The position numbers and the translations under genes were made by a program. Under the pieces are notes generated by a model. The model was not told where the DNA came from. It did not search any database and saw only the letters and a list, made by a program, of their open reading frames with translations. Below, piece by piece: positions 1 through 64,000 of a DNA stretch of 64,000 nt (its first letter is position 1; each line of letters starts with the position of its first letter). The stretch comes from an uncultured Saprospiraceae bacterium (GTDB lineage Bacteria; Bacteroidota; Bacteroidia; Chitinophagales; Saprospiraceae): assembly GCA_937927575.1 (NCBI GenBank), contig CALBEE010000028.1, positions 1 through 64,000 of the forward strand, written 5' to 3'.

Positions 1-3
1 ATA

Positions 4-134
4 GATCATTTGCGCCGTGAACCCCCAGAGTCGAATTCTGGTATTCCTTGCTCGCTTCGGAGCAAGCTGGCCTGCTCGCTTCGGAGCAAGCGAGTATCCA
101 GTTGAACTACGTAGCCAATCATGCTGCAAATATA
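4..134 (-). repeat. tRNA-Arg(UCG)-derived repeat, copy 1
   Basis: Read on the minus strand from about 116 to 17 this folds like the 5' three fifths of a tRNA: acceptor strand GGCTACG, then TA, D-stem GTTC, D-loop AACTGGATA, D-stem GAAT, and a 5-bp anticodon stem CCAGA/TCTGG with loop ATTCGAC, whose anticodon is TCG (32-34). It stops in the T-arm (GGGTTCA) and continues into unrelated sequence, so no 3' acceptor strand exists and it cannot be a working tRNA. Two 24-base units (47-70 and 71-94) interrupt the D-arm between D-loop and second D-stem strand. It lies directly after the stop codon of the GIY-YIG gene and is nearly identical to the copy at 386-540 apart from one unit. Confidence 0.8.
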
Positions 135-135
135 A

Positions 136-378
136 TCACTCCATGAGATTTTTCCTTATCCATTTTCGACCGCTAGAAGATTTTAGTTTTATTTCCTTTT
201 GTCTAGCCTCAAAAGCAGTTTCAAAATCTTCGATATAGATCATGATCCAAGGGATATAAGCTTTAGTAGATCTATTTTTTCCACTATTATGCTCTTTTAA
301 TCTTCGATCAATATCCTTAGTCATACCAATGTATAATCGATCATGATTTTGAGAATATAACACGTAAGTAAAATGCAT
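136..378 (-). CDS. GIY-YIG nuclease domain protein (UPF0213-like)
   Basis: An 80-residue single-domain GIY-YIG protein. The first strand reads YVLYSQ (the GIY position degenerate to YVL, usual in this subfamily), followed by YIG at residues 16-18, then the arginine helix with RRLKEHN, and a glutamate-containing helix (EARQKEIKLK) that supplies the metal-binding residue. The length is normal for the family and no DNA-binding domain is attached. The start ATG lies only 7 bases after the tRNA-like repeat copy 2, and its stop abuts copy 1, so gene and repeats form one unit. Known members are presumed nucleases; the cellular role is unknown. The repeat context suggests a selfish or mobile cassette (inference). 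Confidence 0.85.
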   Translation of the reverse strand: MHFTYVLYSQNHDRLYIGMTKDIDRRLKEHNSGKNRSTKAYIPWIMIYIEDFETAFEARQKEIKLKSSSGRKWIRKNLME

Positions 379-385
379 TTTAATT

Positions 386-540
386 GATCATTTGCGCCGT
401 GAACCCCCAGAGTCGAATTCTGGTATTCCTTGCTCGCTTCGGAGCAAGCTGGCCTGCTCGCTTCGGAGTAAGCTGGCCTGCTCGCTTCGGAGCAAGCGAG
501 TATCCAGTTGAACTACGTAGCCAATTATGCTGCAAATATA
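386..540 (-). repeat. tRNA-Arg(UCG)-derived repeat, copy 2
   Basis: Same element as 4-134, with the tRNA-like 5' end at 522 and anticodon TCG at 414-416. It carries three 24-base units (429-452, 453-476, 477-500) in the D-arm instead of two, which accounts for the 24-base length difference. Each unit contains GCTTGCTCC-GAAGCGAGC, an imperfect hairpin. Outside the units I see only one substitution relative to copy 1 (position 526). The element ends with GATC immediately upstream of the GIY-YIG start codon, so it must also supply the leader or promoter of that gene. Confidence 0.8.
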
Positions 541-595
541 TGGGCTTTATCATTAAGAACTAATGATATTAAAGTTTTGAAAAGGAAGCATTCTT

Positions 596-1027
596 TTATT
601 CCAAGTACAATTTCTTGATCTTCACCATGGGTCCAGGGCACATCTGCTGATGGCAATTCATACAATTATCTATCATAAGATTAAAAGCATCTCGTTTATT
701 GACATTCGGACGATTAAGTCTTTTGGCGGAATTGACATAGATGCTAGCTAAACCTTGATAGAGCTCGTTAGATATTTTTTCTGGAGAGGTGGCTGCTGCA
801 GTATGTATGTCTTGAAATGTTTTGATATCCTTCAATACGTCACCTTTTAGGATGTCAGCCTTGAGCGTATCATAATAGTTATACATGTCTCGCATCAGTA
901 AAGTCAATTCACTGTCGACGGCCATAGTGTATCCTTTTGACTTATGTTCTGACTGATTATTGCAATTGGATAATACTATGATAATGAAAGCTAATAAAGT
1001 GAAAATCTGTTGTTTTGTAAATTTCAT
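596..1027 (-). CDS. cytochrome c'-like lipoprotein
   Basis: A 143-residue protein with an N-terminal hydrophobic signal and a probable lipobox ending at Cys22. The mature part is mostly helical and carries a single heme-attachment motif C122-M-N-C125-H126 close to the C-terminus. One C-terminal CxxCH in a four-helix protein is the arrangement of cytochrome c' and cytochrome b562-like proteins. It would be a membrane-anchored, periplasmic mono-heme protein, either electron carrier or gas-binding; which one cannot be read from the sequence. Its stop is about 55 bases from the repeat region and no operon partner is evident; a terminator separates it from the CHRD gene upstream. Confidence 0.65.
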   Translation of the reverse strand: MKFTKQQIFTLLAFIIIVLSNCNNQSEHKSKGYTMAVDSELTLLMRDMYNYYDTLKADILKGDVLKDIKTFQDIHTAAATSPEKISNELYQGLASIYVNSAKRLNRPNVNKRDAFNLMIDNCMNCHQQMCPGPMVKIKKLYLE

Positions 1028-1078
1028 AGATAGCTAAAGTAATATTCTTTTGATGACACTGCATAAATAAATTTAGAA

Positions 1079-1108
1079 TAAAAAAAAGTCCTTCTCAAAT
1101 GAGAAGAA
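1079..1108 (-). terminator. Rho-independent terminator after the CHRD gene
   Basis: Stem CTTCTC/GAGAAG with loop AAAT (1091-1106), followed on the minus strand by a run of eight or more T. It lies about 35 bases after the stop codon of the CHRD lipoprotein gene. Confidence 0.7.
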
Positions 1109-1143
1109 CCCGTCACCAAAAAACTAAAAGTTTAAAACTTTTT

Positions 1144-1665
1144 CTATCTCGCAAATACGCCTAAAAAAACGTAAGTTGTTGGATCTACAGTAGTGACTGC
1201 CTGTAAAGGATCATGCACTACAAAAAATCCGTCGTAGATGGAAGTCAATTCATCATAACTCATAGATGAGTCGTTTGAGGCACTTGCTGTACCGCCATTA
1301 CCTGATATTGGACCAGCGAATACATCACCATTAGGCGTTTCATTGTAAGGTGTACCATTAGGTGTAGTAGCAGGATCAGCCATATCATGTGCATGAGTAG
1401 GGTAAGTCTGACCGTCGATTGTATTATTAATAGAAACGGTTACTCTGGTACCTCCGTTTTCTAGTTCATCCAGTTTGATAGATGCTGTTAAGTTGTCAGG
1501 GTGACTCCCACTATAGGCAAAAGTTTCTGCTACTTGTCCTGTATTAAAAGCATAATTAAATGTTGTCGATCTTAAATCGTCATCATCGTCTCCACAAGAA
1601 GTCAAGCTGAAAGTAAATAATGCAGCAAGACATAAATAGAGTAAATTGAGTTTTGAAAATTTCAT
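1144..1665 (-). CDS. CHRD-like domain lipoprotein
   Basis: A 173-residue lipoprotein: hydrophobic signal, lipobox LTSC with Cys24, then an acidic DDDDD linker. The body resembles one CHRD domain (the chordin repeat, also seen in bacterial secreted proteins): a beta-rich stretch with THAHD in the middle and a strand YDGFFVVHDP near the end. These match the HPAHIH and YVNVH positions of the three-domain CHRD protein at 21969-23171, although here the match is weaker. No enzymatic function is established for bacterial CHRD domains. It is 165 bases downstream of the TPR lipoprotein gene and could be read from the same promoter. Confidence 0.6.
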   Translation of the reverse strand: MKFSKLNLLYLCLAALFTFSLTSCGDDDDDLRSTTFNYAFNTGQVAETFAYSGSHPDNLTASIKLDELENGGTRVTVSINNTIDGQTYPTHAHDMADPATTPNGTPYNETPNGDVFAGPISGNGGTASASNDSSMSYDELTSIYDGFFVVHDPLQAVTTVDPTTYVFLGVFAR

Positions 1666-1830
1666 AAATTATTTTTTGTTTAAAAAAAGACGCCTGTTAT
1701 AGGCAATGTATAAATAGTTATTCAGTTTTTGAAAAGGTTAAATTGGAGCGACATAAATAGAACTGTATAATATTTAGGTCATCTCCAACTAACCTAAGGG
1801 CAATTAAAAATGTGTGCTTCTTGGCTTATC

Positions 1831-3060
1831 TTATATCATTGATTTTATTTTTTCCAAATCTGGATGTTTAGATTTTGTAGAGGCTGCGACGTTATAAAAT
1901 TTTTCAGCCTCTGTCATGTTTTTTTCATGTAGCGCTATCTTTGCCATCATCTTATTAACATCAATATTTTTTGGTCGCTTATTATATTCTAGTTGCGCAT
2001 ATTCTTTTGCTTTTTCTACATCATCAAGTATATCTAAATAGAGATCGGCATATTCTAAATTCATATTGTGACCACTATCTGTATCTTCTTTGAGCATGAC
2101 CATGATTTCATCCATAAGTGCATTCATTTCTTGAGTACGACCTTGATCTTTATATAGAGATGCTAACGAAATATAGAATCCAACTTCTGGAATAATATCC
2201 ATCGCTTCTTTTAAGGTCGCTTCAGCCTCTTTCTCTTTCCCTTGTAAGATTTGAATGTCACCGATCGCTCCTACAGCAAAAGGGTAGTTAGGTCGCATGT
2301 CTAGTATTTCTTTGTAGACTTGCATTGCATTATCTAATTGTCCGTATTCTTTATATATATCTCCTAATGTCAACATCGCCCAAGCCGTCTCTTCATATCC
2401 TGGGAATCCTGCTTTTACTGCTAATGTCATAGCCTCAATACTTCCATCTACATCGCCATGTATTTCTCTCAAATAAGATACTCGACTATAAGATCTGATA
2501 TCTGGCTTGATAGATGACATACGATCTGCAAGTTTTACTGCTTTATCATAATTTCCTAGTTCTACATTGGCATCAACTAGTACACCATGGATCTGCGCAT
2601 TACTTGGATTAAGAAGCGCTGCTGCGTTTCCTGTTTTGAGTGCGTCAGTAAATTCATGAAGTGATAATTCAACTCCTGCTTTAGTCGTTAGAGCTAAAAA
2701 TTTCATATCATCGGTCAATTCAGAGTCGTTGAGAGCATTATCTAATATCGCGAGTGCTCCTGGATAATAATGTCCATGTTCTCCTGTGACTCTAGCTTCT
2801 CTAATGTAAAGTTGAGCCAATTGGATTTTAGCTTGATTATCATGAGGATTTTCAGAGATTGCTGAAGTGAATTTGCTATAATTATTTTGAACTTCGTCCC
2901 ACTCTTTACCTAATTGGATGGCTTCACCCCTTTGTATAAGTTCGGCAGTTGCTATCGGTGTAGCCGTATTAGTATTCGAAGTGCTATTACAAGCGTAGAC
3001 GAGTGTTAGTAAAACAGTTAGTAGGGCTATGCTCCCTATAGATTTGATTGTATGATTCAT
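1831..3060 (-). CDS. TPR-repeat lipoprotein
   Basis: A 409-residue protein with signal peptide and lipobox VYAC (Cys24). From about residue 60 to the end it consists of degenerate tetratricopeptide repeats; clear ones are around WAMLTLGDIYKEYGQLDNAM, PFAVGAIGDIQILQGKEKEA and FYISLASLYKDQGRTQEM. TPR arrays bind other proteins, so this is probably a periplasm-facing scaffold. It has its own copy of the window-wide ECF-type promoter, with a spacer segment identical to that of the DUF4331 gene at 9330, which links it to the DUF4331/sigma-factor locus. In other Bacteroidota similar TPR proteins sit beside DUF4331 genes (my recollection). Confidence 0.75.
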   Translation of the reverse strand: MNHTIKSIGSIALLTVLLTLVYACNSTSNTNTATPIATAELIQRGEAIQLGKEWDEVQNNYSKFTSAISENPHDNQAKIQLAQLYIREARVTGEHGHYYPGALAILDNALNDSELTDDMKFLALTTKAGVELSLHEFTDALKTGNAAALLNPSNAQIHGVLVDANVELGNYDKAVKLADRMSSIKPDIRSYSRVSYLREIHGDVDGSIEAMTLAVKAGFPGYEETAWAMLTLGDIYKEYGQLDNAMQVYKEILDMRPNYPFAVGAIGDIQILQGKEKEAEATLKEAMDIIPEVGFYISLASLYKDQGRTQEMNALMDEIMVMLKEDTDSGHNMNLEYADLYLDILDDVEKAKEYAQLEYNKRPKNIDVNKMMAKIALHEKNMTEAEKFYNVAASTKSKHPDLEKIKSMI

Positions 3061-3118
3061 TTTGTATTATGATTTTGTAAATAAAAAAGAAGAGGGTGGG
3101 TTCAATTCCCTCTACATA

Positions 3119-3146
3119 CATACTTACGAGTGCATTGTTTTGTTCG
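3119..3146 (-). promoter_or_regulatory. ECF-type promoter, TPR lipoprotein
   Basis: CGAACA (3146-3141), 17-base spacer, GTATG (from 3123), about 63 bases before the ATG. The segment CACTCGTAAGTATG is identical in the DUF4331 promoter at 9395-9422, and the upstream flank ATAAATC is also shared. Confidence 0.65.
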
Positions 3147-3323
3147 GATTTATAAAAGTGAAAAAAAAGTGAAAAAAGATGGATTTTAGTCTAACATAAA
3201 AAATGAGGGATCTAGATGAAAACCTTGAGTTATATGATTTTTAATATTCACTTGAAAATCTGAATCAAAAGCTTGGAACTTACGAGTTCTTTTTTAGTTG
3301 AATTCCCGCAAAATCTTCCCTAT

Positions 3324-3473
3324 TATCATCCCTGAGGTCCCTTCAAAGGGACACATACTGAATGGGGTTGCACTATTAATAATAGCTTTCATTTTTTTGG
3401 AATTTAAATTAAGTTAAACTTTGCTCGAGCCCTGTATCAATTGTATCCCTTTGAAGGGATTATAGGGATGATA
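3324..3473. repeat. long imperfect inverted repeat in a 611-base gap
   Basis: Left arm 3324-3351 and right arm 3446-3473 are inverted copies: TATCATCCCT, a divergent 4-5 base patch, then CCCTTCAAAGGGA. Each arm also holds a small hairpin. About 94 bases separate them, without an ORF. It could be a remnant of a miniature inverted-repeat element or an extended RNA hairpin in the region downstream of the DUF4331 gene. The rest of the gap 3061-3671 holds only the promoter at 3119 and the terminator at 3483. Confidence 0.55.
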
Positions 3474-3482
3474 AAATTTTAT

Positions 3483-3517
3483 AAAAAAAATGAGGTCACA
3501 CCTTTCGATGTGACCTC
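3483..3517 (-). terminator. terminator after the DUF4331 fusion gene
   Basis: Nine-bp stem GAGGTCACA/TGTGACCTC (3492-3500 and 3509-3517; A·T and G·C throughout) followed on the minus strand by eight T (3483-3490). It lies about 155 bases beyond the stop of the gene at 3672. Confidence 0.8.
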
Positions 3518-3671
3518 GGTTTTCAAAACCCCCAAAAACCATAATAAATATTATTATTTAGGAAGATAGAATAAGGAGTCTATCTTATGTATGTCTGGGA
3601 ATGGATAGTATATGTCAAAATGTAAATAGGTCATATTTACCTATTGGTCGATTTGACAAATTTTATCCTTC

Positions 3672-6600
3672 TTAATTTGCTTTGATAAATCTCATTGAGT
3701 GAGAAAATTTATCATTTGAAATAGAAAGTATGTACATACCTTCATTTAGATCAGCAACATTAATGCTATTTAGTGCACCATTTATACTTAGTTGACGCAC
3801 TACCTTCCCATCTAAAGATGTTATAGTCATTTGCGCATTTTCGTATAATACACTGTTGCCATTTAGCGATAGTGATAATTTATTTCTAGTCGGGTTAGGA
3901 AATACTTTGATCTCCAATTGCTCGTCATCAATATCAACAGTCGCTACATCTATGAATGCGTCTTTAGCCAAATGAATAGCTGAAACACCAGGCTGAAGTA
4001 CATTATAGATAGGCGCTATATTACCTGCTAGTGTATTTACTTCAAATCCTAATACTCGTCCACCTTCGTTAGCTCTTTCTGCTACATACGCTATATTACT
4101 CAAGATATCATATTCTACATCGACAGGATTTCCTAAGTTAGTAGCACTACCTTCGATTCTCACTTGCTCAGCAGCGGAGATGGTATTGTCATCTGCTTTA
4201 CTTTCTAAGTCTGTGATGAATACTAAAGCGCCATCATCGGCTACTGCACCAGATCCTACATCGGTAAGTATTAACAGATCTAAGCCTTCTTCATAGACAA
4301 GGCCATGAGTTCTTACCATACCTTCGATAGTCAAAATTTCATCTGGATCTAAATCGGATCCTTGAGCAGGCTTACTCAAGAAAGATTCTAATACTGCTAC
4401 TTGATCAGTATTGTCCATGATCGCTATTAGATTTCCTTCTGGACCGAATTGTATACCCCATAAATTGAATGAAGTAATGAATTCTCGATCATAAGTAATA
4501 TTTGAACCATCTAGTGTATATATCACTAATTTGTTAAGTTGACCATTGTCATCACTTGCATCTTGCGCTACTACTAAATTATTATTCAGAACAGTGATCT
4601 CTCTACCATTACTGAAGTTAGAAGTAGATGTTCCGGTAATTACGGGTGTTCCTCCAGCGTCAATAGTCGTATTGAATTCCGCATATGCATTGATTACATT
4701 ATTCGTTCTGTCTAATTCGTATAAGATATCTTCATCCTTATCATAATACAGACCATCGGCATCCATTGCTCCTGTGAAAGAGTTAACGTCGATGGTACCA
4801 TTTTCTTTTACATCATATACCGTAAGTGTAGCCTGCGTATTAGACGAAGTGAAAAACTGAGATACTGTTTCTAATTCAACTACTGGATCCATAAGATCAC
4901 TGAAATAGATTGCTGATGCTCCTGCAAAATCTCTTGCATATCTTGGAGCCACATCTCCACCCGCTGTAGTCCCTTCGAAGGCCAAGATTCGTCCTCCTCC
5001 GTTAGCTCTTTCGGCAATGTAAATAAGATCATTGGTATAATCATAAGCTACATCTACAGGATTACCTAATAAGGTAGCTGCTCCTTCCACTCTCACTTGT
5101 TCTGCAGCTGAGATTGTTCCATCATCCATTGCATTGATATAGTCTCTTACTATGGCAAATGCACCATCATCAGCTACTGCACCAGAGCCCACATCTGTAA
5201 GTACCATTATATCATTATCCGTATCTACTGTGATACCATGTGTCCTTACGATGCCTTCTACTGTTATCAATCTATCAGCAGAGATTGAAGTACCATCGGC
5301 GTTTGATAAGAAATTATTAAATATCGCGAGTCTATCACTATTATCTTCAATGGCATACATAGCATCTCCTACTAGTTGCATACCCCAAAGATTGATATCA
5401 GTTGTATATTCTGCCACTTTGATAATTTCATTTGCGGTAGCAGAATACACTACAAATTTATTGATTTGACCATTATCATCACTAGCATCTTGTGCTACCA
5501 CCAATGTGTTACCACTTACTGTAATTTCTCTTCCATTACTAAAGTCTGAAGTAGAAGTTGCAGTTAATGTTGGATTGTCTCCAGATTCGATAGAGACTTT
5601 TGCGTTACTATATGCGTTGACTACATTGTCTGTTCTGTTTAACTGATACAATACATCATCATCGCTGCTGTAGTAAATTCCATCAGCATCTAATCCTGCT
5701 ACATCAAACGTTCTGAAAGAAACATCATCCGTGGCATCTACTCCTAACATTACACCTGTTCCAGTGGTATTAGAAGAAGCGAATAAATTAACTATATCGT
5801 CACCTTCATTTTCTTGTATGCCATCATAGATCTCTCCACTACAATCTCCAGTACCGCTAAATGGCTGTGCTAGATAAGGAAATGAAGAAGTAAATTCTCT
5901 ATCATTAGCTTCTACTCCTGTCGTGTATGTAAGTACTCCTAATAGGTCATCAGTTACTGGACTTGCATTTGGATCTGTAGCATCATAGTCGTCATACCAT
6001 AATCCTACTGCTGCTAATACCACACCACCTACTGCTTGTAATTCGATACGTGTAACATCATCTTCTAATCTACGACCATTAGGGAATCCATCCATATTAG
6101 GGATAAACTCAAGGTCTGCAGATTCGTTAAATGGAGCTACTGTAAGTCCAATTGCAGCTGCTTGTACAAGACCAAGTGAACTGTAATTAGGATCGTCTCT
6201 TGGTGTTGGTGGTACTGCCATATTTAATCTTAGCATATCACCACCATTAGGTAAGAAGTTATTGATAAATGGCTTTCCTGCCGCTAAAGGATTGCCTTCT
6301 TTTCCTGTAGCCAATTGGTAAGGAATTGCGTTAGGGACTCCTGTATGGAATATTGGCCATAAATCGACAGATCTTGGTTTTCCTGGTATCAATAATAAGT
6401 CACCAAATGACTCAAATGCAGTACCTGTCAGGTCTCCACCTGCTAATGCACTTACACCGTCTGCACCATTCGTAAAGTCAAATGCGCCTAGTGAAGCCTT
6501 TTGTATACGCAGTGGACCGAATGCTGGCACTGCACCACCAAATAAGTCATCATCCATGTATAATGCTAATTCTGGATTGTAGAAAAACTCATCCATTTCT

Positions 6601-7553
6601 GTTTCTGCTAACTCTTCATATGGAGTGATAGCATTCCAAAAATCCTTATATCCGATCGGAATTACTGCTTCATTAGTAAGTGGCATTCCTAATCTTGATA
6701 CCTGTACCCAATCACCACTATTTACAGGTTCGCCTGTAGCAGAGATAGTCTGTAAAGCTGGTCTACTAGCAGAAGCCCATACACCGATTACATAATTAGG
6801 ATCTAAGATATTTGCAGGTTGTGCCGGAGCACCTTCTTTTAGTAATGTGGCTATCGGAACTTGAATCGCTATAGCGCTGACATTATAACAGCCAACACCA
6901 TCTACTGCAGTTCCATTTTGTCTTGGTGCATCACCCAAATCAAAAATACCACCGAGATCTACGAAGAATGGATCATCTGTTGGGCCAGCAAATACTTTCT
7001 CACCAGACGATGCAGTGTTGATTGCTGAATTCCACAAAGTGTTATAATCTGTATTCAATCCAGCACCTCCTGCGATCGATCTTTCTCCGATATTATTTGG
7101 AGGGACGATACCATCTGTGATGATCGTTTCGAATGTAAGACCACCATCCAGACTTCTTTCTAATGTGTAAGTCGTCTTTTGGTTTTGAGCACCTAATCTC
7201 ATATTGAAAAATGTAGTTGGATCTTCATTCACTACATTAAAAGTAAATCTATAAGTCACCTCATCTCCTACGACTGAAGCGTCATTATCTACGTGTACTT
7301 CATATCTAATATTTTCTCCAAAACTGTAATAGTTAGGTCCGCCATGTGGTAGTTGAAATGGTACATATGTGGCGATAAGTGTAATGGTATTTGGATCATC
7401 CGGACTACGGAATGCGTAGACATCTACGTTATCCGCTAGAGGATCATTTGAAATTAGTGGTGCTTCTCTGTGGCTAGATGCATCTAGTGAAGACATGACA
7501 AAAAGTAGCATGGCTAGACAGAGTATCAGTTTTATTTTAGTTAAATATTTCAT
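3672..7553 (-). CDS. DUF4331 protein with propeller-like repeats and T9SS sorting domain
   Basis: A 1293-residue secreted protein. Signal peptide ends near residue 25. Residues about 26-560 are a DUF4331 domain beginning with the family signature SSHREAPLI-NDPLADN. Residues about 590-885 and 890-1190 are two copies of one beta-rich repeat with repeated phrases (VAQDASDDNGQ, GSGAVADDGA, ERANGGGR), which look like beta-propeller blades. Residues about 1215-1293 are a type A C-terminal sorting domain for the type IX secretion system (VFPNPTRNKL, then LNEGMYILSI), so the protein should be exported and displayed or released. It follows the paralogous gene at 7627-9330 by 73 bases without its own visible promoter, so the two are probably co-transcribed. 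The function of DUF4331 is unknown. Confidence 0.85.
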   Translation of the reverse strand: MKYLTKIKLILCLAMLLFVMSSLDASSHREAPLISNDPLADNVDVYAFRSPDDPNTITLIATYVPFQLPHGGPNYYSFGENIRYEVHVDNDASVVGDEVTYRFTFNVVNEDPTTFFNMRLGAQNQKTTYTLERSLDGGLTFETIITDGIVPPNNIGERSIAGGAGLNTDYNTLWNSAINTASSGEKVFAGPTDDPFFVDLGGIFDLGDAPRQNGTAVDGVGCYNVSAIAIQVPIATLLKEGAPAQPANILDPNYVIGVWASASRPALQTISATGEPVNSGDWVQVSRLGMPLTNEAVIPIGYKDFWNAITPYEELAETEMDEFFYNPELALYMDDDLFGGAVPAFGPLRIQKASLGAFDFTNGADGVSALAGGDLTGTAFESFGDLLLIPGKPRSVDLWPIFHTGVPNAIPYQLATGKEGNPLAAGKPFINNFLPNGGDMLRLNMAVPPTPRDDPNYSSLGLVQAAAIGLTVAPFNESADLEFIPNMDGFPNGRRLEDDVTRIELQAVGGVVLAAVGLWYDDYDATDPNASPVTDDLLGVLTYTTGVEANDREFTSSFPYLAQPFSGTGDCSGEIYDGIQENEGDDIVNLFASSNTTGTGVMLGVDATDDVSFRTFDVAGLDADGIYYSSDDDVLYQLNRTDNVVNAYSNAKVSIESGDNPTLTATSTSDFSNGREITVSGNTLVVAQDASDDNGQINKFVVYSATANEIIKVAEYTTDINLWGMQLVGDAMYAIEDNSDRLAIFNNFLSNADGTSISADRLITVEGIVRTHGITVDTDNDIMVLTDVGSGAVADDGAFAIVRDYINAMDDGTISAAEQVRVEGAATLLGNPVDVAYDYTNDLIYIAERANGGGRILAFEGTTAGGDVAPRYARDFAGASAIYFSDLMDPVVELETVSQFFTSSNTQATLTVYDVKENGTIDVNSFTGAMDADGLYYDKDEDILYELDRTNNVINAYAEFNTTIDAGGTPVITGTSTSNFSNGREITVLNNNLVVAQDASDDNGQLNKLVIYTLDGSNITYDREFITSFNLWGIQFGPEGNLIAIMDNTDQVAVLESFLSKPAQGSDLDPDEILTIEGMVRTHGLVYEEGLDLLILTDVGSGAVADDGALVFITDLESKADDNTISAAEQVRIEGSATNLGNPVDVEYDILSNIAYVAERANEGGRVLGFEVNTLAGNIAPIYNVLQPGVSAIHLAKDAFIDVATVDIDDEQLEIKVFPNPTRNKLSLSLNGNSVLYENAQMTITSLDGKVVRQLSINGALNSINVADLNEGMYILSISNDKFSHSMRFIKAN

Positions 7554-7626
7554 TTTTTTATTTTTAGAATTCGTGTCTCTTTTTCAGAAACGGAATTGAT
7601 TTCTTTCTCTTTTGGAAACCCTATTA

Positions 7627-9330
7627 TTAGTTCTGTCTCACCTCTGTACCACTCCATGGGATAGCTACATAAGGAAATGTATTTCTGAAAGCTTTATCGT
7701 TAGATTCTACACCAGTAGAATAAGATAATACGCCTAATAGGTCGTCAGTTACTGGGCTTGCATTAGGATCTGTAGCATCGTAGTCGTCATACCATAATCC
7801 TACTGCAGCAAGTACTACACCGCCCACAGCTTGCAATTCGATACGTGTAACGTCATCTTCTAATCTACGACCATTAGGGAATCCATCCATGTTAGGAATA
7901 AATTCTAAATCAGCAGAAAGATTGAAAGGAGGTACGGTTAGACCTATAGCGGCTGCTTGTACTAATCCAAGTGAACTGAAGTTTGCATCATCTCTTGGTG
8001 TCGGTGGTACTGCCATATTAAGTCTGAGCATATCTCCACCATTCGGTAAGAAATTATTGATAAATGGTTTTCCAGCTGCTACTGGATTTCCTTCTTTGCC
8101 AGTAGCTAATTGGTAAGGAATGGCATTCGGTACGCCAGTATGGAATATCGGCCATAGATCTACAGATCTTGGTTTGCCAGGAATTAAAAGTAAGTCTCCA
8201 TACACTTCGAAAGCAGTACCTGAGAGGTCTCCACCTGCTAGGGCACTGACACCGTCTGCTCCATTCGTAAAATCAAATGCTCCTAAAGAAGCAGTCTGTA
8301 TACGAAGTGGGCTAAATGCCGGAACTGCTGATCCAAACTGATCATCATCCATGTACAATGCCAATTCAGGATTATAGAAATATTCATCCCAAGTAGTCTC
8401 AGCTAATTCTTGATAAGGAGTTAATCTATTCCATGCATCTTTTTGACCGATAGGAATAATCGCCTCGTTAGTCAATGGCATACCTAATCTAGATACTTGC
8501 ACCCAATCACCAGCTACATCTACTGTTCCATCAGTATTTAAAGTTCTCATCGCTGGACGACTCGCTGATGCCCACACACCAATAACATAATTAGGATCTA
8601 AGATATTTTCTGGTTCTGCTGGAGCTCCTGCTTTAAGCAGGGTAGCAATAGGTACTTGTATTGCGATAGTATGTACATTATACTTAGCAATTCCATCTCT
8701 AGCTGCTGCGCCTTGTCTAGGTGCATCACCTAGGTCAAATATTCCTCCAAGATCAACGAAAAATGGATCATCAGATGGTCCTGCAAAAACCGTTTCGCCA
8801 GTACTTGCTTTTAGTATAGCTTGATTAAATAAGTCAGAATATTGAGTACCTAATCCTGCCGCTCCTTCGATAGATCTAGCTCCTATATTTACTGGAGGAA
8901 CATAACCATCCGTAATGATAGTTTGGAATGTAGCCCCACCATCAATACTTCTTTCGAGAGTGTAAGTGGTTTTTAAATTTTGTTGACCTAATCGGATATT
9001 GAAAAAGGTAGTCGGATCTTCGTTTACTTGATTAAAAGTAAATCTATATGTGATCTCATCTCCAGGGATAGAAGCATCATTATCTACGTGAATCTCGTAA
9101 CGCACATTCTCACCGAAGGTATAATAGTTAGGTCCTCCAAATGGTAATTCGCCGGGAATATAACTTGCGATAATCGTAATCGTATTAGGGTTATCAGGAC
9201 TACGAAAAGCGTAGAGATCCGTGTTGTCGGCCAAGGGATCATTGGCAATAAGTGGAGCTTCACGATGAGAAGATGCTATAGTAAGCATCGAAACCATCAT
9301 TAGACTCAGCATTAAGTATACTTTTTTCAT
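7627..9330 (-). CDS. DUF4331 secreted protein
   Basis: A 567-residue protein with a signal peptide (residues 1-19) followed directly by SSHREAPLIANDPLADN, the DUF4331 start. It is collinear and highly similar with residues 1-560 of the next gene downstream (3672-7553) but ends shortly after the DUF4331 domain, without propeller repeats or a T9SS sorting domain. The two are clear tandem duplicates. It has the ECF-type promoter and sits next to a SigK-like sigma and an anti-sigma gene; DUF4331 genes with such neighbours occur in other bacteria (family context from memory). Probably periplasmic or secreted by another route. Confidence 0.85.
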   Translation of the reverse strand: MKKVYLMLSLMMVSMLTIASSHREAPLIANDPLADNTDLYAFRSPDNPNTITIIASYIPGELPFGGPNYYTFGENVRYEIHVDNDASIPGDEITYRFTFNQVNEDPTTFFNIRLGQQNLKTTYTLERSIDGGATFQTIITDGYVPPVNIGARSIEGAAGLGTQYSDLFNQAILKASTGETVFAGPSDDPFFVDLGGIFDLGDAPRQGAAARDGIAKYNVHTIAIQVPIATLLKAGAPAEPENILDPNYVIGVWASASRPAMRTLNTDGTVDVAGDWVQVSRLGMPLTNEAIIPIGQKDAWNRLTPYQELAETTWDEYFYNPELALYMDDDQFGSAVPAFSPLRIQTASLGAFDFTNGADGVSALAGGDLSGTAFEVYGDLLLIPGKPRSVDLWPIFHTGVPNAIPYQLATGKEGNPVAAGKPFINNFLPNGGDMLRLNMAVPPTPRDDANFSSLGLVQAAAIGLTVPPFNLSADLEFIPNMDGFPNGRRLEDDVTRIELQAVGGVVLAAVGLWYDDYDATDPNASPVTDDLLGVLSYSTGVESNDKAFRNTFPYVAIPWSGTEVRQN

Positions 9331-9394
9331 CTCGTATAGAATTTAAGGTTTGTTAATAACAGGCAGATCATCCAGATAGATGACCTACCACAAC

Positions 9395-9422
9395 CATACT
9401 TACGAGTGAAGAGGTATGTTCG
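9395..9422 (-). promoter_or_regulatory. ECF-type promoter, DUF4331 genes
   Basis: CGAACA (9422-9417), 17 bases, GTATG (from 9399), about 69 bases before the ATG at 9330. Near-duplicate of the promoter at 3119-3146. Confidence 0.65.
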
Positions 9423-9569
9423 GATTTATTTTGTGTAATATTTAATAATATTTCTTAGACAAAACTAGTCTGCAAAGCTGAAACTCCTTAATGAGTCGCT
9501 GTTCTAGGATATAAAATTATCTTAGAAGGATGGAATATAAAATGAAGTTTGAAAGATCTAAAATGAGAA

Positions 9570-10385
9570 TTAGACTCCGATGGTACCGATCAACCTAGTT
9601 AATGTCGGAACAGTCGCTCCTGCTTCATCTTCGATAGTGATGGCATAAGTACCTGTTCCTGCTTCAAAATCTACGGGAATTACTAAATCGTCGCCATCTT
9701 TAAATACAGTAAGTGGAATAGGATCTACGCCATCTTTGAGCGACCACAACTGGAAGGCTTGATTAGAAGCAATTTCTGGTAAATTTTTGACTTGAATATA
9801 ATTGGTTTCGGCTACATCATTATTGTGGAAAAGTAGATTAGTTTCTTGATAGTCCGCTGTAGGAGTTAATTCAATCGTCTTATTATTCACCGAGTTGATA
9901 TTCGCATAGATTGTACGTCTACGTGCTTCTTCCTCTTGTTGTGATTCACAATCTTCCTTATATGAGTTGTACTCTTCTTGAAGAGTATCGTATTCTAGTC
10001 CCTTATTATAACCATCCCACGAAAAGAATAGAGCAGCAGCAAGTAATGCTGGTAAAGCAAGAGATTTCCAATCCAAAGAAGAACTAGAAGTTTTATCTAA
10101 TGTCGAATCTTCATTGGTTTTATTCTTTTCGGACTTTATTTGGACAGGTGTCTTCTTACCTGATTTTCTGATTAGCTCTAAAGCGTTTCGTTCTAAGCCT
10201 TCACTTGGCTTTATCCCTTGCACTTTTGTGTAGGCTTGCATTGTATTTTGAATTTCAAGGTAGTCCGCTTGAAGTTCAGGATATTGCATAAGATAACCCT
10301 CGACCATCTGAGCATCTTGCTCAGATAGCAAACCTAGTACATAGTACTCGATCAAGCCGGATTGTCTAATTTCATTTATATCCAC
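9570..10385 (-). CDS. RskA-type anti-sigma factor
   Basis: A 271-residue membrane-anchored anti-sigma factor. Residues 1-80 form the sigma-binding helical domain (YYVLGLLSEQDAQ, then IQNTMQAY), without the zinc-binding HxxxCxxC of ZAS proteins. One transmembrane segment lies near residues 108-120 (LALPALLAAALFF). A short coiled stretch follows, then an RskA C-terminal domain outside the membrane (ASNQAFQLWSLKDG and GTYAITIEDEAG). It would hold the ECF sigma factor encoded just upstream until a signal releases it. The gene overlaps the sigma gene by 10 bases, so the two are translationally coupled. Confidence 0.85.
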   Translation of the reverse strand: MDINEIRQSGLIEYYVLGLLSEQDAQMVEGYLMQYPELQADYLEIQNTMQAYTKVQGIKPSEGLERNALELIRKSGKKTPVQIKSEKNKTNEDSTLDKTSSSSLDWKSLALPALLAAALFFSWDGYNKGLEYDTLQEEYNSYKEDCESQQEEEARRRTIYANINSVNNKTIELTPTADYQETNLLFHNNDVAETNYIQVKNLPEIASNQAFQLWSLKDGVDPIPLTVFKDGDDLVIPVDFEAGTGTYAITIEDEAGATVPTLTRLIGTIGV

Positions 10386-10999
10386 AATAGCAATAATATT
10401 ATTATTAATGTCAAAGTAAAAGATCCCAAAAAGAGTTTCTTTTCTTTACCTAATTTCGTCCTTAATATTTCGATTCCTTTTTTTACTCTCGTTTTAATCG
10501 TTCCTAGAGGCATATCAAACTCATCCGCTAATTCGCTTTGGGTGTAACCTCTTAAATAAAGGTATTCCAAGACAAAAGCGTATTTTTCATCCAATCCTTC
10601 TATCATATTCGTCACATCAATACTGTCGGTGTCTATATGACTCTGCTTAGTATTATGTACGTGTACATCAAGAGTCTCGGATTTTTCTTCCTTTTGAAAT
10701 GATTTTAACCTTCTGATGTCTATAGAAGTATTTTTCACGATGCGCACCATCCAAGTAAATAGGGTAGATTTATTAGGATCGTATTGATCTATGTTATTCC
10801 AAATCTTAAGGAAAGATTGTTGAATGGCATCTTCAGCGAAAGCTTTCTTATTGAGAATTCTGTAAGCAATACCGTAAAGTGAATCAGAATAATATTTATA
10901 GAGCAGCGTCAGTCCAGCCTCATTCCTAGCACAAATTTTACCGTATATATCCTGATCTATTGACAAAAGAAGCAATGTTAGTTTCTGATTAGTAGCCAA
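10376..10999 (-). CDS. ECF sigma factor, SigK-like, with hydrophobic C-terminal tail
   Basis: A 207-residue sigma-70 family ECF protein. Region 2 spans about residues 25-100 (LYKYYSDSLYGIAYRIL, EDAIQQSFLKIW, FTWMVRIVKN), and region 4 about 128-180 with the helix-turn-helix YTQSELADEFDMPLGTIKTR. It pairs with the RskA-like anti-sigma factor encoded downstream. Unusually, the last 20 residues after KKLFLG are almost purely hydrophobic (LTLIIILLLLWI), enough for a membrane helix, so the sigma factor may itself be membrane-associated. No CGAACA-type promoter precedes it, so autoregulation through that motif is not evident here. Confidence 0.88.
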   Translation of the reverse strand: MATNQKLTLLLLSIDQDIYGKICARNEAGLTLLYKYYSDSLYGIAYRILNKKAFAEDAIQQSFLKIWNNIDQYDPNKSTLFTWMVRIVKNTSIDIRRLKSFQKEEKSETLDVHVHNTKQSHIDTDSIDVTNMIEGLDEKYAFVLEYLYLRGYTQSELADEFDMPLGTIKTRVKKGIEILRTKLGKEKKLFLGSFTLTLIIILLLLWI

Positions 11000-11183
11000 A
11001 ATTAGTTAAAATATTGGGATATGATAGCAAAGGGTGATTCATCCACCATTTATTTCTTGTAAATGTTTGTTTATCTATTAATGACGTTAAATCTCATGTG
11101 ATTCAAAATGGAGTATTAAATAAAAGTGATTTTAGGACTGTAAGCCATCAATGAATATTTCTATCGAATTGAGATTATTGTAA

Positions 11184-11525
11184 TTACGAAAATAGAGTGC
11201 GTAATGAATATTTAATTTTTTTCAACTTATTCATTAGGTCATACACATTCGCATTATTTTCACTTTTGTATTCTATCTCATCTTTAGTGTCTGTACAACC
11301 GTAATTTTCTATTGATTTTAAAATATTTTTTTCAAGATGCTTTTCTGGGCGTATTGCATATACATGGGCATACTTTTGTAGTGTATTTTGAATTTCAATG
11401 AATTCAATCATCAATTTTTTATCTTCCAAAATTAAATTTTCAAGTTCTCTTATTTCTTGATTAGAAAGTAGACCTAGAGCATGGAGTTCTAATAAGCAAT
11501 TTTCTATTATTTGTTTTTTATTCAT
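11184..11525 (-). CDS. truncated anti-sigma-factor paralogue (sigma-binding domain only)
   Basis: A 113-residue soluble protein whose first 75 residues match the N-terminal domain of the anti-sigma factor at 9570-10385: LHALGLLSNQEI against YYVLGLLSEQDA, and IQNTLQKYAHVYAIRP against IQNTMQAYTKVQGIKP. It ends with a basic helix and has neither a transmembrane segment nor the RskA domain. It may be a cytoplasmic anti-sigma factor for the same or a related sigma, or a decaying duplicate. The frame is intact, which favours function. It lies about 185 bases upstream of the sigma gene in the same direction. Confidence 0.65.
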   Translation of the reverse strand: MNKKQIIENCLLELHALGLLSNQEIRELENLILEDKKLMIEFIEIQNTLQKYAHVYAIRPEKHLEKNILKSIENYGCTDTKDEIEYKSENNANVYDLMNKLKKIKYSLRTLFS

Positions 11526-11914
11526 ACGTTAGAAGTTGTGAGTTAAATTCAATTATAAAAGCATGAGCCATTGAATTATTAGGTACGTGATCTTATCTAC
11601 TTTGTGATTTATTTTCACAGTACTAAGTCATGCTCCTAAAGGCAATTGGATGATTCAATAGATTGCTCTTATAGTTTTAGGGGACTATATATTGAAATAC
11701 TCATTCATCTTTAAATACGAGTAAATAGAGATAATTGGATTTATTTTGAATTTTTCGGAAAGATTACCGTCGCCTTGTTGGATTCAACAGAATTGAGTCA
11801 AGCGAATAATAAATGGCAAGAAAGTGATTGATCGAAAGGCTACTTAGTAACGATTTTACATAGTGATACCCTCTGAATGTGTAGGATGAGGTTTACGAAT
11901 CGTATTAACTATTA
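11526..11914. other. gene-free gap, no recognised element
   Basis: The 389 bases between the truncated anti-sigma gene and the YihY/BrkB gene contain no ORF of credible length, no clear terminator hairpin and no copy of the CGAACA-type promoter. I see nothing else in it. Confidence 0.5.
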
Positions 11915-12784
11915 TTAATCTTTTTCGATTACAGCAAAATCTAAGCTGGATATTTTATTTCCCTTGAGTAGGGTATATTCATAAGTGAATCGTGCGCCTA
12001 GTAGTATGAGAATCGAAGAGTAATAAACCCAAAATAAAAACACTACGAGACTTCCGCTAGCGCCGTATGCATTACCCACATCTGCATTATTGAGGTATAG
12101 TCCTATAACTATCTTACCTAATGAAAAAAGAAGTGCTGTAAAGATGCCTCCCGCGATTACATTAGTCCATTTCGTTTTAACATCAGGTAGGTATTTGAAA
12201 ATCATAGAGAATATCAATACAGTAACCACTAAAGTAGAGATATAATTAATGCCGATAATTACCCCTTCATTGATCATCAAAGAAGATTTTGCTAGCCAAT
12301 TATCTAGCATAGAAATAAAGCTGTCTAATACTAATGAAACCAATAGTATAAATCCAAGACTCATTATGATTCCGAATGAGATTAAGCGATCTTTAAGTAG
12401 TTTTTTGACGTCGATATCGGAATCTAATTTCACATTCCATATACTATTAATTCCATCTTGCAAAGATATGAATACAGTAGTTGCACTAAATAGAAGAATG
12501 AGCCAACCCAACCACGCAAAGGAACTATTATTTTCAGCAGTAGTTGCGTTTTGAATTATTACTTCCGCTTGCTGCGCTGTGTTTGGACCCAAAAAATGAT
12601 TCATTCGATCTAAGAGGTTTTCTTCCAAGTGTTCACTATTGTAAGCCACACTTAGGACATTTATCGAGAGTAAAAGTATGGCTGGCAATGATATGATAGT
12701 ATAGAAGGCTATAGAGGCGGCTTGCGACATAGGATCGTCGCTCATAAAATTTTTAACTGTTTCTTTCAGCGCGTTTAAAATCAT
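11915..12784 (-). CDS. YihY/BrkB family inner-membrane protein
   Basis: A 289-residue integral membrane protein of the YihY/BrkB family: N-terminal DPMSQAASIAFYTIISLPAI, typical of the family start, then about six hydrophobic segments, the motif WNVKLDSDIDVKKLLKDR between helices, and GAYGASGSLVVFLFWVYYSS, GARFTYEY near the end. Members were once called ribonuclease BN in error; their transport or structural role is not established. It has its own ECF-type promoter at 12845-12871 in the gap after the thioredoxin-like gene, so it belongs to the proposed stress regulon. Confidence 0.85.
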   Translation of the reverse strand: MILNALKETVKNFMSDDPMSQAASIAFYTIISLPAILLLSINVLSVAYNSEHLEENLLDRMNHFLGPNTAQQAEVIIQNATTAENNSSFAWLGWLILLFSATTVFISLQDGINSIWNVKLDSDIDVKKLLKDRLISFGIIMSLGFILLVSLVLDSFISMLDNWLAKSSLMINEGVIIGINYISTLVVTVLIFSMIFKYLPDVKTKWTNVIAGGIFTALLFSLGKIVIGLYLNNADVGNAYGASGSLVVFLFWVYYSSILILLGARFTYEYTLLKGNKISSLDFAVIEKD

Positions 12785-12844
12785 TTATCTTTTAATTTAT
12801 GCAGAGATTGGATGATCATTCTAACTAGAATATATCCATCTCTC

Positions 12845-12871
12845 CCTACTTATTTACCGAATTAATGTTCG
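12845..12871 (-). promoter_or_regulatory. ECF-type promoter, YihY/BrkB gene
   Basis: CGAACA (12871-12866), 16 bases, GTAGG (from 12849), about 65 bases before the ATG. Confidence 0.55.
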
Positions 12872-12883
12872 GTAAGGATATAG

Positions 12884-13204
12884 TCAATTTAAAAGATCAA
12901 GTATTACTTTTTTCGAAAATACGCCTTCTATTTTATGTAAAATTTCAAGCTTTTGGATGATAATACATGTCGGCAAATTCGTGACGTTGTATTCTAAAAA
13001 TGCTTCTTCGTGATCATTAGCATCAAGAATGATCACTTGTGCTTTAGTGGCAGCATTCGCTATTTTTTGAGCGATAGTTTCAACAATAGTGGATTGACTG
13101 ATCCAATCTGCCGTAAATATGAGTATGAAATATTTGTCCATGTCCTTACTTAGGACATTGGTAATCAGATTTTGGGTTATATTTTCAGCTTTGAGATCAG
13201 TCAT
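12884..13204 (-). CDS. thioredoxin-fold protein lacking the CxxC motif
   Basis: A 106-residue protein with a thioredoxin fold pattern: beta strand FILIFTADW, a helix, strand QVIILDAND, and the cis-proline loop NLPTCIII. Where thioredoxin has WCGPC it has WISQS, so no redox cysteine pair remains. It is therefore a binding or structural domain rather than a reductase. The start codon overlaps the stop of the sigma-54 activator gene by one base (TAATG), so the two are translationally coupled, and it may modulate that activator (inference). No partner-binding motif is visible. Confidence 0.65.
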   Translation of the reverse strand: MTDLKAENITQNLITNVLSKDMDKYFILIFTADWISQSTIVETIAQKIANAATKAQVIILDANDHEEAFLEYNVTNLPTCIIIQKLEILHKIEGVFSKKVILDLLN

Positions 13205-14982
13205 TATGATCGATACCTATTGGGATCTATATTGTATTTTGATAATTTTGAAGCTAGTGTTTTTCCTTTAAGGTTTAAAAATTCTGACGCAGATTCTTTT
13301 CCAGTTACTTTTCCTTTAGCAAGTTGTAAAGCTTGTTCAATGTGCGACTTTATAGTGTCATCTAGACTTCTAAAAATCGTATTATTTTCATTAAAGTCCA
13401 CATTGGTAGTGCTGAGAAATGATAAATCAGCTACTTCGCCTTTGGATATAACCACGGATCTTTCAATAATATTTTCTAATTCTCTAACATTACCTGGATA
13501 ATCATATTGCATGAGCATGTTCAAGTCTTTATCTTTCAATGAGCTTACTTCTCTTCCGAGCTTCTTGTTCATGCTATTGAGAAAATAATTGATAAGCAAT
13601 GGAATATCGTCTTTCCGTTCTCGTAAAGGTAAGTTATAGATGGGAAAAACATTTAATCGATAATAGAGATCTTCTCTAAATTTTTTTTCCTTAACCATTT
13701 TTTTGAGATCTCTATTAGTGGCCGCGATGATTCTAACGTTGATTTTAATAGGCATAGCATTACCAATACGCTCGATTTCGCCTTCTTGCAAAACTCTCAG
13801 GAGTTTAGCTTGTAGATCGATAGGCAGTTCTCCTATTTCGTCTAAGAAGATAGTACCATTATTCGCCAATTCAAATTTTCCAATTTTCAACTTATCGGCA
13901 CCAGTGAAAGACCCTTTTTCGTGTCCAAATAGCGTGGACTCAAATAGTTCTTTGGGTATGGTTGCACAATTGACTTTTACATAAAGTTCGTCAGAGCGAT
14001 CACTAAGGGTGTAGATAGAATTACTCAGTAGTTCCTTACCAGTACCTGTTTCGCCCACTATGAGTACTGTCGTATCCGTATCTGCCACCATAGCCACTTG
14101 TTGTAATACGGCTTTATAGTTATTCGATTTAGTGACTATAGAGTTAAATGTAAAATTTTCGATATTTTCATCAATGAGGGTGCTTTTGGTAAGGCTAACT
14201 TCTCCTTTGAGCCTATCCAACTGAATCATTGCTTTTTCTAGAGGACTATCAATAAGCTGCATGCCGTCAGACTTTAGAAATTCTAATCTATACCTATGGG
14301 CTTGGTTTTGCGGATGGTAAGACATTCGGCTATATCCCTCTAACATTCCTCGACTGGATTTCATGATCATCCGAGCTATTATTTCTGCTTCTTGTTCCTG
14401 TCGCTCTTGAATGCCTTTTACAACATCTCCAAACTCTGATTCAAGAAAAACTTGAGAAATATTATCAAATCTTTTACCGCCATCACTAAGAAGTTGCATT
14501 CTCTTGTTTTGATACATGATTTTACCTTTGGCATCAAAGTACATGACTGGATTTGGAGCACACTCATCATAATTGTATTCATGCTTTGATTCAACTAGAG
14601 CTCGCGATGTATCTCTATGATCTATTTCTACTGATGTGGATTTATTTTCTTGAAGGATCTTATATAAGATGTATATATTGTCTTTCCAATTAAATTGAAT
14701 TAATGATACTTGGCATGCTTCTATACTGCCTTTATTTAATAATCGCTTTGTGGACAATGTTAAAGATTTATCCTTGAGATCTTCAACTAAATCTTTCCAC
14801 TTCAAAAAGCTAAATTCTGGATTAAATTCGAATAATGATACAGGAGGAGCATCTTTGTATAACTGAGCGAAGCCTTGAGAGGAATGTACTACACTGCCTC
14901 GAGATGTTAGCATACACCAGCATTCTTCTTCAGCACATACGGCTGTAATCAGTTGTTGTAAAGGCTTAAGTTCTTCTAGCAC
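13204..14982 (-). CDS. sigma-54-dependent transcriptional activator with PAS-like sensor
   Basis: A 592-residue bacterial enhancer-binding protein. The N-terminal ~270 residues are two PAS-like parts (second one around NPVMYFDAKGKIMYQNKRM), with no receiver aspartate. The AAA+ domain (about 280-520) has Walker A GETGTGKE, the sigma-54 contact loop GSFTGA, Walker B GTIFLDEIGELP and the arginine finger region RIIAATNRDL. The C-terminal Fis-type helix-turn-helix is around GKESASEFLNLKGKTLASKL. It should sense a small ligand or a partner, perhaps the coupled thioredoxin-like protein, and activate sigma-54 promoters. A 15-bp palindrome and a -24/-12-like sequence lie in the divergent gap to the small-gene cassette at 15244. 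Confidence 0.9.
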   Translation of the reverse strand: MLEELKPLQQLITAVCAEEECWCMLTSRGSVVHSSQGFAQLYKDAPPVSLFEFNPEFSFLKWKDLVEDLKDKSLTLSTKRLLNKGSIEACQVSLIQFNWKDNIYILYKILQENKSTSVEIDHRDTSRALVESKHEYNYDECAPNPVMYFDAKGKIMYQNKRMQLLSDGGKRFDNISQVFLESEFGDVVKGIQERQEQEAEIIARMIMKSSRGMLEGYSRMSYHPQNQAHRYRLEFLKSDGMQLIDSPLEKAMIQLDRLKGEVSLTKSTLIDENIENFTFNSIVTKSNNYKAVLQQVAMVADTDTTVLIVGETGTGKELLSNSIYTLSDRSDELYVKVNCATIPKELFESTLFGHEKGSFTGADKLKIGKFELANNGTIFLDEIGELPIDLQAKLLRVLQEGEIERIGNAMPIKINVRIIAATNRDLKKMVKEKKFREDLYYRLNVFPIYNLPLRERKDDIPLLINYFLNSMNKKLGREVSSLKDKDLNMLMQYDYPGNVRELENIIERSVVISKGEVADLSFLSTTNVDFNENNTIFRSLDDTIKSHIEQALQLAKGKVTGKESASEFLNLKGKTLASKLSKYNIDPNRYRS

Positions 14983-15106
14983 TTAAATAGTTTTTTTAGC
15001 CATTTTTCTGGTTAAGCTTGTAAAGCCAATGGTGAAATCGGTTAGATACAGCTGATCTTATTATGTTTTTGGCAAGATAATATCTTTCTGGACGAATCGA
15101 CTATTT

Positions 15107-15148
15107 TAATTGCTTAAATATAAGCATTTGCTGATATTTAAGCAATTA
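15107..15148. promoter_or_regulatory. 15-bp perfect inverted repeat, candidate enhancer site
   Basis: Arms 15107-15121 and 15134-15148 (TAATTGCTTAAATAT and its exact complement) with a 12-base loop. It lies between the divergently transcribed sigma-54 activator gene and the 15244 gene, so it is not a terminator for either. It is about 75-120 bases upstream of the predicted start of transcription for 15244, the usual place for an enhancer-binding-protein site (inference). Confidence 0.5.
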
Positions 15149-15197
15149 AAAATTATCTAAAATTCTATAATTTATTGATTTTCAGTGGTTTGTAATT

Positions 15198-15214
15198 TTG
15201 GCATGGGGTGTGTA
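15198..15214 (+). promoter_or_regulatory. possible sigma-54 (-24/-12) promoter
   Basis: TTGGCATG, four bases, GTGTA. Consensus is TTGGCACG, four bases, TTGCA. The GG element is intact, but the -12 GC is GT, so the match is imperfect. Transcription would begin about 19 bases before the ATG at 15244. It is supported mainly by position, beside a sigma-54 activator gene. Confidence 0.35.
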
Positions 15215-15243
15215 ATGGGTAAGGTAAATCGAAAACATTAATC

Positions 15244-15435
15244 ATGACTAATAACCTAACCAACGCTGAGATCAATGCACCAAAGATTCTGCAAAGCAAT
15301 ACTGATGCATTTGGAGAGCAAAAGCTGTATAGTTCAAAGAGTCTATCCAACGGTAATAGTATTTATGATTTTGATGAAGATGTCTTTCTAGAGAAAATTA
15401 ATAACCTAATGACTCAGATCGACAATATATTTTAA
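15244..15435 (+). CDS. small hypothetical protein, first of a small-gene cassette
   Basis: A 63-residue acidic, soluble protein without signal peptide or membrane segment; not recognised. The C-terminal half (DEDVFLEKINNLMTQIDNIF) looks like one amphipathic helix. It is followed after 42 bases by a 49-residue ORF and then by an HPF-like gene, all on the same strand and ending in one terminator at 16109-16143. The position divergent from the sigma-54 activator suggests that the cassette is its target (inference). Confidence 0.55.
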   Translation: MTNNLTNAEINAPKILQSNTDAFGEQKLYSSKSLSNGNSIYDFDEDVFLEKINNLMTQIDNIF

Positions 15436-15477
15436 TAACATTTTCCTTTACATTTTATGTAGTCCAACCTATCGAAT

Positions 15478-15627
15478 ATGAAAAATACTAACGAACCTCA
15501 AGTAATTAAAAAAGTACAAGAACGAGTAGATTGGTTTTTTGAAGAATTGCATCAATTTATTCAGAATAAGAAAGTGAATGCAGGCAAGAAAAACAATAAC
15601 AATATTTTAGAAGAACAAATGACTTGA
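15478..15627 (+). CDS. small hypothetical protein (49 residues)
   Basis: A short frame beginning ATGAAAAATACT and ending TGA at 15625-15627. The product is hydrophilic with an aromatic helix in the middle (ERVDWFFEELHQFI) and a basic tail rich in Lys and Asn. No family recognised. It sits between two same-strand genes with 42 and 50 base gaps, which favours a real gene over chance, but its length makes the call uncertain. Confidence 0.45.
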   Translation: MKNTNEPQVIKKVQERVDWFFEELHQFIQNKKVNAGKKNNNNILEEQMT

Positions 15628-15677
15628 TTCGTATCAATAATGAAATAGTCAATACCAATTATTAAATACCTCTAATT

Positions 15678-16004
15678 ATGAAAATCTCTTTACAACATAT
15701 AGGAATATGGCCGAATAATCATGAAGCTAAAATTCAACGCCTGATTGGTCGCATTGCTAATAAACGAGCTATCCAATCTCTGGAAGTATACATTGACGAT
15801 ACTTTAAAAGATGTGGATGATGAGTATTACATTTTATTAAGAGCCAATAAGGATAATAGCAGTACAGTAATATCACAAGGACATACTTATGAGAGTGCTA
15901 TTTACAAAGCATTAAACGTTTTGAATAGGAAACTTTCGAATAGAAATCTTGATAAGGTATTCATGATTAAGGCCGCTCAAAATATAGAAAGAATCTCGGC
16001 GTAA
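15678..16004 (+). CDS. HPF/RaiA-like ribosome-associated protein
   Basis: A 108-residue protein with the beta-alpha-beta-beta-beta-alpha pattern of ribosome hibernation promoting factors: strand KISLQHIGIW, helix AKIQRLIGRIANK, strand SLEVYIDDTL, strand EYYILLRANK, strand TVISQGHTY, and the closing helix ESAIYKALNVLNRKL, where the family has DxYAAID..DKLxRQ. The key basic residues are only partly present, so it is a divergent member. It may bind the ribosome or another RNA during stress (inference). It ends the cassette downstream of the sigma-54-like promoter. Confidence 0.55.
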   Translation: MKISLQHIGIWPNNHEAKIQRLIGRIANKRAIQSLEVYIDDTLKDVDDEYYILLRANKDNSSTVISQGHTYESAIYKALNVLNRKLSNRNLDKVFMIKAAQNIERISA

Positions 16005-16108
16005 TATTCACAAAAAGAGACTTATTAAAATAATCTGTAGGAAAGCTATTATATACTCAGTGGACTAAGAGTTATATTGTTTTTCTGCTAATTCCATGAA
16101 CACCCACT

Positions 16109-16143
16109 AGAAGGAGAGCAGAGATGTTCTCCTTTCTGTTTTT
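16109..16143 (+). terminator. terminator after the small-gene cassette
   Basis: Stem AGAAGGAGA pairing with TCTCCTTTCT (one bulged base), loop of ten bases, followed by GTTTTT. It lies 105 bases after the HPF-like stop codon. Confidence 0.65.
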
Positions 16144-16243
16144 ATATAGATGGTATGATTGGAAAATCGATTTTAATTATGAATGTATATCGAACAAATC
16201 CTGGCTTTCTCCACTTTGAAGGTAAGAATAATAGAAAAATATA

Positions 16244-16741
16244 ATGGGAAAAATGCAAGACTTAGAAAAGATAAGACAAATAGTAGAAGAGGTGAGGACG
16301 TGTATGTTTATCACACAATCTGATACTGACGGCTTGAGAGCAAGGCCAATGGCTACAGCCAGTTATGATGAACATGGTAATATATGGTTTATGACAGATA
16401 AGAATTCAGAGAAAATTGAAGAACTCAATAATTTGCAGCCTGTTGTATTAACTTATTCTAATACCTCTACTAATACCTATCTATCTATAACTGGTAGGGC
16501 AGAGGTAAGTGATAGTCTTGAAAAGAAGAAGGAGTTATTTTCAATTTTTGCTAAAATTTGGTTTCCAGATGGACCTGAGAGCGACAAGCTTGGTTTGATA
16601 AAATTTGTGCCAATTCAAGCCGAATATTGGGATAGTCCAGATAGCTCGATAGTACAACTTTACAGAATGGGAAAGTCATTGGTTACGGGTAGTTCTTATC
16701 AAGCCAAGAATGATGAGCACGGAGAAGTATCTCTCAATTAA
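16244..16741 (+). CDS. pyridoxamine 5'-phosphate oxidase family, general-stress-protein-26-like
   Basis: A 165-residue FMN-binding split-barrel protein. Typical elements are CMFITQSDTDGLRARPMA (residues about 19-36), IWFMTDKNSEKIEEL, the strand VVLTYSNTSTNTYLSITGRAEV, and KIWFPDGPESDKLGLIKF, which matches the general stress protein 26 subgroup. Such proteins bind FMN or a related flavin and are induced by stress; the reaction is not known. A CGAACA hexamer lies 50 bases upstream, but no GTA follows at the right distance, so I do not count it in the regulon. The gene faces the heme oxygenase gene tail to tail. Confidence 0.8.
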   Translation: MGKMQDLEKIRQIVEEVRTCMFITQSDTDGLRARPMATASYDEHGNIWFMTDKNSEKIEELNNLQPVVLTYSNTSTNTYLSITGRAEVSDSLEKKKELFSIFAKIWFPDGPESDKLGLIKFVPIQAEYWDSPDSSIVQLYRMGKSLVTGSSYQAKNDEHGEVSLN

Positions 16742-16780
16742 AATTACCTAATAAAATGTTTCAATGAAAAATTTAATTTA

Positions 16781-17335
16781 TTAAATAATCTCTGATTCTA
16801 TAGTATTCCACAATTGTAATGTGTATTCTGCTATTGAAGACATGTCATCAGGAATATCTAAGCGCTGAAGGTCTCTAACATATGCAGACCATTTGTTGGG
16901 GTAGTTTACTATGGCGAGTAAATATTCATTTGACCAACTCAGTTTTTCTTTCATTAAATAATCTGTAATAATTTTCATCCCCATGTGACTGCCTAAGTAG
17001 GTATAAGACAGGGGAATGATAGAATATTTATCTATTTGTGAAGGCAGATGAATAGCAGGTAAAGCATCTACATTATCATTGCCCAATGCAATGAGATCCT
17101 TTTTTAAAAGATCAAAATGATCAAATGGCTTAATATACTCTTGGTATAAATGGTCATCGTTAAACTTTTCGGCGGCCATCTCATTAATTCCAATATTTAT
17201 CCGATAGGTATTAATAAGCCACTGATAGTAGTCTTGGCGTGTTACGGTATTATTTTTTATCGCTTGACTTAATCCATGACGATCAATTCTATCATGAATG
17301 GGTTTACTTATTCCTCGTAAAGTCTTCAATATCAT
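16781..17335 (-). CDS. heme oxygenase-like protein (biliverdin supply)
   Basis: A 184-residue all-helical protein of the bacterial heme oxygenase family. The N-terminal LRGISKPIHDRID places His14 as the expected proximal heme ligand; the distal helix glycines appear as YLGSHMGMKII. Heme oxygenase opens heme to biliverdin, which is the chromophore of bacteriophytochromes. It is the last gene of an operon that begins with a bacteriophytochrome kinase at 20560; it starts 4 bases after the stop of the receiver gene, so expression is coupled. The family match is divergent, but the context supports it strongly. Confidence 0.75.
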   Translation of the reverse strand: MILKTLRGISKPIHDRIDRHGLSQAIKNNTVTRQDYYQWLINTYRINIGINEMAAEKFNDDHLYQEYIKPFDHFDLLKKDLIALGNDNVDALPAIHLPSQIDKYSIIPLSYTYLGSHMGMKIITDYLMKEKLSWSNEYLLAIVNYPNKWSAYVRDLQRLDIPDDMSSIAEYTLQLWNTIESEII

Positions 17336-17339
17336 GGAG

Positions 17340-17867
17340 CTATAATTTTTCTACTAAATCAGCAATTTCGCCAGCTAACTTTTTGAGGTCTTCTGGCGAA
17401 GCACTAGTAACGATAGCGTTTAATTTTGAGACCCTTAATTTGAGTTGAGTCACTTGGGCCTTTTTGATTTTATTCGCTTCTATTTTCCTAAGAGATGACT
17501 GGTGTACATCCTCTACTATTTGCGGTAAAGACTTAATATTTTCTTTGAACAAATAGGCGTTGGCACCACCTAAAATAGTTTTGGAAATGGCATCTCCAGA
17601 ATTAAGCGTACCCGTCAGGAAAATGAATGGCGTGCTATATTTTTGGCGAACGCTAAAAAGTAAATCCAATCCATTGCAGATAGGCATATCAAAATCCGAA
17701 ATAATAATATCTGGTTCAGTAGATTCGAGTTTGCTAAAAAACTCTTCCTCATTATTTGCAGTTATGAAAATAGTCTCTTTAAAATGCTTAGAAAGATAAT
17801 GCTTTGATAATTCGATATCATTTCTATTATCATCTACAAGTAGTATTTTTGAAATCCGGTTATTCAT
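17340..17867 (-). CDS. response regulator, receiver plus coiled-coil tail
   Basis: A 175-residue protein with a complete receiver domain (residues 1-125): acidic pair DD12-13, phosphorylatable Asp58 in ISDFDMP, Thr85, and Lys108 in YLFKEN. A C-terminal stretch of about 45 residues (KKAQVTQLKLRVSKLNAIV) is predicted coiled coil and has no DNA-binding motif. It is probably a phosphorelay intermediate or a protein-binding output for the phytochrome kinase. It is encoded between another lone receiver (6-base gap) and heme oxygenase. Confidence 0.85.
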   Translation of the reverse strand: MNNRISKILLVDDNRNDIELSKHYLSKHFKETIFITANNEEEFFSKLESTEPDIIISDFDMPICNGLDLLFSVRQKYSTPFIFLTGTLNSGDAISKTILGGANAYLFKENIKSLPQIVEDVHQSSLRKIEANKIKKAQVTQLKLRVSKLNAIVTSASPEDLKKLAGEIADLVEKL

Positions 17868-17873
17868 AATATT

Positions 17874-18329
17874 TTATTTGATCGTATTCATTTTGGTCCA
17901 ATACATAATTGCCATTGTCATTTTTTCTCTAAAATCGGCGAGGTTGGCATCTTTTACTAAAAATCCATTACAGCTTAATTCGTATGCTCTCTGCATATCC
18001 TTTGCATGTTCCGAACTACTTAGCATCACTATTGGCGTGCGATAATTTTGATATTCGGACTTAATAATTTCTAAGCACTCAAGACCTGAGATATCTGGCA
18101 TTTTGATATCTAAAAACATCACTTTTGACTTTGGTAAGGTATCCAGCTTTAATAATTCGAGTAGAATCTTGGCATTTTGGATCCAACCGCAATTAAGTGC
18201 GGGAAAGAGCTTAGCTAACAAATTATCGAGTAACATTACTTCATGAAGGCTATCTTCTATAAAAATAGCATCAAACTTGGATGGGTATTCTGCATTAGGC
18301 CCACTATTAATTTTAATAATATTTTTCAA
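17874..18329 (-). CDS. single-domain response regulator
   Basis: A 151-residue receiver domain without output domain. Visible residues are Glu25-Asp26, phospho-acceptor Asp74 in FLDIKMPD, Ser104 or Ser105 after VML, and Lys126 in FLVKDA. It resembles the short receivers that phytochrome kinases phosphorylate (Rcp1 type). Its start overlaps the stop of the phytochrome gene by four bases (ATGA), so the two are translated in a coupled way. Confidence 0.85.
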   Translation of the reverse strand: MKNIIKINSGPNAEYPSKFDAIFIEDSLHEVMLLDNLLAKLFPALNCGWIQNAKILLELLKLDTLPKSKVMFLDIKMPDISGLECLEIIKSEYQNYRTPIVMLSSSEHAKDMQRAYELSCNGFLVKDANLADFREKMTMAIMYWTKMNTIK

Positions 18330-20560
18330 TTGATAGTTTTATTTTTTCTTAATTCTAGAAATTGAGCATTGGTAGGAAGTGTAAATATAAATCCTGTACC
18401 TATTTCATTAATCCCGTCGGTAATTTTTATTGTGCCACCATGTCTATTTATTCCCTTTTTTACAATGGATAATCCTACACCCGTTCCAGGATATTCTTCA
18501 TCGGATACTAATCGTCGAAATACTTCAAACACTTTGGATCTAGACTGCGGAGGTATTCCAATACCATTATCGTAAAGGTGAATCTCTAAAAATCCTTCCT
18601 TTTCATAATATTGAATCTCTATTTTCGGATGTTCACCCTTGAGTACATATTTGATACTATTACCCATGAGATTTGCGAAAATTTGACTAATTACATTGAC
18701 ATCACCATAGACTGTGGGCAGATCAGGTTTAATGAGAACAGCATTTTCATGTTCCTTAATAGCTTTGATTATTCTCCATTCCTGATCTAGTAAGTCGTTT
18801 AAATTAACTTTCATTATATGCAGACTTTCTCTATTTAATTTTGAAAATTTGAGAATGTCTGCAATAAAATCATTCATTTTTGCAATACTAGATGTGATGA
18901 TATTCAGCAGTTGTAATCCATGTTCGTCGAGTACGGTGTGATAATCTTCCTTCAGTATTTGCGCAAAACCTTCAATACTTCGTAAAGGCGCTTTGAGATC
19001 ATGACTTACACTATAAGAGAAAGTTTCCATTTCTTCGTACGCCTCTTTCAGCTCTTGATTGAGTAGCGTCATTTCATTATATCGTTCGTATAAATACTCT
19101 CTAATTTCTCGTTTTAGTTGAGCCGCTACTTCTATATCTTGGGTGGTCCATTCCTTTGCCTTTCCCCCTTCTAGTTGCTTCCACTTTTCAAAAGATTTTC
19201 TGGGGGTTAATCTATTCTTTGCGGCATCAAAATGTTTATCTTTTGAAATTACACCAGCCCATTGTATTTCAATCTGTTTTTCTTGTCTCGTCCAGATAAT
19301 ATAGTCACCCGATAGATGAGACAGCTGAACTATTAGCATAGAAGCGATGGTCTCACCAAAATCATAGTTAGGAAGAGCACTCTTGACATCGTTAATGACT
19401 TTTACATTAAAGTCTTCTTGTTGCGAAAGCCATTCGAAAAGATTTTCAAGTTCTACATTTAAAGAATCATTGTCAATATTACCACTGCAATTAATATCGG
19501 AACCCATTTTTAGTATTGCTCCGTCCGACTCTATCAGATTCATAATTGAATGGTCGGAATTTAATAAGGAATCTGCTAAATCTTTAGAAGCCAAAATCTT
19601 CTCCAAGATTTGTTTTCGCAGTAGTTTTTTACTTCCTACGGATACCTCACTATTATATTTAAATAATTTTGAGAGGTTTGATGATATAATCGAACTAACA
19701 AATTTCAGCCAATCTCTGATCTCGTAATTGATAAATTTTTTGGACGTATGGTGGCAGGCGATAAGACCCCACAGCTTGTTTTCATGTATAATAGCAACGC
19801 TAAATGAAGAGCTCACCTTCATATTTCGTAAATATTCTAAATGGATAGGGGAGACCCCACGAATAGATACTCCTTTGAGATCAAGAGCTGGTTTATCTTT
19901 GATTAAGGTATTGCTGTAAATGTCAGTTTGAGTACCACTGGTATCATAGACGATTCGTACTTGCTCATGAAAATATAAATCTCTCGCTTGCTTAGGAATA
20001 TCTGTATTTGGGAATTTTAAGCCCAAATATGTAGGTCTTTCTTCAGTTTTCTTTTCCTCGATAACTTTACCATCGTAATTTTCATCAAACTGATAAACCA
20101 TCACATGATCATATTCAGTGATATTTCTCACTTCAGTACACACTTTATCAATAAACTCTTGAAAAGAATATTCTCGACTGATAGTAAGAATGCTCTGTTG
20201 AAGTTGTCGAGTACTTAGTTTTATCCCACCAGGAGCTGCATTGGGCTCTAATTCAAGCGTATACGCTGCTTCATTTCGGTGAATTATTAAGTTTTTGGGA
20301 TGACCTTCAATAAAAGTAGTATTCGAGGTAATATCTAATGTATTAAGGTCTAGGCTTGTAAGCCCTTTTACTAGATCGATAATACTAGTTGTATTTAGTG
20401 CTTTTGCTAATATTTCGGAAGCATAGTACCAATGCTTAAAATTGAGATCGCATAATAGCAATTCACCATATGATTGTGCCCTTTGAATGTTAATTAGGGG
20501 CTCTGACTCACAATTCGTGAGATCATAAGGTTCTGAGTAGTAAGGTATTGAGTCGGCCAT
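18326..20560 (-). CDS. bphP: bacteriophytochrome histidine kinase
   Basis: A 744-residue red/far-red photoreceptor kinase. The PAS domain starts with the chromophore cysteine Cys17 in NCESEPL, the bacteriophytochrome position for biliverdin attachment. The GAF domain (about 125-305) has PNTDIP at 184-189 (PASDIP motif, Asp187), His240 in SPIHLEYL and His270 in ACHHTS. The PHY domain (about 320-490) has the tongue with LTPRKSF at 451-457. A HisKA domain has His520 in SVSHDLKAPL, and the HATPase has N-box NLMGNSIKYV and G-box GTGVGLSIV. All canonical residues needed for light sensing are present. It heads an operon with two receivers and the heme oxygenase that would make its chromophore. No CGAACA-type promoter precedes it. 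Confidence 0.95.
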   Translation of the reverse strand: MADSIPYYSEPYDLTNCESEPLINIQRAQSYGELLLCDLNFKHWYYASEILAKALNTTSIIDLVKGLTSLDLNTLDITSNTTFIEGHPKNLIIHRNEAAYTLELEPNAAPGGIKLSTRQLQQSILTISREYSFQEFIDKVCTEVRNITEYDHVMVYQFDENYDGKVIEEKKTEERPTYLGLKFPNTDIPKQARDLYFHEQVRIVYDTSGTQTDIYSNTLIKDKPALDLKGVSIRGVSPIHLEYLRNMKVSSSFSVAIIHENKLWGLIACHHTSKKFINYEIRDWLKFVSSIISSNLSKLFKYNSEVSVGSKKLLRKQILEKILASKDLADSLLNSDHSIMNLIESDGAILKMGSDINCSGNIDNDSLNVELENLFEWLSQQEDFNVKVINDVKSALPNYDFGETIASMLIVQLSHLSGDYIIWTRQEKQIEIQWAGVISKDKHFDAAKNRLTPRKSFEKWKQLEGGKAKEWTTQDIEVAAQLKREIREYLYERYNEMTLLNQELKEAYEEMETFSYSVSHDLKAPLRSIEGFAQILKEDYHTVLDEHGLQLLNIITSSIAKMNDFIADILKFSKLNRESLHIMKVNLNDLLDQEWRIIKAIKEHENAVLIKPDLPTVYGDVNVISQIFANLMGNSIKYVLKGEHPKIEIQYYEKEGFLEIHLYDNGIGIPPQSRSKVFEVFRRLVSDEEYPGTGVGLSIVKKGINRHGGTIKITDGINEIGTGFIFTLPTNAQFLELRKNKTIN

Positions 20561-20707
20561 TGTAATAATTGTACATGCGCGGATTAAGGTACATAATATT
20601 ATTAAAAAGTAGGGCCGTTAGGGAATTGGTATAAGTAAAGATAATAAAGTAAATGAATTTGTATGTTAATTTGGAATCATAGTATATTAGAAATAGGCCT
20701 AGTACTA

Positions 20708-20747
20708 AAAAGGCAAACTCTACTTCTTATCAAAGAGTAGAGTTTGC
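20708..20747 (-). terminator. terminator after the first PA2169-family gene
   Basis: Perfect 12-bp stem GCAAACTCTACT (20713-20724) with AGTAGAGTTTGC (20736-20747), followed on the minus strand by CTTTTT. It lies 125 bases beyond the stop of the gene at 20872. Confidence 0.8.
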
Positions 20748-20871
20748 TATGCGATATATTCGTAAATGATATATATAATTCAAAATATGTCTGTGGCTAG
20801 ATAACTAAATGTCTTGGCAGGAGGTAATTCTATACTTAACACAATCATCTAGTAAACCTCGATAATGATGT

Positions 20872-21330
20872 TTATGCTGGTTCAGACTCAAATTCTTCTT
20901 TGAGTTTTGCTAATTCCTGAACTTCCAATTCTACTGTCATTTTTTGGCTTTGTAATGTAGTGATTAGATTAGCAGGTAATTCTACTTCTTTTAACACTCT
21001 ATCGTAGTCTGCTATGAGTCTATCACTGCCTCTTTTAATTTCATCGACTATGGGTCCAAAATCATCATCCGTAGCACTTAATTTTATATCAATAAAAATT
21101 CTATGGAGGTCGCCTAATAGGCTAGTTTTTACTTCAGCCTTCCCTCCTCTTGCAGCTACATGACCTTCCAATACTTGGTGCATAGCATGTCTTTCTGAAG
21201 CATACCTGTCTAACCATTTCTTTAAGGATATATTTGCTGTGCTTTTAGATATTTCTTTATACCCCTTCTCCGCATCTTGAAGTCTAATTATCAATTCTTG
21301 AAGAGCATCTTTTATTGTATCTGTATTCAT
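20872..21330 (-). CDS. PA2169-family four-helix-bundle protein (DUF2383)
   Basis: A 152-residue helical protein of the PA2169 family: an N-terminal helix with LIIRLQDAEKGYKEI, the segment ASERHAMHQVLEGHVAARGG with the Glu/His pattern of ferritin-like bundles, then LLGDLHRIFIDIK. The family is linked to stress response but has no proven activity. A close paralogue lies at 55263-55721 with the same length, and both genes have the same ECF-type promoter. It is a single-gene unit closed by the terminator at 20708-20747. Confidence 0.85.
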   Translation of the reverse strand: MNTDTIKDALQELIIRLQDAEKGYKEISKSTANISLKKWLDRYASERHAMHQVLEGHVAARGGKAEVKTSLLGDLHRIFIDIKLSATDDDFGPIVDEIKRGSDRLIADYDRVLKEVELPANLITTLQSQKMTVELEVQELAKLKEEFESEPA

Positions 21331-21370
21331 AATATATAAATTTTATAGTGAAGTAATAATTTCTGTTCAT

Positions 21371-21397
21371 CTTACTATAATTAAAATTATTTGTTCG
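21371..21397 (-). promoter_or_regulatory. ECF-type promoter, first PA2169 gene
   Basis: CGAACA (21397-21392), 16 bases, GTAAG (from 21375), about 45 bases before the ATG. Flanks ATCGAACAAAT match those of the second PA2169 gene. Confidence 0.6.
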
Positions 21398-21672
21398 ATG
21401 CAGTAATTTTTTTTTCGAATATTTTAAGAAGAATTTACAGATTATTCTGACAAGTAATTGGAATGCTATTTCTATCTAATGGATAGTAGTAAGGGGAATA
21501 AAATTAGCCTTCAAATTATTTTGAATGAGGGAAATAGTAATGCAAATGAAATTAATCAAATGGTATATGACTTTGTATGATTGAAAGAAAGAAAAATTAA
21601 TTAACGTTCAAATTATTTACAATAGTCTTTGAGGTTAAGTAGGCCTAGTTTCCGTATGAATTTATTTCATAG

Positions 21673-21702
21673 TGAACACTTTAGAGAAATTTGAAGTATG
21701 AT
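21673..21702 (+). promoter_or_regulatory. ECF-type promoter, small basic protein
   Basis: TGAACA (21673-21678), 17 bases, GTATGAT (from 21696). The -10 part covers the first ATG of the longer frame (21698), so transcription would begin after it and translation most likely starts at 21725. Confidence 0.55.
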
Positions 21703-21724
21703 AGATGCAGTAAAAACAGAACTT

Positions 21725-21904
21725 ATGACTTCAAGAAAGCCGATAAAGAAAAGATTGAGAAAAGATCCTGCTAGTGGTCATAGAAAGAAGGAAGATTTTC
21801 GTTGGGGTGTACTACAAGTTTTTGATGCATTCACACGAAGGGCTGTTAATTTTTTACCTGGCTACAGGAAGAAAGCTGGAATAAGAAATCCTCCTACGGT
21901 ATAG
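21725..21904 (+). CDS. small basic hypothetical protein
   Basis: A 59-residue, strongly basic protein (RKPIKKRLRKDP near the N-terminus, FTRRAVNFLPGYRKK later); not recognised. The frame is open from an ATG at 21698, but that codon lies inside the predicted -10 element, so the second ATG at 21725 is chosen. It might bind nucleic acid or the ribosome, judging only from charge. It lies 64 bases upstream of the CHRD lipoprotein gene on the same strand, and both are probably read from the promoter at 21673. Confidence 0.55.
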   Translation: MTSRKPIKKRLRKDPASGHRKKEDFRWGVLQVFDAFTRRAVNFLPGYRKKAGIRNPPTV

Positions 21905-21968
21905 AGAAATATTATTAAGTCACTGGATCTTATAAGACAAGTTATAATAGGATCACAAAATATAAAAC

Positions 21969-23171
21969 ATGAAAAAAATAAAGTTATTTTATTTATTTAT
22001 AATAGTCGCTGCTTTCACTTTGAGCTTATCTAGTTGCGGAAAAGATGAAGATGGGTCAGGAGAGACAGAAAATAGAATTATTTACACCTTAGAAGAAAGG
22101 TCGGATTCCGGTATCAGTGGAGAAATTGAATTCTTAGAACTCAATGATGGAAGGATACAGGCGCAAATTTCCTTAGATGGAACAGTAAATGGTACCACGC
22201 ATCCAGCACATATACACATGAATAATGCTGCCGAAGGGGGCGACATTTTAATTTCACTGGATCCTGTAGATGGAGCAACAGGTAGCAGTGTTACTATTTT
22301 TTCTATGACAGATGGAGATGGTACTTTTCTATTTGATCAATTACAAAACCTCGATGCATATGTCAATGTACATCAATCATCAACTGAGTTGGATGTAATT
22401 ATTGCTCAAGGTGATATAGGCTCGAATCTACTTACAGGAGAAAGTAAAACATACACTCTAATGGAAAAAGATGTAGATGGGATCAATGGACAAATAACAT
22501 TTTCAAAAAGAATGAATGGTAATACGCTAGCTGTAATAGAGTTGGATGGAACGCCAGACGGCGGTGTGCATCCAGCGCATATACATATGAATTCTGCCGC
22601 GGAAAGTGGATCCATACTCGTATCATTAAATCCAGTAGATGGTTCTACAGGAAGGAGTAGTACAAATATATCCCAGCAAGATGATGGTAGTACTTTTGAT
22701 TACGAAAATATCTTAACGAGTAATGCTTATGTAAACGTTCATTTGAGTATGTCATCATTGGGTACCATAGTAGCGCAAGGTGATATTGGTCTTAACGAAT
22801 TGACAGGCGAAAAAGTTAGTTACGCGCTAAGTGAAAAAGATGCTCCTGGAATAAGTGGTTCGGTAGAATTTGCTGAAAGAAGAGATGGTTCGGTATTGGC
22901 CACACTTTCCCTGACTGGAACTCCTGAAGGAGGAATGCATCCAGCGCACATCCATAAGAATAGTGCGAGTGAAGGTGGTGATATAGCTGTAACATTTACT
23001 CCTGTTGACGGAGGAAGTGGTACATCTCTTACTTCTATCCGTGTTGCCGATGATGGTACACCATTTAATTATCAAGTAGTGAATACTTATGATGGTTATG
23101 TAAATGTACACTTGTCAGCAGATCAATTAGACGTAATCGTCGCACAAGGAAATATAGGAATAAATGACTAA
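21969..23171 (+). CDS. lipoprotein with three CHRD domains
   Basis: A 400-residue lipoprotein: signal peptide with lipobox LSSC (Cys23), a short acidic linker, then three tandem CHRD domains of about 120 residues each (roughly 37-155, 156-278 and 279-400). Each contains HPAHIH followed by -N(S/A)A-EGG or ESG, and closes with YVNVH-S plus -IVAQG(D/N)IG. The regular histidines could bind metal, but this is unproven. Base use does not differ from the neighbours. It is anchored in an envelope membrane and faces periplasm or cell surface. The gene ends in a clear terminator. Confidence 0.88.
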   Translation: MKKIKLFYLFIIVAAFTLSLSSCGKDEDGSGETENRIIYTLEERSDSGISGEIEFLELNDGRIQAQISLDGTVNGTTHPAHIHMNNAAEGGDILISLDPVDGATGSSVTIFSMTDGDGTFLFDQLQNLDAYVNVHQSSTELDVIIAQGDIGSNLLTGESKTYTLMEKDVDGINGQITFSKRMNGNTLAVIELDGTPDGGVHPAHIHMNSAAESGSILVSLNPVDGSTGRSSTNISQQDDGSTFDYENILTSNAYVNVHLSMSSLGTIVAQGDIGLNELTGEKVSYALSEKDAPGISGSVEFAERRDGSVLATLSLTGTPEGGMHPAHIHKNSASEGGDIAVTFTPVDGGSGTSLTSIRVADDGTPFNYQVVNTYDGYVNVHLSADQLDVIVAQGNIGIND

Positions 23172-23204
23172 AATTTACTTTTGATCTAAGGTCATTTATG
23201 TGTA

Positions 23205-23232
23205 AGGCTATCTCTTAGGAGATAGTCTTTTT
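23205..23232 (+). terminator. terminator after the CHRD lipoprotein gene
   Basis: Seven-bp stem CTATCTC/GAGATAG with loop TTAG (23208-23225), followed by TCTTTTTTA. Confidence 0.8.
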
Positions 23233-23411
23233 TATTACAGAAAGGTAAAATTATTTTGGAAATTAAGAGATAAATATTCGTAAGGTTTGAATCAGATGCT
23301 TCTTATTAATATGCGTTTTTAAGAATATAAATTTCACCATTTTATATTTTGGGTATGCCCATTTTTTTATTTCTACGAATCATTATTAGTTATTTTTTTT
23401 GAGCCCACCTG

Positions 23412-23451
23412 TTCGATTTATTCAAATCATATTCGATTGGATGCAAATCAT
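23412..23451. repeat. short imperfect direct repeat
   Basis: TTCGATTTATTCAAATCAT (23412-23430) is followed one base later by TTCGATTGGATGCAAATCAT (23432-23451). It lies 72-111 bases upstream of the HPF-like start codon and could be a protein-binding site. The remainder of the gap 23172-23522 is AT-rich with only the terminator at its start. Confidence 0.4.
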
Positions 23452-23522
23452 TTTTTTCATATATGTTTCGAACATTTGTGGCGATTATTCAATTTTATAA
23501 TTGTAATCAAATACAATTACTT

Positions 23523-23861
23523 ATGAATATTAATAATCATATTTTTATCTCAGGTTCCATACCGATGAATTCATTTGAGAAGCAAAGTATTCAACAAAAG
23601 ATTGAAGACGTATTGAATATTCTAATAGATGTCAGTAAGGTGTCCTTACATTTCACAAAAACGGATAAAGGTGTAAAGGTTCTTGTTAAGTCTAGAATAC
23701 TAATTGGTGATAAAATAAAGGAGATTATTTTTAGTAGTGTTCGTGATGATTTGCAAGATGCTACTAATGCTTGCTTGAACCGTCTAAGTAAAAAGTATTT
23801 TAGATTGATCAATAAGAAGAGAGCCTATCGACATAAGACTATTTCTAGTCACGCTAGTTAG
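23523..23861 (+). CDS. HPF/RaiA-like protein
   Basis: A 112-residue protein reading MNINNHIFISG at its start, with a central strand KVSLHFTKTDKGVKVLVKSRI, a glycine turn, IKEIIFSSVRDD and a closing helix LQDATNACLNRLSKKYFRL. The pattern is that of a divergent hibernation promoting factor domain, comparable with the proteins at 15678 and 47863. The frame is open to an ATG at 23463, but those extra 20 residues do not fit the family start, so 23523 is preferred. The C-terminus is rich in Lys and Arg, consistent with RNA binding. It appears monocistronic. Confidence 0.5.
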   Translation: MNINNHIFISGSIPMNSFEKQSIQQKIEDVLNILIDVSKVSLHFTKTDKGVKVLVKSRILIGDKIKEIIFSSVRDDLQDATNACLNRLSKKYFRLINKKRAYRHKTISSHAS

Positions 23862-24049
23862 ATACCTTAATCGACATTAAACTTTATCGTCTAATATAGA
23901 ATTATATTTACCAATTTAAACTATGGTATAGCTCAATGAAATTATAGTTTGACGATAAAGCATAAAAGGAAATTTACCTTTTATCCAAACTTGAAAATAT
24001 TTAGTAATTACTTATTTGTATATTCCTTCCAATTAAAAAAAAACTACTA

Positions 24050-24640
24050 ATGAAAAATCTTTTGTTTGCCATTGCCATCTGTTTTATGATGCCCTTTCAT
24101 CTACATTCTCAAAAAGTAGCTTTAGAAGCGGGTTTGAATTTTAATAATGTAAATAGTGAACAAGATGTGGATTTGGATAATAGTAATGGATTTCATGCGG
24201 GAATCCTTATCGAAGTACCCATAATCGATCCCTTACGGGTGGGTACTGGACTTTATTACACTCGACGTGGATATAAATCCAATGAGATAGATAGAGAGGG
24301 ATCTGTATATATTGACTATATCGATATACCTATAGATATGATGCTTCATTTTAAGATAGCGGATCTGGCCGGGGGATTCGTTTCTTTTGGACCTTATTTT
24401 AGTTATGGTTTTTCTAGTGAAGTGATTAATTTGGATGGATTATTTGAAAATGGTTATTCAAGTGAAGACATAGATTTGCAGCGACTTGATGCAGGCGTCA
24501 ACTTTGGAGTTGGGGTAGAGTTTGGTAATCTTCGTTTATCCTCCACATATAGTCTGAGTGCTACTGATAATGGCGCAGAAGCGAATAATCAGTTGAAAAA
24601 TAGAGTGCTTAGTATTTCTTTTGGCATTTTTCTAAATTAG
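24050..24640 (+). CDS. outer-membrane beta-barrel protein
   Basis: A 196-residue protein with signal peptide (cleavage near HSQ21) and alternating strands typical of an eight-stranded barrel of the PorT/OmpW-like Bacteroidota group: ALEAGLNFNNV, GFHAGILIEVPI, RVGTGLYYTRRGY, IDIPIDMMLHFKI, FVSFGPYFSYGF, AGVNFGVGVEFG, LRLSSTYSLSATD, and a closing LSISFGIFLN. It sits in the outer membrane; no specific function can be given. It has no same-strand neighbour close by and faces the AraC gene across a 394-base gap. Confidence 0.75.
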   Translation: MKNLLFAIAICFMMPFHLHSQKVALEAGLNFNNVNSEQDVDLDNSNGFHAGILIEVPIIDPLRVGTGLYYTRRGYKSNEIDREGSVYIDYIDIPIDMMLHFKIADLAGGFVSFGPYFSYGFSSEVINLDGLFENGYSSEDIDLQRLDAGVNFGVGVEFGNLRLSSTYSLSATDNGAEANNQLKNRVLSISFGIFLN

Positions 24641-25034
24641 GATATAGGATAAAATTATACTTAGAGTAATCGTGAAATGGTAAAATGTCTATTTGTTAAA
24701 TTGAATAAATTTTCTTTAGCACATCAGAATTAGACTCCACTAGTATTATCGGCTAGAAAGAATGTAAATCATAGAGAATACTTAGTGTAAATAATTATGT
24801 TGACAATTGTAAATGATTAAATAGTTTATCACTCGAATAGGTTGAGATATACGTGAAGTAAACTAATTCATATTCCATTTACGTACGTTGCATTTAGTAT
24901 ATGAGATAAAACATCTATTTGGCATTTTCTCTTTATTACTTTTACAGCTAAGCGCTTAATTTTTAGCATGGAATGTTGTGCGCATGCGTCACATGAACTA
25001 TTCAAATGAGATTTGATATATCATTATTGGTTTA
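24641..25034. other. gene-free gap between convergent genes
   Basis: AT-rich sequence with no credible ORF, no strong hairpin with T-run, and no promoter-like element that I recognise. It separates the barrel protein gene (+) from the AraC gene (-). Confidence 0.5.
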
Positions 25035-26066
25035 TCAACGTTGACGTGCTCGTAAAGGGATTCTTTGTGAATATTGACTTGGTAAGAGTCCAAATTCTTT
25101 CTGAAATAATTTACTGAAATGACCTTTGTTAGTATATCCTACGCTATAAGCTATTTCGCTGATAGTATAATCACCTTCATCCAGCATTTTTCGAGCTTGT
25201 AGCATACGTAGCGTTATCGTAAACTGCCTTATGGATTTATCGAATAGCATATTAAACCCTTGTTGTAATTTGCTGGTGTTCAGTCCGACTACTTGTGATA
25301 ATTCTCTTACTGTTGGGGGGTTAGAATATCTATCCATGATTATATTTTTGGCTTGGTTGACAAGCTCAATGTCTCTTTTACTGAAGCGATAATTTTTGCC
25401 TGTTTGCAGCGTTTCTACTCTGTATCTCTTCATCAAAGAAGTTATCAATTTCAATGAATTGGCTTCAATTAATAACTTCCTCTCGAGCCCTTTCTGTTTG
25501 GATTTAAAAAGGTCTGCAAGCGTACTGACTATAATAGGCTCGGAAGTGCTTTGATGATAAAAGGCCTTTTTGCCAACAGTATCTTTAAACATATCTCTCA
25601 AAATTTCTGGAATCGTATCTAAATCACATTCTATTTTTCTCAGAAATAAAAATCTTATGGAGTCTACTATAATGGCTTGGAAGGGAGTACCTGATTTTAT
25701 GGTCATGCTATAATCAGTATGACCAAGAGGAGCATAAATCATTGCTTGATTAGCCGTCAATTCGTGCGTGATTTTATCATCGTAAGAATTTAGAAGTAAT
25801 TCCCCTTTACTTATGTATTGAAATTGAATAGGATGCCTTCTTCCCAATTTGAATACCAATTGTATATCCTCATTGGGTTGAAAATCAAACATCATGACTC
25901 CAACACCATGATCGAAGTTGATGCCTTTGATCACTCCTTTTCCATAATTGTTGTCAAATTGAGCTGAATATTCATCACAATCTTCGGTAACCTGTCCATT
26001 CAGTATTCGCCCTAGATTCTCTATTCTATCTGCATATCTGTAGCCAGTTATTTCTATTTTATGCAT
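25035..26066 (-). CDS. AraC-family transcriptional regulator
   Basis: A 343-residue regulator. The N-terminal ~220 residues are a beta-rich sensing part with no recognised ligand motif; the C-terminal ~100 residues carry the two AraC helix-turn-helices: PPTVRELSQVVGLNTSKLQQGFNMLF and DYTISEIAYSVGYTNKGHFSKLFQKEFG, followed by LLPSQY, the usual end. The layout is that of the OruR/PchR-like AraC regulators common in Bacteroidota. Its target is not evident: the neighbouring genes are a beta-barrel protein (convergent) and a hypothetical gene upstream in the same direction. Confidence 0.88.
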   Translation of the reverse strand: MHKIEITGYRYADRIENLGRILNGQVTEDCDEYSAQFDNNYGKGVIKGINFDHGVGVMMFDFQPNEDIQLVFKLGRRHPIQFQYISKGELLLNSYDDKITHELTANQAMIYAPLGHTDYSMTIKSGTPFQAIIVDSIRFLFLRKIECDLDTIPEILRDMFKDTVGKKAFYHQSTSEPIIVSTLADLFKSKQKGLERKLLIEANSLKLITSLMKRYRVETLQTGKNYRFSKRDIELVNQAKNIIMDRYSNPPTVRELSQVVGLNTSKLQQGFNMLFDKSIRQFTITLRMLQARKMLDEGDYTISEIAYSVGYTNKGHFSKLFQKEFGLLPSQYSQRIPLRARQR

Positions 26067-26265
26067 ATATGTATCGTTTTAATTAGAGTATAACTTATTT
26101 CTTTTCGAGTATTCGAAAGCTAACGATTGCTTTACATTTGCTTTCAACATCATAGTCTTTCAGCAAGCTACTTGAAAAGTCCAAATTACAGTTGTTATTG
26201 GTCGATTTCATGATTGATCAATGCATTAAAACAAAGCTGTTGGGGAATTGGTGTTGCTCACAGTG

Positions 26266-26291
26266 GCTCTCCAAATTTAGTTTTGGGGAGC
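26266..26291 (+). terminator. isolated hairpin with T-run, plus orientation
   Basis: Stem GCTCTCCAAA (26266-26275) with TTTTGGGGAGC (26281-26291), including a G·T pair, followed by TTTTACTT. No annotated plus-strand gene precedes it, so it may end an unrecognised small transcript starting in 26067-26260, or be a chance hairpin. Confidence 0.35.
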
Positions 26292-26356
26292 TTTTACTTT
26301 GCGTAATACTCTATTGATTAATTTTATAATTTATTGTTTTTATTAAATTCCGATTT

Positions 26357-26815
26357 TTAGTTGGATACGATAGCGTGTAATTGATTGGTGCTCACCATTC
26401 TCTTAAGTTGTGTATTTATTTTATGATAGACGGATAAGACACTCCTTAATGATTCAGTAAATGAATTAGGTAAGCCATCTCCACTCATAGCATTTTCGAT
26501 ATATTCTTGTTGTTTGCTTTCTATCTCTAAGAATGCTTTAATTAGCATTTCTGATTTGCTTGACAATTGATTTTTAGATGAAGTATATTTAGGCAGCCTA
26601 TTCACCTGAGGTGGATGTGCGCCACTTTTGATATCTATTACGTTGTCTGGTAGTAGATCTAGAATATGCTTTTTGCTTTCGATAAGACTAGTAATCGTTT
26701 CGAGCAGTTCTTTAGAATCGTCAGGCTGTAATTTTATATTGGAAAGAACATCTATATCTTCCTTAAGCATGTGTTCGAGTTCTACTATTATTGACGCTGA
26801 ATTTATATTGTTCAT
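26357..26815 (-). CDS. hypothetical helical protein
   Basis: A 152-residue soluble protein, predicted almost entirely helical with long amphipathic segments (IIVELEHMLKEDIDVLSNI, ELLETITSLIESKKHILDLL, EMLIKAFLEIESKQQEYI). No signal peptide, cysteine or known motif. The size and helix pattern recall the PA2169-like and ferritin-like bundle proteins elsewhere in the window, but I see no diagnostic residues. It starts 42 bases after the MscS gene stop and is probably co-transcribed with it from the promoter at 27791. Confidence 0.6.
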   Translation of the reverse strand: MNNINSASIIVELEHMLKEDIDVLSNIKLQPDDSKELLETITSLIESKKHILDLLPDNVIDIKSGAHPPQVNRLPKYTSSKNQLSSKSEMLIKAFLEIESKQQEYIENAMSGDGLPNSFTESLRSVLSVYHKINTQLKRMVSTNQLHAIVSN

Positions 26816-26857
26816 AAGGTTTTGTATTTAAAATTGATTAAGTATGGCATGGCCAGT

Positions 26858-27775
26858 TTAATAGGGTTGTAGCTGCGCAGATTCACCGATCTCTTCTTTT
26901 AATGAGATACCACCTCTAATACCAAAATCTAATGTAGTTATCGGATAAGGTATCATTATGTCTGCTTGATCTAAGGCTTGTTTAATTGCCTTTATAGCAT
27001 TAGATTTAGCTTTCAAATAGTCCTTCTGTCCATTTACTTCTATCCAGAATCTTGCATCAAAATTTATTGAACTACCGCCGAATTCATTAAAAAGTATTTC
27101 TACTGGCTTGTTTTTCATACGATAGTCAAGTTTTTCTAATGTTTTGATTATCGTATCTTCTGTCTTTTGTAGATTGTCCCCATAACTTACTCCACAAGAA
27201 ATATCTACACGACGTTCACCCGAACTACTGTAGTTTTTCATTGGATTCTGTAAGACATCTTTATTGGGTATTATGACATCCTGGCCAGTAGGCAGTCTCA
27301 ATTTTGTATTTCGTAAATCTATATCTGTTATGGTGCCGAAGTAACCATTTGTATCTACGAGGTCTCCGATTTGATACAATTTTTTTACAGACATAAATAC
27401 CCCGGAAAACAAGTTATTCATAGGGTCTTGTAAGGCCAAACCAACAGCCAAACCAATTACACCGGCTGTAGCCAAAATTTTGTTTATGGTACCACTAAGA
27501 TTAAATATAGAAAGTATCATAAATAGTACAGCAACACCAAATATGACTGAAGCCAAGTTGGAGACTAGATTCAAGACAGTTTGATTCTTTGTTACTCTTT
27601 TGGTAATGTTTACTGCGAATCTTTTAATATACTTAGAAGAGAAATAGGCTATTGATGCTACTACCAAAGCTATCGCTAAGTTAGGTAGCTGCAATATGAT
27701 CATATTGAGCCAATCCGTTAATTTATCTACTAAATTGTTAGAAGATGATGATAGTTGTTCTGAAAATTCGTCCAT
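26858..27775 (-). CDS. MscS-family mechanosensitive channel
   Basis: A 305-residue small-conductance channel. Three N-terminal membrane helices occupy about residues 25-110; the pore-lining third helix reads VIGLAVGLALQDPMNNLFSGV, with the family's alternating Gly/Ala and the following NLFSG motif. The beta domain has the phrase IGDLVDTNGYFGTITDIDLRNT and the alpha-beta C-terminal domain follows. It opens under hypo-osmotic stress. A paralogue is at 53630-54520. It has a near-perfect copy of the ECF-type promoter at 27791-27819, which places it in the proposed regulon. Confidence 0.93.
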   Translation of the reverse strand: MDEFSEQLSSSSNNLVDKLTDWLNMIILQLPNLAIALVVASIAYFSSKYIKRFAVNITKRVTKNQTVLNLVSNLASVIFGVAVLFMILSIFNLSGTINKILATAGVIGLAVGLALQDPMNNLFSGVFMSVKKLYQIGDLVDTNGYFGTITDIDLRNTKLRLPTGQDVIIPNKDVLQNPMKNYSSSGERRVDISCGVSYGDNLQKTEDTIIKTLEKLDYRMKNKPVEILFNEFGGSSINFDARFWIEVNGQKDYLKAKSNAIKAIKQALDQADIMIPYPITTLDFGIRGGISLKEEIGESAQLQPY

Positions 27776-27790
27776 AATCGCTGTTTATTA

Positions 27791-27819
27791 TCGTACTTCG
27801 ATACAGTCAACTTTGTTCG
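27791..27819 (-). promoter_or_regulatory. ECF-type promoter, MscS gene
   Basis: CGAACA (27819-27814), 17 bases, GTACGATAAT (from 27796), 21 bases before the ATG. One of the best matches to the shared pattern. Confidence 0.65.
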
Positions 27820-27838
27820 ATGGATGTTTTATCTCATT

Positions 27839-27874
27839 AAAAAAGAGCTTCGTCGTCAAACGAAGCTCTTTTTT
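27839..27874. terminator. bidirectional terminator after the DUF1328 gene
   Basis: Fourteen-bp stem (27839-27852 with 27861-27874; core AAGAGCTTCG) and 8-base loop, with T-runs on both strands. It ends the DUF1328 transcript on the minus strand and isolates it from the MscS promoter. Confidence 0.85.
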
Positions 27875-27954
27875 GGCTAATTTTTTATGATACGCATTGA
27901 GTAATGCGTATTGATACTACTGATATTCAATAGTAGTTTAATTTCTTTAAATAT

Positions 27955-28122
27955 TTATTGCACTTTTGCTGTCCCTTTAAATAATAAAGAAAGAATGAAA
28001 AGTACTAAAAAGATATAGAAGCATATCTTGGCAATTCCAGCAGCAGCACCTGCTATTCCTCCGAATCCGAGTACTCCAGCAATGACTGCAATTACTATAA
28101 ATGATAATGTCCAACGTAGCAT
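27955..28122 (-). CDS. DUF1328 family small membrane protein (YtjA-like)
   Basis: A 55-residue protein with two hydrophobic helices. It reads [20 protein letters not shown], then [18 protein letters not shown], and ends [10 protein letters not shown]. The N-terminal MLRW, the central GxxGxAAGIAKI and the loop to the second helix are the DUF1328 signature. Function unknown; homologues are widespread inner-membrane stress-linked peptides. It has its own ECF-type promoter 43 bases upstream and its own terminator. Confidence 0.9.
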
Positions 28123-28159
28123 ATTAAATGTATTTAAGGTTAAAAAATAATTGTACTTG

Positions 28160-28188
28160 ATTTACTTTATTTAAGGTTATTTTGTTCG
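28160..28188 (-). promoter_or_regulatory. ECF-type promoter, DUF1328 gene
   Basis: CGAACA (28188-28183), 17 bases, GTAAA (from 28165), about 43 bases before the ATG. Confidence 0.6.
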
Positions 28189-28209
28189 AAAAAAAATAGT
28201 TTTTAAAGG

Positions 28210-28422
28210 TTATTTTTTGTGAGTCACTTCACTTTCGAGCTTAAGCACTTTATCTCCATCCTTAGTGATAATCTCTAAGGCTTTATTGCCAGGTTCGCCG
28301 TTTCGCGTAATAGTGCTTTTGTTTATAGTTTTAGTTACGCTTTCGGTATACGTTTTCTCCACCTTACCCTCTACTTTACCATTTCCCCCTTTCCATTCGA
28401 CTTTACTTCCTTCCTTGATCAT
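28210..28422 (-). CDS. DUF2945 (HVA1-type Tudor-fold) protein
   Basis: A 70-residue protein matching DUF2945, the hypervirulence-associated Tudor-like family: KEGSKVEWKGGNGKVEGKVEK at the start and DGDKVLKLESEV at the end. It is a small beta-barrel thought to bind a partner, with no established enzymatic role. It overlaps the end of the upstream coiled-coil gene by 20 bases, so it is coupled to that gene and its promoter at 29131. Confidence 0.8.
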   Translation of the reverse strand: MIKEGSKVEWKGGNGKVEGKVEKTYTESVTKTINKSTITRNGEPGNKALEIITKDGDKVLKLESEVTHKK

Positions 28423-29107
28423 AATTATTCATTGATTTTACATTTTCATTGACTTTTTCAAATTTGCTCTTTGATAATTTGAGTTGACTTTCTGATTTTC
28501 GAATCTGCTTTTGATTAGATTGCATCTTCTTCATCAGTTCAATGTTCTCCTTTTTTAATTTTTCGATTTCCACGATATTGGAAGCCATTTCTTGGTCAAG
28601 ATCTTCTGCTTTGTTATTGAGATCTTTTAATTTTTCCTTTTTTTCATCCACATCATTCAAATAATACTTTGGAAGATACTCAGTAATGAATTCTTGGACT
28701 ATTTCTTTAAGTTGCATGTATTCATAAGGATATTCTGATTCGGATAACCAATTATTATATCCTAGAGAAGCGAAAACATTCAGGTCAGTTTTACCATTTT
28801 GCGTCTCATCTACTTTAACATGCAAATCGATCTTGGTAGAGGTTATTTTGGGGATGACAACACCTTCAGCAGACATTACGTCTTTATTGAAAAATAATAG
28901 TTTTTTACCGTCTAGATCAACTTCATAATTGTCATCCATCCAGTCTTCAAATTTGTCCTTAATAGTAGATACTTCTGGAGTAAGAGTTACATGAATGCTC
29001 TGTATCATTTCATCCTCATATTCTATAGTACTATCATTAAAAGTAAACTCTTGAGCATGAAGTGCAATGGTGAGTAGTGATAATGTTGCTAATAATAAAT
29101 ATTTCAT
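28403..29107 (-). CDS. secreted coiled-coil hypothetical protein
   Basis: A 234-residue protein with signal peptide (cleavage after ALHA18, mature start QEFTFND). Residues 19-145 are beta-rich, without known motif. Residues about 155-225 form a coiled coil (KEKLKDLNNKAEDLDQEM, KLKKENIELMKKMQSNQKQI). It is probably periplasmic. I do not recognise a family. It overlaps the DUF2945 gene, and it has one of the best copies of the ECF-type promoter. Confidence 0.7.
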   Translation of the reverse strand: MKYLLLATLSLLTIALHAQEFTFNDSTIEYEDEMIQSIHVTLTPEVSTIKDKFEDWMDDNYEVDLDGKKLLFFNKDVMSAEGVVIPKITSTKIDLHVKVDETQNGKTDLNVFASLGYNNWLSESEYPYEYMQLKEIVQEFITEYLPKYYLNDVDEKKEKLKDLNNKAEDLDQEMASNIVEIEKLKKENIELMKKMQSNQKQIRKSESQLKLSKSKFEKVNENVKSMNNYDQGRK

Positions 29108-29130
29108 CTTTTCATTTTTGGTTATGTAGA

Positions 29131-29159
29131 TCGTACTTATTTATTCACCAAATTGTTCG
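29131..29159 (-). promoter_or_regulatory. ECF-type promoter, coiled-coil/DUF2945 pair
   Basis: CGAACA (29159-29154), 17 bases, GTACGAT (from 29136), 29 bases before the ATG. Confidence 0.65.
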
Positions 29160-29306
29160 CTATACAAGCCATAAGTGAAAGAATGGATGGAGTCTGGAAT
29201 GAGATTATATGAGATAGGCTAAGTAGGCGTATTGACTATTAACAGAATATCTTATTCTAATTTTTTACTATTGTTTTACATTTATATACTGTACTCATGT
29301 GTTGGT

Positions 29307-30596
29307 TTATAATTGAGTGGAATTAATCTTATTTTCGAGATGCTCTAGGTCATATTTATTTTTGATATTAGTTTGAATGTCCTCTTTAAGTATATTCATA
29401 TTTTTGGTAATTTCTTCTTGATAGTCGTTGTTCTCTGTAGATTGATTATTAAGATATTGAAGCATTTCTATCATTTTATTCATCAGCACGGCATCATGCT
29501 TACAATATTGACGGTAGGAAGCTAGAGTTTGATAAAGGAGGTCAGAGAAATTCATGGTAGTAAGTTCAATAGTGTGACCATTATCTGTAGCATAAATCTC
29601 TCTATCACTAATTTGCATTCTGAGTGCGAGTAGCTCAGTAATATAGTCTAAGGTAATTATAGCTGTTCCGGGGTCATTGATTCCAGGTGACATAGCTTTT
29701 AGTCCGACTTCTGTAATTTGCTTTAAGCCAAGAATATAATTTTCGTCGATATCCAAACTACTAGAATATATTAAAAATTGGTTTAGGGAATGGCTGTCTT
29801 CTTCATCGATAGTTCCTTTGTATTTGATAATATCTTGATTAGGTAATATATACTGTCCCATGTAGGGTATGATTTTTACGGTTAATTCGTTTTGATCCAC
29901 GAATTCGCATAAACCCTTTAAATTTACTCCTTGATAATATCTTGCGGCATCAGATTGAATGGTTTTAAATTCATTTTCAGTAAAGGTATACTGAGTTCCT
30001 TGCTCTCTTTCAATATTTTGAACTTCAATCAATCTATCCTTTGTTTGATTAAATATTCTCTTCAGTATGAAGCTAATTTGAATATTGGTGCTAATACTAT
30101 GTATAAAATAAACGAATAGACATAAGCAAACCATTCCAAGTAATATTCCGAATAAGATGGTGAATCCATTCAAAGTAAATTTATCTGCTCTTGTCTCAAT
30201 ACTTATTAGGACTATTATATTATAAATGATGGTGCCTAAATACACACCCAAGACGGTCTGGTTCAATTTGTCAGAAATCAATCCAGGGAGTAGCCTAGGA
30301 GAAAAATTAGAACTGGCTTGATTTAATAATATCATTACCATTGAAAAACTGAATACAGTTAGAGAAATAATTCCACCAATTAGTGTTCCAAGCAATGTTC
30401 TTGCTGTTTCCGAACTTGCAATTACCAATGCAGGAAATTTATCATTTAGAAATTTGGTGACACCATCATCTTCTATATTTAATAAAACTAAGGCAAGTAC
30501 TGCTAATACTGCGGTTATCAAAGTAGGATAGAAGGCTATACTTGATATTATCTTAAGATAGCTAGAGTGGAATTTATTCTTGATCTGGGTAATCAT
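29307..30596 (-). CDS. DUF2254 family membrane protein
   Basis: A 429-residue protein with four membrane helices in the first 190 residues: FYPTLITAVLAVLALVLL, the conserved TLLGTLIGGIISLTVFSFSMVMILL followed by NQASSNFSPRLLPGL, then two more around VLGVYLGTIIYNIIV and ILLGMVCLCLFVYFIHSIS. This is the DUF2254 signature. The rest is a cytosolic domain with SPGINDPGTAI. Function unknown; some members are annotated as ion-channel-like. A CGAACT hexamer lies upstream at 30643-30638, without a convincing second half, so regulon membership is not claimed. Confidence 0.85.
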   Translation of the reverse strand: MITQIKNKFHSSYLKIISSIAFYPTLITAVLAVLALVLLNIEDDGVTKFLNDKFPALVIASSETARTLLGTLIGGIISLTVFSFSMVMILLNQASSNFSPRLLPGLISDKLNQTVLGVYLGTIIYNIIVLISIETRADKFTLNGFTILFGILLGMVCLCLFVYFIHSISTNIQISFILKRIFNQTKDRLIEVQNIEREQGTQYTFTENEFKTIQSDAARYYQGVNLKGLCEFVDQNELTVKIIPYMGQYILPNQDIIKYKGTIDEEDSHSLNQFLIYSSSLDIDENYILGLKQITEVGLKAMSPGINDPGTAIITLDYITELLALRMQISDREIYATDNGHTIELTTMNFSDLLYQTLASYRQYCKHDAVLMNKMIEMLQYLNNQSTENNDYQEEITKNMNILKEDIQTNIKNKYDLEHLENKINSTQL

Positions 30597-30841
30597 GGCA
30601 GTAGTTTTAGATCTAAGTCTTAGTTGAACGCGTTAGTTCGATATGATAATATAGACAAAGTAAATTACGGTATATGCCCTAATTATTGGCTGAATCAGTA
30701 TAGACACTGCTATGTACCTTTACTTATCAAACAATTCAAAGGATGTTAGAGTATATTTGTAGGAGGAACGTTGCTATTGAATTCAATTAAATTGGACCTC
30801 TCCATATTGGAATTAAATAATCAGAATAAGAAATACCCTTA

Positions 30842-33800
30842 GTGATCAAGAAAGTAAGGAAGTGGATACTCTATGTAATACTTGGTTTCCTGTTATTGGG
30901 GACGGGCCTATACATAGCACTTCAGTTTTCCTCAGTGCAAAATTACCTCAAGGATAAGGCATTGGTATTAATATCAGAAAAATATCAAGCGGACTGGAGT
31001 ATTGGTACGATTCAAATCGACTTTTTCGATGAAGTAGTACTAGAAGATATACTTTTTTTAGATCAGCAAAACGATACATTGCTCATGGCGAATCGTTTGC
31101 ATGTGGATATAAGTTTATTCAGCATATTTTCAAAAAATATACATTTAGATCGTATAGAGATAGATGGGATGAATTCGAAACTCTACAATCTAGAAGGGGA
31201 ACGAATGAATTATGAATTTTTATTTCCAACAGTGGAGTCTCAAGACCTAGCATTAGAACAAGATAGCGAGAGTAGTGCGTGGACTTACATGGTAGATCTT
31301 CTTCGATTGTCAGATGCTCGCATTTATTATAGAACAAACAGCCAGGAAATAGATTTTTCTACGTCCTTATTAAATGTAGAAATCGACGATTTTGATCTTT
31401 TGACTCAAAAACTAAATGTGGAAAATGTTCAAATTTCTAATGCAGCGGTCAAGATAGACTCTTACAATCAAGCTTCGAAGCAGGAACCTTTTGCTCTGCC
31501 TAATATGGGATGGAAAATTGATTTGCACCATTTAGAGATAGATGATTCCGATTTAAAAATGTTGTCGGATTCTCCGATTAAGAGTACTAATCTTCATTTA
31601 TCTTTAAAGGATGTATTGTGGCAAGATTCATTGCTTAAAGTAGATGTGGAAAATGTAAAAGGCGATTTTCTAGATAATATCAATTTAAAGAATGCGCAAG
31701 GAGAAATCGTAATGATAGAAGATCAATTACAAATTAATAATCTAAAATTGGAAACTTCTAATGATGTAATCGCTGCCAACGCACTAACATATAATTTCAA
31801 TACGCAAGGGGTTTCAGCTAATTCTTTAGTTTCTAAAATAGGAGATCAGACATTACGCAATTTTAGATCTTTCATTCCAAAGTCTATTCGTCTCATAAAG
31901 CAGACAGAACTTAATCTTGCAGCTGAAACTATCACCTACGATCAGACGGCCATGTCGGCACAAAATTTATTGGTAACTTATGGCAAGGCTATACAACTTA
32001 ATGCAGATCTGAGTTTGACTAATTTAAGGAGTAGTGATATCGAAGTAAATGGCAATTTGAATCAAGCTAAATCGGATCTAGTCCTTTTGGATTTTATGTT
32101 GGATGATTTGAATATTCCAGATAGTCTATCTCAATTTAGAAATTTAAAACTTAGTGGCCTTCTAAGAGGTTCCAAGTCTAAGATGAATGTATCGCAGCTA
32201 GCGATCCAATTGGATGAAGTTTTTTCAGCTGAGCTAAGCGGCCTAATCAGTAATCTTAACGATAGCGATAAAGTATTTTTCGATGTTGCCTTCAGCGACA
32301 TGAAAGCAGATATCGATCAACTGCCTATCCCTACCATAGAAGGATTAGCTCTAGATAGCTTAGGAATAGCAAATTTCGTCGGAGATGTTAGAGGAGGAGT
32401 GAATGCATTGGAGCTAAATGGCGAATTGCAATCTAATCTTGGTAATTTAGTGACAGCTATTAGATTGAATAATCTTCAAGATTTCGAGAATTTATCCTAC
32501 CAAGGAAAAGTCGAAATGAAAGGATTCGATATAGGTACATTATTGCAACGCTCCGACTTAGATAAAATTAGTATTTCTTCTGAAGTGGATGGGGTAGGTG
32601 TAGACTTCGCAAATATGAATGCTAGAGTAAAGGGAACAATATCTGATTTCTCTTACAATGATTATAATTATGCGGATATAGATATTGATGCTTTTATATC
32701 GGATTCAAAAATTGATGGACATGTTGAGCTTGACGATTCGAATATAAAATTGAATTATGATGGCGTAATTTCGTTTGTAGATAGACAATCTATTTTTCAA
32801 TTTGAAACTTTAATTGATACAGTCAACCTACAAGCCTTAGGATTTTATAATAAAGCGTTAAATCTGAAGGGTCTCATCAAGTCAGATTTGAGATTACCCT
32901 TAAGAAAAAACACCAAAGGTTACTTAGATATTTACAATCTTGAGATTGATAATTCTAAGGAAGTGTTTTATGAAGATAGCATATTAATGTCTGCAGTAAA
33001 ATCTTCAGATTCGACTTATATAGATGTAAGGAGTGACTTCATGAGTTTAGATATTGATGGTCAGTTTGGAATTAGAGAATTACCCAAGGCCCTTATGTCT
33101 ATGGCTGATCATTATATTAATTTAGATTCAGTGATGGTAGAAGATTATGAGAGTAAATCTGTCAAGATGATAGGAAGCATCAACACACTTAAGCCTCTAG
33201 ATGTGATTTTAGCCAATACGTTAGTTCAATCAAAGCAGATCGATATGGATGTGGATTTTGATTTTACAAATTATCAGATAGAGGGAATGCTTACTGCGGA
33301 TAGTTTATTCTATGATGAGTACTTCTCTCGAGAAACAAAAATTGATATTACTACTCAATCAAAAACACTCTCCGTAGATGTTTTGGCGAAGGATAATATA
33401 GCGAATAATGTAGAAATTCCAATTGTATCCTTGAAGAATTGTTTTAAGAATCAACAGTTATTTTCTACCTTATTGGCTAAAGATGATGATGCACTACCCA
33501 AACTCCGCTTTAGTACTATAATCGAAAATACAGATCGAGCATTAACCATCTCATTGGAAGATAGTCTGATTTTAAATAGTAAAGAATGGTCAGCTAGTAA
33601 GGATAACTTCATGGAGTTTTCGAATGATCGTATATATGTAAGTGAACTTACTTTAACAGATCAAAATGAATATTTGAAAGTTTATAGTTCGGATGAATCT
33701 GGACAGGATTTAATATTTGATTTTCGTAATTTTAATATAGGACAGTTTACTACATTATTAACAAGTGAGCCATCTAAGCTAGTAGGTAATATCGACGGAA

Positions 33801-35650
33801 AAGTGGAAATACGTAATATCACTTCCGATCTCTATTTTGTCGTAAATGCTCAAGTTGATGACATAACATACGATTCTACAGCTGTAGGAGAGTTGACAGT
33901 AAAAGCGGAAGATAATCCTATATCTGGAATAGTAGAGGCTAGTGTTAGTTTGAAAGGTCCGCGGAATGATATCATTGGCTCAGGTACTTATAATACCAAT
34001 GATAGAGCTACAGATTTTGATGTTGATATCAATAATTTTCAGTTGATGCTTTTGGATCCTTTCCTCTCCGAAATCATGAAAGATAGTAAAGGAGATTTAG
34101 CGGGTCGATTGACCGTGGATGGTACTATAGATCGTCCGATTATTGACGGATCCGTTGTCTTAGATAAAGCAGTAACTACGATAGCAATAAACAATGCTCG
34201 GTATGCTATAGATAAACATAAGATAACATTTGACAATGATGCTATTGATATCGGTGTTTTAGATCTCTATGATACAAACGACAATGTTGCCTCTATTTCT
34301 GGTAAGATATATCATAATTTTTTAGAAGATATTAGACTAGATCTTGCTATCGATACAGATAAATTTATGTTTCTCAATACGCAACGAAGTGATAATCCAA
34401 TATTTTTTGGAAAGTTAGTATTAGATATGGAAGGTACAATAATAGGACCTATCTCATTATTAGATGTAGACGTATCTGCTAAAACTCTAGAAAATACGCT
34501 TGTCACATTATCTCCACTTTCTAGTGAATCTTTCGTACTGGAAGAGCCTTTTATAACTTATGGTAAACCAGATCAAGATGATGATCAAACATCAGAATAT
34601 TTATTAAAGTTGGCTAGAGCATTTCCTTTCAAGGTTAACCTATTGATGAATGTAACCAATGAGGCAGAGCTGAATATGGTTTTAGATCCAGTGACTGGAG
34701 ACAAAATTGTCGGCAAAGGTAAAGGTGATCTTAGGATCGTAATCAATCCAGATGGAAACCAAGAAATCTATGGTACATACACAGTTAGTGAAGGCTCGTA
34801 TAATTTTTCTTACGGTGATTTTGTATCTAAAGAGTTTAAAATAAATGAAGGAGGTACTGTAAAGTTTATAGGTGATCCATTAGGTGCAGTATTAGATATT
34901 GACGCTGTCTATAACGTATATACGACTACCTACGAACTTATCAAAAACGAGACATCTATCGATGATAGTGAATTGGAAGCTGCCAAGCGAAGAACGAATG
35001 TGGAAGTCTACTTAAGTCTTAATGGTAGTATCAACGCCCCTGTAATCAATTTAGATATAAAAGTGCCTGAGCTACAGTCCAGTAATTTGGTTTCTTCTAT
35101 TGATCGCAAGCTTAACGAATTACGTAATGATGCCAATGAACTTAATAGTCAAGTTTTCGGATTGCTACTGTTCGATAGTTTTCTTCTTTCGGATAATGCC
35201 TCAGCAGGATTTGGAAGTATTGGAAATAATATTGCATTAAGTAGTGTCAGTAACTTAATTACAAACCAGCTTAATAAATTTGCTGATAAAGCCATAAAAG
35301 GAGTTGATGTCAATGTCAACTTTAACTCCTACGATTCCAGTTATGCTAATAATGGATCCGGAGGAAATGTAACAGAAATAGGATTAGAAGTGAGTAAGCG
35401 TTTATTTAATGAGAGATTAAAAATAAGTGCAGGTGGTAATTTGGATCTCGTTGGAGATGGCACTTCCGAGTCATACTCTTCTTTTATAGGAGACTTTGTG
35501 ATTGAATATAAATTAACAGAGAGCGGAAATTATCGATTGAGAGTGTTTTCTAAAAGTAATTTTGATCGGATTGCTAGTGAAAACAATAATCGTAATGGAG
35601 TAAGTATTTTTTACAGTAAAACATTTGATTCTAAGACAGATGCTAAATAA
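30842..35650 (+). CDS. tamB: TamB-like translocation and assembly module protein
   Basis: A 1602-residue AsmA/TamB-type protein. One N-terminal membrane anchor (residues about 7-28) is followed by a very long series of beta strands forming the predicted hydrophobic groove, and by the C-terminal TamB (DUF490) domain around residues 1240-1590, with YGTYTVSEGSYNFSYGDFVSKEFKINEG and the end region LNSQVFGLLLFDSFL. In Bacteroidota, TamB acts with a BamA-type barrel in outer-membrane assembly or lipid transport. The start codon is GTG. The next gene overlaps it by 11 bases and encodes that barrel partner. Confidence 0.92.
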   Translation: MIKKVRKWILYVILGFLLLGTGLYIALQFSSVQNYLKDKALVLISEKYQADWSIGTIQIDFFDEVVLEDILFLDQQNDTLLMANRLHVDISLFSIFSKNIHLDRIEIDGMNSKLYNLEGERMNYEFLFPTVESQDLALEQDSESSAWTYMVDLLRLSDARIYYRTNSQEIDFSTSLLNVEIDDFDLLTQKLNVENVQISNAAVKIDSYNQASKQEPFALPNMGWKIDLHHLEIDDSDLKMLSDSPIKSTNLHLSLKDVLWQDSLLKVDVENVKGDFLDNINLKNAQGEIVMIEDQLQINNLKLETSNDVIAANALTYNFNTQGVSANSLVSKIGDQTLRNFRSFIPKSIRLIKQTELNLAAETITYDQTAMSAQNLLVTYGKAIQLNADLSLTNLRSSDIEVNGNLNQAKSDLVLLDFMLDDLNIPDSLSQFRNLKLSGLLRGSKSKMNVSQLAIQLDEVFSAELSGLISNLNDSDKVFFDVAFSDMKADIDQLPIPTIEGLALDSLGIANFVGDVRGGVNALELNGELQSNLGNLVTAIRLNNLQDFENLSYQGKVEMKGFDIGTLLQRSDLDKISISSEVDGVGVDFANMNARVKGTISDFSYNDYNYADIDIDAFISDSKIDGHVELDDSNIKLNYDGVISFVDRQSIFQFETLIDTVNLQALGFYNKALNLKGLIKSDLRLPLRKNTKGYLDIYNLEIDNSKEVFYEDSILMSAVKSSDSTYIDVRSDFMSLDIDGQFGIRELPKALMSMADHYINLDSVMVEDYESKSVKMIGSINTLKPLDVILANTLVQSKQIDMDVDFDFTNYQIEGMLTADSLFYDEYFSRETKIDITTQSKTLSVDVLAKDNIANNVEIPIVSLKNCFKNQQLFSTLLAKDDDALPKLRFSTIIENTDRALTISLEDSLILNSKEWSASKDNFMEFSNDRIYVSELTLTDQNEYLKVYSSDESGQDLIFDFRNFNIGQFTTLLTSEPSKLVGNIDGKVEIRNITSDLYFVVNAQVDDITYDSTAVGELTVKAEDNPISGIVEASVSLKGPRNDIIGSGTYNTNDRATDFDVDINNFQLMLLDPFLSEIMKDSKGDLAGRLTVDGTIDRPIIDGSVVLDKAVTTIAINNARYAIDKHKITFDNDAIDIGVLDLYDTNDNVASISGKIYHNFLEDIRLDLAIDTDKFMFLNTQRSDNPIFFGKLVLDMEGTIIGPISLLDVDVSAKTLENTLVTLSPLSSESFVLEEPFITYGKPDQDDDQTSEYLLKLARAFPFKVNLLMNVTNEAELNMVLDPVTGDKIVGKGKGDLRIVINPDGNQEIYGTYTVSEGSYNFSYGDFVSKEFKINEGGTVKFIGDPLGAVLDIDAVYNVYTTTYELIKNETSIDDSELEAAKRRTNVEVYLSLNGSINAPVINLDIKVPELQSSNLVSSIDRKLNELRNDANELNSQVFGLLLFDSFLLSDNASAGFGSIGNNIALSSVSNLITNQLNKFADKAIKGVDVNVNFNSYDSSYANNGSGGNVTEIGLEVSKRLFNERLKISAGGNLDLVGDGTSESYSSFIGDFVIEYKLTESGNYRLRVFSKSNFDRIASENNNRNGVSIFYSKTFDSKTDAK

Positions 35651-37949
35651 CAATGGTTTAAGTAAAGATGGCCTGCAACTGAGTTTCATACTTTTTATTG
35701 TGGTATTGTGCTCGAGTTGTAGTTTGACTAAAAGACTGGGAGATAAGGATCTTGTGTATATGGGCACCACTATAAATGTGTCCGATGAAGATAATGCGAA
35801 ATCAGTGCAGAGTTTTGATAGCGAAATAAATGCGATACCACCCAAGGGTACACGGACTGGTATTGGAAATATTTATACAGGTTTATATAATATTTATGAG
35901 TCCACAGGAGATAAAGGATTTCGTCATTGGGTGAAGCATAAGTTAGGGGAGCAACCTGTCATTTATGAAGATAATATTGTAAAAACAGCCGAAGCCAAAC
36001 TGAGCTACTATCTTAATGGTAAAGGATTTTTTAGCCATTCTGTAAGTTGTGATAGTGTACGTAAAGATCGAGAAGTAAATGTGAATTGTGCTATACGTTT
36101 GAATGATAGATATACCATCGATAGTATAATATTTCCAGTTGACTCTACTTATGCAGCTCTAAAATTAGATGATCGATTAAGGCGTGCCATCATAAAAGAA
36201 GGTGAATATTACGATAGAGCTAGATTAGATTTTGAGAGGAGTAGATTATCGGCAATGGCTGGAAATATCGGGTTCGCTGAATTTGGTTCTGATAATATCT
36301 ATTACCATGTAGATACGGCTAAGAATAATCAAACCGTTGACATTTATACCCAATTACTTACACCTACCGATTCGACAGAGCATACAAGATATACAGTGGA
36401 TCAAATAAATATTTATCCTAACTATACTTTAGATAAAAAGAATACGATTACACTTAATCGAAACGAAATTAGAGATGGCCTAATCGTACATGAGTATGAT
36501 CATTATTTAGATCATGGACTATTGGATCGATTGATCTTAGAGCAACCAGGAAAATATTATAATAGAAGTCTTGAGCGGAAATCTGTGAATAGGTTGCTAG
36601 ATCTTGGACTCTTTAGATTTATAAATGTGAATAACGAGATTTCTGGCTCAGGTAAAGAAGGTCACATAGTTCAAAATATCTTTCTTACACCAGAACGAAT
36701 GCAAAGTATTTCTACGGAGTTAGAAGTAAATAATCGATCAGGCAATTTTTTTGGTATAGGGGCTATTACCAGTTACTCACACAAAAATGTTTTTCGTCAC
36801 GCGGAGAAGTTGAAAATTTCTGCAAGTGGACAAGTGGAAGCCCAATTTGGAGATGAACTAAGTTTTATAAATAGTGCAGATGCCAATATTATCAGTTCTT
36901 TGACCTTCCCAAGATTTATAATACCCTTTATAAGTGTAAAAGAAAGCCTTAATTATATTCCCAGAACATCTGTAAGCTTACAATATAATTTTCAACGCCG
37001 AATTCAGTATTATACCTTCCAAGTAGCTACTTTAAAATTTGGGTATAAATGGAAAGAGACCGCTCGAAAAACGCACGAGTTTTATCCATTAAATATTAAT
37101 CAAATTCGAGTCACCAATAAAACGACAGAATTTCAGGAGCTTTTAGATGGAAATCCGAGGTTAGGACGATCATTTCAAAACGTACTCGTAGCGGGTCTGC
37201 AATATTTTTTCACCTATTCTGATCAGTCAGGTACTGCCGATAGGAATTATAATTACTTCAGAGGAGAATTAGAGACTAGTGGAAACTTATTGGGAGTAGT
37301 AACCCAAGCCGATAATGAAGATCCTACGAGCATCATAGGGACTAAAATAGCGCAGTTTAGTAAGGTTACCTTGGAATACAAACATTACTTTCCAGCTGGA
37401 GATTCTGATATTGCGACACGAATTATTCTAGGTGGCGGTTTGGCATATGGTAATAGTTTTGAAATGCCATATCTTGAACAATATCTTATTGGAGGATCTA
37501 ATAGTCTTAGAGCTTTTAGATTACGTGGAATCGGTCCGGGTAGCTTTTCTACAGACCCTATTACTCAAGGTGCCTTTGAACGACAATTTGTAGATCAGAC
37601 TGGAGACATGAAAATAGAAATGAATATGGAATGGAGGTTTCCGCTATTCAGTTATTTAAAAGGAGCCTTGTTTACGGATATAGGTAATATCTGGTTGGTG
37701 GATAATGAAGATGTTCCAGAGGGTAATTTTGCATTCGATAGATTTTACAAGGAATTGGGTATTGGTACAGGTTTAGGATTTCGATTAGATTTCGATTTTT
37801 TTCTAATACGCATGGATATTGCATTTCCAATAAGGTCACCAAAATTTGAAGAAGGTTTTCGTTGGCGAATTAAAGAATTTGATTTGCTAGATAGTGATTG
37901 GAGATCTGAAAATCTTAGATATAATTTAGGAATTGGGTATCCTTTTTAG
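35640..37949 (+). CDS. BamA/TamA-type outer-membrane assembly protein (lipoprotein)
   Basis: A 769-residue protein of the Omp85 superfamily. The N-terminus is a lipoprotein signal with LCSSC, unusual for enterobacterial Omp85 proteins but common for the TamA-like partner of TamB in Bacteroidota. POTRA-like domains occupy about 60-390, then a 16-strand barrel with the signature GGSNSLRAFRLRGIGPGSF (lid-lock motif) and the strand GLGFRLDFDFFLIRMDIAFPI. The longer frame opens with TTG at 35625; the ATG at 35640 fits better, giving an 11-base overlap with tamB. Confidence 0.88.
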   Translation: MLNNNGLSKDGLQLSFILFIVVLCSSCSLTKRLGDKDLVYMGTTINVSDEDNAKSVQSFDSEINAIPPKGTRTGIGNIYTGLYNIYESTGDKGFRHWVKHKLGEQPVIYEDNIVKTAEAKLSYYLNGKGFFSHSVSCDSVRKDREVNVNCAIRLNDRYTIDSIIFPVDSTYAALKLDDRLRRAIIKEGEYYDRARLDFERSRLSAMAGNIGFAEFGSDNIYYHVDTAKNNQTVDIYTQLLTPTDSTEHTRYTVDQINIYPNYTLDKKNTITLNRNEIRDGLIVHEYDHYLDHGLLDRLILEQPGKYYNRSLERKSVNRLLDLGLFRFINVNNEISGSGKEGHIVQNIFLTPERMQSISTELEVNNRSGNFFGIGAITSYSHKNVFRHAEKLKISASGQVEAQFGDELSFINSADANIISSLTFPRFIIPFISVKESLNYIPRTSVSLQYNFQRRIQYYTFQVATLKFGYKWKETARKTHEFYPLNINQIRVTNKTTEFQELLDGNPRLGRSFQNVLVAGLQYFFTYSDQSGTADRNYNYFRGELETSGNLLGVVTQADNEDPTSIIGTKIAQFSKVTLEYKHYFPAGDSDIATRIILGGGLAYGNSFEMPYLEQYLIGGSNSLRAFRLRGIGPGSFSTDPITQGAFERQFVDQTGDMKIEMNMEWRFPLFSYLKGALFTDIGNIWLVDNEDVPEGNFAFDRFYKELGIGTGLGFRLDFDFFLIRMDIAFPIRSPKFEEGFRWRIKEFDLLDSDWRSENLRYNLGIGYPF

Positions 37950-37983
37950 TCAGCCATTATCTTTTTTTAGAATACAGATACGC

Positions 37984-39228
37984 TTAACGATTAGCGATTA
38001 ATTTATCCATTTGAGCGGCTAGTCCATAATGCTCGTTGACACTGTTTTTTCTAAGTACGTTAGACATCAGAGCTACCATATATTTTCTATTAAGGGTATC
38101 TTGCTTTTCTATAATCGCAACACTATTCATATAGTTGAATCTATTGCCAGCATATTTCTTTTTGATGAACCCTGGCTCATCCTTAAAGCTATATAAACTA
38201 CCACTTTTAAAATATACGGCATCCTTTGCGATTGATCTGGAACCTGCATACCTTATTCTTCTATCTGTAAGATACATGAGTCTTTTTAATTCAAGTGATG
38301 AACGTTTATTAACCACCTTACCTTGTTCTAAAGCAAACATATACTTCATCATCCCTTTAGTACTACCGATACTGCCTCCCTGTCTGGGTACGTATCTTTC
38401 AGCTCCTCTTGTAAAAAATCCACCTAAGCGCCATTCATCTTCATCGATACCGATCTCTCTGAGTGGACAATTCATAATCTCCTCAGATAGATCTGATAGT
38501 ATGTCTTTGTCTGTAGATTCGAAAACCGCATCCATTTCTTCGTAACTTGCGCAATCATAATACACATCCAAAGTATGCATTAAAATTGCTTCTCTCATCA
38601 AAATGCTTGCAGCGGCATTACTACTCTTGCTGCACATATGATCTAGCCATTCGTAAAGGGTAAACTCATCTTTCTCAACTATGTGTCGAGAGTAATACTT
38701 ATCTTTTTTTATATCATAAAAAGGCACAGTATGATGATTAGGTACTGCCCACGGTCCTGCCTTTACTGTCTTAGTACATAGCACAGCTCTTATCATATCC
38801 CAATTATCACCATATATTCTTTCTAATTCATTAAATATTGCAATTGCTATAGCCAATTTTCCTACACTTCCAGGTTGATAACCAACATGATCTTTTCTGC
38901 TGGCATAAGTAATATTATTAGGGTCGGTAATATCCATGATAGACAATGAGTATTCGGGTTCTAATCTATCGAAGATTCTATCTATGGATTTTCGCATCAT
39001 ATCATTCTCTTCAGGCCACTTCAAGTTTTTTGTAAGTAAGTTTAGCTGGATATCTTCAAGCATCAGAAATGCTCCATCCTTTAACTTGCTATCGATAGTG
39101 GAATCCTGATATACTTTATACTGATACGCAAGCCTATTAATTCCAGTATACTTATAGCCATCTATAGGATAAGCATTCGCTGAAAGACATGCAATTATTA
39201 TAAATAGGATAAAAAGAAAATATTTCAT
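37984..39228 (-). CDS. secreted serine hydrolase, beta-lactamase/PBP fold
   Basis: A 414-residue protein with signal peptide (ending near ANA19). It has the three motifs of penicillin-binding-fold hydrolases: S121-V-G-K124 in PGSVGK, S202-S-N204 in KSSNAAAS, and KSG in YFKSGSLY. A class A-like Glu in an omega loop is not obvious, so activity on beta-lactams cannot be assumed; transpeptidase, esterase or peptidase activity are alternatives. A shorter paralogue is at 42481-43479 on the other strand. The gene follows the dikinase-like gene by 33 bases and also has an ECF-type promoter inside the end of that gene. Confidence 0.8.
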   Translation of the reverse strand: MKYFLFILFIIIACLSANAYPIDGYKYTGINRLAYQYKVYQDSTIDSKLKDGAFLMLEDIQLNLLTKNLKWPEENDMMRKSIDRIFDRLEPEYSLSIMDITDPNNITYASRKDHVGYQPGSVGKLAIAIAIFNELERIYGDNWDMIRAVLCTKTVKAGPWAVPNHHTVPFYDIKKDKYYSRHIVEKDEFTLYEWLDHMCSKSSNAAASILMREAILMHTLDVYYDCASYEEMDAVFESTDKDILSDLSEEIMNCPLREIGIDEDEWRLGGFFTRGAERYVPRQGGSIGSTKGMMKYMFALEQGKVVNKRSSLELKRLMYLTDRRIRYAGSRSIAKDAVYFKSGSLYSFKDEPGFIKKKYAGNRFNYMNSVAIIEKQDTLNRKYMVALMSNVLRKNSVNEHYGLAAQMDKLIANR

Positions 39229-39243
39229 TTTTAGTGTTTAGTA

Positions 39244-39271
39244 TCGTACTTGAATTTAATCTTATTGTTCA
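39244..39271 (-). promoter_or_regulatory. ECF-type promoter, serine hydrolase
   Basis: TGAACA (39271-39266), 16 bases, GTACGATAC (from 39249), 21 bases before the ATG. It overlaps the last codons of the dikinase-like gene. Confidence 0.5.
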
Positions 39272-42159
39272 TCCAAGGCTAAATATTTGTTTTCATATTG
39301 GGGATCTAAGTCAGTCAGATAGCTAGAACTAATAGCTGATTTATTTTCAACAAAAGGCCTCACTTGAAAAAGCCATATTTTATCATCTTTAATTCCTAAT
39401 TCTATATCATATGGGCCATACTCACCAACGGTTTCGTCCATCTTTTTACTTATTCGATCGGCGATTTGTTTCAGCGCCAAAAGATCTTGATTTTCTAAAA
39501 CTGGGTCTATAAATGTGGTATAGGCATAAGTCGAGCCTCCAGATGTAGGAATGGTTCGGTATTTTGTTTCACGACCTGGTGAGATCAATTCTGAGTATCC
39601 TTTATTATACACAATATAACTTTCAGCCGATTGACCTTCTACAGCGCCTCCTACTCCTTTTGAGAAAGAGATACTCATGTCCTCATCACTTCCTCGAGAG
39701 ATTCCTTTAGTAATAATTACACCTGATTTATCTACATTGACGCTAGGTATAATAAGTATTGAGGGGTAAACATCTTCAGGATTTTCAAGATACTGTTGCC
39801 TCCATTGATAACTTCTGTCTGTGTATGGTGATGCCCACACTTGTTTAATGCCCTTGAGTATTTGGTCGCGATCTACGATATTAAAGAGAGTGAGATTGAG
39901 TCCAGCTCCAGTAAATTCTGGAAGATCTTCCATATTAGTATCACTCCGTAAAAATACAGGGATACTGCCGATGGATTTTCCGAAAATTTCTTTAAAATTA
40001 TTTTCAAGATTACTTACCAATGATTTTTTCAAAGGCATCTCTTCAATCTTACTTCTAAGAAATTCTAATTCTTGTAATGTTATACATTCGATTTCATTAA
40101 GATCTACTCTTTCTAAAAGCATATTCTTTTCATTTCTGAATATGCGCTTTAAATACTGCCAGTAGCTTTCTCCGATTCCTGGAATGTTTTGCTCCATATG
40201 ATCTTTGAATATGCCGAAAGGAATTATAACTCCTTCTACTACATTATCTGGAAATAGCACTTTAAGCTGACCAAGATTTGCTGCTTTAGGACCGCACCAC
40301 TTTCCTGAAAAACTAGCATCGATCTTTGACATATTTAGAAGACTATCTGGGTCAAGTATTATTTTTTCTGTAGAGATAGTGATTCTGTCTTTTTGTCTTT
40401 TCTTTTTATCGAAAAGTTTCCGTTCAACATCATTCATATCTTTGATTAATTTCAATACTATGGTTCCTTTAGGTGATACTGCGTAGAAGACCTCCTCACC
40501 ATTAAACTTTTGTAGATCTTTAAGTAGATCACCTGTGATCAAGGCATTAGGTATGGCCAAATTTCTGGCTAATAGTTGGACATGAGAAACAGGATTTCCT
40601 TCTTTTACATTTAATATACCAGCTACTGGCTTGAGATCAGCCGGTGGCCGATCAAATGCGTATATTTTGTTAGCATCTAATTCCATATTTTCAGTGATCT
40701 CTGTTAATACAGTGAGTACACCCTTCGCGATTCCTGGATTTAGTCCTTGAATACCTGAAACGTCGTTATCACCCATAATCATAGATGATGATTGCATTGT
40801 ATTATTGAAAAGAGTATTGAGTTTTTCGACAGTCCGTCCCATAGGTAATACCAGACTGGATCTTATTTTGTCATCCGTAAATCCATACACCAATGGTTCA
40901 AATTCATTAAACCGTTGCAAAGGTTCTGCATATAATGACTGTACCATTTGAGTGGACCATTGTAGTATTTTTTGTGTGGCGAATCGATAATGATCTAAAT
41001 GTTCCATACTTACTCTAGCTCCATAGAGCCAATCTATATCTTCTTTTACTTTAACATATTCCCATTGTTCTAAATATCCAGCTCCGTAAAGACCATCCGT
41101 GAGGTAGCATATTTTGTCTCTTATCTCAGACAAGGTGTGCGCTTCATAAATTGACAAATCTTGAATTAATATTTCTTCTAGGTGATTGCTCAAATCCAGC
41201 ATTTTTACTCTCGCTTCGCGCCATTTGGTATCATATATATTATCTCTGATATCTTTTAATAATACACATGTAGCCATTGCTCTAATTCGTGCAGGTGAGT
41301 TTTCGTGATTTGCTGCAAAATCATCAATGGATTTTTTAATATCAGAATCTTTAGGTAGATATCGACTATAATCTTTGAGTTCGGACATATCGAAAGGAGT
41401 GTATAAAACCTCCATGTTGTCCACCAAATTATTTAGATAGTTAAGTTCTTCTGTATTTAAGATTGATGCATTTTTTTCTCTCCATTGTTTCACCCCAAGC
41501 AGATCACTTTTAGATGGGTTATTATGAATTTTAATTCGCCATTCCATAAAGGATAATTCTTGGTCTGCTAGTAATTTCGAATATGCTCTTACCTTCTGAG
41601 AAGTTCTGTTGTCTTCTCCATGTGGTACATCTTCGGCTGCAAGGCGTATCAATAAATAATTATCCCTTAATCTAGAATCACTATTAGTAGTCCACTCTAA
41701 AAATTCTTGACCCCATTCCTGTTCATCTTCGATTTGTTTGGCACCTCTATAATTTTTGGCTTGTTGCAAAATCCAGCCATTATCTGCCTCATAAAGAAAA
41801 TTAGTGATTTGATATTGTTTGAGTCGACTGTTTTGATTTTTAGCATCCCAGAATTGATCATACTCTTCTCCGGTTAGAATTTGATCCAAGAAGATATGTT
41901 CTTTTTCAGCTAAAGCTGTGATCTTATCTTTATACCTAGCATGTTGAACTCCTTTTAAAGGCTCTGGACAGGGATCTCGAGCTTCTCTTACCGTACCATC
42001 CTCACAAAACCATTTAATATCCTTATATGGTCCCCTTTTATCTTCTTTAAGTTCTCGTAAATATTCTTGATTTATATTTTGTGCATAAGTGATATGAAAT
42101 GTACACCAGCTGAGAAATGAAATAATAGCTGATCGTATTAAAATTTGTTTTAGATGCAT
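39262..42159 (-). CDS. secreted dikinase-like protein (phosphohistidine domain + ATP-grasp)
   Basis: A 965-residue protein with a signal peptide (cleavage near YAQ27), so it acts outside the cytoplasm. After an N-terminal region of unknown fold (with Cys52 and Cys64 in WFCEDG and DPCPEPL) comes a phosphohistidine swivelling domain around residues 480-570 with His526 in SHVQLLARNLAIPN. The ATP-grasp (PPDK N-terminal type) domain follows from about 618 to 950: KWCGPKAANLGQL, VFLRSDTNMEDLPEFTGAG and WLFQVRPF. PEP synthase and PPDK have the reverse order and a C-terminal PEP-binding barrel, which is absent here; the order matches glucan water dikinases. The acceptor is unknown. It is co-oriented with the serine hydrolase downstream. 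Confidence 0.8.
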   Translation of the reverse strand: MHLKQILIRSAIISFLSWCTFHITYAQNINQEYLRELKEDKRGPYKDIKWFCEDGTVREARDPCPEPLKGVQHARYKDKITALAEKEHIFLDQILTGEEYDQFWDAKNQNSRLKQYQITNFLYEADNGWILQQAKNYRGAKQIEDEQEWGQEFLEWTTNSDSRLRDNYLLIRLAAEDVPHGEDNRTSQKVRAYSKLLADQELSFMEWRIKIHNNPSKSDLLGVKQWREKNASILNTEELNYLNNLVDNMEVLYTPFDMSELKDYSRYLPKDSDIKKSIDDFAANHENSPARIRAMATCVLLKDIRDNIYDTKWREARVKMLDLSNHLEEILIQDLSIYEAHTLSEIRDKICYLTDGLYGAGYLEQWEYVKVKEDIDWLYGARVSMEHLDHYRFATQKILQWSTQMVQSLYAEPLQRFNEFEPLVYGFTDDKIRSSLVLPMGRTVEKLNTLFNNTMQSSSMIMGDNDVSGIQGLNPGIAKGVLTVLTEITENMELDANKIYAFDRPPADLKPVAGILNVKEGNPVSHVQLLARNLAIPNALITGDLLKDLQKFNGEEVFYAVSPKGTIVLKLIKDMNDVERKLFDKKKRQKDRITISTEKIILDPDSLLNMSKIDASFSGKWCGPKAANLGQLKVLFPDNVVEGVIIPFGIFKDHMEQNIPGIGESYWQYLKRIFRNEKNMLLERVDLNEIECITLQELEFLRSKIEEMPLKKSLVSNLENNFKEIFGKSIGSIPVFLRSDTNMEDLPEFTGAGLNLTLFNIVDRDQILKGIKQVWASPYTDRSYQWRQQYLENPEDVYPSILIIPSVNVDKSGVIITKGISRGSDEDMSISFSKGVGGAVEGQSAESYIVYNKGYSELISPGRETKYRTIPTSGGSTYAYTTFIDPVLENQDLLALKQIADRISKKMDETVGEYGPYDIELGIKDDKIWLFQVRPFVENKSAISSSYLTDLDPQYENKYLALDEQ

Positions 42160-42180
42160 AGGGTCATGATATTGTAAGTT

Positions 42181-42208
42181 TCTAACTCTTCTATTTTTTT
42201 AATGTTCG
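42181..42208 (-). promoter_or_regulatory. ECF-type promoter (weak), dikinase-like gene
   Basis: CGAACA (42208-42203), 16 bases, GTTAG (from 42186), 27 bases before the ATG. GTT replaces the usual GTA. The rest of the divergent gap 42209-42468 shows nothing else. Confidence 0.4.
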
Positions 42209-42468
42209 AAAAGAAACATTTTACATCTTGAAATTTCATGTAAAATCTTTGCCATCGGAAATAATAAATATAAGTCCAAATAACGGTGATAAGTATTCTC
42301 AAAGTCTAATATGGTCATAAAAGTCTAAATCACAGCTTCTTACACTTAGCTAACTTTTCCTTATTCCTACAAAGTTTAGATCAGAGGTAGCTCAGTGTAG
42401 AAAGATTTTATAAGTGATCAGTAAACTGGTTTAACGTAGTGTTAACTGCTTAATATCAATAAGTTACG

Positions 42469-42476
42469 TACTTTTG
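42469..42476 (+). promoter_or_regulatory. TAnnTTTG vegetative promoter element, possibly leaderless
   Basis: TACTTTTG matches the Bacteroidota -7 consensus and ends 4 bases before the ATG at 42481, so transcription may begin at or inside the start codon. A good -33 TTTG is not visible. Confidence 0.35.
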
Positions 42477-42480
42477 TGCG

Positions 42481-43479
42481 ATGATTATAGCGGTTAGGAA
42501 AATTTTGTTTAGTGTGATCTTGTTCTCAGCATTTAGTATATATGTAAGCGGGCAAAAGGAGGTAGATGTGAAAGAAGCTTTGCCTTACCCAAGTGAATTA
42601 TACGGTGAAATCAATGATAAGATTGATCGAGGGTTGCAGTATGCTCTCAATGAGGTAGTTTACAATAATAAGAAGTGGAAAAAATTAGTAAGCCAAAAGA
42701 GAATGGCTGTAGGTTTAGTGGATCTAAGGGATATGGGCAATCCCAAATATGCTGCGATCAATGGAGAGCATATGATGTATGCAGCCAGTTTACCCAAGAT
42801 AGCTGTATTGCTTACTGCGATGGTGGCCGTCAAGGAGAATTGTCTCAATTATGATGCTGCTTTAAAAAAGGATCTACGTCTAATGATAGCTAAGTCAAAT
42901 AATGCAGCAACTACACGAGTCATAGAACGACTTGGATTCGATAAGATAGCTTCTGTCATGAGAGATCCAAAGTATAATCTTTATGATATTGCAGAAGGTG
43001 GAGGCTTGTGGGTCGGAAAGAAATATGCGAAATCAGGGAAAAGAAAGCCTGATCCATTAAAGGGTTTAAGTCATGCTGCGACCGTAGAACAAGTGTGTAG
43101 ATTTTATACGCTTCTGGCTTATGGTAAACTTATAGATGATTACTATAGTCGTGAAATGATGTCCTACTTAATAGATCCTCAGCTGCATCATAAGTTCGTC
43201 AACACTTTAGATAAGGTTGCACCTAATGCAGATGTTTACCGTAAATCAGGATCATGGAGAACATTCCATTCCGATAGTGTTTTAGTATTTGGTGAGGATG
43301 GACGAAAGTATATTTTGGTAGCACTTATCAATGATGCTCAAGGATCCAAAATATGTAGAAATTTAGTTACAGCTGCGGAAAAAGTATTAGGATTGAAAGA
43401 TGAAGCACAATTACCTAATACGGACAATAAATCTTCTAGAACTCCTGTATTGACTTCTACAGGAAGAGAGTTGCCTTAA
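42481..43479 (+). CDS. secreted serine hydrolase, class A beta-lactamase-like
   Basis: A 332-residue protein with signal peptide (cleavage near SGQ25). Motifs: S103-L-P-K106 in AASLPKIAVL, S139-N-N141 in KSNNAATTR, and KSG in YRKSGSW. These are the catalytic serine/lysine, SDN-like and KTG-like positions of the beta-lactamase fold. It is shorter than the relative at 37984 and closer to class A enzymes, but the Glu166 region is not clear. It is divergent from the dikinase-like gene. Its 3' end overlaps the end of the transporter-like gene on the other strand by 23 bases. Confidence 0.8.
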   Translation: MIIAVRKILFSVILFSAFSIYVSGQKEVDVKEALPYPSELYGEINDKIDRGLQYALNEVVYNNKKWKKLVSQKRMAVGLVDLRDMGNPKYAAINGEHMMYAASLPKIAVLLTAMVAVKENCLNYDAALKKDLRLMIAKSNNAATTRVIERLGFDKIASVMRDPKYNLYDIAEGGGLWVGKKYAKSGKRKPDPLKGLSHAATVEQVCRFYTLLAYGKLIDDYYSREMMSYLIDPQLHHKFVNTLDKVAPNADVYRKSGSWRTFHSDSVLVFGEDGRKYILVALINDAQGSKICRNLVTAAEKVLGLKDEAQLPNTDNKSSRTPVLTSTGRELP

Positions 43480-46114
43480 GGGTTTCCTTCAGTTTTTTAT
43501 CAGGATATTTCGAGAGTATTTTTTTTATCTGATGGATATTTTTGACTTTGAGACCTATGCCCTCTAATGCAGCAGGTTCAAAGTTTTTTTGAGTAACCAA
43601 TTCGAGGGTAGGAATTAGTTGCCTTCTTATTCGGTAAGTCAATATTCCATCAAGATAATCTAGCGCCTTATCTTTTCTATTAGATTTTATAGCGTTATAG
43701 ATTACACCAATATCGTTACGTTGTGTAATTATGGCAAGATATATAAATACGTGTAAGATACTTGCATTCAGCTGCCTGTTGATTCCGCGATCTATTTTGC
43801 CCAGCTGGTGCTTATAATTTATATCATCACTATTTTTATATTCTTGCAGTAAAATAGATTTGCACATAGATAGATTTCTCATAGATCTAATTTCTCTTAT
43901 AAGTCTTATATGGTTTTTACGTTTATTAAAGTTTAAATGAGGAAATTTTTTCCGAAGGATATTGATGGTTTTTAATACGGCGCGGCGTACTCTTAGATTT
44001 TTAGCGTCTAGGAGTTTGAAAAGGAAGTTGAGATGTTTTTGACTATCAATGTATTGAAATACTGGTAGATAGTTGACCAATGCTTTTTGATCTTCAAATA
44101 TTAAGATACTTGCTTTATAAAGAAATCGTTTTGGATATTGCGCTATGGCTTTATGTAAAGTTTTTCTATTGCCTTCATTGACATTATCGTATTTAAGATC
44201 TACAAATAGCGCTGGAGGATGACCATATCCTATCGATCTTATGGCTTCTTTTTGTATATCTGGATCAAAGCTATGGTAAAGAGCAGATCTTACTAAATGA
44301 TATTTTTGTTTATATCTACTTTTGGTTATCGCTCTAAATATTTGTCCGATGTATTTTACATTGGCTTCGTTATTTTCATGAAAACTGATTCTATTATAAC
44401 TTTCATCGATACGGTCATACAGTTGATATATCTCTTTTTGTCGTGCATTATTTTCAATCGATTCAGCGAGTGCTGCTGTAATTAATGTGTATTGATAGTC
44501 TGTAGTATTAGCATAAATTAAATTTACTTCTTTAGGTGATTTAGCCATCATAATCAAAGAGTAATAAATAGCTTTTCTTACTTGTATAGAAGGATCATCC
44601 AAATGTCGCATCAAGGTTTGTCTCGCTTCATGTCGATAATCTTTTGCAAGTTTTAATATGGCAGATTTTCTCACTAAAACATCATCACTATTAATAAGAT
44701 CTAGTAAAATCGCCTTAGGATCTTTGCCTCGACTAATACTATTTAGAATGATTTCGTTAATGTAAATTTTCTTTGATTGAGGGCTTAGACTTTCATTCTC
44801 TACCATGGGCTGACTCTCACCCTTTACCATAAGTGATAGCTGGTGCGTATAGGTGATTTTGGATTTAAATATAAAATATATCCAAATCATAGTTACTGTA
44901 ATCGTGAGGGCCATGATATATTGTAAAGGTAGATCAAGTTGATTGACGATAAAATAAATAAGTATGCCAGCAGTACCAGTAGCCAGACTATCTACTACGA
45001 CATCTACTAATGTTTTAGCTTTATTTCGAAGTGATGGAGCTAATGGCATTATATTGATTTCGGTAGCCGTTTTATACACGCTTTGCTTAAGACTGCCTTC
45101 AATACACTTTAATGCAATAGCAAATCCTAATAGGGGAAATATTATAAAACATATTCCAACAATCAATAGAAGAATAGGCATTATAGACATACTTTTCGAT
45201 ACGCCCAATCGGTCTATTATTTTGCTTACTACAAATAACTGAAGAAGCAATCCAAACATATTTATATTCGAAAACCAAAAACCTAAAAAAGAAGTCAGTT
45301 CATCAGAAGTTTTTATACTATTAATTGCGACAAAATTAAATTGATAATCTACTAATTTGGATACAATGACACCCAAACCAATAATCAATGAAATATGCAA
45401 TACATGTTTATTTCTTACCGCACTAATATTAGCAGAAGTACTAGAACTAGTAGAAATATTATTTTGTCCCTCATCAGAATCTTGGCTGTAGTGGTAATTT
45501 AGTAAATACATAATATATCCACTAAATAATAAGAGAATTGCCGAAATTATGACTAATCCAGCACTACCTACTAAGGGTACGAGTATGCTTGTGAAATAAC
45601 CACCAAATACGCCACCTGCTATTGCTCCGGAACCTATATATGCATAGATCCTTTTGGCGTCTCTGATCGTTAATAATGATTGACAATACTGATAAAAATA
45701 TGTGATTGTTACTAAGGCGAATAACGATATATAAATGTACAGCAATATGCTCATCCATCCAGATAGTACTTCTAGATACAAAGAAATTCCTACAGCACAT
45801 AAGGTGACAATGTTTGCTGCATGATTAATTCCTATAGTTTTTATAAGAGATTTATTGACGGAGAAACGGCTTACGACATTATGGACAATAACAGCACTGA
45901 TGGCTATTAATACATAAGCTAATGGCATAATAGTAATACCGTGATAAGACAGCATGTTACTCGTAAATACGGGCTTTAGTATAAGCAGTATACTTATAAG
46001 TGTAAAAGCATTGATCTGAAGTAAAATAACTTTTCTTCTCTCTCCTTTACGCAGATCAAAATGCCTATCGAGAAGCAAATCAAGATAATTATATGATTTT
46101 TCTAAAATGTCCAA
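43457..46114 (-). CDS. ATP/ADP-translocase-like permease with HEAT-repeat domain
   Basis: An 885-residue membrane protein. Residues 1-430 hold about 12 hydrophobic segments (for example VILLQINAFTLISILLILKPVF and YIGSGAIAGGVFGGYFTSIL), resembling the NTP/NDP-exchange (Npt1/Npt2, TLC) or MFS fold. Residues about 460-885 are soluble and made of HEAT-like helical repeats, such as DVLVRKSAILKLAKDYRHEA and PSIQVRKAIYYSLIMMA. Fusion of a translocase-like permease to HEAT repeats is known in Bacteroidota and cyanobacteria. Substrate is unproven. It lies beside the secreted ATP-grasp protein, which makes nucleotide export an interesting possibility. Confidence 0.65.
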   Translation of the reverse strand: MDILEKSYNYLDLLLDRHFDLRKGERRKVILLQINAFTLISILLILKPVFTSNMLSYHGITIMPLAYVLIAISAVIVHNVVSRFSVNKSLIKTIGINHAANIVTLCAVGISLYLEVLSGWMSILLYIYISLFALVTITYFYQYCQSLLTIRDAKRIYAYIGSGAIAGGVFGGYFTSILVPLVGSAGLVIISAILLLFSGYIMYLLNYHYSQDSDEGQNNISTSSSTSANISAVRNKHVLHISLIIGLGVIVSKLVDYQFNFVAINSIKTSDELTSFLGFWFSNINMFGLLLQLFVVSKIIDRLGVSKSMSIMPILLLIVGICFIIFPLLGFAIALKCIEGSLKQSVYKTATEINIMPLAPSLRNKAKTLVDVVVDSLATGTAGILIYFIVNQLDLPLQYIMALTITVTMIWIYFIFKSKITYTHQLSLMVKGESQPMVENESLSPQSKKIYINEIILNSISRGKDPKAILLDLINSDDVLVRKSAILKLAKDYRHEARQTLMRHLDDPSIQVRKAIYYSLIMMAKSPKEVNLIYANTTDYQYTLITAALAESIENNARQKEIYQLYDRIDESYNRISFHENNEANVKYIGQIFRAITKSRYKQKYHLVRSALYHSFDPDIQKEAIRSIGYGHPPALFVDLKYDNVNEGNRKTLHKAIAQYPKRFLYKASILIFEDQKALVNYLPVFQYIDSQKHLNFLFKLLDAKNLRVRRAVLKTINILRKKFPHLNFNKRKNHIRLIREIRSMRNLSMCKSILLQEYKNSDDINYKHQLGKIDRGINRQLNASILHVFIYLAIITQRNDIGVIYNAIKSNRKDKALDYLDGILTYRIRRQLIPTLELVTQKNFEPAALEGIGLKVKNIHQIKKILSKYPDKKLKETLKATLFL

Positions 46115-46173
46115 TTAATTCATATTTCTGGATAATATAATTATACTATATATGTGTTGTAAAGTATAGCTAC

Positions 46174-46503
46174 CTATTGCAGCAGTGAGCTCAATATTCC
46201 ACTAGAAATGCTCACAACTCCAGCTAATATTAGCGACCACCAAAAATTTTTGATCTTTAATCCTGCGACAAACCAATCCGCAACTTGAATTAATATTGCA
46301 TTCAAAAGCCATGTAAAGATGCTAAGTGAAAGAATGCCTAGAGTAACTATTTTTAAAAATGTACCTAATGTGAAATCTAATATTCCAACAACTATAGCTA
46401 GTATGATACACTGAAAGAAATTCTTGATAGTAACGCCTGGTAATATCTTCGCTCCAATAAAAAATGCAGTAGCCGTAATAAGTATATTTAATATAGTTTC
46501 CAT
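46174..46503 (-). CDS. four-helix small membrane protein, phage-holin family IV (PF04020) type
   Basis: A 109-residue protein with four membrane helices: ILITATAFFIGAKILPGVTI, FQCIILAIVVGILDFTLG, TLGILSLSIFTWLLNAILI and FWWSLILAGVVSISSGIL. The GAKILPGV and TLGILSLF(I)-like phrases are typical of the YvlD/PF04020 family. Despite the name it is not part of a phage here. Its ATG directly follows the stop of the upstream phosphodiesterase-fold gene, so the two are coupled. Confidence 0.85.
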   Translation of the reverse strand: METILNILITATAFFIGAKILPGVTIKNFFQCIILAIVVGILDFTLGTFLKIVTLGILSLSIFTWLLNAILIQVADWFVAGLKIKNFWWSLILAGVVSISSGILSSLLQ

Positions 46504-47478
46504 TTAATGATTTTTAGGTTGTAGTTGAAAATGTATAAAGATAGCATGGTGATCTGATCCCATACTATCTAAAATAGAATATTCTATTAACTCAAAGTCA
46601 GGAGTGCAATATATATGATCTAAAGGGAATTTTATTGGCGAGTAAGCTGGGAAAGTAGCAAACATACCTCGACCTACTCTAGGGTCTTTCATGTTGGTTA
46701 TCTTTCTAAATGTTGAGGAAGTGTCACTCCACGCTACTTCATTTAAGTCGCCTAGTAAAAGATGTGATTCATCTTTCGATTTTGTACTCAAATAACTTGC
46801 TGCAGCTAAAATTTCTTCATCTTTTTTCACAGATGTACTTCGCTCTCCCCATATTGGCGGTTCTGGATGCAAACCCATAAGTCGAACTACTTTATGACCA
46901 ATAGTAAACATTACTTCTACAGAAGGAATTTCATTATATATCAAATATTGTATTTGGGAACTAGTAAATGGTATCCTACTCAATAATAGTAGACCATAAG
47001 TATCTTCTCTAATGGCTTTGACGTGATAAGGGTAGGTATCATGTAATGCATTGAGGCCTTTGTCCCATTTATCATTTGTTTCTAACAGTAATATGATGTC
47101 AGGATCCTTTTTTCTTATAGATGCTATCAATAATTCGATTTTATCATTAGGCTGATAGACATTAAATACGAAGATCTTAACTTGATGATTAGGTAATTCC
47201 TTGGACGCATTTCTTATCTCAATATTAGAGAGTACAGTATAAGGCCAAATTGACTTCAAACAGATCGAAATACTCAAAATCAAGCTTGAGATCAAGAAAA
47301 TTTTCCAATAATCAAAAGGTAACACTGCGATTACTGCGATTAAGCAAATTAGATTTATTACTAGATACAATGGACGTAGATTCATCTGACCACGAATAAT
47401 CCAGTGAGGATTACTCCAAATAGGTAGCAGCGATCCTACTACACTAAATATGGACAATATGAGTATGGCGACTTTCAT
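46504..47478 (-). CDS. membrane-anchored endonuclease/exonuclease/phosphatase-fold protein
   Basis: A 324-residue protein. Three hydrophobic segments (residues about 1-90) anchor it. The catalytic domain follows: VFNVYQPND, DPDIILLLE with the metal-binding Glu, GLHPEPP, LLLGDLNEVAWS (metal/active-site Asp and Asn), and the C-terminal GSDHHAIF carrying the essential Asp-His. This is the EEP superfamily, whose substrates range from DNA to lipids and phosphoesters. The domain should face the periplasm. It is translationally coupled to the small membrane protein downstream. Confidence 0.88.
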   Translation of the reverse strand: MKVAILILSIFSVVGSLLPIWSNPHWIIRGQMNLRPLYLVINLICLIAVIAVLPFDYWKIFLISSLILSISICLKSIWPYTVLSNIEIRNASKELPNHQVKIFVFNVYQPNDKIELLIASIRKKDPDIILLLETNDKWDKGLNALHDTYPYHVKAIREDTYGLLLLSRIPFTSSQIQYLIYNEIPSVEVMFTIGHKVVRLMGLHPEPPIWGERSTSVKKDEEILAAASYLSTKSKDESHLLLGDLNEVAWSDTSSTFRKITNMKDPRVGRGMFATFPAYSPIKFPLDHIYCTPDFELIEYSILDSMGSDHHAIFIHFQLQPKNH

Positions 47479-47493
47479 CTTAGTTCGTGTAAA

Positions 47494-47523
47494 TACGAAA
47501 CTTCCAAAAGTATCTTATGTTCG
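47494..47523 (-). promoter_or_regulatory. ECF-type promoter (weak), EEP-family gene
   Basis: CGAACA (47523-47518), 16 bases, GTTTCGTA (from 47501), 23 bases before the ATG. GTT replaces GTA. It is back to back with the plus-strand site at 47562. Confidence 0.45.
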
Positions 47524-47561
47524 AATTGGAAACTTCATGAGGATATAATATTTAATCAGAA

Positions 47562-47591
47562 TGAACATTTGCCTTAACATTCAAGTACGGT
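47562..47591 (+). promoter_or_regulatory. ECF-type promoter, small membrane protein/HPF-like/OYE unit
   Basis: TGAACA (47562-47567), 17 bases, GTACGGT (from 47585), 31 bases before the ATG at 47616. Confidence 0.6.
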
Positions 47592-47615
47592 AAGAAATTA
47601 AAATTGCAGATCCAT

Positions 47616-47831
47616 ATGAATAAGATAATAGGTACTATACTCATCATACTAGCTTGCGGCTTAGGCTATTTTGGTATAAGCAAAGTGACTAATAGCGAAG
47701 CATCAGTTGAAATAGTAGGAGTAGAATTATCTGCCACCGATGAGGATCGTAAAACCACAGGCTTCATCTTTATCGGTATAGCTGTGATAGGGCTGATTGG
47801 TGGAATAAGTATGTTAGGTCGCAAAGAGTAA
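47616..47831 (+). CDS. two-helix small membrane protein (DUF3185-like)
   Basis: A 71-residue protein with two hydrophobic helices (IIGTILIILACGLGYFGI and TGFIFIGIAVIGLIGGISML) separated by a polar loop. This resembles DUF3185 proteins, whose role is unknown. The frame is open upstream from a TTG at 47604, but the ATG at 47616 is the better start. It is the first gene of a likely operon with the HPF-like gene (31-base gap) and the old yellow enzyme. Confidence 0.65.
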   Translation: MNKIIGTILIILACGLGYFGISKVTNSEASVEIVGVELSATDEDRKTTGFIFIGIAVIGLIGGISMLGRKE

Positions 47832-47862
47832 AACAAATAATTATTTAATCATAAAAAAAATA

Positions 47863-48255
47863 ATGATGAATATTACGATAGAAGCACCGTTTGAGGTGAT
47901 ACCAGCAAAAGAGCAATATTTCAGATCAAGCCTAAATGAATTAGGTGATTATCTAAGTGGAATTACGCAGATCAACCTATTTTTTAAAACTGGTGAAGGC
48001 ACAGGACAAGAAGATGTTCTGGCTGAGATAAGAGTTAGGATTCCTGGGAAAGATATTTTTGTAGAAGATTTTGGATCTAATGATATGGTAGCTTTTGAGA
48101 AAGCGTATGACTCAGTAAAGCGACAAGTAAAGAAAAGGAATGATAAAAACAACGATCATAGATCTAACGTGAAAGAACTAAATAATTTGGTTCATGATAA
48201 TGTATCAGATTTCAAAATGATTTCTCCTTTATTAGATCAACCTTTTACTAAATAA
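47863..48255 (+). CDS. HPF/RaiA-like ribosome hibernation protein
   Basis: A 130-residue protein with the clearest HPF pattern of the three in the window: start MNITIEAPFEV, helix KEQYFRSSLNELGDYL, strand ITQINLFFKT, strand VLAEIRVRIPGKDIFVEDFGSND, and closing helix MVAFEKAYDSVKRQVKKRND, rich in lysine. It would bind the small ribosomal subunit and promote hibernation or stability. It is a short form without the dimerisation domain of long HPF. The promoter at 47562 puts it in the proposed stress regulon. Two ATG codons stand in tandem at the start. Confidence 0.7.
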   Translation: MMNITIEAPFEVIPAKEQYFRSSLNELGDYLSGITQINLFFKTGEGTGQEDVLAEIRVRIPGKDIFVEDFGSNDMVAFEKAYDSVKRQVKKRNDKNNDHRSNVKELNNLVHDNVSDFKMISPLLDQPFTK

Positions 48256-48265
48256 TTAAAATGTA

Positions 48266-49390
48266 ATGAGCATGGAGATGAAAACAACATTAGACTATAA
48301 TTTATTTAAAGAGATAAATGTAGGTGCTAACCTACTTAAGAATAGAGTAGTGATGGCTCCACTGACTAGATGCAGAGCGATTGATCATATGCCCAATGAT
48401 CTTATGGCTACTTATTACAGCCAGAGAGCAGGAGCAGGTTTGATCATTACTGAAGGCACTTCACCAAGTATTAATGGTTTGGGTTATGCTAGGATGCCAG
48501 GAATAATCAATTCGGATATGGCATCGGCGTGGCAACCTACTGCAAGAAAAGTACACGATATGGGAGGTAAAATATTTATGCAACTAATGCATTCAGGTCG
48601 AGTATCTCATCCAGAAAATCTGCCTAAGGAAGCTAGAATATTAGCGCCTTCATCGGTTAAACTGAATAGCACAAAAATGCATGTCGATGGTAAGGGTGAC
48701 TTAGAAATCCCTGCTCCAGTGGCAATGACAATTGCAGATATCGAAGATAGTATCGAAGAATTTAGACTTGCAGCGCAGCGCGCTATAGACAATGGTTTTG
48801 ATGGTGTGGAAATTCATGGAGCCAATGGATATTTAATCGATCAATTTACTAATAAAGCTTCTAATAAAAGAACAGATGAATATGGCGGATCAATCCAAAA
48901 TAGATCAAGATTTTTGTTAGACGTGGTTACGGCTGTAAAAAATCAAATTGGTGCAGAAAGGGTAGGAGTACGATTGTCTCCGTTTGGAGTTATGAATGAA
49001 ATGGAAATCTACGATGAAATGGAGAGTGATTTTGTTTACATTGCTACACAGCTTAATCGATTAGATGTAGCATATATTCATTTAGCAGATCATTCCTCCA
49101 TGGGTGCGCCAGATGTACCAAACTCTATCAAGTCTAAAATTCGTACTGTATTTAATAACGCTATAATTCTCTGTGGTGGTTATAATAAAGAAACTGCGGA
49201 GAGAGATATTAGTAAAGGACTCTGCGACTTGGTAGCTTTTGGCAGGCCGTATATTGCTAACCCAGATTTAGCAGGTAGAATGGCAGAAAATGCAAGATTA
49301 GCAATTCCTGATACAGATACCTTTTATACTCCAGACGAGAAAGGATATATTGATTATCCTTATCTCAAAGTAGAATCGATCTCAATTTGA
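48266..49390 (+). CDS. old yellow enzyme family alkene reductase (NemA-like)
   Basis: A 374-residue FMN-dependent ene-reductase. The TIM barrel has MAPLTRCRA near residue 30, the HPENLPKEARILAPSSV segment, the catalytic region GFDGVEIHGANGYLIDQF with His/Asn that bind the substrate carbonyl, NKRTDEYGGSIQNRSRF, and the phosphate-binding end CDLVAFGRPYIANPDL. It reduces activated C=C bonds or nitro groups with NAD(P)H. It begins 10 bases after the HPF-like gene and is probably co-transcribed, which fits an electrophile-stress role. Confidence 0.92.
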   Translation: MSMEMKTTLDYNLFKEINVGANLLKNRVVMAPLTRCRAIDHMPNDLMATYYSQRAGAGLIITEGTSPSINGLGYARMPGIINSDMASAWQPTARKVHDMGGKIFMQLMHSGRVSHPENLPKEARILAPSSVKLNSTKMHVDGKGDLEIPAPVAMTIADIEDSIEEFRLAAQRAIDNGFDGVEIHGANGYLIDQFTNKASNKRTDEYGGSIQNRSRFLLDVVTAVKNQIGAERVGVRLSPFGVMNEMEIYDEMESDFVYIATQLNRLDVAYIHLADHSSMGAPDVPNSIKSKIRTVFNNAIILCGGYNKETAERDISKGLCDLVAFGRPYIANPDLAGRMAENARLAIPDTDTFYTPDEKGYIDYPYLKVESISI

Positions 49391-49402
49391 TGGTCAGTTA
49401 AT

Positions 49403-49440
49403 TCAAAACGATTTTTTCAACGTTGAAAAAATCGTTTTGA
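49403..49440. terminator. 38-bp perfect palindrome, terminator-like
   Basis: TCAAAACGATTTTTTCAAC is followed immediately by its exact complement. The inner A/T runs of six give T-rich arms on both strands. It lies 12 bases after the OYE stop. As RNA it would form a long hairpin but has no T-run outside the stem, so it may act as a transcript-stabilising or binding site rather than a simple terminator. Confidence 0.55.
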
Positions 49441-49469
49441 ATTTAATATTGATGAAAAGAAAAAAAATT

Positions 49470-50003
49470 ATGACAGAACAAAATTTAAATATTGATTTAG
49501 AAAGCCTCCCAGACCTATTAGAAATGAATAATCAAGCCATAGAAATCATAACAAAGTCTACAGCTAAAGCTTCGGCGGCAGCTGCTATTCCATTACCCCT
49601 AGTAGATATTGGGGGTATCACATATGTACAAATTAGAATGGTGAAAAAGCTAGCCGCTATATACGGTGTAGATACAGAGTCTACAGAAAAATTATTGTTA
49701 TCTACTGTAGTGTCTTCCATTTGTGCAGCATTGATTAGTGAAGCTATTACTAGTTTGACCGCCTCTACCAAATTGGAAAAAGTAATAGGCGAATCATTAA
49801 TAAAAGCCTCCATAGCAGGAATAATAACCACGATCACTGGAGAAGTATACACAGAGCATTTCGCTAAAGGTGGAAACTTGCAGGATATTAATCTGGATAC
49901 GTATATTGATTATGCTAAAAATCAATTAAGTTCTGAAAGATTTTCTACGGAGGCCTTAAGTGCCAAAATGATTGATACAGTAATGAATAAGTTTTCCTTA
50001 TAA
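49470..50003 (+). CDS. DUF697 family membrane protein
   Basis: A 177-residue protein of DUF697 (YcjF-related). The signature is the segment AIPLPLVDIGGITYVQIRMVKKLAAIYG, and two hydrophobic stretches follow (TVVSSICAALISEAI and IKASIAGIITTITGEVY). The frame is open from a TTG at 49437 inside the palindrome; the ATG at 49470, preceded by an A-rich purine tract, is preferred. Function unknown. Homologues often lie next to GTPases or dynamin-like proteins, but none is here. Confidence 0.8.
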   Translation: MTEQNLNIDLESLPDLLEMNNQAIEIITKSTAKASAAAAIPLPLVDIGGITYVQIRMVKKLAAIYGVDTESTEKLLLSTVVSSICAALISEAITSLTASTKLEKVIGESLIKASIAGIITTITGEVYTEHFAKGGNLQDINLDTYIDYAKNQLSSERFSTEALSAKMIDTVMNKFSL

Positions 50004-50040
50004 TCCATTTTTGATCGATAGAAGGTAAAATCGAAAAAGA

Positions 50041-50166
50041 ATGAAGTGGACGGAATTTTTAAATGAGCTTCAAGCACATGATTTTGTTCTAAGTTCTATT
50101 ATCAATTGGATTTATATAGGTAATAAAACTACTATTTCAAATATAATGAGTATCATTACACTTTAA
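50041..50166 (+). CDS. possible short ORF (41 residues)
   Basis: A frame from ATG (MKWTEFLNELQAHDF) to TAA at 50164-50166, with a hydrophobic second half. No family recognised and no upstream promoter or ribosome site stands out. It may be chance; it is recorded because the gap 50004-50349 holds nothing else. Confidence 0.2.
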   Translation: MKWTEFLNELQAHDFVLSSIINWIYIGNKTTISNIMSIITL

Positions 50167-50349
50167 CACCAATTCTTAGGCGAGTATATTAATCAATCTA
50201 ATTAGTTCGAGGCGTATTTTTAAGTTTACCTCTTACATTATTTTTTAAAGCTCTTCGCCACAATTGTCATACTTATATTTTTTTTGGCTATTCAACCAGC
50301 TTTGCCTTTGTCCATATCTTACGTGCTATTATATGGTAATAAAAATAGT

Positions 50350-50541
50350 ATGAAAAACTCTCGAAAACTTTACGTGTCTAGATCGATCATTCCAGATATT
50401 CGGTTCCATGGATACCCACTTTCATCGGATTTGTACAAAGTGACTAGACTACAGAATGATATAAAATATTATGAAGTGGACGAAGAAAAATTACTTCTAA
50501 AATTAGAAGCCATGTTGGCATTATTAGACCATCATTTATAA
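50350..50541 (+). CDS. small hypothetical protein
   Basis: A 63-residue soluble protein, basic at the start (MKNSRKLYVSRSIIP) and ending in a leucine-rich helix (EEKLLLKLEAMLALLDHHL). Not recognised. The longer frame from a TTG at 50284 is less likely than the ATG at 50350. It stands alone between the DUF697 gene and the convergent aldehyde dehydrogenase gene. Confidence 0.45.
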   Translation: MKNSRKLYVSRSIIPDIRFHGYPLSSDLYKVTRLQNDIKYYEVDEEKLLLKLEAMLALLDHHL

Positions 50542-50588
50542 AAAAATCAAGTAATAGAAGTGATTCTGTTTAGCTCAACAACAACCAA

Positions 50589-51956
50589 TTATTTGATATA
50601 GACAGTTTTGATGTTAACAAATTCTCTAATCCCATAATAACTGAGTTCTCTACCATAGCCACTATTATTAATGCCGCCAAATGGTAATCTTGGATCAGAT
50701 TTCACATATTGATTTACAAAACAAGAGCCCGCTTCGATTTCATTTTTGGCAATATTTTCACCCTTTGCTAAGTCTTGCGTAAAAATACAAGAGCCTAATC
50801 CAAAGCTAGTATCATTAGCTACTCTAATCGCTTCACTTTCGTTTTTAACTTTTATTACAGAAGCAACTGGACCAAATATTTCATCACTATAAGCAGGCAT
50901 TCCGGGCTTTACATTGGTTAGAATGGTAGGTGGATAAAAAGCACCTTCACCTTCAGGAATGTGACCACCGAGTATTAAACTCGCACCTTGGTTTACACTC
51001 TGTACGACTTGCTCATGAACTTCATCGCGCAAATCATGTCTAGCCATAGGGCCAAGATCTACGGCTTGCATGGGATCACCCATTATGGCTTTTTCCATTT
51101 CTTCAGTAAAGAAGGTTACAAAAGTTTCATAGACCGCTTCAACCACTATAAACCTTTTAGCACCAATGCAGCTCTGTCCAGCGTTAAGCAATCGAGATTC
51201 TTTGCATTGCTGAGCAGCATGAATAAGATCTGCATCTTCTAGTATAATGTAAGGGTCAGAGCCACCTAATTCCAAAACGGTCTTTTTTATATTACTACCA
51301 CATTGACTTGCTACAGCCGCTCCAGCAGCCTCACTACCAGTAAGAGTAGCAGCCTTTATTTTATTATTATTAAGTATGGTCTCTACTTGTTTAGTTTCTA
51401 TCAGTAAAGTAGTAAAACAACCTTGTTCAAATCCTGCATCTTTAAATACTTCCTCAATATATAAGGCACACTGTGGCACGTTGGAAGCATGTTTTAGAAG
51501 ACACACATTGCCTGCCATTAAGGCTGGAGCCGCAAACCGAAAAACTTGCCACATTGGGTAGTTCCACGGCATGACGGCAAGTACAATACCCAGTGGTCTG
51601 TAACAAATCATACTTTTACTAGCTTCGGTATTTATTATTTCATCTGCTAAAAACTTTTCCGCATTCTCAGCATAATAACGACATACCCATGCACATTTTT
51701 CTATTTCTGCTTTAGCAGAATTTATTGGCTTGCCCATTTCTTGCGTTATGGCTTCGGCATATTGATCTACTCTATCTTCTAGTAATTTTGCCGCTTTGAT
51801 CATTAAACTTGCTCTATCAGAAAATGAAGTTTTTCGAAATTTATTGTAAACCTCATTTGCGCTTTCTATAATTGTGTTTACATCTTGATCAGAATGTAAA
51901 GTATGCGTTCGTATCACTTTATTGGTAGCTGGATTAGTTGATTCTATTTGTGGCAT
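50589..51956 (-). CDS. NAD(P)-dependent aldehyde dehydrogenase (succinate-semialdehyde dehydrogenase-like)
   Basis: A 455-residue ALDH superfamily enzyme. Visible motifs: MPWNYPMWQVFRFAAPALMAGN, LTGSEAAGAAVAS, the general base in LELGGSDPYIIL, and the catalytic cysteine in NAGQSCIGAKRF; EIFGPVASV and PFGGINNSGYGREL close the domain. The pattern and length fit GabD-like succinate-semialdehyde dehydrogenases. The frame extends 19 codons upstream into the preceding gene, but the ATG at 51956, one base after that gene's stop, is clearly the start. It forms an operon with the acetolactate-synthase-like gene. Confidence 0.92.
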   Translation of the reverse strand: MPQIESTNPATNKVIRTHTLHSDQDVNTIIESANEVYNKFRKTSFSDRASLMIKAAKLLEDRVDQYAEAITQEMGKPINSAKAEIEKCAWVCRYYAENAEKFLADEIINTEASKSMICYRPLGIVLAVMPWNYPMWQVFRFAAPALMAGNVCLLKHASNVPQCALYIEEVFKDAGFEQGCFTTLLIETKQVETILNNNKIKAATLTGSEAAGAAVASQCGSNIKKTVLELGGSDPYIILEDADLIHAAQQCKESRLLNAGQSCIGAKRFIVVEAVYETFVTFFTEEMEKAIMGDPMQAVDLGPMARHDLRDEVHEQVVQSVNQGASLILGGHIPEGEGAFYPPTILTNVKPGMPAYSDEIFGPVASVIKVKNESEAIRVANDTSFGLGSCIFTQDLAKGENIAKNEIEAGSCFVNQYVKSDPRLPFGGINNSGYGRELSYYGIREFVNIKTVYIK

Positions 51957-51957
51957 T

Positions 51958-53613
51958 TTATTTACTTTTTTTTGAGTCAAAATATTGAGAGAGCGAGTCA
52001 GTAAGTGTTTCATTCACTTCAGTGCTTATCGGTACTTCTATTACTGATAATTTATTACCGGAAATGGAATTTGCTAGTATATTTTTAAAATCTGCGATAT
52101 TTTTCGGCTTGTATCCATCTATACCAAAACTTTCTGCGAGCTGTACAAAGTTGGGATTGCCCAATTTGGTACCAAAAGATTTGTCTTCACTCATTTCTTG
52201 CTTCCATGTGATCAAACCATAATTATTATCATTGAGTATAATGAAGGTGCAAGAAATGCCTAATCTTTTAGCAGTTTCTAATTCTTGAATATTCATCATG
52301 GCCCCTCCGTCACCCATAAGACATACAACGGGTCTATGTGAATCTACAAGATTTGCAGCGATCCCTCCAGGAAGTGCGATACCCATTGTAGCTAATCCAT
52401 TCGAGATGATACATCCATTAGGTATGTAAGTCTTGAAATTTCTAGCGATCCACATTTTGTGACTTCCGACATCACTGATGAGTAAGCCATTGTCAGGAAG
52501 TATGTCGCGTATAGCATTGATTACTCCAGGCGCATTAAATTCAGTGGAATCGTCATCCAATGTAAAAGACTGAATGGATTCTGAAATTAAAGACCTAGTG
52601 CTTAATGTAAAATCTAAATAAGCTGTAATGCCTTGCATTCCATTTGTAATCTCTTGTAAAGTGGTAGTGAGATCACCCAATACTTCTATCTCTGGATTGT
52701 AATGTAAATCCACTTCTGCTGATTCCAAGTCGATATGTATAATTCTCTTTTTGCCTTGTGGATTCCATATGGCTGGATCATGTTCTACTATATCAAAGCC
52801 GATACAGATAATCAGATCAGCAGCCTCAGTAGCTTCAATCACATAATCTTTGAACCCCAAACCTATGGACCCTAAGGATAATGGATGGCGATCACTAATC
52901 GCACCTTTACCCATAAAAGTACATGACACAGGTATTTGAAATTGAGTTGAAAATTCTGTTAGGGCTTCACTCGCTTCAGTGCGTATGACACCGTTTCCGG
53001 CTATGATTAAAGGTTTTTTCGATTGTTTTAATAGTTGGATGGCAAGACTAATAGCTTGGCTGTCTGGAGCAGGTCTTCTGACTGAATAGTTTTTTAGGAC
53101 AGGGATAGATTCATTCAATTGTCTTGAAGCAATATTTTCAGGAAACTCTATATGTGTAGCCCCAGGTTTTTCTGCTTCTGCTACTTTAAAAGCTTTTCTC
53201 ACGATCTCAGGAATGACTTCTACATCTTGAATATGGGCGTTCCATTTGGTTATTGGATTTAGCATTTTAGTCACATCAATAATTTGATGACTTTCGCGAT
53301 GTAGTCTATTTGTGCTGCCTTGTCCAGTGATAGCGACTAATGGTGCTCTATCAAGATACGCATCGGCAATCGCTGTAATTAGATTAGTGGCACCTGGGCC
53401 TAATGTGGCGAGACACACACCTGCCTTACCAGTAAGCCTTCCCCATACATCCGCCATGAAAGCCGCTCCCTGTTCATGTCGAGTCGGAATAAATATTATA
53501 TCGGAGTTTTCAAGGGCGAATAGAAAATCTTCATTCTCTTCTCCTGGCACGCCAAAAATATACTTGACTTTTTCTTCTTCCAAGCATTGAATCATTAATT
53601 GTGCGGCGTTCAT
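51958..53613 (-). CDS. thiamine-diphosphate enzyme, acetolactate synthase large-subunit-like
   Basis: A 551-residue ThDP enzyme in the standard three-domain layout. N-terminal IFGVPGEENEDFLFAL and the catalytic-glutamate region TRHEQGAAFMADVWGR are followed by LGPGATNLITAIADAYLD; the central domain carries IIAGNGVIR; the C-terminal ThDP/Mg motif is MGDGGAMMNIQEL with NDNNYG. It resembles the catabolic AlsS-type acetolactate synthases. No regulatory subunit or acetolactate decarboxylase gene is adjacent; its only partner is the aldehyde dehydrogenase, so a different 2-oxoacid condensation or decarboxylation is possible. Confidence 0.85.
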   Translation of the reverse strand: MNAAQLMIQCLEEEKVKYIFGVPGEENEDFLFALENSDIIFIPTRHEQGAAFMADVWGRLTGKAGVCLATLGPGATNLITAIADAYLDRAPLVAITGQGSTNRLHRESHQIIDVTKMLNPITKWNAHIQDVEVIPEIVRKAFKVAEAEKPGATHIEFPENIASRQLNESIPVLKNYSVRRPAPDSQAISLAIQLLKQSKKPLIIAGNGVIRTEASEALTEFSTQFQIPVSCTFMGKGAISDRHPLSLGSIGLGFKDYVIEATEAADLIICIGFDIVEHDPAIWNPQGKKRIIHIDLESAEVDLHYNPEIEVLGDLTTTLQEITNGMQGITAYLDFTLSTRSLISESIQSFTLDDDSTEFNAPGVINAIRDILPDNGLLISDVGSHKMWIARNFKTYIPNGCIISNGLATMGIALPGGIAANLVDSHRPVVCLMGDGGAMMNIQELETAKRLGISCTFIILNDNNYGLITWKQEMSEDKSFGTKLGNPNFVQLAESFGIDGYKPKNIADFKNILANSISGNKLSVIEVPISTEVNETLTDSLSQYFDSKKSK

Positions 53614-53629
53614 AGGATAGAATTTAGTT

Positions 53630-54520
53630 CTATACCTTTACTTTTTTTAGACCTTCAGTGTTCGTTTGTAATGGAGTATTTTTATAGTTTTTTATTTCAA
53701 TGATATCACCAGGTAAATTTATTCCAGCGGCTTCTAAGGCATTTAAGGCATTCTTCATAGCTTGAGATTGTATTTCTGTTCCGCTATGATTTTTATCAAA
53801 AGTATCTAGCCAATATTGTACAGTGATGTTAATGGTACTCGCACCCAATTCACTGATTAAAGTCTTTGGGGGCTTCTCATCTAGTAAAATACCGGGAACA
53901 TTTGATATGGATGTAATAATTATCTTACGAGCTTTGTCAATGTCAGTTCCATAATCAAGTCCGATAGAAAAACTTTTTCTGAGAAATCCGTCAATGGTGT
54001 AATTGTATAATGGGTTTTTAATAATTTGACCATTAGGTACAAAGACATCTTTCCCATCGAAGGTTTTAATATGTGTATCTCTGAGACTCATCTCAGTAAT
54101 GGTTCCTTCAACGCTACCTGTCAAGACGGTATCACCAATACGAAAAGGTCTATTAAAAGCCATAATTACACCAGCAAGAAAGTTTTCAGCGATATCTTTA
54201 AATGCGAAGCCAATCACAACTGATGAAATCGTTGCAGCGCCAAGTACACTACTAGCTATTCCAGATTGGCCTATGATATATAAAAATAAAAGTAGTCCGA
54301 TAATGACATTGATAATCCTAAAAATACTATCTATAAACCCTACGAGTAATCTGTCGTCTGCCTTTTCTAACATATATTTTACAGATCGCTTACGGACGTA
54401 GCGTAATATACTTAGTAAAGTAAAGACTATGATAAAAGCCAAAGCTAATTTGGGTATGATAGCAATTATATTATCATAGTAGCTTGCAATTTGGATTTTG
54501 AGATCATTTATTATTTCCAT
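53630..54520 (-). CDS. MscS-family mechanosensitive channel (second)
   Basis: A 296-residue channel. It has membrane helices at about 18-35, 63-85 and 88-115, the pore helix region ATISSVVIGFAFKDIAENFLAGVIMAF, the beta domain PFRIGDTVLTGSVEGTITEMSLRDT, and a C-terminal alpha-beta domain with PKTLISELG. It is a paralogue of 26858-27775 with the same length class. Unlike that gene it has no CGAACA-type promoter. It is about 16 bases downstream of nothing else: the next upstream gene (54615) is 94 bases away on the same strand. Confidence 0.93.
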   Translation of the reverse strand: MEIINDLKIQIASYYDNIIAIIPKLALAFIIVFTLLSILRYVRKRSVKYMLEKADDRLLVGFIDSIFRIINVIIGLLLFLYIIGQSGIASSVLGAATISSVVIGFAFKDIAENFLAGVIMAFNRPFRIGDTVLTGSVEGTITEMSLRDTHIKTFDGKDVFVPNGQIIKNPLYNYTIDGFLRKSFSIGLDYGTDIDKARKIIITSISNVPGILLDEKPPKTLISELGASTINITVQYWLDTFDKNHSGTEIQSQAMKNALNALEAAGINLPGDIIEIKNYKNTPLQTNTEGLKKVKV

Positions 54521-54614
54521 AAAGTAAATAAGGTTTAATTAAGTCGTAGCACAACAAGTACCTGATAACTGTGATCAGGTTTAAATAAAAAAAATCTATT
54601 AAGCACTCATGCCT

Positions 54615-55136
54615 TTAACGATCTTTTAAGGATACGCCATCTACTACAAAAGATAAGCCGTGCTGTCCTTGAGTAGTAATCATCACGGCTTGGAAAATCG
54701 GTTTTGTATCCTTGTCAGCTCCCCATGTTACAATAAAGTTGGCACCAGATCCTCCACTAGAATCGCTTCTGTCGATTACATAATCAATGGATTGCATTGG
54801 TTTCAATAATAATGTTCTGTCTAGATAAGATCTTACTAACTTTCCGCTAGTGTCATAATAATCTATTGAACTTATGTAAGTATTTTCTGTAAGACTGGTA
54901 TTTCTAATGCTCAGAGTAGCAGTGAGTAATACCGAGCTCAACTTTGATTCTGCATAGATATCAGAATAGATAGGCACATATACAGTATCGTGATATGCTA
55001 AGGCAATATCATCTATGTATGAAAGATTTGCATCTAAAATATCCTCTCCTGTCGTATTCAGATTTGGATCATTTTGAATGCAAGATGTAAGTATAGTCAT
55101 CATTGCTAAGACTAATATCAACCAATTTCCATTCAT
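54615..55136 (-). CDS. DUF3124 lipoprotein
   Basis: A 173-residue lipoprotein with lipobox LTSC (Cys19). The mature domain matches DUF3124: DTVYVPIYSDIYAESK, LTATLSIRNTSLTENTYISSIDYYDTSGKLVRSYL, then the ending with GGSGANFIVTWGADKDTKPIFQAVMI. The function is unknown. It is membrane-anchored on the periplasmic side and lies in the stress island between MscS and PA2169 genes. Confidence 0.85.
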   Translation of the reverse strand: MNGNWLILVLAMMTILTSCIQNDPNLNTTGEDILDANLSYIDDIALAYHDTVYVPIYSDIYAESKLSSVLLTATLSIRNTSLTENTYISSIDYYDTSGKLVRSYLDRTLLLKPMQSIDYVIDRSDSSGGSGANFIVTWGADKDTKPIFQAVMITTQGQHGLSFVVDGVSLKDR

Positions 55137-55262
55137 AGATTAGATTTTTTGACTATTGTAAAAATTGCAAGCTAATATTTTTTTGATGTAAAAATTCAAT
55201 ATACAGTAGTTTGAATTTTTTTACTAAGATAGTATCCCATTAATGATAACATCCATAATTAG

Positions 55263-55721
55263 TTAAGCAGGTATAGAATTAAATTCTTCTCGTAACGCAA
55301 CTAGGTTATTGAGCTCTAATTGGATTGTAGTTTTTTGTTTAATTAGATTATTTTTTAATTCGGGTTGAATTTCCATTTCTTGGAGTACACTATCGTATTC
55401 GCTGATTAATGTCGTTGCCCCTCGTTCGATTTCATCTACTATTGTTTGGAATTCATTATTGCTACCACTAATTTTCATATCTATCATTGCTCTATGTAAT
55501 TGACCGAGATAGCTTGTTCTAACTTCCGCATCACCGCCCATTGCCGCAATATGTCCTTCTAGTAATTTATGCATTTCGTTTCTTTCGGAAGCATATCTTT
55601 CGCACCACTCCTTGAGCGCATGATTACTAGTAAGTTTTGCTATTTCTAAATATGCCTTTTCGGCATCGGTTAGCCTAATGACTAATAATTGCAGAGCGTC
55701 TCTTACGGTATTCGTTTTCAT
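55263..55721 (-). CDS. PA2169-family four-helix-bundle protein (second)
   Basis: A 152-residue paralogue of 20872-21330, with the same length and motif order: LLVIRLTDAEKAYLEIAKL, ASERNEMHKLLEGHIAAMGGDAE, LGQLHRAMIDMKIS. Glu and His in the second helix suggest a ferritin-like bundle, but the metal-binding set is incomplete by eye. It has its own ECF-type promoter, which overlaps the end of the XRE regulator gene upstream. Confidence 0.85.
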   Translation of the reverse strand: MKTNTVRDALQLLVIRLTDAEKAYLEIAKLTSNHALKEWCERYASERNEMHKLLEGHIAAMGGDAEVRTSYLGQLHRAMIDMKISGSNNEFQTIVDEIERGATTLISEYDSVLQEMEIQPELKNNLIKQKTTIQLELNNLVALREEFNSIPA

Positions 55722-55757
55722 ATTATTTATTTTTCTTAAAGTAAAATTTCTATGAAG

Positions 55758-55785
55758 AGTACTCTGAAAGATTCACATTTGTTCG
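55758..55785 (-). promoter_or_regulatory. ECF-type promoter, second PA2169 gene
   Basis: CGAACA (55785-55780), 17 bases, GTACT (from 55762), about 41 bases before the ATG. The left flank ATCGAACAAAT matches the first PA2169 gene's promoter. Confidence 0.6.
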
Positions 55786-55786
55786 A

Positions 55787-56308
55787 TTATTCTTCTTCTA
55801 CATTAGGATAGATATCTTGGATAAGATTCCAGTTAGACGAAACTAATGAGCCCAGCAATTCTATCAAATTATCCAATGTTGCATACAGTTCTTTATTATT
55901 AGCATAACTATCTTCTTCTTTTTTCATCTCATAGAGTGTCTTGTAGCCTTCGTATACCTTTGTCATCTCGTTAGTCTGTTGTACGAATGAATCCATTTGT
56001 TGACCTATGTAGGAGTCTATTGGTCCTTGGTCAGATTCGTTGACATGCAATGATTCTCTAGGAGATTCTGAGAGCTTAGTTTCTAGCATATCGTTGGGTT
56101 CTACATTGAAATAGATACAAGTTTCTATAAACTTTGCGACTTTCGGTTCTACAAGACCGGATTCGTAACTCGCAATGTTATTTCTTGACATACCCAGTAA
56201 CTCTGCTAATTTGGTTTGACTTAAACCTTGCATTCTTCTCAAAAACTTTAGATTCATACCAAAATATGTCGGTTTTGGTATTTTCTTGGTTTTTTTATTC
56301 TCAAGCAT
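55787..56308 (-). CDS. XRE-family transcriptional regulator
   Basis: A 173-residue protein with an N-terminal Cro/CI-type helix-turn-helix (about residues 17-72: LKFLRRMQGLSQTKLAELLGMSRNNIASYESGLVEPKVAK). The remainder is helical and similar to that of the divergently encoded regulator at 56431 (MDSFVQQTNEMTKVYEGYKTLYEMKK), so it is likely a dimerisation or partner-binding part. No signal-sensing motif is visible. The two genes share a 122-base intergenic region. Confidence 0.88.
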   Translation of the reverse strand: MLENKKTKKIPKPTYFGMNLKFLRRMQGLSQTKLAELLGMSRNNIASYESGLVEPKVAKFIETCIYFNVEPNDMLETKLSESPRESLHVNESDQGPIDSYIGQQMDSFVQQTNEMTKVYEGYKTLYEMKKEEDSYANNKELYATLDNLIELLGSLVSSNWNLIQDIYPNVEEE

Positions 56309-56379
56309 CTTTATTTTTTTTAAATTCGATTACAAATCGCACGATAATTGATATATGTTCTTTGAATTTGATTAATAAA

Positions 56380-56408
56380 TGAACAATATGAGGGTGCGAT
56401 GAGTATGG
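56380..56408 (+). promoter_or_regulatory. ECF-type promoter, plus-strand XRE gene
   Basis: TGAACA (56380-56385), 17 bases, GTATGG (from 56403), 28 bases before the ATG at 56431. Confidence 0.55.
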
Positions 56409-56430
56409 AAGTCGATTTAACATTTATCTT

Positions 56431-56958
56431 ATGAGCAACACACCAACAAATCAAGGCATATTATCACAAAATGTGAAATTTTTAAGAAAGAAGCATAGTA
56501 TGTCTCAAGAAGATCTTGCAACTCGGCTAAACATAAAGAGATCCAATGTAGCGGCATATGAGAGTAAAAACGTTGAGCCTCGACTAAGAATAGTCCTTGA
56601 AATAGCACGCATCTTTAATATTAGTATAGATGCTTTAGTATCACAGCGTCTATCAGAGAATGATAATTATGAAAGTTTTTCTAATAATTCAGTTACGGCG
56701 CCTGCAGAGAACGAACTTAATATTGATAAGGATAGTGACCAGATGCAATCTTTTATTCAGAAATCAATTAAGATCAGAAAGATCTTAGAAGGTTTCAAGG
56801 CCTTCTACACTATGAAAAAGAATAATATAAAAGATATGACAGATGATAAAGAACGAGTCATATTCGACATTGATAATTTTGTTAATCTGATGGAACACCT
56901 ATTATCGTATAATGAAAAGGTGATCAAAGCAATAGGTAATAAGACTATATTGAAATAA
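56431..56958 (+). CDS. XRE-family transcriptional regulator (paralogue, divergent)
   Basis: A 175-residue protein with a Cro/CI helix-turn-helix at about residues 13-68 (VKFLRKKHSMSQEDLATRLNIKRSNVAAYESKNVEPRLRI) and a helical C-terminal half similar to that of the regulator at 55787 (MQSFIQKSIKIRKILEGFKAFYTMKK). It has an ECF-type promoter, and the next gene downstream is an ECF sigma factor, so the two may form a feedback loop (inference). The transcript ends at the terminator at 56994. Confidence 0.88.
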   Translation: MSNTPTNQGILSQNVKFLRKKHSMSQEDLATRLNIKRSNVAAYESKNVEPRLRIVLEIARIFNISIDALVSQRLSENDNYESFSNNSVTAPAENELNIDKDSDQMQSFIQKSIKIRKILEGFKAFYTMKKNNIKDMTDDKERVIFDIDNFVNLMEHLLSYNEKVIKAIGNKTILK

Positions 56959-56993
56959 AATTTGTGATAATTTTGCACAATACCAAGTAATTC

Positions 56994-57025
56994 AAACCCA
57001 TTGTCCTCTCGGCAATGGGTTTTTT
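56994..57025 (+). terminator. terminator after the plus-strand XRE gene
   Basis: Ten-bp stem AAACCCATTG (56994-57003) with CAATGGGTTT (57013-57022), 9-base loop, then T-run to 57025. The following 190 bases before the next promoter are AT-rich and empty. Confidence 0.85.
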
Positions 57026-57217
57026 AATTTCAAAATTGTGGAATAATGATCTTTTTATCTTGTATTGTTGAAATATAACACAGTTTGTTCTAGCTCTGTG
57101 ATGGATGTTGAAAATATTTCTAGAATCTGTACTATGATGTAATTCGTTGAAAATCAACTGTCTACGATTTATTAGTGAAAATAAATCACACTTTATCATA
57201 TTAAAATGAGTTTTAAA

Positions 57218-57248
57218 TGAACATTAAAGGGTTTTATGTGGTTATAAT
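57218..57248 (+). promoter_or_regulatory. ECF-type promoter (variant), ECF sigma gene
   Basis: TGAACA (57218-57223), 17 bases, GTTATAAT (from 57241), 34 bases before the ATG. If functional it would make the sigma factor autoregulated. Confidence 0.45.
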
Positions 57249-57274
57249 AATCAAACGCACAAAATTCTACAATT

Positions 57275-57787
57275 ATGACACAGATACAATTTGAATTCTA
57301 CTACAACGAAAATTATTCGGCACTTAAAAATTTTGCTAAGAAATTGACCAGGAATGAAGTAGACGCTGAAGATCTCGTTCAAGAGACTGCAATCAAAGCC
57401 TACCGTGGCATGAATACTTTTAATGTAGGAACGAGTTTCAAGAGTTGGGCTTTTACAATTCTAAAAAATACATTTATTACTAAATACAATAAGCGTAAGA
57501 AAAAGGGAGTAGTAAACAAACCTATCGAGGATTTTACTTTTGCTTTAGAATGTAAACATGCGCTGGATAATGATGCTCTATCCAAAATAAGAGTAAAGGA
57601 AATCAAGAAATGCATCGATCAATTAAGTTATAAAAGTAAGTTACCTTTTATGATGCACGTGGAGGGATTTCAATATAATGAAATTGCAGACACTTTGAGT
57701 ATCCCTGTAGGAACAGTGAAAAGTCGAATAAACTTTGCCAGACAAAAACTTAAGCAGGTACTAGTGGATAAAGGTTTGGCGGCATAA
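57275..57787 (+). CDS. ECF sigma factor
   Basis: A 170-residue ECF sigma factor. Region 2 (about 8-75) reads YNENYSALKNFAKKLTRNEVDAEDLVQETAIKAYRGM and FKSWAFTILKNTFITKYNK; region 4 (about 110-165) has KLPFMMHVEGFQYNEIADTLSIPVGTVKSRINFARQKL. No anti-sigma gene is adjacent, so control may be transcriptional, possibly through the XRE pair next door. It lies in the densest part of the island holding genes with the CGAACA-type promoter and is the first candidate for the sigma factor that reads them (inference). Confidence 0.9.
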   Translation: MTQIQFEFYYNENYSALKNFAKKLTRNEVDAEDLVQETAIKAYRGMNTFNVGTSFKSWAFTILKNTFITKYNKRKKKGVVNKPIEDFTFALECKHALDNDALSKIRVKEIKKCIDQLSYKSKLPFMMHVEGFQYNEIADTLSIPVGTVKSRINFARQKLKQVLVDKGLAA

Positions 57788-57801
57788 TTTTAAGTTGAAA
57801 G

Positions 57802-57831
57802 CGAACAACTTAAATCATTTTAGAGTATCAT
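57802..57831 (+). promoter_or_regulatory. ECF-type promoter, YtxH gene
   Basis: CGAACA (57802-57807), 17 bases, GTATCATAAT (from 57825), 52 bases before the ATG, only 15 bases after the ECF sigma stop codon. Confidence 0.65.
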
Positions 57832-57876
57832 AATTGACACATTATTTTTTAACATTTTAAACGACACTATATAAAT

Positions 57877-58233
57877 ATGAATAAGCAGAAGAATAGAAAC
57901 AATGCACTTTTATTATTATCAGGAGCAATAGTAGGAGCCGCGGCAACTTATTACCTGAATACACCTAAGGGAAAGCAACTTACTAAATCTGTAATAGACA
58001 CAACTAAAAAGACTGGAGCTTCTATTGCTGATACGGCTAATCAAATGACTGAATCTTTCAGAGAAAGAACTAATGATATTATGTCGGCGGCCGGTAGTAG
58101 TATGAATACTATAAAAAATAAAGTGAGCCACAAGACAGAGGATGTTTTGTCTGAAGCAGAAAATCAGTTAGATGACCTGGCGATTGGTGCTTCGAAAGCT
58201 AGAAAAGCAATTAAAAATGGCTCGTTGTCATAA
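57877..58233 (+). CDS. YtxH domain protein
   Basis: A 118-residue protein with one N-terminal glycine-rich membrane helix (ALLLLSGAIVGAAATYYLNTPKGKQL; residues 10-36), which is the YtxH signature, followed by a long amphipathic helix rich in Lys, Glu and Thr. YtxH proteins are general-stress proteins in Firmicutes and common in Bacteroidota, with unknown molecular role. It has its own ECF-type promoter and terminator. Confidence 0.88.
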   Translation: MNKQKNRNNALLLLSGAIVGAAATYYLNTPKGKQLTKSVIDTTKKTGASIADTANQMTESFRERTNDIMSAAGSSMNTIKNKVSHKTEDVLSEAENQLDDLAIGASKARKAIKNGSLS

Positions 58234-58293
58234 GGGACTATGGAGTGGTAAGATCAGTCAAAAAGCTTACTACTCATATCTCAATAAAGATAT

Positions 58294-58334
58294 AATAGCT
58301 TTTGGACAATTAGGATGTTCAAAAGCTATTTTTA
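58294..58334 (+). terminator. terminator after the YtxH gene
   Basis: Eleven-bp stem around ATAGCTTTTG (58294-58304) with CAAAAGCTAT (58320-58330), then TTTTTA. It separates YtxH from the holin-like gene, which begins 22 bases later. Confidence 0.7.
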
Positions 58335-58355
58335 TGTTACATTAATTCTAACCAA

Positions 58356-58712
58356 ATGAATCAAAACCTTATTCAAGATATAGGTGAAAACTTCGAGTAT
58401 GTCAAAACAATAGTTAGTAATACTATCGAAATTAAAAAAATCGAAGCGGCAGAATCTGTCGCGCAGATATTGGGAAAATTGATCTTGTCAGTCTTTGTAA
58501 TTTTGCTCACTGGATTAATACTTGTCGGTTTTTGTGTTATCTGTGTCATATGGTTAGCATCAGTCTTAGGATCAACGATTCAAGCCATTGTAATTTTATG
58601 TGGCGTTTGTTTCATCACTTTAGTTTTACTTTACCTGTTTAGAAAGCCATTGCTTTATAGACCTTGTATAAGTTTTATAGATAGTATTATAGATATTGAT
58701 AACAAAGCGTAA
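58356..58712 (+). CDS. phage-holin/YqjE-like (PF07332-type) membrane protein
   Basis: A 118-residue protein with an N-terminal amphipathic part (EYVKTIVSNTIEIKKIEAAESVAQIL) and two membrane helices (ILSVFVILLTGLILVGFCVICVIWL and IQAIVILCGVCFITLVLLYLF), then FRKPLL. This is the layout of the putative actinobacterial holin-X/YqjE family found beside YtxH genes. It is not a phage gene in this context. Coupled to the next gene with a one-base gap. Confidence 0.8.
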   Translation: MNQNLIQDIGENFEYVKTIVSNTIEIKKIEAAESVAQILGKLILSVFVILLTGLILVGFCVICVIWLASVLGSTIQAIVILCGVCFITLVLLYLFRKPLLYRPCISFIDSIIDIDNKA

Positions 58713-58713
58713 T

Positions 58714-58932
58714 ATGGATTTAACTGAAAGAAAAATTAAACTGCAAAAGGAAATAGATGTATCTAAAAAAATGATCAGGAAGAATATTTCTAGTTTTCAA
58801 CCATTAGGATATATTTTTAAACGAAAACCTTCAAACTCAAAAGACTCATCTCGATCTAGTATATTCAGTTTTTTGCACCAAATACCATGGTTTGATTCAT
58901 TTCAAAAAGTTATCAATGTAATTTTGAAATAA
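58714..58932 (+). CDS. small basic protein encoded with the holin-like gene
   Basis: A 72-residue, Lys- and Ser-rich protein starting MDLTERKIKLQKEIDVSK and ending in an aromatic amphipathic segment (IPWFDSFQKVINVIL). Not recognised. The frame opens at a TTG (58696), but the ATG at 58714, one base after the preceding stop, is the probable start. The fixed position after a YqjE-like gene recalls the third gene of YtxH/YqjE clusters in other Bacteroidota (my recollection). Confidence 0.6.
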   Translation: MDLTERKIKLQKEIDVSKKMIRKNISSFQPLGYIFKRKPSNSKDSSRSSIFSFLHQIPWFDSFQKVINVILK

Positions 58933-59032
58933 ATTGTACTTATATTCATGTTTCGTGTAGGTGGACAAATCGAAAACACAGATTAATGTAATCGCCAAAA
59001 TCAAATTTTTCTTAATACATTCCCCATAAACT

Positions 59033-60124
59033 ATGAATCCGAAAAGTAATATAAATTATTTACAGCAATTGGCTTATTTGGTAATTGTCGTAGTAGGTTT
59101 TGGGTTTTTGATGAATATTGGGGCAAGTATTATTTTGCCTTTAATATTCGCAACATTATTCGCTATTTTTCTTACTCCTTTAGAAAAGAAAATAGCAAAA
59201 TATGTGAAGTGGAAATGGGCTTCAATCATGTTTACCTTCTCAGCAGTGATTCTGCCATTAGTTTTAGTTGGAGTTTTATTCTCATATCAACTAGTGAGAA
59301 TTTTTGAGAGTATGCCGTCTATCAATGAAGGCATAAAGCAGGGAGGTAGAAGTTTAGCTCGATGGGTCGACCAGACGCTTCCTATGTTAAATATTCAAAG
59401 TGAAAATTTACTCATTGATAGTGTAGAAAGTGCTATTGACAAACCATTCGATCTCTTAGGCTATGGTTTGACTTCGACATCTGGTATTTTGGCAGGTTTA
59501 GCCTTCACATTGATCTATACTTATCTTATCATGTACTACAGGAAAAGTATTAGGAATTTTGTCTTTTTTCAATTTGATAAAAGAGATAGAAAAGATGTGA
59601 AAGAAGCGGTAGGCAAAATTAAAGATACCGTACAGGGTTATGTGGGTGGAGTAGGTATAGTCATAGTAATATTGTCAAGTATCAATACCTTAGGTCTCTG
59701 GTTGATAGGTATTGAATATCCTTTATTCTGGGGAACTTTGGCAGGATTACTTTCCGTAATTCCGTATGCCGGTACATTGCTAGGAGGCTTGCTCCCTTTC
59801 TTATTTGCCGTAGCAACTTCAGATCACAGTTGGCAGCCATGGGCAATAGTGATCTATTACGCAGTGATTCAGCAAATTGAAGGCAATTTTATTACCCCTA
59901 AGATTGTTGGTGGTCGTGTAAATATTAATCCATTGGTGGCAATCATTTCACTCTTGGTATTTGGAATGCTTTGGGGGATTGGCGGAATAATCTTGGCATT
60001 GCCTATTATTTCAATTATAAGAATCATATTGGCAGAATTTGATGCTACAGAAGCTGTGGCTGCTTTAATGGGTTCTTCTATAGCTAATCGACCAGAAGTT
60101 TTTAAAGAAATTGCTGATTCTTAA
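59033..60124 (+). CDS. AI-2E transporter family membrane protein
   Basis: A 363-residue protein of the AI-2E (TqsA/PerM-like) family: about eight membrane segments, the amphipathic region between helices 3 and 4, the central IEYPLFWGTLAGLLSVIPYAGTLLGGLLPF, and the family motif QQIEGNFITPKIVGGRVNINPLVAIISLLVFGMLWGIGGIILALP. Members export autoinducer-2 or act as Na+(Li+)/H+ antiporters; sequence alone does not decide. It sits in the stress island, 100 bases after the holin-like gene pair, without a recognisable CGAACA promoter. Confidence 0.92.
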   Translation: MNPKSNINYLQQLAYLVIVVVGFGFLMNIGASIILPLIFATLFAIFLTPLEKKIAKYVKWKWASIMFTFSAVILPLVLVGVLFSYQLVRIFESMPSINEGIKQGGRSLARWVDQTLPMLNIQSENLLIDSVESAIDKPFDLLGYGLTSTSGILAGLAFTLIYTYLIMYYRKSIRNFVFFQFDKRDRKDVKEAVGKIKDTVQGYVGGVGIVIVILSSINTLGLWLIGIEYPLFWGTLAGLLSVIPYAGTLLGGLLPFLFAVATSDHSWQPWAIVIYYAVIQQIEGNFITPKIVGGRVNINPLVAIISLLVFGMLWGIGGIILALPIISIIRIILAEFDATEAVAALMGSSIANRPEVFKEIADS

Positions 60125-60277
60125 AAGAGCATATTCATGAAGTGTTTTATGAAACGCTTATTGAAATGATTTTCGCATCTATTCAGAAAAGAAAATCCTA
60201 TATGTTTTGCTTTAATAGCTGATCTATTCTATGAATGAAAATCAGCCGTAAATCCTAATTTAATTCCTTCACTATTT

Positions 60278-60307
60278 CGAACATTGAAGCTACTTTCTAA
60301 GTAAGTT
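60278..60307 (+). promoter_or_regulatory. ECF-type promoter, dps
   Basis: CGAACA (60278-60283), 17 bases, GTAAGTTAA (from 60301), 121 bases before the dps ATG, giving the longest leader of the set. Confidence 0.55.
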
Positions 60308-60421
60308 AAATAGAAAGTACAATGTGATTTTTAAGACGACAGTCAGTTATACATGATAACGTAAATTATGTTATGGAGAATTTTCACATTCCGTTATAGA
60401 TTAAAATTTAAAATATTAATA

Positions 60422-60886
60422 ATGAATTATTTAGGTTTTAGTAAAGAGAAAGTAGAGAACACAGTAAAGCAACTTAATCAACTGTTAGCTAATTATCAGA
60501 TATATTATCAAAATTTACGCAATTTTCATTGGAATGTTAAAGGAGAGGATTTTTTCGAACTTCATGTTGAATTCGAAGGATTGTACAATGAAGCTAAGGT
60601 GACTATCGATGAGATTGCGGAGCGTATTCTAACATTACGATTAAAACCTGTTTCACTACTAAGTAAGTATTTAGAACTTTCTCAAATTGAAGAAGCAAAT
60701 GTCGGAAACTCTCGAGATATGGTATCCACTATATTGAGTAATCATAAAATTTTAATCACTAACATGCGTGCAATACTAGAAACTGCAAGTGAGAGTAATG
60801 ATGAGGGAACTATTGATCTGATCGCAGGTTTCTTAAGTACCATTGAGAAAAAGAGTTGGATGCTTGATGCATGGTTGCAGAAGTAA
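60422..60886 (+). CDS. dps: Dps ferritin-like DNA-protection protein
   Basis: A 154-residue Dps-family protein. The ferroxidase region is complete: NLRNFHWNVKGEDFFELHVEFEGLYNEAKVTIDEIAERI, with the His, His, Asp and Glu positions of the inter-subunit iron site. The frame is open upstream to 60368, but the extra 18 residues do not fit the family; the ATG at 60422 does. Twelve subunits store iron and protect DNA against peroxide. Its C-terminus ends WLDAWLQK-like (MLDAWLQK), usual for the family. It has an ECF-type promoter and overlaps the possible longer form of the next ORF. Confidence 0.92.
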   Translation: MNYLGFSKEKVENTVKQLNQLLANYQIYYQNLRNFHWNVKGEDFFELHVEFEGLYNEAKVTIDEIAERILTLRLKPVSLLSKYLELSQIEEANVGNSRDMVSTILSNHKILITNMRAILETASESNDEGTIDLIAGFLSTIEKKSWMLDAWLQK

Positions 60887-60936
60887 TCACTATTAGAATT
60901 TTTTATTTATCAATTAGTCTAAAAAAAGCAGAAAAA

Positions 60937-61395
60937 ATGTCTACCGTCGAAAGAAGTGATTTAATGAATTTCAGAAATATTTCTACAAGATATGGCTTAG
61001 CCGCTGGCTTATTAATGGCGGCTTTTCTTATAGTTATGCAGGTTACGAATAATGATTATAGTCCTTTCGTTAAGTTGTCTAAATATTTCCTATTAGCCAT
61101 ACCTATTGTTCTTGCCTTAAAGTTGTATAAAGAAAAGTATTCTGGAGATATATTTATTAAGGGAGTTTCGCTATCTGCAAAGTTAAGTTTGATAGCTGGT
61201 TGTACTCTAGTTCTTATTAATTTGCTGCTCTACATGGTAAGTCCAGATTTGGCATTTAGTAAGTATAGTCTAGAGCCAACGAGTATAATACAGATGATAG
61301 TAATATCAGCGATTATTTTTTTCGAGACTTTCGTCTTCGGTAACTTAATATCATTCATTTGTTTGCAGTATCTCAAAGACCGATATAAAAATTAG
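60937..61395 (+). CDS. DUF4199-like four-helix membrane protein
   Basis: A 152-residue membrane protein with four hydrophobic helices (YGLAAGLLMAAFLIVMQV, YFLLAIPIVLALKLY, SLIAGCTLVLINLLLYMV, MIVISAIIFFETFVFGNLI), matching the layout of DUF4199 proteins common in Bacteroidota. The function is unknown. The longer frame from 60871 overlaps dps; the ATG at 60937 (MSTVERSD) is preferred. Co-transcription with dps is likely given the 50-base gap. Confidence 0.65.
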   Translation: MSTVERSDLMNFRNISTRYGLAAGLLMAAFLIVMQVTNNDYSPFVKLSKYFLLAIPIVLALKLYKEKYSGDIFIKGVSLSAKLSLIAGCTLVLINLLLYMVSPDLAFSKYSLEPTSIIQMIVISAIIFFETFVFGNLISFICLQYLKDRYKN

Positions 61396-61544
61396 TATAT
61401 ATATTAAATGGTGCGTTAGTCAAATTCTAATAATTGATAAATTAAGATACATTCTCACTTATGATTAGATTATACTTCTTAAATACTTATTTGATTTTCT
61501 AATAGTTGCCACTTTATTAATCAAAAATGTAAAATTCATTTGTT

Positions 61545-62303
61545 ATGATACACACAAAATTCATTGTTTCGTTATTGGCGATGTTAGTTTTCGCTTCTTG
61601 TAATAACCAAAGTTCCCAGAGTGATATTCAAGATGATGGGAGCACGGTATCTAAGTCAAAAGATATTTCTGGTTTAGTTGAAAATGTGTTAACTAAAGAA
61701 GAGCAAGATGCTTTATCTCCGGATATGGTAATTCAAAGTTTGAAAGAAGGGAATACACGATTTATAAATAATGATTTGACTGCTAGAAATCACTCAGCCC
61801 AAGTAAGAGAGGCCGTCAAAGCACAATATCCTAAAGCTATAGTTTTATCATGTGTGGATAGTCGCGTTCCTGTAGAAGATGTCTTCGATAGAGGAATTGG
61901 TGATGTATTTGTTGCCAGAGTAGCAGGTAATTTTGTGAATGAAGATATTTTAGGGAGTATGGAATTTGCCTGTAAGGTCTCTGGATCTAAATTAATCGTG
62001 GTGCTGGGTCATGAACATTGCGGTGCGATAAAAGCTGCAGTGGATAATGTGGAATTAGGAAATATTACATCGATGCTCTCGAAAATTAAACCAGCAGTAG
62101 ATGATGTAAAATACAGTGGAGATCGAACTTCTAAAAATCAAGAATTTGTGCATATGGTTAGCGAAAGTAACGTTACCAATACTATTGAGGAGATACGTAA
62201 AGGAAGTTCTATACTAAAGGAGATGGAAGAGTTAGGAGAAATAAAAATTGTTGGTGCTCTGTATGATATGGACACTGGCAAAGTTGATTTTTTAGAATAT
62301 TAA
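61545..62303 (+). CDS. beta-class carbonic anhydrase, lipoprotein
   Basis: A 252-residue beta-carbonic anhydrase with a lipoprotein signal (lipobox FASC, Cys19) and a 40-residue linker. The zinc ligands are Cys103 (SCVDSR, with Asp105-Arg107 dyad), His156 and Cys159 (GHEHCGA). It interconverts CO2 and bicarbonate, here outside the cytoplasm on a membrane. Most beta-class enzymes are cytosolic, so export is notable. It precedes a TrkH-type potassium transporter and has its own terminator. Confidence 0.92.
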   Translation: MIHTKFIVSLLAMLVFASCNNQSSQSDIQDDGSTVSKSKDISGLVENVLTKEEQDALSPDMVIQSLKEGNTRFINNDLTARNHSAQVREAVKAQYPKAIVLSCVDSRVPVEDVFDRGIGDVFVARVAGNFVNEDILGSMEFACKVSGSKLIVVLGHEHCGAIKAAVDNVELGNITSMLSKIKPAVDDVKYSGDRTSKNQEFVHMVSESNVTNTIEEIRKGSSILKEMEELGEIKIVGALYDMDTGKVDFLEY

Positions 62304-62352
62304 TTACAGTGCGGTTACTGTTGTAATTATGAAGTAGTTCTAATATTTTGTG

Positions 62353-62383
62353 GGCAAGTCGAATAATTGACTTGCCATTTTTA
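62353..62383 (+). terminator. terminator after the carbonic anhydrase gene
   Basis: Eight-bp stem GGCAAGTC (62353-62360) with GACTTGCC (62369-62376), then ATTTTTATT. Confidence 0.85.
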
Positions 62384-62409
62384 TTCGTAATACTAAAGAG
62401 GCCTATGTT

Positions 62410-63720
62410 ATGAGAAAGAAGTTACTAGATCGATCACCACTAAAATTGTTAATTAATGGCTATCTGTTGATCCTCTTTTTGGCATGTATACTAATTAATA
62501 TTCCGATTTTTCATAAACAAACGCTCTCTTCGATTGATAATATTTTTATCGTTACTAGTGCGCTATCAACTACAGGTTTATCGCCTGTAGCGATATCCGA
62601 TATTTATAATATTGGAGGACTTATTCTGATTTTAGTATTGATCCAAATAGGTGGTTTAGGGTATATGTCTATAGGATCCTTTATTACCTTATTAAAGAAG
62701 AAAAAATTATCTAAAGAGTCAGATACTTTAATTAGTTATGATTTTAGTTTGCCATCAGGATTCAAAAAAGCCACTTTTATAAAATCATTAATTATTTTTT
62801 CTTTTGCTATAGAAGTAATTGGTGCAATATTGCTGTCGTGGGCTTTTTGGTTAGAAGGAGTAGAGGATTATATTTGGCAAGGTATTTTTCACAGTATATC
62901 TGCATTTTGTACTGCTGGATTTAGTTTGTTTTCTAATAGTTTAATGGATTTTCAAGATCATTTTTGGATTAATTTCATAATTATGACTTTGTCAATTTTA
63001 GGGGCTATAGGTTTCATAGTTTTTTCAGATATATATAGTAGGTTTCTAGGTACTAAATCGAAAGTGTCATTCACTAGTAGAATCATACTTAGATTTACTT
63101 TTATTGGCATTGTATTAGGAGCTATAATTTTATTTATTTCGGATCACTCTATGGAATCTTTGTCAGTAGAAACACGTCTTTTGTCCTCATTTTTTCAGTC
63201 TGTTAGTGCTTTTACCACAGTTGGATTTTCTACTTATGATGTTTCAAATCTATATGCTGCTCCTCTTTTTTTATTAATTTTACTGATGATAATAGGTGCT
63301 TCTCCCTCTGGTACAGGCGGTGGTTTAAAATCTACTACGTTTATAGCGCTTTACAGTCAAATGAAATCAATTCTTAAAGGAAAGTCTGAGGTCACTTATC
63401 TTGGAGTTCGAATACCACAACACCGTTTAACTACTGCTACTGCAAATTTCTTTTTTTATATTTCTGTGATATTTATCAGTGTCTTTTTACTTCTCTCATT
63501 TGACCCGAGTAGTGATACAATAGATATGCTGTTCGAAGCGATTTCTGCATTAGGTACAGTTGGATTGTCCTTGGGAGTTACCTCTGACTTATCAGGTTTG
63601 GCTAAGATTATTATTTGCGTATTGATGTTTTTGGGTAGGATAGGGCCTTTATCATTTGGTCTGGCGCTTTTCGGTCCTGAAGAAAATGATCATGTAGTGG
63701 ATGATGATCTGGCAATTTAG
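62410..63720 (+). CDS. TrkH/KtrB-type potassium transporter subunit
   Basis: A 436-residue protein with four pore-loop repeats. The selectivity-filter segments are TSALSTTGLSP, SAFCTAGFS, SAFTTVGFST and SALGTVGLSLG, each with the conserved glycine; about eight to ten membrane helices. The shorter length and features favour the KtrB subgroup. A regulatory KtrA/TrkA (RCK) gene is not adjacent in the window. It imports K+, probably coupled to Na+, which fits an osmotic-stress context beside MscS genes. Confidence 0.92.
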   Translation: MRKKLLDRSPLKLLINGYLLILFLACILINIPIFHKQTLSSIDNIFIVTSALSTTGLSPVAISDIYNIGGLILILVLIQIGGLGYMSIGSFITLLKKKKLSKESDTLISYDFSLPSGFKKATFIKSLIIFSFAIEVIGAILLSWAFWLEGVEDYIWQGIFHSISAFCTAGFSLFSNSLMDFQDHFWINFIIMTLSILGAIGFIVFSDIYSRFLGTKSKVSFTSRIILRFTFIGIVLGAIILFISDHSMESLSVETRLLSSFFQSVSAFTTVGFSTYDVSNLYAAPLFLLILLMIIGASPSGTGGGLKSTTFIALYSQMKSILKGKSEVTYLGVRIPQHRLTTATANFFFYISVIFISVFLLLSFDPSSDTIDMLFEAISALGTVGLSLGVTSDLSGLAKIIICVLMFLGRIGPLSFGLALFGPEENDHVVDDDLAI

Positions 63721-63812
63721 CGAGCTATATGCGCTGATGCCAGATGTTTGATTCATCAAACTATAAATAATCAAGTCAATATACCGACAATAATTATAGC
63801 GTAAAGAACATT

Positions 63813-64000
63813 TTAAAGCCACTTTTTCTTCTTAAACCAATATAGCATGCCGACAGTAATAAAGAGCATTACGGCTAGGAGAATGTAATATCCATATTGG
63901 TATTTAAGCTCTGGTATTTTTTCAAAATTCATACCATACAAACCGGTAAGAAAAGATAAAGGGACAAATATGGCAGTTACTATCGTTAAGAATTGCATAA
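63813..64000 (-). CDS. corA: CorA-family Mg2+ transporter, C-terminal part (cut by window end)
   Basis: Only the last 62 or so codons are in the window; the gene continues past base 64000, so the start is not seen. The visible part has both CorA membrane helices, the signature YGMNF (GMN motif) between them, and a short basic tail WFKKKKWL. It is a divalent-metal channel of the inner membrane. It is convergent with the potassium transporter gene. Confidence 0.88.

Follow-up and report, generated by a model that had tools for sequence, protein, structure and literature searches.

A secreted dikinase, two secreted serine enzymes ("PIDGY" and "bla2") and a membrane protein that appears to join an NTT-type transporter domain to HEAT repeats (NTT-HEAT) are encoded close together on the 64,000-nucleotide stretch of DNA from an uncultured Saprospiraceae bacterium that was analyzed here (the window; Table 1). 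Genome comparisons show these four genes to be a discrete module that, as far as sequence can tell, is inherited as a unit even where its genes are scattered. The reading that we favor, with a probability of roughly 55%, is that of an envelope module in which NTT-HEAT would supply nucleotide, the dikinase would work on ATP in the periplasm, and the serine enzymes would act on the same acceptor. If true, this would be an ATP-powered machine for covalent modification outside the cytoplasm, in a space that is taught to be free of ATP, and would give the widespread NTT-HEAT fusions a function, the first role for any of them. In many marine Flavobacteriaceae and Saprospiraceae, dikinase chemistry would then reach as far as the envelope, and the combination of an intact ATP site with constant co-inheritance of a relative of ATP/ADP carriers makes an ATP supply to the envelope directly testable. 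Our literature search, which covered few subscription journals, turned up neither the four-gene module nor a comparable secreted dikinase.

Table 1. Genes of the four-gene module in the window and a decayed copy of one of them in a related genome.
Feature	Coordinates	Strand	Length	Assignment
Secreted dikinase	39262..42159	(-)	965 aa	Domains from Pfam, alignment and AlphaFold2: signal peptide ~1-26; helical N-terminal domain ~30-455; swivel/phospho-His domain ~470-571 (His526); ATP-grasp domain 623-942
PIDGY, secreted serine enzyme	37984..39228	(-)	414 aa	Beta-lactamase2 fold
bla2, second secreted serine enzyme	42481..43479	(+)	332 aa	Beta-lactamase2 fold
NTT-HEAT protein	43457..46114	(-)	885 aa	Pfam, profile search and Foldseek: NTT/TLC-like major-facilitator membrane domain ~1-430; HEAT-repeat domain ~445-885
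Decayed bla2 relic	L191:4506-4835			In-frame stops; rest of module absent from genome

Of 398 genomes searched from the order, exactly the same 30 contain the dikinase and NTT-HEAT; in these, full-length dikinases score above 1,100 bits (next-best match, 81) and NTT-HEAT proteins above 700 bits (next-best match, 236). The two genes are adjacent in 15 of these genomes and are separated by over 10 kb or by contig boundaries in the other 15, some of which may reflect assembly breaks. Both serine enzymes are present in all 30 module genomes, and at full length in none of 25 module-free relatives. Within genera that carry the module, three module-free species (G002, G069, and G110) are without all four genes, and another genome from a genus rich in the module (G230) has kept a bla2 relic only, with two in-frame stops, a cysteine in place of the SLPK serine, and 52% identity to an intact copy. 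This is how genes are lost when none of them is of use without the others. Such losses within genera, together with the unlinked cases, are a stronger argument than the chance figure for the co-occurrence (~1e-45), which ignores kinship and is not usable as a probability.

Gene neighborhoods give the same picture. Across 81 dikinase loci (80 from named genomes plus the window, several of them stopping at contig edges), we counted the dikinase 81 times, PIDGY 80 times, NTT-HEAT 66 to 68 times, and bla2 65 times, and the next commonest neighbor 13 times. All 10 tested loci without an adjacent NTT-HEAT gene, 9 of them with long flanks, carry one elsewhere in the genome. We therefore rejected mobile or chance clustering, since the co-occurrence persists without linkage and other neighbors are not common to the loci, and a resistance cassette is unlikely given how strictly even scattered genes of the module are inherited together over deep lineages. 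In a sample of 392 genomes from across the phylum, the dikinase occurs in 14, and the module's clade of NTT-HEAT in 12 of these 14 and in none of the other 378; other NTT-HEAT clades occur without this dikinase. The two deepest dikinase genomes (G579 and G595) encode the dikinase, PIDGY, and bla2 side by side and have more distant NTT relatives only. As a separate observation, the module adjoins genes for a large TamB-like protein and then a TamA/TamL-like outer membrane protein in the window (30842-37949, assigned by eye), and at other loci the module has no orthologs of these two beside it.

The preliminary description of the dikinase gene had placed a phosphohistidine domain (His526) ahead of an ATP-grasp domain and noted that the barrel of PEP synthase was missing, and both observations hold. 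The Pfam ATP-grasp family PPDK_N matches the window's protein at residues 623 to 942 (E=1.9e-30) and is present in all 46 family members. The swivel domain is more divergent: The PEP-utilizers family PF00391 remains below threshold at residues 510 to 548 of the window's copy (E=0.3) and reaches E<=0.01 in 14 of 46 orthologs, weakly (best 5.5e-4), and phmmer aligns residues 472 to 550 to the swivel domain of PEP synthase with His526 opposite the catalytic histidine. A Pfam search for the PEP/pyruvate barrel PF02896 gave no match. His526, K625, R738, E744, D745, D918, E920, Q932, and R934 are invariant in an alignment of 46 sequences with members down to 42% identity, which rules out a degenerate ATP site. 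PPDK_N with its conserved Lys, Arg, Asp/Glu, and Gln residues and a catalytic histidine on a swivel domain thus place the protein in the PPDK/PEP-synthase superfamily.

An AlphaFold2 model (mean pLDDT 86.7, pTM 0.83) is laid out as a signal helix, a large helical domain up to residue ~455, a small alpha/beta domain in which a helix starts at His526, and the ATP-grasp domain. Within the N-terminal part, a small region of strands precedes an all-helical remainder. For these first 455 residues, no Pfam match holds up in the family as a whole and a sequence search of the PDB was empty, in agreement with the preliminary description, which had left the N-terminal part unassigned. With the ATP-grasp part, Foldseek found rifampin phosphotransferase (5hv6) as the best match (TM-score 0.84 by target), along with HpeI and PEP synthase; these matches appear to be driven by the ATP-grasp domain and not by the N-terminal domain. 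The dikinase has no match in PHROGs, and a genome scan that recovered no relatives with the single sequence recovered 193 with the alignment.

The domain order had previously been likened to that of plant glucan and phosphoglucan water dikinases (GWD and PWD). Plant GWD1 and PWD do have a phosphohistidine domain before a C-terminal PPDK_N domain, no PEP barrel, and an SHVxxxARN-like motif, so that the likeness in order stands, but a kinship is not supported. The order also occurs in several other secreted protein families of Bacteroidota and is therefore not a GWD signature, and the GWD1_pHisD model (PF22973) does not match the window's dikinase even at E<=10 (a paralog of the dikinase gives a weak 16.8 bits against a cut-off of 27), on which grounds we rejected membership in the plant GWD family. 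Unlike the plant enzymes, the dikinase is bacterial and secreted, with a different, helical N-terminus and without carbohydrate-binding modules: Pfam searches, checked across the family for the N-terminus, revealed no GWD accessory domain and no carbohydrate-binding or starch-binding family. Nothing points to a glucan, which is unsupported as the acceptor. PEP synthase and PPDK share the ATP-grasp domain and the swiveling histidine with the dikinase, whereas the latter has them in reverse order and lacks the PEP barrel. We have filed the protein, on its sequence features, as a putative new branch of the His-swivel dikinase superfamily distinct from GWD.

Where the dikinase acts is indicated by its N-terminus. 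A hydrophobic N-terminal segment is present in 80 of 81 ortholog reading frames (80 named genomes plus the window), preceded by K/R in 78 of those 80, and this signal feature is retained while the sequence of the start regions diverges. A lipobox is found in 1 of the 81, and the window's protein has no T9SS sorting tail, so that we rejected the dikinase as a lipoprotein or T9SS cargo; it is therefore most likely, as predicted from these features, a soluble periplasmic protein. C52 and C64, conserved in all 46 dikinases, would suit a disulfide in an oxidizing compartment. The signal peptide noted in the preliminary description is thus a property of the family, and the two objections raised there, a mis-called start that would leave the protein in the cytosol and a loss of essential ATP-grasp residues, do not apply because signal peptide, His526, and ATP-binding residues are all conserved.

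ATP is normally absent from the periplasm. The preliminary description had noticed the puzzle that this poses for a dikinase outside the cytoplasm, but it missed a relative of NTT-type carriers encoded 1.3 kb away that may resolve it. In the mechanism that we propose, NTT-HEAT in the inner membrane would exchange cytosolic ATP for periplasmic AMP or ADP and Pi. In the dikinase, periplasmic MgATP would bind to the ATP-grasp domain and give up its beta-phosphate to His526, so that AMP and Pi are released. The swivel domain would bring this phosphate to whichever acceptor the helical N-terminal domain holds. The acceptor could be an envelope molecule (glycan, peptide, or lipid-linked) that would either retain the phosphate or become activated for a ligation; the serine enzymes might cut, transfer, or remodel the same molecule. 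Co-occurrence shows a common pathway for the four proteins, not the order of its steps. For the more specific proposal that free-living Bacteroidota use an NTT-HEAT exchanger to bring ATP into the periplasm, with the secreted dikinase and two serine acyl-enzyme partners phosphorylating or ligating an envelope polymer there, we would give slightly less than even odds.

Both serine enzymes belong to the Pfam family Beta-lactamase2. The PIDGY gene follows the dikinase gene 33 bp downstream on the same strand, and the divergent bla2 gene lies 321 bp from the dikinase gene and overlaps the end of the NTT-HEAT gene by 23 bp. Three motifs are invariant in each: SxxK (S121-V-G-K124), S202-x-N204, and K341-S-G343 in PIDGY, and S103-L-P-K106, S139-x-N141, and K255-S-G257 in bla2. 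While these satisfy the SxxK, SxN, and KxG motifs of class A beta-lactamases, models of that class give 12 to 13 bits against cut-offs of 320 to 500, and inspection of the family consensus revealed no conserved ExxxN deacylation motif. With scores so far under these cut-offs, the two proteins are better seen as putative PBP-like acyl-enzyme hydrolases or transferases. That the dikinase is always accompanied by two enzymes of the PBP/beta-lactamase class with active-site serines would also suit a real module with a different chemistry. In the manner of the prodigiosin-type ligases PigC and RedH, the dikinase would power a ligation or condensation by way of a phosphorylated intermediate, the PBP-like enzymes would work on the same envelope peptide as transacylases or peptidases, and no phosphate would stay in the product. 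The PigC and RedH models are indeed among the ATP-grasp matches of the dikinase. However, they span the shared ATP-grasp domain only, which PEP synthase and rifampin phosphotransferase models match too, and the N-terminal domain has no recognized fold, so that we consider this alternative unlikely.

The nucleotide supply in our favored reading depends on the identity of the membrane protein. Its C-terminal part matches Pfam HEAT_2 (1.6e-12), and the Pfam TLC family of ATP/ADP transporters matches 27 of 38 orthologs, with the window's own copy below threshold. A profile of the membrane domain retrieved only two sequences from the PDB, Arabidopsis NTT1 (9j3j, 1.1e-15) and an ATP/ADP translocator (9j3n, 2.6e-15), and Foldseek ranked AtNTT1 and Chlamydia pneumoniae NTT1 ahead of other major-facilitator proteins for the structural model. 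HEAT repeats together with these TLC, profile, and structural matches thus identify the protein, by sequence and predicted fold, as an NTT-HEAT fusion that has fold and family profile in common with NTT ATP/ADP translocators. Fusions of this type were described in 2017 across free-living bacteria, with no function known for any there (PMC5381601).

It differs from plant NTT1 in the residues K155, E245, E385, and K527, which are important for transport in the latter (PMC4256464). The NTT-HEAT clade retains an acid at E385 (D256) only and has non-charged residues at the other three positions, according to a mapping that rests on a weak profile alignment and is supported by the fit of K, E, E, and K at one offset. 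We regard the loss of three charged residues as the main weakness of the module reading, in which the substrate and direction of NTT-HEAT are putative. The TLC match below threshold in the window's copy, the more distant NTT relatives of G579 and G595, and the NTT-HEAT proteins that occur without this dikinase also weigh against that reading. Since the microsporidian transporters ThNTT1 and ThNTT3 are also without three of the four residues and still carry ATP, ADP, GTP, and GDP (PMC4256464), the loss is compatible with nucleotide transport. It also favors, as does the uncharacterized state of NTT-HEAT proteins (PMC5381601), an alternative in which NTT-HEAT moves a substrate other than ATP or imports nucleotide, while the dikinase uses another donor or runs in reverse, so that a phosphorylated compound of the envelope would yield, with AMP and Pi, the ATP to be imported. 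Against this decidedly unlikely scenario, ATP/ADP translocators are the closest relatives of NTT-HEAT with solved structures, the dikinase has invariant ATP-site residues, and a set of basic positions in the membrane domain that are invariant or K/R throughout (K47, R151, K154, K253, K336, K343, K348, and K367) suits an anionic substrate. Other NTT-HEAT proteins, without this dikinase, have a second recurrent neighborhood (L179:8940-15830; also L180-L182, L188, and L190) with an Omp85-domain protein, a lipoprotein-like protein with the motif (S/T)(K/R)PY..KT.DPD, and, at some loci, a calcineurin-like phosphoesterase.

Dikinases for small molecules occur widely (PMC12167813), and the best fold match of the dikinase is the ATP-grasp domain of one that acts on rifampin. 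The protein could thus be a periplasmic phosphotransferase for an incoming small molecule, which it would detoxify or capture, and the two enzymes of beta-lactamase fold would be hydrolases that accompany it. Like the dikinase, rifampin phosphotransferase (RPH) and the two-component dikinases HpeHI and PpsAB combine an ATP-grasp fold with a swiveling-histidine mechanism and have no PEP barrel. However, these enzymes are cytosolic, RPH is ordered as ATP-grasp, substrate domain, and histidine instead of helical domain, histidine, and ATP-grasp, and the putative helical substrate domain of the dikinase is unrelated in sequence to its counterpart in RPH, HpeHI, and PpsAB. The rifampin phosphotransferase model gives 58 bits against a cut-off of 999, which together with the differing order sets the dikinase apart from that family. 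Resistance cassettes do not resemble a set of genes that is scattered and yet strictly co-inherited over deep lineages, and the poor fit of the companions to class A beta-lactamase models and their lack of a conserved ExxxN on inspection do not suit such a role, leaving a detoxifying phosphotransferase highly improbable.

A dikinase that has no catalytic activity outside the cell, and has a role in binding or structure instead, would accord with a periplasm normally without ATP but is hardly credible, as its catalytic residues are all invariant in 46 orthologs and kept in other secreted families. These other secreted dikinase-like proteins, some of them with T9SS sorting tails, retain the corresponding His, Lys, Arg, Glu, and Gln, so that selection for ATP use outside the cytoplasm seems to recur. 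The T9SS-tailed proteins of Bacteroidota resemble the dikinase in being secreted, in their order of histidine before ATP-grasp, and in their intact residues; they differ in their N- and C-termini (CARDB, SprB, and sorting tail) and are not tied to the four-gene module. They are probably ATP-grasp phosphotransfer enzymes sent to the cell surface. One of them, a paralog of 1234 aa with CARDB, SprB, a T9SS sorting tail, and intact catalytic residues in the same order, is encoded in the window's own genome (L024:3152-6856, contig C60), and it has relatives at L025-L028 and L198, the last of which also bears a sorting tail. Further secreted PPDK_N proteins of 670 to 813 aa with the same order and residues are found in other genomes of the order (L195:4571-6598, L196:5289-7301, and L197:4329-6770).
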